Source of the DNA: Planctomycetales bacterium
GTDB taxonomy: Bacteria; Planctomycetota; Planctomycetia; Pirellulales; S012-138
Length of the DNA: 32,530 nt
NCBI GenBank assembly: GCA_015488215.1
Contig: WFOE01000252.1
Coordinates: forward strand, 1-32,530
Direction of reading: 5' to 3'
Of the stretch, positions 1-32,530 are shown piece by piece. Within the stretch, counting starts at the first letter, position 1. Each line of letters begins with the position of its first letter. The notes beneath the pieces were generated by a model. It searched no databases. It saw only the letters and a list, made by a program, of their open reading frames with translations, and was not told where the DNA came from. Made by a program: the position numbers and the translations under genes.

Positions 1-234
1 GGCGCCTGGAACTGCCTTCGGCAATGAGGGCACTGATAGAGTCCCATTTGCTTCACCAGCACAACTCGAACAACCGATCCGCCCGGTCCAGCACAGACTG
101 AAACGTCGGAAACATTTCTATCTTGCCCCACCTCCTCCGGGCAAGCAAATCTCGCTTCCACCCGCCCCTGCACGGCGGGCGATGGCCCCAGCTTGGACGC
201 GAGGTGTCCAGGCTGCGGCTGGCGCCACAACCGA

Positions 235-262
235 TGTAGCAATGCTACAACTCGTGTAGCAT
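235..262. repeat. Dyad ATGCTACA-ACTCG-TGTAGCAT preceded by a third TGTAGC arm
   Basis: TGTAGC(235-240) AAT GCTACA(244-249) ACTCG TGTAGC(255-260); positions 242-262 form a perfect 8-bp inverted repeat with a 5-nt spacer. Confidence 0.7.
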
Positions 263-316
263 CTGCCGCTGGCCCGGCCCGCTCAGCGTGGGCACGTTTT
301 GGCCAGTCGAAGGACT

Positions 317-1234
317 TCAGGCGGCATCCCCGTCCAGCAGGTCGGGCGGCCGCACCGGATTTTGCCCGGCGATTCTGGGATCGACATAGTGGCGGTAGGC
401 CAGCCCTGGTGTCTTGTGCCCGAGGAACCGCTGCGCGTGCCCAGGATGAAAAAGCTCCACGTAGCTCGCCGCTGCGGCCCGAATCCTGGCAAAAGTCTTC
501 CAGGGGCGAAGGCCGGCCCACCTGGCGATTCGTCGCCAGCAATCGGCCCAGTAGTCATCGGAAAACGGCCAGGCCAACACTGCCTCGGTTTCCCTCTTGC
601 TGGCCGCTAGTTGATTCCATGTTTTTAGGGTTCCAGGGCTGAACTGGCAGAAGATCATTTGCTTGGTCTTTCCCTGGGCGACCAGCAACAGTCCGTTTTC
701 TCGTACGTCGGCTTTGCGCAATCGCCAAATATCGCTTCGGCGCAGCCCCGTGTCCCAGGCCACCAACAGGCAGCAGGCGAAATAGTCGCCTTTGCTGGTT
801 CCATCGGGCATCCGGTGCGGATAATTTCGTGCCGCCTGCAAAAGTGCCCGCATTTGGTCAATCGTCCAGGCCATCGGATCATGGGCCAGCCCCAGCACCT
901 GCGGAATCTCAGGTGGTGGCTCACAGCAGCCAAGCCTTGCTGCGTGCTGCCAAATGGCGAGGATGTGCCGACGCGAGTTGCGAGCGGTGCTTGGGGAGCG
1001 CGTCTTCTGCCGGTGCCGAATCCAGGCGATCAACTGGGGGGCCAATTCCGGTTTTAGCGGAGGATCGAATCCCAACCACTTGGCAAAGAGCCGCACTTGT
1101 ACCGCCACCTGTTTGGCTGCGTTTTCAGAGAGTGATCGGGTGGCACGGTAAAGAGTTTCTGCCTGGGAAAGACGAACCATTTGCGCGACCTCCACCGATG
1201 AGGCACGGAATCCCCATCCCGTCCGTGGGGCCAC
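317..1234 (-). CDS. Tyrosine recombinase/integrase family protein
   Basis: 305 aa ORF with GLRRSDIWRLR (box I Arg region), a RIRAAAASYVE segment, HPGHAQRFLGHKTPGLAYRHYVDP (box II with H and terminal Tyr). The true start may be internal (MVRLSQAETLYRATRSLSENAAKQ). Confidence 0.8.
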   Translation of the reverse strand: MAPRTGWGFRASSVEVAQMVRLSQAETLYRATRSLSENAAKQVAVQVRLFAKWLGFDPPLKPELAPQLIAWIRHRQKTRSPSTARNSRRHILAIWQHAARLGCCEPPPEIPQVLGLAHDPMAWTIDQMRALLQAARNYPHRMPDGTSKGDYFACCLLVAWDTGLRRSDIWRLRKADVRENGLLLVAQGKTKQMIFCQFSPGTLKTWNQLAASKRETEAVLAWPFSDDYWADCWRRIARWAGLRPWKTFARIRAAAASYVELFHPGHAQRFLGHKTPGLAYRHYVDPRIAGQNPVRPPDLLDGDAA

Positions 1235-1267
1235 ACCCGTCCGTCAGAAAGGATTATCGGCCGCAGG

Positions 1268-1328
<61 letters not shown>

Positions 1329-1468
1329 CTTGACTTTCCAAGCTCGCTCGGTAGTTTCTGCCACTGGTTCGCGCCTCTGCGCGCCGCTCTGTGATCCCAT
1401 TGGCCGGTCGGCAGCTCGCCCCAAAGGCTCGCCGGTGGGCTGTAAGTGCTGCGCGCGAATTCTTTCTC

Positions 1469-1501
1469 CTCTCGTTTTCTGAATCCTCTCTCGTTTTCTG
1501 A
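1469..1501 (+). repeat. 14-bp direct repeat CTCTCGTTTTCTGA, 2 copies at 19-bp period
   Basis: Copies at 1469-1482 and 1488-1501 upstream of the GH32-like gene. Confidence 0.7.
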
Positions 1502-1653
1502 CCGTGGTGGCGAGCCGGCGTGGTGTTCTGCTGGGACGATTGTCTTTTTTTGCTGCCTTTTTCCGCCGTTCCAAGTACACTACGCTGAGCTGCATCGACA
1601 GACGGGCCGTCATGTGAGCGTGTTGTCTCGAACAAGTTTCCGGGAGGTCCACC

Positions 1654-3807
1654 GTGCTCCGGCCAACCACGTGTTTGCTGCTCTTTGCCCTTGCACCCCA
1701 TGCCCTCTCCGCAGTCCACGCCGACGCCCCTGCGCCAATCCACGAGAAGACGCTCGTGGCATGGGTGACGTTGGAAAACCTGGAACAGCGTGGAGGCAGC
1801 GTGCTGACGCTCGAGAAGCCGGGCGGGGAGTTCGACGCCATCGTCTTTGGAGAGTTGACGCCGCGCAGGTGGATGCCCGGCAGTGCCCATTTCGCCCGGA
1901 CCGAGCGACGCCAGCAATCCTGGCCGGAAGAAACAGCGGACTCGGGCACTCTGGTCCAAATCGCCATCGTGTACCAGTCTCGTCGAATTACCGTTTATCG
2001 GAACGGCCGGCAGTACTGTAGCTACGCTGTCGGGGGACAACAGGCGTTCGGGGACGGCAGTCATGTCTTGATGGGGCTGCGACATCTGGATGCGGCCCCG
2101 TCCAATCGGTTTTTTGTCGGTACCATCGAGGACGCCCGGGTCTACGACCGGGCCCTTACGGCTCAACAAATCGCGTCCCTGGTGCCCAACAAGGTTTCCA
2201 CGCCGGCCCCATTGGCCTGGTGGGACTTTGAAGGCGGCCTGGCCCGCGACCGCATGGGGCGATTCCCGGTCACGACGCTGGTGGGCAACGCCCGCGTGGA
2301 AGGGGGACGACTGCATTTGCAGCCCGGTGGAGCCTACTTGATGGCGACCGATCAGCCGCCTCAATCCAGACCCGATCCCGATACCCAGGCGGCCAGAATC
2401 GCCAGAAGATTGCGCGAGAAACTTTTGAGCGATCCGTACCGTCCCGGCTATCACTTCGTGACGCCCGAGGGGCGGTGCATCCCCTTTGATCCCAACGGTG
2501 CGATCTACTGGAAAGGAAGGTACCACCTGTTTTACATCTACCAGGACGAACGGGGACACAACTGGGGGCATATTTCCAGCAGGGACCTTTTCCACTGGCG
2601 GCACCACCCCACCGGCCTGGTGTCCGGCATGTTCAGCGGCAATTGCTTCCTGAACAAGGAAGGCCGACCCACCATGTGCTACCACCAGGTGGGACAGGGG
2701 AATGCCCTGGCCGTCGCATTGGACGACGAACTGAACCAGTGGCGCAAACTGCCGTCCAACCCCATTACGCCCAAAACGAAACCCGGCGATCCGTTTCACA
2801 ACCGCTATCGTTCATGGGACCCGTTTGGCTGGGTCGAAGGCGATACCTACTATGCCATCTTCGGTGGAACGCGACCGGCGGTGGTCAAGTCGCGCAGCCT
2901 CGAGGGGCCCTGGAAATACGTCGGCGACCTGATGGGTTGCAGCGTCGAAGGCGTCTCCATCAACGAAGACGTTTCCTGTCCGGACCTCTTCCGCTTGGGC
3001 GACAAATACGTGCTGTTGTGCATCAGTCATCGTCTGGGCTGTCGTTACTACGTGGGAGAATGGAAGAACGAGAAGTTCTACCCCTCGTACCATGCCCGCA
3101 TGAGCTGGGCGGACAATGCTTTCTTCGCTCCCGAGAGTCTGGTCGACGACCGGGGGCGTCGGATCATGTGGGCCTGGATTTTCGACGCACCGCCGGGCCC
3201 GCGCACCGATTACGGCTGGTCGGGAACGCTGAGCTTGCCGCGCGTACTGACTCTGGGCAAGGACGACAAGCTGCGCATGGAACCACCGGTTGAGATTGAG
3301 CGGCTGCGGTACAACGGACAATCCTTTGCCAACCAGCACATCCCGGCCGACTCGGAAAAGCCCCTTGAGACGGTCCGCAGCAACAGCCTGGAGCTGCTGA
3401 TCGAAGCGGATGTTTCCCAAGCCAAGCAGTTCGGCGTCAAGGTGTGCTGCTCGCCGGACGGTTCCGAACAGACCCTGGTCTTCTACGACGCGGTGGACAA
3501 GAAACTCAAAATCGACACCACCCGATCCAGCCTCATCAAGCTTCCCCAGACGTTCGAGGGCCTCATCAAGACCCCCAAGAAGGTTGAGGGAGGGCCCTTT
3601 GAGTTGGAGCCGGGCGAACGCCTGGTCTTGCGCGTTTTTGTCGACAAGTCGGTCGTCGAAGTTTTTGCCAATGGCCGCCAGGCTGTGATGCGTCGGATCT
3701 ATCCCTCGCGTAAAGACAGCCTCGGTGTGGTCCTCTTTTCGCGTGGCGGCGCCGCCCACGTTCATAACGTCAAGGCCTGGGAAATGATGCCGTCCAATCC
3801 CTATTGA
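1654..3807 (+). CDS. Secreted GH32-like (beta-fructosidase superfamily) hydrolase with N-terminal LamG/concanavalin-like domain
   Basis: GTG start with signal peptide MLRPTTCLLLFALAPHALSAVHADA; LamG-like LVQIAIVYQSRRITVYRNGRQYCSY...IEDARVYDRALTAQQIASL; GH32-like FDPNGAIYWKGRYHLFYIYQ, RSWDPFGW, NEDVSCPDLF, FFAPESLVDDRGRRIMWAW, C-terminal LRVFVDKSVVEVFANGRQAVMRRIYP. Confidence 0.85.
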   Translation: MLRPTTCLLLFALAPHALSAVHADAPAPIHEKTLVAWVTLENLEQRGGSVLTLEKPGGEFDAIVFGELTPRRWMPGSAHFARTERRQQSWPEETADSGTLVQIAIVYQSRRITVYRNGRQYCSYAVGGQQAFGDGSHVLMGLRHLDAAPSNRFFVGTIEDARVYDRALTAQQIASLVPNKVSTPAPLAWWDFEGGLARDRMGRFPVTTLVGNARVEGGRLHLQPGGAYLMATDQPPQSRPDPDTQAARIARRLREKLLSDPYRPGYHFVTPEGRCIPFDPNGAIYWKGRYHLFYIYQDERGHNWGHISSRDLFHWRHHPTGLVSGMFSGNCFLNKEGRPTMCYHQVGQGNALAVALDDELNQWRKLPSNPITPKTKPGDPFHNRYRSWDPFGWVEGDTYYAIFGGTRPAVVKSRSLEGPWKYVGDLMGCSVEGVSINEDVSCPDLFRLGDKYVLLCISHRLGCRYYVGEWKNEKFYPSYHARMSWADNAFFAPESLVDDRGRRIMWAWIFDAPPGPRTDYGWSGTLSLPRVLTLGKDDKLRMEPPVEIERLRYNGQSFANQHIPADSEKPLETVRSNSLELLIEADVSQAKQFGVKVCCSPDGSEQTLVFYDAVDKKLKIDTTRSSLIKLPQTFEGLIKTPKKVEGGPFELEPGERLVLRVFVDKSVVEVFANGRQAVMRRIYPSRKDSLGVVLFSRGGAAHVHNVKAWEMMPSNPY

Positions 3808-3884
3808 CCCCCGGTCCCCAGGCTGCAGCGCAGCATGGTGCCCGCTCCTTCGGGCGCCAATTCCGGCGACCCCAGGGTTCTACC

Positions 3885-3915
3885 AAAGGCCGATGCCTCC
3901 GGGTGTCGGCCTTTT
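3885..3915 (+). terminator. Probable rho-independent terminator after the GH32-like gene
   Basis: AAAGGCCGA-tgcctccgggtg-TCGGCCTTT, perfect 9-bp stem ending in a T run. Confidence 0.7.
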
Positions 3916-4251
3916 TGCGTTCTATTGCAGGGTTACGCCAAGGGCTTGCACCACCGTCCGCTTTCCCGACGTCTCACTAGTCAACTTGTGCCCTATCCGG
4001 CCGGTTCGCCCCGCGTGGTCTTGGAGCCCGCGTTTCCGGCCTCAACCGCCTGAAAGTTTTGCCTCTTGTCCACCGAGGCACAAGATGGTTACTCCATAGG
4101 CTTGTGCAAGATGCCCCGTCCCTTCGGACGGATGCAAAGGGGAGCCACGTGCGAAAAGTCTCCTGCAAGGTTTTTCTATACTCTATCACTGCCCCTTCCT
4201 TGAAGCTTGCACCGCCCGGGAAAGGGAAACCCCGATTAGCATGGGAAGTGT

Positions 4252-4280
4252 TTGACATCTTGATTGAAGCAGATTAGTCT
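4252..4280 (+). promoter_or_regulatory. Candidate sigma70-type promoter for the choloylglycine hydrolase-family gene
   Basis: TTGACA (4252-4257), 17-nt spacer, TAGTCT (4275-4280); the start codon at 4330 is preceded by AGGAGGAGG. Confidence 0.4.
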
Positions 4281-4329
4281 AAACTGGTTTTTTATCTGGG
4301 AACCCCAATCAGATAGGAGGAGGAAAGCG

Positions 4330-5463
4330 ATGTCGTCTAGCAAACAATGGGTGCCTGTTCTGGTTGTTGTCTTGACCATCCTATGCAGTTCCCACAAGGA
4401 ACTTGATGCCTGTACGGCGATAGTGCTCAAGGCCCAAGACGGTGCGGTGCTGGTCGGTCGCACGATGGAATGGGGGACGTTCGACTTGAAATCGCGAGTG
4501 GTCATCGTTCCTCGCGGTTACCGGTTTACGAGCGTCACTCCGGATGGCAAACCGGGAAAAAGCTGGCGCGCAAAGTACGGCGCCGTTGCAATCGACGCCA
4601 TCGAAAAAGACATTTTCATGGACGGCATCAACGAAAAAGGGCTGACGGTCAGCCTGTTGTATCATCCCGGGTTCGCCGAGTATCAGAAATACGATCCGGC
4701 CAGGGCGAGCGATTCGCTGGCCCCGATTCATATGCTCAACTACCTGCTTACCAGTGCTGCCACGGTGGAGGAAGCTCGTGCTGCAATCCAGGCGGTCCGC
4801 GTCGTACCGGTGGTCGAAAAGGCTTTCGGCAGCGGGCCGGCCCCTGGTCACATGCTCGTGTGCGATCGGTCCGGGAAATCGATCGTCATCGAATACCTCA
4901 AGGGAAAATTGAAGATTTTCGATGCTCCGTTGGGTGTTCTGACGAACGCTCCCAGCTACGACTGGCACATCACCAATCTACGAAACTACGTCAATCTCTC
5001 GGTCACGGGACTTCCGTTGAAGAAAATCGAAAATCTAAATCTCAAACCCCTTGGCGGCGGAGCCGGCATGATCGGGTTGCCCGGGGATCATACGCCTGTT
5101 TCGCGTTTCATCCGCGCCGTGGCGTGGACGCAAACGGCCCGACCCCTGGCCGACGGCCCGGATGGAATCTACGAGGTTTTCCGTATTCTTGACAACTTCA
5201 ACGTGCCGCTTGGTGCTTCCGAAGGGCACGGCAAGCTCCAGACGGCTGGGATGCGGAGCTCGACACTCTGGACGGTGGCCTACGATACGAAAAACCTCGT
5301 TGTCTACTACCACACGCAACACAATCGCCGCGTCCGCAAGATTGAGCTGGCCAGGATCGATTTCACCAAGCCAAACGGACTTTTCCGGATGCCACTGGAC
5401 AAGGAACGGAAGCAAGATATCGAGGATGTTACGCCGACAATTCTGCAACCCTCCGGCCGATAA
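4330..5463 (+). CDS. Linear amide C-N hydrolase, choloylglycine hydrolase/penicillin V acylase family (Ntn-hydrolase)
   Basis: Signal peptide followed by DACTAIVLKAQDGAVLVGRTMEWG (candidate N-terminal Cys nucleophile after processing), FMDGINEKGLTVSLLYHP, APSYDWHITNLRNYVNLS. Strong RBS supports the ATG at 4330 within ORF 4264-5463. Confidence 0.85.
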   Translation: MSSSKQWVPVLVVVLTILCSSHKELDACTAIVLKAQDGAVLVGRTMEWGTFDLKSRVVIVPRGYRFTSVTPDGKPGKSWRAKYGAVAIDAIEKDIFMDGINEKGLTVSLLYHPGFAEYQKYDPARASDSLAPIHMLNYLLTSAATVEEARAAIQAVRVVPVVEKAFGSGPAPGHMLVCDRSGKSIVIEYLKGKLKIFDAPLGVLTNAPSYDWHITNLRNYVNLSVTGLPLKKIENLNLKPLGGGAGMIGLPGDHTPVSRFIRAVAWTQTARPLADGPDGIYEVFRILDNFNVPLGASEGHGKLQTAGMRSSTLWTVAYDTKNLVVYYHTQHNRRVRKIELARIDFTKPNGLFRMPLDKERKQDIEDVTPTILQPSGR

Positions 5464-5562
5464 ACCAAAGCACGGATGCTTTGCTGAGGGAACAGCTTCT
5501 CCGAGGCCCTAAGCACCAAGCCAACACCTTTTAGCGCCTCGGGAGACGCTTCTGCTCTGCGT

Positions 5563-5600
5563 ATCGGCTCTCCCCGGACTCCGGTCCGAGGAGAGCCGAT
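5563..5600. promoter_or_regulatory. Strong hairpin upstream of the DNA methyltransferase gene
   Basis: ATCGGCTCTCC (5563-5573) pairs with GGAGAGCCGAT (5590-5600), 11 bp; inner CGGAC-TCCG-GTCCG adds 5 bp. Confidence 0.65.
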
Positions 5601-5707
5601 GGCAAAGCTGCTTGCGCTCCGAGGACGACCGCTCTACAATACGCACAGGACACCGAAGGAAAGTTTCGTTTGCAGCTCGATTGCCTCCCGGCCACGGAGG
5701 GGAGCGA

Positions 5708-7354
5708 ATGCCCGAATCGGTCAACCGCATCTATCAGGGCGACTGCATCTCGGTGCTGCGCCAACTGGCTCGCCGAGGGTTCCAGGCCCAGTTGGTGTTT
5801 GCCGATCCGCCGTACAACATCGGCTACCAGTACGACGTGTATGACGACCACCGGGACAAGCAGGAGTACCTGCAGTGGACGCGGGCTTGGGTGGAGGCGG
5901 TGCTGGGAGTGCTTTCCCCCCAGGGCACCTTCTGGCTTGCCATGGGCGATGAGCATGTGGCCGAAGTGAAACAGATTTGCGAAGCGGCCGGGCTGCATCT
6001 GCGCAACTGGGTGGTGTGGTACTACACCTTCGGCGTGCATTGCACGAAGAAGTTCAGCCGTTCCCATACGCATTTGTTGTATTTCGTTCGGGACCCGAAA
6101 CGGTTCACGTTCAACGACCGGGAGATTCGCGTCCCTTCGGCCCGGCAGTTGGTCTATGCCGACGCCCGGGCCAGCCAGGAAGGACGGGTGCCGGACAACA
6201 CCTGGATTCTCCGCCCGCCGGACGGCCCGGAGGGCACTTTCGCCCCGGAGCAGGACGTGTGGTACTTTGCCCGGGTGGCCGGGACGTTCAAGGAGCGGGC
6301 CGGGTTCCATTCCTGCCAGATGCCCGAGCGGCTGCTGGAGCGAATCATTCTGGCTTGTTCCCATCCGAAGGACGTGGTGCTGGACCCGTTTGCCGGTTCG
6401 GGCAGCACGCTGGTGGTGGCCAAGAAGTTGGGCCGCCGATACGTAGGCTGTGAGCTTTCGCCGCAGTACGTGGAGCAGATTCAGGCCCGGCTGAAGCAGA
6501 CCCGCTGCGGCGACCCCGTGGAAGGCCCGCAAGACCCGCTGGCCACCACGCCGCCGTCGTTTGTGTACTACCGGAAGCGGCTGCAACTGGACCGGGACGA
6601 GTTGCGGCAGGCCTTCCGGGAGGTACACGAGGGGTATTCGCTGGACCGGGTGTTGGCCGATCCGGTGCTGACGGCCCGGCTTTCCGAGGAGTGCAGCCGG
6701 CGAGGATTGCCGGGCACGCTTTCGGACTGGCTGCGCGAGCTACTGACCATGCGAAAGAACAAGCAGCTTGGAGTGCCGACGGAGAAAACGTTCCGCCTTC
6801 CTGCCCAGCAGCTCGACCCGGTGCTCGACGCAGCCGAAGTGGCCATGGCCCGGCTGCGGGCCCGAGGATGGACAGGGCTGGACGCCGTGTTGTGCGATCC
6901 GTTGGGCTGCTGGTGGTTTGACCGCATTGCCCGGAGCCTGGCTCCCGGTGGCACTTCGCTAGAGTACCGTTGGGCGGCAATCCAGTTGCGCAAACGGGCT
7001 CGTCGTCGTCGGGAACGGTTCAAGAAGGCAAGCCTCCCTCGACTCAACCTGAAGGCCTTTCCCCTGGAGCCGGAGAGTCTCAAGCAGGTCCCTTGCCGCC
7101 CGGCGGTGTACGCTCTGCAGGACGGCTCGGGGAAGCACACCTTCTATGTAGGCGAGACGGTCAACGGACACGCTCGCTTGGAGCGGGTTCTTCGCACGCT
7201 GGATGCCTGGCGAGCGTTTGTGCCTTCGGCCAAACGGTGGCGCGTGGAGCTGGCCGAAGTGGAAAAAGGGAAAACCGACGTGGTCCAGCTCCAGTGGGTG
7301 CTGCGGCGAAAACCGCCGTTGAACTTTTATGGCGAGGATGTGCTGCCAGGATGA
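5708..7354 (+). CDS. DNA methyltransferase (beta-class, probable N6-adenine) with C-terminal GIY-YIG-like domain
   Basis: Motif IV ADPPYN near the N-terminus and motif I DPFAGSGST later, giving the beta-class order; C-terminus RPAVYALQDGSGKHTFYVGETVNGHARLERVL...VVQLQWVLRRKPPLNF matches the GIY-YIG layout. Start assigned to MPESVNRIYQGDC inside ORF 5612-7354. Confidence 0.85.
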   Translation: MPESVNRIYQGDCISVLRQLARRGFQAQLVFADPPYNIGYQYDVYDDHRDKQEYLQWTRAWVEAVLGVLSPQGTFWLAMGDEHVAEVKQICEAAGLHLRNWVVWYYTFGVHCTKKFSRSHTHLLYFVRDPKRFTFNDREIRVPSARQLVYADARASQEGRVPDNTWILRPPDGPEGTFAPEQDVWYFARVAGTFKERAGFHSCQMPERLLERIILACSHPKDVVLDPFAGSGSTLVVAKKLGRRYVGCELSPQYVEQIQARLKQTRCGDPVEGPQDPLATTPPSFVYYRKRLQLDRDELRQAFREVHEGYSLDRVLADPVLTARLSEECSRRGLPGTLSDWLRELLTMRKNKQLGVPTEKTFRLPAQQLDPVLDAAEVAMARLRARGWTGLDAVLCDPLGCWWFDRIARSLAPGGTSLEYRWAAIQLRKRARRRRERFKKASLPRLNLKAFPLEPESLKQVPCRPAVYALQDGSGKHTFYVGETVNGHARLERVLRTLDAWRAFVPSAKRWRVELAEVEKGKTDVVQLQWVLRRKPPLNFYGEDVLPG

Positions 7355-7631
7355 AGACTACGCAAAGGGGAGCGAGCACAGCGTCCAAGAGGCGGAAAAA
7401 GGACGTCGCACGGGCAGTAAACAACCTCCGCCGGGTTCGGATGGTGAGAACTGCCTGTGTGGAGTTCGTGGCGCAGCCGGGGACCGGGAACGGCCACGGG
7501 ACTGAGTTGCCTCTTGCTCAGGCTTGCCCAGGCTCCGCCGGGCAGGAAAAGAGGGGGCCTGCCAGACTTTCAGGATGGTTTGTATCCCCATGGGGTGTGA
7601 GTACAATGGGAGTAACCAATCATATCTGTTG

Positions 7632-10600
7632 ATGGTTCGCTCTGGTCCCATCGCCGCGAACCGGAATTCGGCACGATTGGCTCCATGGCGAGGAACGCCG
7701 ACATTGCGCCGGGTGTTGTGGGTATTGGTAGGCTTGGCAGGTCTGATGCTCTACGGGCCGGGAGGCTTGTGGGCGCAGTCGGATCGTGGCCTTGAGGAAG
7801 CTCCACCGGAGAATCCCGGCGCCGAGCCGCCGCTTGTCCAGCAGCGGGTGCCCATCCATCTTCGAGACCACCAAGGCAAGCTGGTCCCGGTGCCGGGGTT
7901 GACCCTGGAAGAACTGGACCGCCTGCGGCGCCAGGAAGTTCCGGCTCCCAGCTACGTAATCGACCGGCTGGAGATTCGGGGAACGGCCGACGGGCCGGAC
8001 CGGGTTCAGTTGCGTATTGCGTTGCAGGTGACCGTGGCCCGGGACCGTTGGGTGCGGATCCCCTTGCGGTTGAAAGAGTGCGTGCTGACCAAGCCACCGC
8101 AGTACCAAGGCAGCGGCACCCAACTGCTCAGCGTCCAGCCGAACCAGCAGGGGTTCGTCTGGCTGCTTCAGGACAAGCAAGCCCAGCCGGATCGCCCGGG
8201 GGTGCATCGCCTGGTGCTGGAAGGGACCGTGCCGGTTCCGTCTCAAGGGTCGGGCCGACGGCTGGACCTGAGTGTGCCGCTGAGCACGGTTTCCCGACTG
8301 GAACTGGAACTTGCCCAAACTGGCCTGGAAGTCCAAGCCATCGGCGGCAAGGACTTCCAACAGCGGGAGGAAAACGGCCACACCCTGCTGAGCCTACAAG
8401 GACTGGAAGGACTGGTCAGCCTGCGCTGGGCGGCCGGAGAAACCGCACCCCGGATGAACCAGCCCCCTCGGCTGGAAGTGCAGTCGCTCATCGTGGCCCG
8501 GGTGGGCGGACCCTACGTGCGAGCCCAAGCCACGCTGAACGTGCGCTCTTTCGGCGGGCCGTTTGATAGGGTTCGGGTGCGGGTCCCCAAGGGGGCCGAG
8601 CTGATTGACACCACCCCTTCGGAGCCTGCCGTGCGCATCGAGCCGGTCCAGGACGCGCCCGGGGTGGTGGAAATCCATCTGCGCCGGGCGACCCAAGGTC
8701 CGGTGAATCTGCGCCTGGCCGCCCGTTGGCGGCTGGACGCTTCGGCGGCCGAAAGCACCGTGCTGCTGGACGGGTTCGAGGTGGTGGGAGCGTTGCGCCA
8801 CTGGGGGCATCTGGCCCTGCAAACCGGCGGGGGGTGGGAAGTGTACTGGGAAGTGGCCGCTCCGCACGTCCGACAGGTGGCTCGGCTGCCGGAAGAATAC
8901 GAACAAACTCCGTTCGTGGCCGCCTTCGAGTTCTGGAAGCTGCCGCTATCATTGAAGCTGCTGATTCGCCGCCCCCGCAGCCACGTTTACGTGGAGCCGG
9001 AATACGTGGTGTTCGTCCAGGAAAACCGGCTGGAGCTGCAAGCCACGTTCCGCACCACGGTTCGCGGGGCGCAACTGGCCCAGCTCTCCTTGCCGCTAGG
9101 GAACTGGGTGCTGGACCGCCTGGAGCCGGAAGCGGTTCGGGATTCCATCGTCAATCCCGGCTCGCTGGTAAGTCAGGAAAACGGCACCGCGGTACTCCAA
9201 CTGGCGTTGAAAAACGTGGTGGGCACACTCCAGTGGACTATCGTGGCCCATCAGATGCTCGATCCCCAGCAGGAGCGAATCCAGTTCTCCCTGCCCGTAC
9301 CTCAGGCGGACAAAGTGGCCCTGGGAATGTGCTGGATTCAGCCGGCCAACCACATTCGGCTGCGGGCGGACGAGGATTCGCTGCACGGCCTGCAACGGCA
9401 GCAACAGGTGCGCAGGCGGTTCGCCAATTACGAGCAACCGGCCGTGGCTTACCGTGTGGAACCGGAAGAGAACTTCTACCAGGGCACCCGCCAGATTCTT
9501 CCGCCCCAGGTGGTGGCCGCCCGGGACACTCGCATCCACGTACAGCCGGACCGCGTGGAAGTCGAAGAACGGCTGCAGTTGCGCGTTTATTACCAGGAGC
9601 TGGACTCGCTGCAGTTGGACGTTTCCGAGGCGATTGCCCCGGCGGCCCACCTGCAGATTACCGACGCGGAAGGCAAGCCGGTGGCGTTCCAGCCGGTGGC
9701 CGGAGCGGAGGACGTTCCCGCGGGGTTCCAGCGGTTCCGGCTGCTGTTGCCCCAGGGGATACAGCGGCAGTTGCAACTGCGCATCCGCTACGAGCTACCG
9801 GTTCCTTCGCTGGCGGCGGATCGTTTCACGGCGGTGGCGATTCCTCTGTCGCGTCCGGTCGGCGTGGCGCAAATGACCGACCGAGTGGAGCTGACCGCTG
9901 CCGGAGAGCTGCTGGTGGACGTGGAACCGCGTAAAGGCTGGAGCGCCCAGTTGGTACAGGGTTCGTGGCCGCAGGGTCAGCAATTCCAGTTGCAGTCGCA
10001 GGGGGAAGCCCGTCCCATTCCGTTGTTGCTCCGGCTGCCTCCGCAGCAGGCGGCGCGGATGATCCTGCCCCGGGTGTGGATTCAAAGCTGGCTGACGCCG
10101 CAAGGGCGGATTGACCGGGCGGTGTTTGTGCTTCGCGGAGCCGAGGGAACGCTGGTGTTCCGGCTGCCCCAAGGAAGCACGGGAGGGTATCGCGTACTGG
10201 TGGACGGCCAGGTGGTTCCTGCCCGGCCGGCCGGAACCCATCGGTTGCAAATTTCGTTGCCTCCGGCCAAGTCGCCGCGGTCCACGCGGTGCGTGGAGAT
10301 TCATTACCAGATTCCCTCGGCCGCTTTTGCTCTTCGTGCGCGGCTGGAAATGCCCCAGGTGGAAGGGAACGTCTGGGTAGACCGCACCTACTGGCAGTTA
10401 ATTCTTCCGCCGGGGAAACACGTCTTGGCCCCGGGCGAGGGCTGGCTTCCGTTGCACCGCTGGCGATGGCATTGGGGCGTGGTGCTTGTGCGGCAGCCGC
10501 AGCTTTCGGCCGCGGAGCTGGAAAACCTTTGCGGAGCTACACGGCTCAGCGAAGCGAACCCGGCAGGCAACGTGTACCTGTTTTCGCATCCCGGCCCCCC

Positions 10601-11000
10601 GACGGCCTTGGCCTTCTGGGTGCTTCCCATCGGGTGGCTGCTGTTTTTCGGCAGCGTGTTGGGCTTGGTGGCCGCGGTGGCCGTTTTCCATTGGAAACGG
10701 TTGCGGCACCCTCTGGTGTTGTTGGCGCTGGCCACGGCGGCTGTGCTGGCGGTTGCCGTTTGGGGAGAGATGGCTCTGTTGGGCTTGCAAGCGATGGGGC
10801 TCGGAGTGGTGGTCGGGCTGCTGGCCGCGTTGTGGGAATGCCGTGGCACTTTCTGGGACAGCGAACCCACCTCCCTGACCCCGGCCGAGCTAATTTGGGA
10901 AGGCGGCTCCACCCGCCGCGAACAGCCTCTCCCCTCCGGCGGCACCCCCACCGAGACGATGCCTCGGCTGGTTCCCATCTCCTCCTCCAAGCAAACTTAG
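7632..11000 (+). CDS. Large secreted/membrane-anchored protein of unknown function, module 1 of a related set
   Basis: Likely start MVRSGPIAANRNS at 7632 with hydrophobic VLWVLVGLAGLMLYGPGGLWAQ; long beta-rich region; C-terminal hydrophobic cluster ALAFWVLPIGWLLFFGSVLGLVAAVAVF...LVLLALATAAVLAVAVWGEMALLGLQAMGLGVVVGLLAALWE. Confidence 0.8.
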   Translation: MVRSGPIAANRNSARLAPWRGTPTLRRVLWVLVGLAGLMLYGPGGLWAQSDRGLEEAPPENPGAEPPLVQQRVPIHLRDHQGKLVPVPGLTLEELDRLRRQEVPAPSYVIDRLEIRGTADGPDRVQLRIALQVTVARDRWVRIPLRLKECVLTKPPQYQGSGTQLLSVQPNQQGFVWLLQDKQAQPDRPGVHRLVLEGTVPVPSQGSGRRLDLSVPLSTVSRLELELAQTGLEVQAIGGKDFQQREENGHTLLSLQGLEGLVSLRWAAGETAPRMNQPPRLEVQSLIVARVGGPYVRAQATLNVRSFGGPFDRVRVRVPKGAELIDTTPSEPAVRIEPVQDAPGVVEIHLRRATQGPVNLRLAARWRLDASAAESTVLLDGFEVVGALRHWGHLALQTGGGWEVYWEVAAPHVRQVARLPEEYEQTPFVAAFEFWKLPLSLKLLIRRPRSHVYVEPEYVVFVQENRLELQATFRTTVRGAQLAQLSLPLGNWVLDRLEPEAVRDSIVNPGSLVSQENGTAVLQLALKNVVGTLQWTIVAHQMLDPQQERIQFSLPVPQADKVALGMCWIQPANHIRLRADEDSLHGLQRQQQVRRRFANYEQPAVAYRVEPEENFYQGTRQILPPQVVAARDTRIHVQPDRVEVEERLQLRVYYQELDSLQLDVSEAIAPAAHLQITDAEGKPVAFQPVAGAEDVPAGFQRFRLLLPQGIQRQLQLRIRYELPVPSLAADRFTAVAIPLSRPVGVAQMTDRVELTAAGELLVDVEPRKGWSAQLVQGSWPQGQQFQLQSQGEARPIPLLLRLPPQQAARMILPRVWIQSWLTPQGRIDRAVFVLRGAEGTLVFRLPQGSTGGYRVLVDGQVVPARPAGTHRLQISLPPAKSPRSTRCVEIHYQIPSAAFALRARLEMPQVEGNVWVDRTYWQLILPPGKHVLAPGEGWLPLHRWRWHWGVVLVRQPQLSAAELENLCGATRLSEANPAGNVYLFSHPGPPTALAFWVLPIGWLLFFGSVLGLVAAVAVFHWKRLRHPLVLLALATAAVLAVAVWGEMALLGLQAMGLGVVVGLLAALWECRGTFWDSEPTSLTPAELIWEGGSTRREQPLPSGGTPTETMPRLVPISSSKQT

Positions 11001-11009
11001 CGAAGAGCA

Positions 11010-14000
11010 ATGCTGCGGAGCGGTTTCCGGGGAAGCTGGCTGTTGCTGCTGGCGGTTTGTTCGGCGGGCGCACTGTACGCCCAACCGCCGAGCGACCCGC
11101 CGCTGGCGTTTCGCCGGGTGCTGGTTCCCCCGGAGCAGAGCGAGCAGTTGCTCCAACGGGAAAAGGAAACGCTGCACCCGGTTCCTCCCCAGCAGTTTGA
11201 AAAACTCCTCTCCGTGGTGCAGAACGCGCCGGTGCTTGCCCGGGAAGCGGTTTCCACTCGCCTGGTCCGCAGCGAACACACGCTGCGCTATCTGCCCGAG
11301 GGAACCTTGCAGGGAACAAGCCGCTTGTGGATCGAACACCAGGCGGCCCACCCGGTGCTGCTCCCGCTTGCGCCGCTGAACGTGGCCCTGCAGGAGGCCC
11401 GCTGGGTCGGCCAGAACCAGATTCCTCGGCCCGCGGTCTTAGGGATAGGACCTCGTGGGCGCGTGCTGCTGCTGGTGGAACGTGGCGGCCAGCTCGAGCT
11501 GCTGTGGCAGTTGCGGGCAAACCGCCGTCTGCCCCAAGGGAGCCGCTTCGTTCTGCAATTGCCTGCCGTTCCCAGACAGACGCTACGCGTACAGGCCCCG
11601 CGAGAAACGCAACTACGCATCGACCCGCCGGCCCTGATTCAACGGGAACCGTCCCCTTCGGCCCAACCAGGTTCCGCTCCGCCGTCGGCCCCGCCGTGGC
11701 AGTGGCGGGTGCAGCCCCCGGCCGTTTCGACCTTGGTGCTAGAGCTGCAAAAGCGCACCCGGCCATCTGACGTCGTACCTTCCTATCGCCAGGTCAACCA
11801 GGTGCAACTGGCCCCCCAAGGGCTTCAATTGATAACCACCGTGCGGTTCCAGGGAACCGTGCCGGAGCCCCCTTTGCAGTTCCGGTTGCCCGAGAACCTG
11901 GAAGTCATGCAGGTGGAACTGGCCGATCAAAAAGTGGCGTTTCGCCGCTTGGGCACGGGGATTCTCCAACTGGACTCTTCCCCCGGACTTTTGCCGGGCC
12001 AGGCGGTCCGCATTCGAGCCGCGGCACCCTGGGAGCTGGACCGTCCGGCCTCGTTGCCCCGGATTATCCCCTTGCAGGCCCGCTGGCAATCGGAGCAGAC
12101 GCACCTGCAACTGCTTGCTCCCCTGGTGCTGAAGCACTGGCGACTGACCCACTGCCGCCAGACGGCCCCCTGGACCGGACAAACCACCACCGTGGAGCAC
12201 TTCGGCCCCCAGGGGAGCATCGAGCTAGTCGTCGGGCAGCCGGAAACTCGCCAGCGTATCCGCCAGGCGGTGCACATCGAAATGGTGCCCGGCACGCTCC
12301 AGGCCGAAGTGGTTCTGGAGGTGCTTCCGCAACAGGGGGAACTGTTCCACCTGGAGGCGGTGCTGGAACCAGGCTGGACTTTGGATCGGGTGGAAACGGA
12401 ACCGGCCCAACTGCTACGCCACTGGCATCTGGAGGAAGGCCGGCAAGGGCGCCGCCGGTTGCATTTGGAACTGGAGCGTCCTTTGTCGCCGGAAAGTCCC
12501 GGGCGGTTTCGCCTGGAGCTGCACCAGCGGCTTATTCAGCGTCGCGGGGCGCTGCCGCTGAAGTGGTTGTGGCCGCTGACATTTTCGGACCAGCAATATC
12601 CCGAGGCCCGGTGGCTGGCGATCCGGTCCGGGCAGGGGGGGCCGTTGCGCGTGCGCAGCCCTTTGCTTCACCGCCCGTTGCAGGACGACGAACGCAACCA
12701 GGTGAGCCGTCTGTTGCCGGAACTTTCCGGTCAGGACCTGGTGTGGCGGCTCCCTCCCGGCGAGCTGGTGGGCGAGGCGTTCCTGGTCCCCGCCAGGACG
12801 GAGTTTCTGCTCTCCGTGGAGCAACAGCTCCGGCTCCGCGGGAGGCAATGGACTCTGCTGGCCGAGCTGCGCCTGGAGCCCCAGAGCGGGGAAGTCGAGC
12901 ACCTGGAGCTGTTGGTCACCCCCCAGGCTTCGCTGCCGGAACTGCTAGGCTCGGGCAGCGAGCCGCCGCGGCTGGTCCCGTTGCCTGCCGATCCGGACCG
13001 GCCCGACGGAACGGTCGGGCGGTTTCGCCTGGTGTTCCCGCAACCAGTCCGCACCCCCACCACGCTTCAGCTCCGCTGGCACGGCAGGTGGAACAAGCAC
13101 TCCCCTTTGCAAGTGCCGTTGCTGGGCGTAGCCAACGGGCAGGCTGGCCAGGCGAGCATCCGGCTGCTTGCCCGAGGCTGGCTGCCCCTTTCCTGGAAGA
13201 CCAGCGCGCTGATTGCCTCCACCGGCGAAGTTTCCGCCGGCCGGACCAACCCCTGGCGGCAGTTGGCCGCCTGGAGCTACGATCCCCGCCGCCTGGCCGA
13301 ACAACCGGAACTGTTCTCCCTGATCCTGCAGCGCGAAGACGAACTCTCCTGGCAACGTCCAGTCGTCTGGCATCTGCAGGTGGATACACTTTGGGACGCC
13401 CCGGCCCAGCATCTGGAACACCGCTGCCGCTTGTTGCTGGACTATCCGGCATCGGGCCGACTGGAGTTCTCGCTCCCGCCGGGGGTGGAAGTAACCGCTT
13501 TGAGCGTCGATGGCCGCCCCCAGCAGTGGCACTTGGAACAGCGACGGCTTCACGTTCAAGTGCCCCCCGGCAAGGCTTTCGGCAAAGTGATGCAGTTGGA
13601 GTTCTGGCTTCAGAGCCGCTGGAGCGCCGGGGGATTTTGGGAAGAGCTTGGCCCACCTGGGCTGAAGTGCGACTACCCGATCCTCGCCGCCCGGTGGACG
13701 CTCTGGGGGGACGACCAGTTGCAACTGCCCGGGCCCACCCAGGCTTCGCTCTGGCAGCGGTGGTTTGGCCCTTTGGCCGGCGACGCGTTCGGACCGGAGA
13801 CTGCCGGAACCGGCCGGTCCGCTCTGCCTAAGCCTGCCACCACCCCGGGGGCTTCTCATTTGGGCCGGGTACGCCATGTGCTTCACTCGCAGCTTGGTTC
13901 GGCGGCGGGCCCCCCGGCCGATTGGGGAAGCTGGCTGCTCCGGGCCGGACAAACTCTCGGCCAACAAGACATCTCCTTACTGATCGACCGGGAAGCCCTG

Positions 14001-17000
14001 GCCCGATCCGGCCTGGGACCGCGGACCGCATTAGCTGCCGGCAGCCAGCAGCGGGAGCTTACCCTGGCACAATTGGAACAGCAGTACGGGCTGAAGCTCG
14101 TACCCGTGGGGGGGTACGTGTTGCTGACTACGACCCGGGCGGAGATTCCCCCGCGGTGGCTTTCGTCTCAGCTCCCGAAAGACCAGAAGCCGGGGGTGCT
14201 TCCCGCCCACTGGGTTTCCCCCGCCCTGTGGCTTTGGTTTTCCCACACTTCGGCAAAACAACCGTGGTCCTGGGCGGTCGGCTCTCCGCAAGCGGCCTTC
14301 CCGTTTCGCCGCATCGCCCAGATGGATTACGCCCCCGGGAAGGAGCTGCCTCGGCTGGCATTGGCTTGGGCTCCCTGGTGGCGGCTGAGCGGCTGGGTGC
14401 TGGGGCTGGCCCTGGGGCTGGGGCTGCTGTGGGCCGGCAGGCGCTACCCACGCGCCACCGCTGCAGCTTGCGTGCTGTGGCTTTGGGCGGCCACCGTGGC
14501 GCCGAGTCCCTGGTTGTTCGTTACCCAACGTGCCAGTTGGGGCGTGTGGGCGGCGATTGCCGCTTTGTGGATTGTGGTCCATCGCCAGCGTCAATTGCCC
14601 GCCCAGCAAAACGCGGCGGCTCCGGCCCCGAGTGCGGCCATGCTGCTGCTGGCACTAGGGTCCCTTGCCGCCTGGCACACGCTGGCTCAAGCGCAACCGG
14701 CCGGCAACGACGGCAAAGGGAAGGTCTATTCGGTTTACATTCCCGATGAAAAGCAGCCCGAGTATTACTTCGTGCCCGAAGAGTTCTACCGCTACCTGGT
14801 GGAACAAGCGGATCGGCTGAGCCGGAAACCGCGAGCCTGGTTGTTGCAACGAGCCAGCTATCGGGTCATGTTGCCTGCCGGAACGGAAGACCCGGCCGAG
14901 GTACTGGCCTTTTACTATCTGCGCGTGTTCGGGGTGCAGGAATCGCCGGTGCTGGATTTCTCCAAGCTGCCGGAAGCGCTGCGTCCGGAGCGGGTTAGCC
15001 TCAGCGGCATGGACGTCCAGGCCCAATGGAACGACCAAGGCCAGTTGGTCGTCCCGGTGCCAGAACCTGGCACGTACGAGCTGGAGCTGAGTTTCCGTCC
15101 GCCGGTGTTCCGCAAGGACGGCGTGGCACAATTGCAACTGCCGATTCCTCCGGCCCTTTCGGCCCGGCTGGAAGTGCTGGCCGGCGAAGAGCCTGTGGCC
15201 CTGGAAGTCGCCCCTTCGCTGGGCCAGGTGCTCCCGCAGGCCCGGGGGGAGTTGTGGCGCGGGGAACTGGGTCCCGTGGGCCAGTTGGCCATCCGCTGGC
15301 AAGCCGCCGGACGGCAGCGCCCCGCGCGTCTGGAAGCGGATCAACTGCTGTGGCTTCGGGTGCATCCCGGCTCGGTGGTACTGGAAACGCAGTTGCACTG
15401 TCGGCCGCTGGATACTCCGTTGCAGCAGGTGGAAATCTGGGTGGACCCGTGGTTGCAGCTCATCCCGCCAGAATCCCCCCTGGTGGAGCGGTTTGAATGG
15501 GTCCCCTTCGACGCAGAAGAACCGCCCGCCGATGCCCCGCTGCCGGGCGTGAAACTGCTCCGGCTCCAGTTCCGGGAACCGGTGGCCGGTCCGGTCGAAG
15601 TCCCGCTGGCGTTCGTGCTCAAGGACGCCTCGGGTGTGGGCCGCTGGGGTTTCCCTCTGGTGCAACTGCGGCGCACCGAGTCGCTTCAGTACTGGATCGC
15701 CGTCTCGGTGGACCGCACGCTGGATTACAAGGAGTCGGGTCGGCAAGGGCTCCAACCGCTGGAGGCCGAAACATTCACCGCATTGTGGAACCAGGTGGGC
15801 GACCTGCCCGCGGTCAGCTACGATTGCGGCAACCGCTACCCGTTCGTTTATTCGCTGGTGACACGCCCCCGCTCGGCCTTGCCTCGGGTGGAATCTTCCC
15901 ATTTCTGGAGTCTCTATCCGGGCTACGCCGAGCTGGTCTTTCAGGCCCACGTGGAATCGCCTCAGGCGGCCACGCTCTGCTACCGTCTTCACGTACCGTC
16001 CGAGCTCCAGCTTCAAAACGTCCAGTTCCGAACCCGGCAATCCTGGAAGACGGCGGCTTGGGGGCGTTGGGGGCCCGAAGTGGTCGTCTGGCTGCCGGAA
16101 GCCCAGCCTGCGGTGGATATTCGCCTGCGGGGGTGGATGCGCATACCCCCCCAGGGGCGGTGGCAAGTGCCTGCGGTGGACCTGGTGGACACCCCTTCGG
16201 CACTACGGCGGATTCGCATCGACCACCACGGCACCCTGCTGGTCAAGCCCCGCTCCGCTTCACACGAAAAACCAACCGCGGCCCGGTCCTCGGATGGCCC
16301 TCTGTTCCCGGCCGCCCAGTGGACGCTGGAACCGGACCAGCCCTGGCCCCAGGTGGAACTGCAACCGAACCGCCCGCAGGTCAGCGGCCAGCTCGACGGT
16401 GCGGTTGTGCCGAATCCGCCGGGGCAGCCGTGGCGGATCGACTACCGGTTCAACTTCCAAGTCCACCAGGGCGTGTTGCCTTCGATCCGATTCACCGCCC
16501 GCCACGTGACCCGGGAAGACGTGCAGCTCCTCTCGCCCGGACGGTTGGAGTTCTGGTCCCTTGCCGGGCAGGACGACGCGCTGGTTTACTACCCGGAAGA
16601 ACCGTTGCGTGGTCGGGAGCAGGTTCACCTGGAGATTCGCTGGCAGCCCCTGCCGGAAAAGGACTCGCCCTTGCCGCAGCTCGTTCCGCAGCAAGTGCGC
16701 CCTTTGCAAACCTATCTGCTCATCCCTAAGCTGAACGCCGACTCCCCCTGGCGATGGCGGCTGCGCGGTCTGGCTCCGCTGGCCTTGCAAGGGCGGCCTC
16801 TGGCGCCGGTGCCTCGGCCCCGGGCGTTGCGAGCTCGGAACCCGCGGTGGCAATTGGTCCTTCAGCCCCGGCCCCTGTCCCGAACTCCTTTGCGGCTGCT
16901 GCTGGCCCACCATCGGCTTGCTTTGGACCGGACGGGCCAGATGGTCCAACACAGCCTGCTGTTGCTTTCGTCTCCGGCTGGAGGTACCTTCCTGCTGGAA

Positions 17001-17855
17001 GTCCCCGACCGGGCCGAAGTGCTTTCCGTGCGACTGGCAGACCAGCCGGCACTTTGGCAACAGAAAAACGACGGCACCGTGGCGGTTCGTGTTCCCGCCG
17101 GAGTGTTGCCTCAACTTGTGCAAGTGGTGGCTCGGCTCGGGCCGTTTCCACTTCCCGGGCCGGGCCGGTCCGCTTCCCGGGAAGTCCCCTTCGTGCGGCC
17201 ACAAGACCTGCCTTGCGAATCGGTCGCCTGGAGTGTGGTGGTCCCCTGGGAACTGCGACCACGCATCCCGAGTCTTTCCGAAGCGTCGGAGCCTTCGCTG
17301 TACCGCGCGTGGTGCAATGTGCTGGCGGACCAACTGAGCAACGTCCCGGCCGGAAACCACCTGGGACTTCAGCGCTGGTGGGACGCACTGGCCGGGGCAA
17401 TCCCCCTGGCGCCACTCCCCCGGGAACTGAAAGAACCTCAGGCCCTGCCCTTGCCGTGGCACGAGCCTTGGCTGGCCCAACAAACGTTGCAGCAGGCTCT
17501 CCAGGAACACAACCTCCGCTGGCCGAGCCTGGCGGCTTCGGTCTTTCCGCTTCGGGACGACAGGTCTCCCCTGGTGGCGGTAAACGCTTGGGGCGAAGGC
17601 CCCCTGACCCTGACCATTGAACACCCCGCTGAACGCCCCAGCCCGGGTGGCCCGTGGTGGCTGTGGCCCTTGGGCCTGTTGGGCCTGATGGCGGCCGTGG
17701 TGTTGCCTGGTCGGGTTCCGTTGTACGGACCGCGATGGCTGCCCTGGCTGCTGGCCTTGGCCGGGTTGGTCTGGTTGATGGGCCTGCAACCGTGGGTCCT
17801 CGGCGTGGCGCTGATCGTCGCCGCCGTGTTTCTGGCCTGGCAAGCTCCGCCGTAA
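11010..17855 (+). CDS. Giant (2281 aa) secreted/membrane protein of unknown function, apparent fusion of two modules related to the upstream gene product
   Basis: N-terminal signal WLLLLAVCSAGALYAQ; internal TM cluster around 14390-14595 followed by a second signal-like segment AAMLLLALGSLAAWHTLAQAQPA (from in-frame ATG 14640); final C-terminal TM cluster WWLWPLGLLGLMAAVVLPG...WLPWLLALAGLVWLMG...VLGVALIVAAVFLAWQ. Confidence 0.8.
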   Translation: MLRSGFRGSWLLLLAVCSAGALYAQPPSDPPLAFRRVLVPPEQSEQLLQREKETLHPVPPQQFEKLLSVVQNAPVLAREAVSTRLVRSEHTLRYLPEGTLQGTSRLWIEHQAAHPVLLPLAPLNVALQEARWVGQNQIPRPAVLGIGPRGRVLLLVERGGQLELLWQLRANRRLPQGSRFVLQLPAVPRQTLRVQAPRETQLRIDPPALIQREPSPSAQPGSAPPSAPPWQWRVQPPAVSTLVLELQKRTRPSDVVPSYRQVNQVQLAPQGLQLITTVRFQGTVPEPPLQFRLPENLEVMQVELADQKVAFRRLGTGILQLDSSPGLLPGQAVRIRAAAPWELDRPASLPRIIPLQARWQSEQTHLQLLAPLVLKHWRLTHCRQTAPWTGQTTTVEHFGPQGSIELVVGQPETRQRIRQAVHIEMVPGTLQAEVVLEVLPQQGELFHLEAVLEPGWTLDRVETEPAQLLRHWHLEEGRQGRRRLHLELERPLSPESPGRFRLELHQRLIQRRGALPLKWLWPLTFSDQQYPEARWLAIRSGQGGPLRVRSPLLHRPLQDDERNQVSRLLPELSGQDLVWRLPPGELVGEAFLVPARTEFLLSVEQQLRLRGRQWTLLAELRLEPQSGEVEHLELLVTPQASLPELLGSGSEPPRLVPLPADPDRPDGTVGRFRLVFPQPVRTPTTLQLRWHGRWNKHSPLQVPLLGVANGQAGQASIRLLARGWLPLSWKTSALIASTGEVSAGRTNPWRQLAAWSYDPRRLAEQPELFSLILQREDELSWQRPVVWHLQVDTLWDAPAQHLEHRCRLLLDYPASGRLEFSLPPGVEVTALSVDGRPQQWHLEQRRLHVQVPPGKAFGKVMQLEFWLQSRWSAGGFWEELGPPGLKCDYPILAARWTLWGDDQLQLPGPTQASLWQRWFGPLAGDAFGPETAGTGRSALPKPATTPGASHLGRVRHVLHSQLGSAAGPPADWGSWLLRAGQTLGQQDISLLIDREALARSGLGPRTALAAGSQQRELTLAQLEQQYGLKLVPVGGYVLLTTTRAEIPPRWLSSQLPKDQKPGVLPAHWVSPALWLWFSHTSAKQPWSWAVGSPQAAFPFRRIAQMDYAPGKELPRLALAWAPWWRLSGWVLGLALGLGLLWAGRRYPRATAAACVLWLWAATVAPSPWLFVTQRASWGVWAAIAALWIVVHRQRQLPAQQNAAAPAPSAAMLLLALGSLAAWHTLAQAQPAGNDGKGKVYSVYIPDEKQPEYYFVPEEFYRYLVEQADRLSRKPRAWLLQRASYRVMLPAGTEDPAEVLAFYYLRVFGVQESPVLDFSKLPEALRPERVSLSGMDVQAQWNDQGQLVVPVPEPGTYELELSFRPPVFRKDGVAQLQLPIPPALSARLEVLAGEEPVALEVAPSLGQVLPQARGELWRGELGPVGQLAIRWQAAGRQRPARLEADQLLWLRVHPGSVVLETQLHCRPLDTPLQQVEIWVDPWLQLIPPESPLVERFEWVPFDAEEPPADAPLPGVKLLRLQFREPVAGPVEVPLAFVLKDASGVGRWGFPLVQLRRTESLQYWIAVSVDRTLDYKESGRQGLQPLEAETFTALWNQVGDLPAVSYDCGNRYPFVYSLVTRPRSALPRVESSHFWSLYPGYAELVFQAHVESPQAATLCYRLHVPSELQLQNVQFRTRQSWKTAAWGRWGPEVVVWLPEAQPAVDIRLRGWMRIPPQGRWQVPAVDLVDTPSALRRIRIDHHGTLLVKPRSASHEKPTAARSSDGPLFPAAQWTLEPDQPWPQVELQPNRPQVSGQLDGAVVPNPPGQPWRIDYRFNFQVHQGVLPSIRFTARHVTREDVQLLSPGRLEFWSLAGQDDALVYYPEEPLRGREQVHLEIRWQPLPEKDSPLPQLVPQQVRPLQTYLLIPKLNADSPWRWRLRGLAPLALQGRPLAPVPRPRALRARNPRWQLVLQPRPLSRTPLRLLLAHHRLALDRTGQMVQHSLLLLSSPAGGTFLLEVPDRAEVLSVRLADQPALWQQKNDGTVAVRVPAGVLPQLVQVVARLGPFPLPGPGRSASREVPFVRPQDLPCESVAWSVVVPWELRPRIPSLSEASEPSLYRAWCNVLADQLSNVPAGNHLGLQRWWDALAGAIPLAPLPRELKEPQALPLPWHEPWLAQQTLQQALQEHNLRWPSLAASVFPLRDDRSPLVAVNAWGEGPLTLTIEHPAERPSPGGPWWLWPLGLLGLMAAVVLPGRVPLYGPRWLPWLLALAGLVWLMGLQPWVLGVALIVAAVFLAWQAPP

Positions 17856-18073
17856 CGAGAGAGCGGCCTCCTGCTGCGTGTGCCTGCACGCTCCGCCCAG
17901 GGCGCTGAGGGCCGTGGCTGCTTTCAGTGCCACCCGTGCTGCAATCTGCCAAAAAACCAGGGTTTGCACGCAACGGTGCCTTTTGCTACTGTTTCGCCAC
18001 CCCGAAGGGAATCCCCCCTCCGGAGGAAGCAAGGAAGCCCCCCTGGTGACGGACTCGGCAAGGAGAGCCCACG

Positions 18074-18595
18074 GTGAAAATCTATCCCCAACCCCAAGCG
18101 GAAACCGAAGTGCAATTCCGGTGGATGGTCCGCCGCGACCTGCCCGCCGTGCTGGAAATCGAACGCCAAAGCTTCGAATACGCCTGGACCGAGGAAGACT
18201 TCCTCCGCTGTCTGGAACAGCGCAACTGCGTGGGCACGGTCGTCCGCGTGGACGACCAGATTGTCGGTTACATGATTTACCAGATGCACAAAAACCGGAT
18301 CCACCTGCTCAACTTCGCTGTGGCTCCCCAGTGGCGCCGCAAAGGAGTGGGCACCCAGATGATCCAGCGGCTCAAAAAACGCCTGGTCCAGCAGGGACGC
18401 CAGCGGATTACGCTAGAGGTACGGGAAACCAACCTGCCGGCCCAGTTGTTCTTCCGGCACTGCGGCTTTCGCGCCATTTGCGTGCTGCATGGATTCTACG
18501 AAAACACCACCGAAGACGCCTACCTGATGCAGTACCGCCATCGGCCCTCGCTCAAAGAACAACCCGCCCCCGAGAATCGTCGCCTGGCCGGGTAG
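18074..18595 (+). CDS. rimI: Ribosomal protein alanine N-acetyltransferase (RimI-like GNAT)
   Basis: RRDLPAVLEIERQSFEYAWTEEDFLRCL, LLNFAVAPQWRRKGVGTQMIQRL (GNAT acetyl-CoA motif), LEVRETNLPAQLFFRHCGF. Confidence 0.85.
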   Translation: MKIYPQPQAETEVQFRWMVRRDLPAVLEIERQSFEYAWTEEDFLRCLEQRNCVGTVVRVDDQIVGYMIYQMHKNRIHLLNFAVAPQWRRKGVGTQMIQRLKKRLVQQGRQRITLEVRETNLPAQLFFRHCGFRAICVLHGFYENTTEDAYLMQYRHRPSLKEQPAPENRRLAG

Positions 18596-19064
18596 AGTGT
18601 GGTTCGGGGCAAGTCTTTTTCGCCCCGCCACCCCTGGACAAGACAAAATTGGGCAAGAGGCGACTCGGCCCGGCGGTCTTTTCCGGGTTCCGACCGCATC
18701 TCGACCCCCGCGCGATTTCGGAAGGCTGGTACCCCAATCCCTGTTCCGCTCCTGCCGGATACGACAAGAGGCTACCGATCGCACACTGCCCTTCTCTATT
18801 TCTTGCCATTTCTTGTTTCGGCGGGGCACGCGATCCCGGGCCTATGGTCAAGCTGGGAGGCGTAGTTTAGACTGGGGTTCCTACTAGCCTACCGCAGACG
18901 GATTGCTGCCGACATGGAGCACAAAAAGCTCCCTTGCCAGTTTTGCGAAGCTAACGCAGAATACGTGTTTTCCACAGGGTGCATGGCGTTTACGGAGAGA
19001 TTTCCCCCTCGGTTTCCACGGGCCTGGATTTCCTGCAACCGTTTGGCAACAGGAGTGGACCCTC

Positions 19065-19442
19065 GTGCTTGTAAATATCACGACTCGGCATGGTCAGTTG
19101 AGCAGCGAAGACAAGCAGTGGATAGAAGAAAAGGTCCAGCGGCTGTTGCGCTATTTTTCACGGATCATGGCTATCGAAGTTACCGTGGAATTGCCCACCC
19201 AGGAAAAGACCCGCGAAAAGCCCCAGGTAGAGCTGCTCGTTTCGGCCGAACATAAGCACGATTTTGTGGCTAAGGCCCGGGCCGAAACACTCTATACAGC
19301 TCTGGACGAGTGCTTGTCCAAGATGGAACAGCAGCTTCGCAAGTATAAATCCCGTATCCAGGACCACCGACCGCCGGAATCCTTGCGATCCGGCGGCGCA
19401 TCCCGAGAAAACCCCGAAGAGGAGAAAGAAGGAACCGAGTAG
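19065..19442 (+). CDS. hpf: Ribosome hibernation-promoting factor (HPF/RaiA family)
   Basis: MLVNITTRHGQLSSEDKQWIEEKVQRLLRYFSRIMAIEVTVEL...KPQVELLVSAEHKHDFVAKARAETLYTALDECLSKMEQQLRKYKSRIQDH. GTG start at 19065 with AGGAG about 9 nt upstream. Confidence 0.85.
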   Translation: MLVNITTRHGQLSSEDKQWIEEKVQRLLRYFSRIMAIEVTVELPTQEKTREKPQVELLVSAEHKHDFVAKARAETLYTALDECLSKMEQQLRKYKSRIQDHRPPESLRSGGASRENPEEEKEGTE

Positions 19443-19547
19443 GTTTCCGGAACATTTTTGGGGACAGCCCGCCGGCTGGAAGAGAATCCAACAGGAAATA
19501 CGACGGTATCGGTTTGTCACCCCTTTTGGAGTGAAAGGAACGGTCGG

Positions 19548-20024
19548 ATGAGGTTCGCCGACTTCGTCTGTCGCGAGGCGGTCATCCCGGAGTTGCAAGC
19601 CAGCGACAAGGAAGGGGTTATCCAGGAGATGCTCCAAGCGCTGCAACAGTGTGGCGCGATCAAAGCGGAGGAAATGCCAGGGATTTTCAAGGCCATTATG
19701 AAGCGGGAGGAGCTGGGCAGCACGGGGTTGGGCCGAGGGGTGGCTGTGCCCCATATCAAGCATCCCAGCGTCGAATCCCTAGTGGGTACCGTGGCCGTTA
19801 GCCACCAAGGGGTGGATTTCGCCGCGATGGACGGGGACCCGGTCTTCGTCTTCATTCTGCTGATTTCCCCACCGGACCGTTCGGCTGACCATCTTCGGGC
19901 GCTGGAGAATATCATCAAGCAGATGCGCAACGACACGTTTTTGCGGTTCCTCCGGCAAGCAAAAACCAAAGAAGACATTCTCCAGGTTCTGGACGAAGCC
20001 GACGCCGGGCAATTCGCCACCTAA
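19548..20024 (+). CDS. ptsN: PTS EIIA-like protein (PtsN/fructose-type EIIA)
   Basis: EMLQALQQCGAIKAEEMPGIFKAIMKREELGSTGLGRGVAVPHIKHPSVESLVGTVAVSHQGVDFAAMDGDPVFVFILLISPPDRSADHLRALENI; the active His lies in VAVPHIKHP. Confidence 0.9.
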   Translation: MRFADFVCREAVIPELQASDKEGVIQEMLQALQQCGAIKAEEMPGIFKAIMKREELGSTGLGRGVAVPHIKHPSVESLVGTVAVSHQGVDFAAMDGDPVFVFILLISPPDRSADHLRALENIIKQMRNDTFLRFLRQAKTKEDILQVLDEADAGQFAT

Positions 20025-20134
20025 GGCGTTTGTGCCGTATTGGAAGTCCGGCAAGAAGCCGGTTGGAAAACGCCGGCTTTGGAACGCGGGGGAAACCGTC
20101 TCTTCCTCCGCCGCAAGGGCATTGGGATTTGCTG

Positions 20135-20443
20135 ATGAGCGATTTTCCCACAGTCACACGTACGGTCGTGGTTAACAACCCGCAAGGTTTCCACATGCGC
20201 CCGGCACATCTATTTGCCCAAAAAGCCCAGCAGTTCCAGTCGCAGATTTTTGTGATCAAAGGGGACCTGCGTTGCGACGGCCGCAGCATCATGGAGCTGC
20301 TGACCTTGGCTGCCCCGCAGGGGACCGAGCTGGTGATCGAAGCCCAGGGCCCCGATGCGCAACAAGCCGTGGAAGCTCTGGCTCCAATCGTGGAAAACCC
20401 CGAACCGGAAGAACTAGCCGGCGAAGAGGAATCCGCCGAGTGA
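20135..20443 (+). CDS. HPr-family phosphocarrier protein with acidic C-terminal tail
   Basis: VVVNNPQGFHMRPAHLFAQKAQQF (His-15 site) and CDGRSIMELLTLAAPQGTELVIEAQG (Ser-46 site), tail NPEPEELAGEEESAE. Confidence 0.9.
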   Translation: MSDFPTVTRTVVVNNPQGFHMRPAHLFAQKAQQFQSQIFVIKGDLRCDGRSIMELLTLAAPQGTELVIEAQGPDAQQAVEALAPIVENPEPEELAGEEESAE

Positions 20444-20541
20444 GCCTCAGCGGGTTTCCTGGTGCCTCAGAATTGTAAAAAGCAGCGCGTATTCCTGCTT
20501 CAGAGCAAAAGCAGCCAGTGGCTGCGGCGGGAGCCGCCTCC

Positions 20542-20683
20542 GCCGACTGAGTCGGCAGCTCGCTGAATTGCCGAGTCTCGATCAGCGATAACGAGCTGCC
20601 GATTACGAATTCCGGGTACGAGCACGAGCACGAACACCTGTTTTTCCGCTGGAGCGGAAGCTCCTTGCGCAAGTTGCGCAAGG
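20542..20683. repeat. Cluster of palindromes/inverted repeats between convergent genes
   Basis: GCCGACT-G-AGTCGGC (20542-20556); TCGGCAGCTCG (20552-20562) with CGAGCTGCCGA (20592-20602) and nested CGCTGA/TCAGCG; GGAGC-GGAA-GCTCC (20651-20664); CCTTGCGCAA-G-TTGCGCAAGG (20663-20683). Confidence 0.75.
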
Positions 20684-20726
20684 CGCACGGCGCAAGCCGA
20701 TACTTCCCCAGCGTTTCACCCAAAGA

Positions 20727-21989
20727 TCAGCGGAGTTGTCGTTTGATCTGCCGGGCCAGGCGGCGAATCCGGGGTGATTCGTCTCCCTGGGCGGCCCGGT
20801 ACACGCGGCGAAGCTGCAACGGGTCCCCTCCGGCGGCCAAGAGCGAAAGGGCCGCCAGCCGCACCGGTTCGCTGGCATCTTCGGCCGCCCACCATAGCCA
20901 GGGATTGGCTCCTGGTCCCAACTGTTCGGCCAGACGTTCCAAGGCCCGGGCTTTTCGTCCCGGCGTGCCGGTGCCCAGCTCGTACAAGGATTGCCGTACC
21001 TGCGGCGGCACGCCGGCCGAGACAATCCGGTCCCACAGCGCTTGCTTTTCGGCCGGATTGGCCGCTTGCTGCCAGCGCCGCCAGAGAGGCCAAAGTGGCT
21101 CGGCTGCCCTGGCTCTGGCAGCCACCCGGTTCCGGAGTGCTGTTTCCCTCGGAGTCGGCAGCGTAGCCCTCTCCCCGGCCGGAAGGCGCGAGGGGAAAGG
21201 CGGGCCCTCTTGGTCGGGCGAGATGTTCCTATTGCCGTCGTTGCCGGAGGGCCTGGGCTCGCGGGACAGCTCCCGAGCCTGATTGGCCACGCCCCGGGCC
21301 AGCGGTTGGGGTGTGCCGACAGTGCCGCGTGGCGCTTCGTTGCCGGGAGCGAAGGCTTGGCCTCCAATTGGCACCTTTGCACCGGAAGCGGCCGGTGGTT
21401 CCGTTTTCTGGGATTGTGGAGTCGGGGAGCGGTTTCGGTTCCGCTTGCCCGACGAGCGGGCCGGGGGTGCGGAGCCTTGGGCCAAGGCCACCTGGGCCGC
21501 CGCGTCCTGAGGGGATTCTTGTGCAGCCAGCAGGCGCTTGCGGACCTGTTGCACTCGGGCCAGCAGTACCCAGCGGCTCCCGGGAGCCCCGGCGGCCAGG
21601 TGGTTGTAAAGCTGTTCGAGCAGTCCGACGAGTTCCTTTCGGGCCGAGGGGGCCAGCTCTAGCGAAGGCGAATCAAGCAGCTCCAGCAGCGCCGTCACTT
21701 CTTGCTGCAACCGCTCCGGTTCCAGCCGCCGCAGCCGCCGCCACTGTTGCTTGCGCCACTGCTGCCACACTTCGGCCTGGGGCGAAAGTGGCACATTCCA
21801 GCCGGAGGCCGGCTCGCTTTCGGCCGGGGCTTCGGTTCCTTCAGACTGGTCCGGTCCGGCCGACCAGGCTCCGTGGCGCAAAGCCCAGCGCAGCAGGGGC
21901 TCTCCGCCCCAGTACAACGCGCCACACACCAGCGCCGTCCAGGCGGCAAGCAACGCCGCGCCGGCTCGCTTCGGGGAAGGGATTCGCAT
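20727..21989 (-). CDS. Hypothetical membrane-anchored protein with HEAT-like C-terminal helical repeats
   Basis: Likely start MRIPSPKRAG followed by one TM segment AGAALLAAWTALVCGALYW; C-terminus ASEPVRLAALSLLAAGGDPLQLRRVYRAAQGDESPRIRRLARQIKRQL is HEAT-like. Confidence 0.65.
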   Translation of the reverse strand: MRIPSPKRAGAALLAAWTALVCGALYWGGEPLLRWALRHGAWSAGPDQSEGTEAPAESEPASGWNVPLSPQAEVWQQWRKQQWRRLRRLEPERLQQEVTALLELLDSPSLELAPSARKELVGLLEQLYNHLAAGAPGSRWVLLARVQQVRKRLLAAQESPQDAAAQVALAQGSAPPARSSGKRNRNRSPTPQSQKTEPPAASGAKVPIGGQAFAPGNEAPRGTVGTPQPLARGVANQARELSREPRPSGNDGNRNISPDQEGPPFPSRLPAGERATLPTPRETALRNRVAARARAAEPLWPLWRRWQQAANPAEKQALWDRIVSAGVPPQVRQSLYELGTGTPGRKARALERLAEQLGPGANPWLWWAAEDASEPVRLAALSLLAAGGDPLQLRRVYRAAQGDESPRIRRLARQIKRQLR

Positions 21990-22201
21990 TGGGGAACGGC
22001 CACAACCAAAAGCGCCTGGGAAACCGAAGGCCAAATCGCGGCGGGGATTCTACTCCCCTGGCCCACCCAGGCAAGAGCAAATCCACACCCAGAGGCCATC
22101 AGGGGCACTTGCACTGCAGCGGCTCGAAGTCCGCCACGCCCCCTCGAGCCGGCGGGTTCCGTCTGGCCGGTTGACAAACGATGACGGACAGGAGAGACTG
22201 A

Positions 22202-22220
22202 TTTTTTGGTTGGCTAAAAA
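22202..22220. promoter_or_regulatory. Candidate metalloregulator operator (imperfect AT-flanked dyad) upstream of the metal ABC operon
   Basis: TTTTTTGGTTGGCTAAAAA(A), downstream of a perfect TTGACA (22171-22176) and immediately before the SBP gene. Confidence 0.3.
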
Positions 22221-23249
22221 ATGTTTTTCGCACAATCAAATATGCAGGCTTCCGTTGGAGTGGGAAAGCCCGGCGGGCGCGCTCCGGCCCCTCGGGCACA
22301 GCCCCTGTCGCGCAGGCGGCTTCTGAGGACCGTGGCTGCTGCCTCGCTGGGCACCTGGTGCGGCTGTATGCCGGGCTTGGGGGCCTCCAGTCTCCCGGGC
22401 AGCAACGGCGACCGCCCCTTGTGTGTGGCCACCACCGGAATCGTGACCGACCTGGTGGCCCAGGTGGCCGGGGGCGAGTGCCGGGTGCATGCGCTGATGG
22501 GCCCGGGCGTGGACCCGCATCTGTATCGTCCCAGCCCGGGCGACGTGGCCCACCTCAGCGCCGCGGCGGTGGTCTTTTACAACGGCCTGCACCTGGAAGG
22601 GAAAATGGCCCAACTGCTGCGGCGGCTCGGCCGGCATCGCCCGGTGGTGTCCCTGGGCGAGCACCTGCGGCGCCGCTGCCCGGAACGACTCATCCCGGTG
22701 GGAGAGGGGGAGTACGATCCGCACATCTGGTTCGATGTGGAGTTGTGGAGCCGCACCCTTCCGGCGGTGGAACGCGCCTTGGTAAAGTTGATCCCCGAAC
22801 AGGCCCAGGCACTCCGGCGGCGGGCAAGCAGCACAAGCCGCCGTCTCCGGCAGCTTGATCGGTGGTGCCGCGAGCAGTTGGCCCGCATCCCCCCCCGGGG
22901 GCGCGTGCTGGTTACAGCCCACGACGCCTTCCGCTACTTCGGCCGCGCCTATGGCATCCAGGTGGTGGGCATCCAGGGCGTAAGCACCGAGTCCGAAGCC
23001 GGTATTGCCGACATCAATCGCCTGGTGCGGATGATTGTCGGCCGCAGGATTAAGGCGATTTTCGTCGAAAGTAGCGTTCCGGAACGCCACGTGCACGCCA
23101 TTCTGGACGGCTGCCGGGCAGCCGGGCATCCGGTTCGCCTGGGCGGCCAGTTGTACTCCGACGCCCTGGGACCACCCGGTTCCGGAGCCGACACCTACGA
23201 GCAAATGGTCCGGCATAACGTGCGGACCATCGTACAAGCCCTGAGCTGA
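22221..23249 (+). CDS. Metal ABC transporter substrate-binding protein (TroA/MntA/ZnuA family)
   Basis: [22 protein letters not shown] export/lipoprotein-like signal; [84 protein letters not shown]; no His-rich loop. Confidence 0.9.
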
Positions 23250-23253
23250 AACG

Positions 23254-24090
23254 ATGCTCAAGCGTCCCGACTCCCCGCAAGCGGAAGCGGAACCCGGCCG
23301 GCAGCCCCCCGCCGGAACGGGCCCCGGCGCGCCGGTGCTGGACGTGCACGACGTGACCGTGGCTTACCATCGCCGCACCGTGTTGTGGAACGTGGACTTT
23401 ACGCTGCAAAGCCCCTCGCTGGTGGCCGTGGTGGGACCCAACGGGGCGGGCAAGAGCACCCTGCTGAAAGCCGTGCTGGGGCTGGTGCCGCTGGCCTCGG
23501 GCAGTGTGCGGTTCTGGGGAGAACCCCTGGCCCGATGCCGCCGCCGTGTGGCCTATGTGCCGCAGCGGGAAAGCGTGGACTGGGATTTTCCCGTCACCGT
23601 GCGCGACGTGGTGCTGATGGGCACCTACGCCCGCCTGGGCTGGTTCCGGCGGCCCGGCCCGGACGAACACCGCCTGGCCCAGCAGTGCATGGAACAACTG
23701 GGCATTGCCCACGTGGCCGACCGGCAGATCGGGCAGCTTTCCGGCGGGCAGCAGCAGCGGACGTTCCTGGCCCGGGCCTTGGCCCAACGGGCCGACATGT
23801 ACTTCATGGACGAACCGCTGGCCGGGGTGGACGCGGCCACCGAACGGGTGGTGTTCGACCTGTTCAAGCAACTGCATGCCCAGCACAAAACCGTGGTAGT
23901 GGTGCACCACGATCTGCGTTCGGTTCCGGAACACTTCGAGCACGTGTTGCTGCTCAACACCCGCGTGGTGGCCTTCGGTCCGGTGCAGGAGGTGTTCACG
24001 CCGCAGAATCTGCAACAGACCTACGGCGGGCGGCTCTCGGCCCTGGAACAAGTGGCCGAGGCGCTGCGCCGCACCGAAAAAACCCCGTGA
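23254..24090 (+). CDS. Metal ABC transporter ATP-binding protein (TroB/MntB/ZnuC-like)
   Basis: Walker [10 protein letters not shown], signature LSGGQQQR, Walker B MYFMDEP, switch His VVVVHHDL. Confidence 0.93.
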
Positions 24091-24093
24091 ACC

Positions 24094-25263
24094 ATGTGGA
24101 GCTACAACACGCTGGTCGTGCTGGCCGGAGCGGCTTCGCTGGGGTTGCTCTGCGCGCTGGTGGGCACGTTCGCCGTGTTGCGCCGCCAGGCCCTGCTGGG
24201 CGATGCCCTGGCCCACGCCACGCTGCCGGGACTGTGCCTAGCGTTTCTGCTGCTGGGGGTCAAGCATCCCCTGGCCATGCCCGCCGGGGCGCTGGCCACC
24301 GGACTGCTGGGCGTGCTGGCCGTGGCCGCTTTGCAGCGCTGGGGGCGCCTGCGTCCCGACGCTGCCCTGGGCGTGGTGCTGAGCGTTTTCTACGGGGCCG
24401 GCGTGATGCTCAGCCGCGTGGTGCAAAACCACACCACCGCCGGCAGCAAGGCCGGACTGGAGCGATTCCTGCTGGGTAGCGCCGCCGGCATGGTCTGGCA
24501 CGATGTTGCCTTAATCTCCCTGCTGGCCCTGGCCGTGGCCGCCGTGATCGTGCTGGGCTATCGTGTCTGGAAAGTGATGAGCTTCGATAGCCAGTTCGCC
24601 CTGGCCCTGGGCCTGCCCGTCTCCTGGCTCGACGGGCTGCTGATGGCTCTGGTGGCTTTGACCGTGGTGGCCGGGCTGCCGGCGGCCGGGGCCGTGATGG
24701 TGGCCGCGCTGCTGGTGCTGCCGGTCGTTTCGGCCCGATTGTGGGTTCACCGGCTGGAAACGCTCGTTGTGCTCTCTTGCATTCTAGGCGTGGCGATGGG
24801 GGCGGCCGGCGTGCTACTCAGTGCCAGCCGGGAGCGGCTTCCCACCGGGCCGACCATCGTGCTGGTGGGCGGAGCGTGCTTTGCCGTGTCGCTGGTCGCT
24901 TCGCCCCAACGAGGGCTGGTGGTGCGGTTGTGGCGGCTGGCTCAGTTCCGACGCCGTCTGGCCCTGTTCCAACTGCTGCAGACCGTGGGCGAGCTTCAGC
25001 AGGAGCAAGCCGGTCGGGCCGTAGCGCTTTCCCAAGCGGCAGCTCGGCTGGGATGGCCCCCATCGCGCACCGCCGCACTTGCGCTTCAGGCCCGATTGCA
25101 GCACTGGCTCGCCCAGCCGGAGGAAAAGCCGGAAGAAAAGCACCTGGAGTTGACTCCCGCGGGCCGGGAACAGTTGGAACGGCTCCAGCAACAACTGGCC
25201 CCCGAACCCGGCAGCCTGTCCGTTTCCGAAAATGCCCCCGACGGTCGAGGAAGTGCCCGATGA
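24094..25263 (+). CDS. Metal ABC transporter permease (TroC-like) with C-terminal winged-helix-like tail
   Basis: Multi-TM ABC-3 family pattern (LLCALVGTFAVLRRQALLGDALAHATLPGLCLAFLLLG); C-terminal ALFQLLQTVGELQQEQ...SQAAARLGWPPSRTAALALQARLQHWL...LELTPAGREQLERLQQQL. Confidence 0.88.
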   Translation: MWSYNTLVVLAGAASLGLLCALVGTFAVLRRQALLGDALAHATLPGLCLAFLLLGVKHPLAMPAGALATGLLGVLAVAALQRWGRLRPDAALGVVLSVFYGAGVMLSRVVQNHTTAGSKAGLERFLLGSAAGMVWHDVALISLLALAVAAVIVLGYRVWKVMSFDSQFALALGLPVSWLDGLLMALVALTVVAGLPAAGAVMVAALLVLPVVSARLWVHRLETLVVLSCILGVAMGAAGVLLSASRERLPTGPTIVLVGGACFAVSLVASPQRGLVVRLWRLAQFRRRLALFQLLQTVGELQQEQAGRAVALSQAAARLGWPPSRTAALALQARLQHWLAQPEEKPEEKHLELTPAGREQLERLQQQLAPEPGSLSVSENAPDGRGSAR

Positions 25264-26747
25264 GCACCTGGCCTGTGGTGCCCGCAGAGCCGATTCCGCT
25301 GCAACCGACGCTGGCCCCGCGCAGCCTGGGCCGCCTGGGCCTGGCCGCGGCCGCGTTGCTGGCGTTGTTGCTCGGGGGGCCAAGCGCCTGGGCGCTGGGC
25401 TGGATTGGTTCCTGGCCGGGACCGCTGGCCGCCATCGCCTGGTCCACCGTGGGGCTGGCGCTGCTTTGCAACACGGCCTGTGCGCTGCTGGGCACGTTTC
25501 TCGTGCTGCGGCGGATGAGCCTGCTTAGCGACGCGATCAGTCATGCCGTGCTGCCCGGGCTGGTGGTGGCGTTTTTGATCACGGGCCGCCTGGACCCTTG
25601 GGCCATGCTGGCCGGGGCGGTCGTCGTGGGCATGCTCACGGCCACCGGGGTGCAAGCCGTGCGGCAACTGGCCCAACTGGCCGACGATGCCAGCATGGGC
25701 GTGGTGTATCCGGTGCTGTTTGCCCTGGGGGTGGTGCTGCTTTCCCGATACGCCCATCACGTCGACCTGGATACCGACTGCGTGTTGTTCGGCCTGCTGG
25801 AGCTGGCGGCGCTGGATACGATCCGCCTGGGCACCTGGGAGCTTCCCCGCAGCCTGCTTACGCTGGCTCCGGCGCTGCTGGGCGTGCTGGGATTTCTGCT
25901 GCTGGCCTGGAAAGAGCTGCTGGCCGCTTCGTTCGATCCGGCCATGGCCGCCGCGGCGGGACTTCGCCCCCGGTTGATGCACTACCTGCTCATGGCCCTG
26001 GTGGCCACGGTAGCCGTGGCCAGTTTCGAGGCCGTCGGCTCCATTCTGGTGGTGGCCATGATGATTGTGCCCGGGGTGTGCGGGCGGCTGCTCAGTGATC
26101 GGGTGACCGGCACGCTCTTTTGGGCCGTGCTGGTGGCCTGGGTGGCGGCCCTGTGGGGATACGCTCTGGCCGCGTGGTTCAACACCACGGTGGCTGGTTC
26201 CATGGCCGTGGCCGCCGGCGTGGTGCTGGTGCTGGTGGTGCTGCTCAGCCCCCGGCACGGCGTGCTGGTGGATGCGGCCCACCGGCTGGGCACGCGATTG
26301 ACCATCGCCGGCGAAGACCTGCTCAAGTGGCTGTTGAAGCAGGAACCGGGCTACGAGCGGCTCGACTCCGCCCCGCAAGGTTCCGTCCCGCCGGCCGAGG
26401 CGGCTTGCGTGCCTCGAAAACACTGCCTGGAACACCTGGGTGGCCGCTGGCAGGCCCGGCTCGTGTTGTGGCTGCTTGGCCGCCGCGGATGGATCGAGCA
26501 GGCCTGGGACCGCGTGTGTCTCACTCCCGCCGGCCGGCGGCGAGCCTGGCACCTGGTTCGCGCCCACCGGCTCTGGGAAACCTTTCTGGAAGAACACCTG
26601 CAACTGGCCCCGGACCACGTGCACGAACCGGCCGAACAACTCGAACACTTCCTCGGCCCCGGCCTGCAACAGGAACTGGAACAACAGCTCCAGCGGGCCT
26701 ACGATCCCCACGGCCGCAAAATCCCCAAGCAAGCCGAAGAACACTAG
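25260..26747 (+). CDS. Metal ABC transporter permease (TroD-like) fused to a C-terminal DtxR/MntR-type metal-binding regulator domain
   Basis: ATG at 25260 overlaps the upstream TGA (ATGA). ABC-3 permease TMs (LLCNTACALLGTFLVLRRMSLLSDAISHAVLPGLVVAFLITG); C-terminus LTPAGRRRAWHLVRAHRLWETFLEEHLQLAPDHVHEPAEQLEHFLGPGLQQELEQQLQRAYDPHGRKIP matches the DtxR/MntR dimerisation/metal-binding region. Confidence 0.88.
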   Translation: MSTWPVVPAEPIPLQPTLAPRSLGRLGLAAAALLALLLGGPSAWALGWIGSWPGPLAAIAWSTVGLALLCNTACALLGTFLVLRRMSLLSDAISHAVLPGLVVAFLITGRLDPWAMLAGAVVVGMLTATGVQAVRQLAQLADDASMGVVYPVLFALGVVLLSRYAHHVDLDTDCVLFGLLELAALDTIRLGTWELPRSLLTLAPALLGVLGFLLLAWKELLAASFDPAMAAAAGLRPRLMHYLLMALVATVAVASFEAVGSILVVAMMIVPGVCGRLLSDRVTGTLFWAVLVAWVAALWGYALAAWFNTTVAGSMAVAAGVVLVLVVLLSPRHGVLVDAAHRLGTRLTIAGEDLLKWLLKQEPGYERLDSAPQGSVPPAEAACVPRKHCLEHLGGRWQARLVLWLLGRRGWIEQAWDRVCLTPAGRRRAWHLVRAHRLWETFLEEHLQLAPDHVHEPAEQLEHFLGPGLQQELEQQLQRAYDPHGRKIPKQAEEH

Positions 26748-26788
26748 CCGCCTCTCTTGCACCGTGGGGGTCTAAGTCAGCGACTGGC

Positions 26789-27802
26789 TTACGTGCCCGA
26801 CGTGCCGGGGCCTTTGTAGAGCCGCTGCCCCAGCACGTTCTTCTTGCCCGTGACTACGCTGTCGGAAGTGTCTTGTTCCAGGATGTCGTAATAGGTGGCC
26901 ACGCGGGCGTCGATTTCGTCGGCGTGGTGCACCAGCAGCGCTTCGAGCGTCATTGGCGGCTTGGGCGAACCCCATTCCGGCAACCGCTGGTGCGAAATGA
27001 TGATGTGTTCCAGTTGCAACAACAGCTCGGCATCCAGCGGCACCTGGGCGGCCGCTTCGCGCACCATGTCGCGGCCCTGGAGCACGTGCCCAATCAGATG
27101 GCCCGCCGGCGTGTATTCGGCTCCGGCTGGGTTGGCTTGCAGTTCGCGCAGTTTGCCGATGTCGTGCAGCACCGCTCCGGCCAGCACCAGGTCGCGGTTG
27201 ATCCCCGGCTGCCGTCCGGCGTAGGCCCGGGCGTATTTGTCGGCCAGAAAAAGCGCGTTGTAAGCCACCGAAAGCACATGCTCCAGCCATCCGCCCAGGT
27301 AGGCATGATGGATACGGGAAGCCGCCGGCCAGAAGATGAGCTGCTCCCGATGCCGCTCCAGCAGCCAGAGCACCAGTTGTTTCAACTGCGGGTGGCTCAT
27401 CTGTTGCTGGACCAGCGAAACCAGCTCTTGGTACATCTCCTGGCCGCTACGCGAGGCCACTTTGACCAGCCGCGCCGGGTTGAACCCGGCCTGCTCATCC
27501 TCGGGCACCACGGGGCGAATGTTGTGCAGGTCCAATTGCGGGCCGAACTCCGTTTCCCGATAGGTGGCCAGCAGCTTGTAGAATTGGCCCGGCTGCCACT
27601 GGTCGCGGCAAGGGGCGTACCACGGGGAATCGTTCCACACGGGAAAGCTCACCTCCCGGTGGCGATCCCGAAAACTGACCCGATAGTACGGCCGCCCGTC
27701 CCGAGTGGTCATGGCTTCCTTGCCGCTTAGCAGGGCGTAAAAGACGCCCTGCTGGCCGGGCTGAAGCTGGTTCAGTTCACAAGTGGCCGGTTGCGCGGTC
27801 AT
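26789..27802 (-). CDS. OB-fold/HD-domain protein, YhaM-like 3'-5' exoribonuclease family
   Basis: N-terminal OB-like GKEAMTTRDGRPYYRVSFRDRHREVSFPVWND; HD motif LAGAVLHDIGKLREL, HHAYLGGWLEHVLSVA, LLVHHADEIDARV. Confidence 0.8.
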   Translation of the reverse strand: MTAQPATCELNQLQPGQQGVFYALLSGKEAMTTRDGRPYYRVSFRDRHREVSFPVWNDSPWYAPCRDQWQPGQFYKLLATYRETEFGPQLDLHNIRPVVPEDEQAGFNPARLVKVASRSGQEMYQELVSLVQQQMSHPQLKQLVLWLLERHREQLIFWPAASRIHHAYLGGWLEHVLSVAYNALFLADKYARAYAGRQPGINRDLVLAGAVLHDIGKLRELQANPAGAEYTPAGHLIGHVLQGRDMVREAAAQVPLDAELLLQLEHIIISHQRLPEWGSPKPPMTLEALLVHHADEIDARVATYYDILEQDTSDSVVTGKKNVLGQRLYKGPGTSGT

Positions 27803-28086
27803 GACAGAAACTCGGCAAATGGCAGAGTGCGAAACTCCCCGGCGTGCTTGCCCCAAGACGCCCGCTGCGGCGAAGGCTCACCTGCCGCCAGGCACACATC
27901 GCCCCTGGAGTTCATTCTAGAAAAAAGCCACCGCGGGACCAAACCGGCGCGGCGGTGCTTGCTTGGCCATCAGTTTGGTTTGCTGCGGGAGCTGGTCGCC
28001 GGGAACGCCCCGTCCGGGACGCTTTCCCGACCACAGCGGCCACAAGGCCCGGGCACAGATGTCAGGCCACCGGCTTGCGGCGAGTG

Positions 28087-29226
28087 TCAGGGTTTTTCCG
28101 GAAACTGTTTTTCCAGCAGTTTCCACAGCATGGGGCCGCGAGCGGCCGTATGGACGACTTTGCCCTGCCGGTCCACCAGAATGGGAGCGGGAATGGCCCG
28201 GATGCCGTACTTGCGGGCCATGGGATGCATGCCTGCGGCTTCCTCGTCGAACAAAGTAGCCCAGGGGATGTTGTGCTTTTCCAGAAACTCTTCCAGCGCC
28301 TCGCGGTCCTGGTCCAGGCTGATTCCCACCACTTCGAAGCCGCGGTCGTGGTACTTTTCGTAGGCTTTGAGCACGTTGGGGATTTCCCGCACGCAGGGAC
28401 CGCACCACGTGGCCCAAAAGTCCACCAGCACCACTTTGCCGCGGTACTGTTTCCAGTCGAAGGGTCGGCCATCCACCGTGGTCCCTTCCAGCTCCAGCGG
28501 TTTGCCGACCAGATGGGCCAGCGGGGAGTCGGACTGTTTGAGAATCTTGCGTTTGGCATACCGGGCCAGTTTCTTGTCCTTGCTTTGGGCAAAGAGTTTG
28601 CCGAACGTTTCGTAGAGCTCTTCGGCCGCGTCGCGGTCGCCCAGAGAATTGATCAAACCCACGATCTCCGAAGCCAGATAGAGATGCCGTCCGGTCAGTT
28701 CCGTTTCCTGGCAGTATTTGCGCAGATGCTCGAACAGCCGGGCGATTTCAGCGTCGTCGAGCCGTCCGGCCCGGGCGGCATGCACCTGTTGCTCCAACAG
28801 ATGCAGGCGGGCACGTTGGGCCACCGCGGGCACGGAGGACTTGCGCAGTCGGGCGGCCCAGGTGTAAAGCTGCTGCTGGGCCTCGGCGTTGCCAGCGACG
28901 GCCTGATCGTGCAACACGTCCATCAGGGCAATCGCGGCGGTTTTTTCCTGGCTGGGATTCGGTTTGTTTTCCAGCACCCGAGTGCAAGCGTCGAGCACCG
29001 CGGCCGCGAAGCCGGGCCGGTTGCGGATGCTTTTGGGCTTGCGTTGCATCCGCTCCAGATAGCGCACCAGTTGGTCGTTATCCAGACCGGGCGGAGCCAG
29101 GTAGGGGTTGACCCGCTCGGGCTGCTGGGCCGGGGCCCCCTGGGGCGAAACCGTCCCCAAGAAACCCAGCGCCAGACCTGCTAGGCCCAACAGCAACGCG
29201 ACCTGAAAAAGCACTCGGGAGCGCAT
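28087..29226 (-). CDS. TlpA/ResA-like thioredoxin-fold protein with N-terminal helical domain
   Basis: Signal peptide MRSRVLFQVALLLGLAGLALGFLG; KVVLVDFWATWCGPCVREIPNVLKAYEKYHDRGFEVVGISLDQD (CxxC). Confidence 0.88.
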   Translation of the reverse strand: MRSRVLFQVALLLGLAGLALGFLGTVSPQGAPAQQPERVNPYLAPPGLDNDQLVRYLERMQRKPKSIRNRPGFAAAVLDACTRVLENKPNPSQEKTAAIALMDVLHDQAVAGNAEAQQQLYTWAARLRKSSVPAVAQRARLHLLEQQVHAARAGRLDDAEIARLFEHLRKYCQETELTGRHLYLASEIVGLINSLGDRDAAEELYETFGKLFAQSKDKKLARYAKRKILKQSDSPLAHLVGKPLELEGTTVDGRPFDWKQYRGKVVLVDFWATWCGPCVREIPNVLKAYEKYHDRGFEVVGISLDQDREALEEFLEKHNIPWATLFDEEAAGMHPMARKYGIRAIPAPILVDRQGKVVHTAARGPMLWKLLEKQFPEKP

Positions 29227-29325
29227 TGTCGTTCCTCCTTGGCATGGGAACGAATGGCTGGCAACCAGGCGGCGGTTTTCTGCAATCGAAGTTATCCGAT
29301 TCGGCCGGCGCAAGCCAAGCGAAAA

Positions 29326-29353
29326 CCGGCGGCCGGAACTGTCCGACCGCCGG
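29326..29353 (-). terminator. Probable terminator of the downstream TlpA-like gene (minus strand)
   Basis: CCGGCGGCCGGA-actg-TCCGACCGCCGG (11/12 bp paired); on the minus strand it is followed by GGTTTTCGC. Confidence 0.5.
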
Positions 29354-29375
29354 CAAACCTACGACGGCAAAAGCG

Positions 29376-30317
29376 CTACTCGTCTTTATTCTCGTCCTGG
29401 GAAGGCGAATCTTCGGTCTGTTCGGGAGACCCAAGCAGTTCTTCCAGTTTCTTGGCCAGGCGCTGGCCACGAACGGCCAGGGCCAGTACCTTGCCATCCT
29501 TGCCGATGAGGATCGTGTGCGGAATGCCGGTGACGCCCAACTGTTCGGCCAACGGATGGTTCCAGCCGCGGTTGTCTTCGGCGTGGTTGAACAGGTTCGG
29601 CCAGGGGATTTCGTTTTCTTCGATGAACTTTTCCAGGGCCTCCTTGTCGGTATCGAGGCTCACGCCCACCACCTCGAATCCCTTGTTGTGGTATTGCTTG
29701 TAGAGCTTGAGCACATTGGGCAGCTCGCGGCGGCAGGGACCGCACCAGGTGGCCCAGAAGTCCACCAGTACCACCTTGTTCTTGTACTGGTTCCAGTCCA
29801 GCTTGGTGCCATCGACCAGGGTGCCTTCCAGCACCAGCGGTTTGCCCAGGATGCCCAGCCGTTTCTTGGCCGCTTCGTGCATGTTTTTGGCCAGGGTGGC
29901 CAGGCGTTTGTCCGGGTGGTTGGCAAAGGTGGCTTCCAGCTTTTTGTACACCTCAAGCGCCCGGACGTGATCGCCGCGGATTTCGGAGATTTGGGCCACC
30001 AGCATCCCCACCCGCAACTCCCGCAGGCTCAGGTTCGGCTGCTTGAACAGTTCGTCCAGAGCGTCGTTCATGGCCTGGGCCGCCTTGGCATCGCCCTGGA
30101 AAGCCTTTTGCAAGTTCTGGAACACCTTGCGGGCAAGCGCGGCTTTCTTCAGCGCTGCGGCCTTTTGGGCGTCTTCCTTTTCCTCTTTGTCCTTTTCTTT
30201 GGCCTGAGCCGGAGAAGGCTGCTTCGGTTCTTCCTGCTGGGCTGGGAGCGTACCGGGCAGCAGCATGCAGCAGGCCAGCAACAAGGCCAACAATCGCAAT
30301 GGTACAGGCAGATTCAT
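29376..30317 (-). CDS. TlpA/ResA-like thioredoxin-fold protein, paralogue of the adjacent gene
   Basis: Signal peptide MNLPVPLRLLALLLACCMLLPGTLPAQ; charged KEKDKEEKEDAQKA linker; KVVLVDFWATWCGPCRRELPNVLKLYKQYHNKGFEVVGVSLDTD. Confidence 0.88.
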   Translation of the reverse strand: MNLPVPLRLLALLLACCMLLPGTLPAQQEEPKQPSPAQAKEKDKEEKEDAQKAAALKKAALARKVFQNLQKAFQGDAKAAQAMNDALDELFKQPNLSLRELRVGMLVAQISEIRGDHVRALEVYKKLEATFANHPDKRLATLAKNMHEAAKKRLGILGKPLVLEGTLVDGTKLDWNQYKNKVVLVDFWATWCGPCRRELPNVLKLYKQYHNKGFEVVGVSLDTDKEALEKFIEENEIPWPNLFNHAEDNRGWNHPLAEQLGVTGIPHTILIGKDGKVLALAVRGQRLAKKLEELLGSPEQTEDSPSQDENKDE

Positions 30318-30633
30318 GGCTTTCTCCTGAAGGTGAAGGGGCGAGGACCCGTCCCGCCCCGGGAACGCCACCGTTCCGTAGCCGGGCCAGGCTGCCCGAA
30401 GTACAAAACCACATTTCACAAACTGCGGCCCCAAACCGTCGAGAGACTGTTCGACAATTCGCCTACCTCGCCACAGGGAAACGGAAACGCTTGCCGGTTT
30501 CCCTCGGGTCCAGGGCTCGTTTTTCGACAGCTCTCGAAACAGTTCCATCGTAGTACAACGCCGCCGGGCAGGCCAGCGATTCTGAGGTTTGCCCTTCGTG
30601 ATACGTTTTTCCGGCCGCGGTGGTTCGGTCAAG

Positions 30634-31431
30634 TTAAGCCTTCGCGGGCAGACCCAGCAGTTGCCGCACGGCCTGGGCCGGGTCGTCTTGGCGCATCAGA
30701 TGCTCGCCCACCAGCACGGCCCGGGCGCCCGCAGCCCGCAGCCGCCGAACGTCTTCCGCCGTGCGAATCCCGCTTTCGCTCACCACCACGCGGTCTTGCG
30801 GAATCTGGGGCAGCAGTTCTAGCGTGTGCTCCAGCCGGGTCTGAAACGTGTGCAGGTTGCGATTGTTGATGCCGATGAGCCGCACGCCCAGCTCGACGAC
30901 CCGCTGCAGGTTCTCCGGCTGGTAGATTTCCACCAGGGGGGTCATGCCCAACTGGCAGGCCAGCTCGTAAAGCCGCCGGAGCTGGTCCTGCTCCAGACAC
31001 TCGGCGATGAGCAGCACCGCGTCGGCTCCCGCAGCTCGGGCCTGGTAGATCTGGTACGGGTCGATGAGAAAATCCTTGCGCAGTACCGGCAGCTCGACCC
31101 GGCTGCGGATTGCCTTCAGGTAGTCCAGCGAACCTTGGAAGAACTCCGCGTCGGTCAGTACGCTCAGGCAGTCGGCTCCTCCCTGCCGGTAGGCCAGGGC
31201 GATCTGCACAGGATCGAAGTCGGGGCGGATCAGCCCGGCCGAAGGGCTGGCCCGTTTCACCTCCGCAATCAGGCCCACGCGGTCCGGATGCAGCAGCGGT
31301 TCCACAAAGGGCCGGGGCGGCGGGGCGTCGGCCAGTTGCGCCTCGAGCTCCCGCTGCGGCACGGCTGCCTTGGCCGATTCCACCTCGCGGCGTTTGACTT
31401 CCAGAATGCGTTCTAAAACCGTGCTCATCGG
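30634..31431 (-). CDS. trpC: Indole-3-glycerol phosphate synthase
   Basis: VGLIAEVKRASPSAGLIRPDFDPVQIALAYRQGGADCLSVLTDAEFFQGSLDYL, LPVLRKDFLIDPYQIYQARAAGADAVLLI, LIGINNRNLHTFQ, VVSESGIRTAEDV, AVLVGEHLMRQDDP. Confidence 0.95.
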   Translation of the reverse strand, partial: PMSTVLERILEVKRREVESAKAAVPQRELEAQLADAPPPRPFVEPLLHPDRVGLIAEVKRASPSAGLIRPDFDPVQIALAYRQGGADCLSVLTDAEFFQGSLDYLKAIRSRVELPVLRKDFLIDPYQIYQARAAGADAVLLIAECLEQDQLRRLYELACQLGMTPLVEIYQPENLQRVVELGVRLIGINNRNLHTFQTRLEHTLELLPQIPQDRVVVSESGIRTAEDVRRLRAAGARAVLVGEHLMRQDDPAQAVRQLLGLPAKA

Positions 31432-31495
31432 GTGGCAGGAGACTTGGGGCAAAGAGCGAAGGACCGCCCGACCTCCGGGCCGGGCGGGCGTCTTA

Positions 31496-32269
31496 TCAAC
31501 GGCCGGGCCGCATCTTGCTCAACGCTTCTCCCATACGGTACCAGATGGAGTCGGGGCGAAAATAGGCCAGCAGTCCCGTGGCCGCCCCCAACACCACCAG
31601 CACCACGGGGACCAGAGCCACGGTTGCGGGACTAAACGGCGGGTCGGGCTGGGCACTCAGTGGTATGAACACGAACGCCAACAAAAACGCCGGCCCGCCG
31701 CAAAGAACCAGCCCAGCCAGCAGACTGGGCCAGGCTCGCGGCCACTTGCGCAGCAACAGGTAGCCCCAGACAGCCAGCATGATGCAGTTGAACGGCAACA
31801 AGAAGAGCAACAGCACGAAATTGTCGGGGCGAAGCTTGTTGTCCAGCACAGCTTGCTGCGGGTTTTGAGGGTCGTAGTACACGGTGACCCGGTCGCCCGG
31901 CTTCAGGCGGTCGAGCAACTGCTCGTGGGAACCCGTGCTGAACGCAAACGCCGGACGCACCTGGGAGCCTTCGTAGCTTTTGCCCTGCACCTGGTAGCGA
32001 TACAGCACCTGCTCGCCCGGCTTGAGCTGCGAAGGAGGAGAGGGGGAGTTGCTCTTGCGCCGCTTCCTGCGCAGGGCCAGCTCGTGCTTTCTGGTGGTTT
32101 CCACGCGGCCTTCGGTGGCAGCGTAGTGCTGCACCCGGGAAAGTTCGACCAGGCTGTGAACGGCAATCCCGTCGAAAGCGAGCGTGGCCAGGGTCCACAC
32201 CGCCCCCCAGAAAAGCAACACGACCATGCGCACGGCCTGGACCGCCCCTCGTACTCCGATTCCGCTCAT
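31496..32269 (-). CDS. DUF3592-like membrane protein
   Basis: Three or more TM segments; EQVLYRYQVQGKSYEGSQVRPAFAFSTGSHEQLLDRLKPGDRVTVYYDPQNPQQAVLD is a DUF3592-type pattern. Confidence 0.75.
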   Translation of the reverse strand: MSGIGVRGAVQAVRMVVLLFWGAVWTLATLAFDGIAVHSLVELSRVQHYAATEGRVETTRKHELALRRKRRKSNSPSPPSQLKPGEQVLYRYQVQGKSYEGSQVRPAFAFSTGSHEQLLDRLKPGDRVTVYYDPQNPQQAVLDNKLRPDNFVLLLFLLPFNCIMLAVWGYLLLRKWPRAWPSLLAGLVLCGGPAFLLAFVFIPLSAQPDPPFSPATVALVPVVLVVLGAATGLLAYFRPDSIWYRMGEALSKMRPGR

Positions 32270-32492
32270 CCCGGGACCTCTTTTTTGTGTGGCAAGCCTG
32301 TTGCGTGGTGAGCCTTGGGGACGGTTGTTCCCGTGGGGCTCCTACCGAAAGTGTACGACACGCCGGGGGCCAAGGGGTACTTCGCCGAACGAGGGAGATT
32401 CTTCGGGAAAAAGCTTGGCAAAGTGTCACAAAATCCGCCGGGGCGGCTCCGACCTCTTTTCTCCAACGGCTAAAGCTGGCGGCTCGCCGAGT

Positions 32493-32516
32493 GCAAGAAC
32501 TAGCGTTTGTTCTTGC
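32493..32516. repeat. Hairpin GCAAGAAC-tagcgttt-GTTCTTGC
   Basis: Perfect 8-bp stem, 8-nt loop, followed by GGAGCGGAAGC at the window edge. Confidence 0.65.
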
Positions 32517-32530
32517 GTCGGAGCGGAAGC

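Follow-up and report, generated by a model that had tools for sequence, protein, structure and literature searches.

A DtxR-type, putatively metal-binding tail without a recognizable DNA-binding sequence on the second permease of a planctomycete ABC-3 importer

Fusions of a permease with a DtxR-type domain are already known from Chlamydia, in which YtgC-YtgR (CT069) is a fused protein that is cleaved and acts as an Fe2+-dependent DNA-binding repressor (PMC5599777, PMC7755916), and a review has reported permease-DtxR fusions in 11 phyla (PMC5599777). The initial annotation of the locus described here had supposed that similar fusions might be on record, as indeed they are; its further remark that it knew of no characterized mechanism is answered by the same Chlamydia system (PMC5599777). 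Published fusions have been read as repressors awaiting cleavage, by extrapolation from Chlamydia. In two other importers, MetNI and ModABC, cytoplasmic substrate-binding domains stop the importer (PMC10710835). Our literature search, which most subscription papers lay outside, found no paper on DNA-blind DtxR tails of importers.

We analyzed a window (the whole stretch of DNA studied, 32,530 nucleotides) from a planctomycete-like genome (G000) of 4.29 Mb and 96.5% completeness. On its forward strand lies a tight operon (22221 to 26747), with genes separated by 3 to 4 bp or overlapping, that encodes a ZnuA/TroA-type substrate-binding protein (P0003, 22221 to 23249; PF01297, E value of 2.6e-73), a TroB/MntA-type ATPase (P0004, 23254 to 24090; PF00005, E value of 5e-29), and two ABC-3 permeases. 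The first permease, P0001 (24094 to 25263, 389 amino acids), has its ABC-3 domain at residues 9 to 268 (E value of 7e-52), and the second, P0002 (25260 to 26747), starts within the end of P0001, overlapping its stop codon. The presence of PF01297, PF00005, and two copies of PF00950 within one operon identifies a TroABCD/ABC-3 importer. The top NCBIfam matches of the operon proteins were a mixture of Zn (AztA/B/C) and Mn models, all under the cut-off, including the Mn transporter ATPase model that ranked first for P0004.

Within the ABC-3 transmembrane domain of P0002 (25458 to 26240, by alignment to 7kyp), D91 and H95 align with Asp46 and His50 of PsaC, which coordinate Mn (PMC11779740). The corresponding transport-site residues of P0001, whose predicted model also matches PsaC (7kyp), are D37 and H41, and this Asp/His pair was invariant in both fusion alignments. 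The importer thus shares with the Mn importers PsaBC and MntBC both the permease fold and the Mn-coordinating pair; however, the two permeases of those systems are identical and lack a sensor tail, while here there are two different permeases, each of them tailed. YtgC-YtgR, encoded in an operon like troABCD, likewise has a DtxR-type domain at the C terminus of an ABC-3 permease, although YtgR is carried by the first permease, is cleaved, and binds DNA, whereas in the window the tail with the metal domain is on the second permease.

Elsewhere in the window, an HD-domain protein (PF01966) is encoded downstream of the operon on the opposite strand (26789 to 27856). Two adjoining reverse-strand frames (28087 to 29313 and 29376 to 30632; the Pfam scan covered the first) have a similar layout with a thioredoxin/AhpC-like C-terminal part and are perhaps a tandem duplication. 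We also found a phage-integrase family protein (317 to 1234, reverse), a choloylglycine-hydrolase family protein (4264 to 5463, forward), and a forward open frame of 2,281 amino acids with no Pfam match (11010 to 17855).

P0002 is a single protein of 495 amino acids in which the ABC-3 domain (residues 67 to 327, E value of 1.5e-46) is followed by Fe_dep_repr_C (PF02742, residues 422 to 490). The latter match is far from chance, scoring 70.7 bits where the cut-off is 27 (E value of 1.1e-19), and the P0002 tail was the sole PF02742 match in the DNA of the whole genome (E value of 1.6e-20). As the initial annotation had it, the C-terminal sequence is continuous and in frame with the second permease, and the regulator-like domain does lie within the region that it gave, 26300 to 26747; the tail begins slightly earlier, near 26262. 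Its first part, comprising helix 1 and a winged helix without the DtxR recognition helix, spans 26262 to 26522 (from the model, the absence of a PF01325 match, and column statistics), and the DtxR/MntR metal-binding and dimerization domain follows at 26523 to 26729. A sequencing frameshift, which the annotation had named as a possible refutation, and a chance fusion were both ruled out by 94 homologues sharing the same fusion.

Alignment with IdeR and structures of the MntR type placed DtxR residues H79 and E83 at H436 and E440 of P0002 (26565 to 26579) and H98, C102, E105, and H106 at H455, E459, E462, and H463 (26622 to 26648), which bears out the His and Glu residues picked out by eye in the annotation. 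Its suggestion of a Mn-type ligand set also stands, as Glu459 occupies the position of DtxR Cys102. It had overlooked D353 (26316 to 26318), which by our own sequence-based placement is the predicted seventh ligand, a helix 1 residue corresponding to MntR Asp8 and DtxR Met10; with it, all seven expected ligand positions are filled. Among 95 D-type (second permease) homologues, H436, E440, and H463 were found in all and H455 and E462 in 94, the less constant columns being D353 (88/95) and E459 (65/95). Ligands that are near-invariant in 95 homologues from several phyla make it highly improbable that the tail is a functionless, decaying relic. The column entropies argue in the same direction, with a mean for the metal domain (1.80 bits) close to that for the permease (1.72 bits) and well below that for the winged-helix core (3.10 bits), although this contrast alone is weak evidence, given that the stand-alone controls are less divergent. 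What speaks for decay is the state of the tails on the first, or C-type, permease, which are variable and partly lost, that of the window included.

The AlphaFold model of P0002, built on the 95-sequence alignment, had a pLDDT of 88.6, with most of the tail above 90. The helix at residues 335 to 360 corresponds to helix 1, residues 412 to 421 form the wing, and only about 5 residues separate the last transmembrane helix from helix 1. In Foldseek, the permease part matched PsaC (7kyp), whereas the matches of the tail were DtxR, IdeR, and manganese repressors, along ca. 143 columns across both domains, with root mean square deviations of 2.6 to 3.0 Å for the better matches to two-domain DtxR and TM scores of up to 0.76 by target length. 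The tail is therefore predicted to keep the two-domain DtxR fold, and its putative metal-binding domain, coming after the last transmembrane helix, is predicted to be cytoplasmic. It resembles the stand-alone regulators TroR, MntR, and DtxR in the metal-binding and dimerization domain, the ligands, and this two-domain fold, but differs from them in being fused to a permease and in having an unrecognizable DNA-binding sequence.

The Pfam scan found no match to the DtxR DNA-binding model (PF01325) in P0002, so the N-terminal half of the regulator is degenerate, as had been noticed in the annotation, and this became the main point of our analysis. We based the argument on the Pfam contrast with controls from the same genomes rather than on the entropies. 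All 95 D-type fusions and 64 of the 78 C-type fusions matched PF02742, while PF01325 was matched in none of either set (0/95 and 0/78, judged at an E value of ≤0.01 over the 173 fusions of alignments A2 and A3). Ten further fusions from a phylum survey behaved in the same way (PF02742 in 10/10, PF01325 in 0/10). Conversely, the controls, one stand-alone DtxR from each of ten genomes also bearing fusions, matched both models in 10/10 cases (PF01325 E values of 1e-19 to 4e-9), and so did five stand-alone DtxRs from the same order. The recognition helix SPGTVTSM was nearly invariant in the stand-alone proteins, whereas the tails had no counterpart to it and a scrambled sequence in that region. 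This asymmetry, with the metal domain matched and the DtxR DNA-binding model unmatched in the fusions, is the new result. Taken together, sequence and models support the view that the tails sense metal and have lost DNA binding of the DtxR type, although a DNA target of an unrecognized kind is possible, given that the winged-helix fold is still kept.

The asymmetry bears directly on whether the tail works like YtgR, that is, whether it represses its own operon in a metal-dependent way, either cut off by a protease or still tethered. Such a mechanism has a characterized precedent in Chlamydia trachomatis, where the fusion is cleaved and YtgR shows Fe2+-dependent binding to the ytg promoter, and fusions have been reported in as many as 11 phyla (PMC5599777); the predicted winged helix of the P0002 tail and the lack of a detected stand-alone DtxR in the window's genome would fit it as well. 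We nevertheless consider it quite unlikely here. Compared with YtgR by description only, tails of the P0002 type are without a recognizable DtxR DNA-binding sequence (PF01325 in 0/173 fusions against 10/10 stand-alone relatives), the model leaves only those ca. 5 residues between membrane helix and tail, and, among the matches listed, a dedicated and intact DtxR accompanies the fusion in most relatives, often adjoining the operon. Upstream of the operon we found no DtxR-like palindrome, only one of 12 nucleotides at 83%, a weak test. Thus, of the two roles offered in the annotation, control of transport fits best, and the membrane-bound repressor is disfavored.

The operon with a fused second permease was present in most genomes of the same order, and a scan of genome contigs gave 80 named loci, mainly from Planctomycetota, with others labeled Verrucomicrobiota, Latescibacterota, Bacteroidota, Ignavibacteriota, and Spirochaetaceae and one bin each labeled Gemmatimonadota and Deltaproteobacteria; the metal-domain tail was not on all of them, the labels of metagenome-assembled genomes are partly doubtful, and the search patterns were biased to this clade. 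The survey of taxonomic spread that the annotation had called for thus found fusions in Planctomycetota and several further phyla. Placement of the tail varied among relatives: some carry it on C or on D alone, others on both, and others again on a single permease. A tblastn search against plasmids returned matches to the permease part only.

Across 294 Planctomycetota genomes, the PF01325 matches listed fell in stand-alone frames, and the four listed in frames longer than 400 amino acids (G291, G214, G052, and G278) had no permease in the frame. Likewise, the survey of Verrucomicrobiota, outside which Chlamydiae possibly fell, gave no PF01325 in frames of at least 400 amino acids among the matches listed. 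In 63 Planctomycetota genomes with a listed fusion (a tail match in a frame of at least 400 amino acids), 57 also had a listed stand-alone PF01325 gene, which lay within 10 kb in 31 and elsewhere in 26; the other 6 had none among the matches listed. Relatives of the window's importer, unlike YtgC-YtgR, therefore usually have a separate DtxR. In L187, L210, and L211, the gene order is A-B-C-D-R or the end of it, and tails and R coexist. The initial annotation had described a TroD-TroR fusion. Read as a joining of D with the R of the same operon, this was ruled out, as relatives carry both, and in the tree the metal domains of the tails stand apart from those of the stand-alone proteins. The search for a stand-alone regulator, which it had also proposed, detected none in the incomplete assembly of the window's genome but did so in most fusion-bearing relatives, including two genomes of the same genus (L065 and L066). 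The tail could then be the sole DtxR-type sensor there, but one Fur-family gene is present, and the assembly is incomplete. Two other proteins with DtxR-type parts were noticed: a 359-amino-acid frame with a membrane segment and a DtxR-type tail, adjoining a stand-alone DtxR in a bin labeled Ignavibacteriales (L205, 1959 to 3035), and a stand-alone protein of the DtxR type that has two stretches of FeoA (L152, 501 to 1538), for which PF01325 scored 20.2 against a cut-off of 26.

The frequent company of an intact DtxR raises another explanation, namely, that the tail pairs through its dimerization domain with the stand-alone protein. The transporter would then capture the repressor or let it go, depending on metal or transport state. 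The retained domain is precisely the DtxR dimerization domain, and the neighboring genes in 31/63 genomes, among the matches listed, are compatible with such pairing. Still, a partner was not detected in the window's genome and, among the matches listed, was missing from 6/63 fusion genomes, and the domains of tails and of stand-alone proteins now form distinct, diverged groups; sequestration is accordingly improbable. In the metal-domain tree, which has few columns (71) for 74 rows and no established root, C tails grouped together (98/92), as did stand-alone DtxRs (99/96), with D tails between them and single-permease tails closest to the stand-alone group. As far as these sequences can tell, the pattern is consistent with a single old fusion and a later duplication of the permease.

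P0001 also has a tail, which the annotation had missed. It consists of a winged helix only, with no metal-binding and dimerization domain (24916 to 25197; AlphaFold residues 275 to 368, pLDDT mostly >90), it had no Pfam match, and its fold matches were weak and mixed, of MarR and DtxR type. The metal domain present on the first permease in 64/78 relatives is gone from it, making a heterodimeric pair of metal-binding tails impossible here, which counts against the sensor reading given below. Other C-type tails had the variant motif VDRDADxIEH or had lost the metal site. Short tails of ca. 90 to 100 amino acids, apparently a winged helix that lacks the metal domain and resembling that of P0001, were seen in L132, L133, and L139 (both permeases) and in L145 (second permease), in bins labeled Omnitrophota, Anaerolineales, and Rubrobacteraceae.

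Kept ligands together with the lack of a recognizable DNA-binding sequence in relatives suggest that the pump senses metal and switches its own activity, not genes. We favor, with modest confidence, a Mn/Fe importer of the TroABCD/MntABC type whose second permease has an ancient DtxR-derived cytoplasmic sensor regulating transport directly; that the tail gates transport, that it inhibits, and that the metal is Mn or Fe are parts that we infer. At high cytoplasmic Mn2+ or Fe2+, metal would occupy the tail site and fix the arrangement of helix 1 relative to the dimerization domain, as well as the pairing of the tail with its partner tail or the ATPases. The metal-loaded tail would hold the transporter in a non-cycling state, a transinhibition as in MetNI and ModABC, and a separate DtxR or Fur would take care of transcription. 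The kept ligands, the absence of PF01325, the intact DtxR usually found alongside, and the position of the tail near the membrane count for direct sensing. The proposed action is that of the MetNI C2 domain and the ModABC regulatory domain, in which a substrate-bound cytoplasmic domain stops cycling; against it, those domains have unrelated folds and are on the ATPase, while the P0002 tail has a metalloregulator fold and is on the permease, where its gating is presumed. Conserved ligands close to the membrane would be equally compatible with a relay or buffer for metal leaving the channel, or with a stabilizer of the complex, neither of which would regulate transport. DtxR sites bind metal for sensing and not for handing it on, and a full two-domain DtxR fold exceeds the needs of a buffer, which makes this role unlikely.

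More broadly, and tentatively, at a little short of an even chance, these importers may form an ancient and widespread class with paired DtxR tails that gave up DNA binding and became an asymmetric, cytoplasmic metal-sensing feedback brake, a separate DtxR controlling the genes. A metal site that is kept, a DNA-binding sequence that is lost, and an intact repressor alongside suggest that in this group, at least in Planctomycetota and several other phyla, it is the pump that is controlled directly. If true, a transcription-factor fold would have been reused as a transporter brake, offering a handle on how cells halt Mn or Fe uptake within seconds rather than via transcription.
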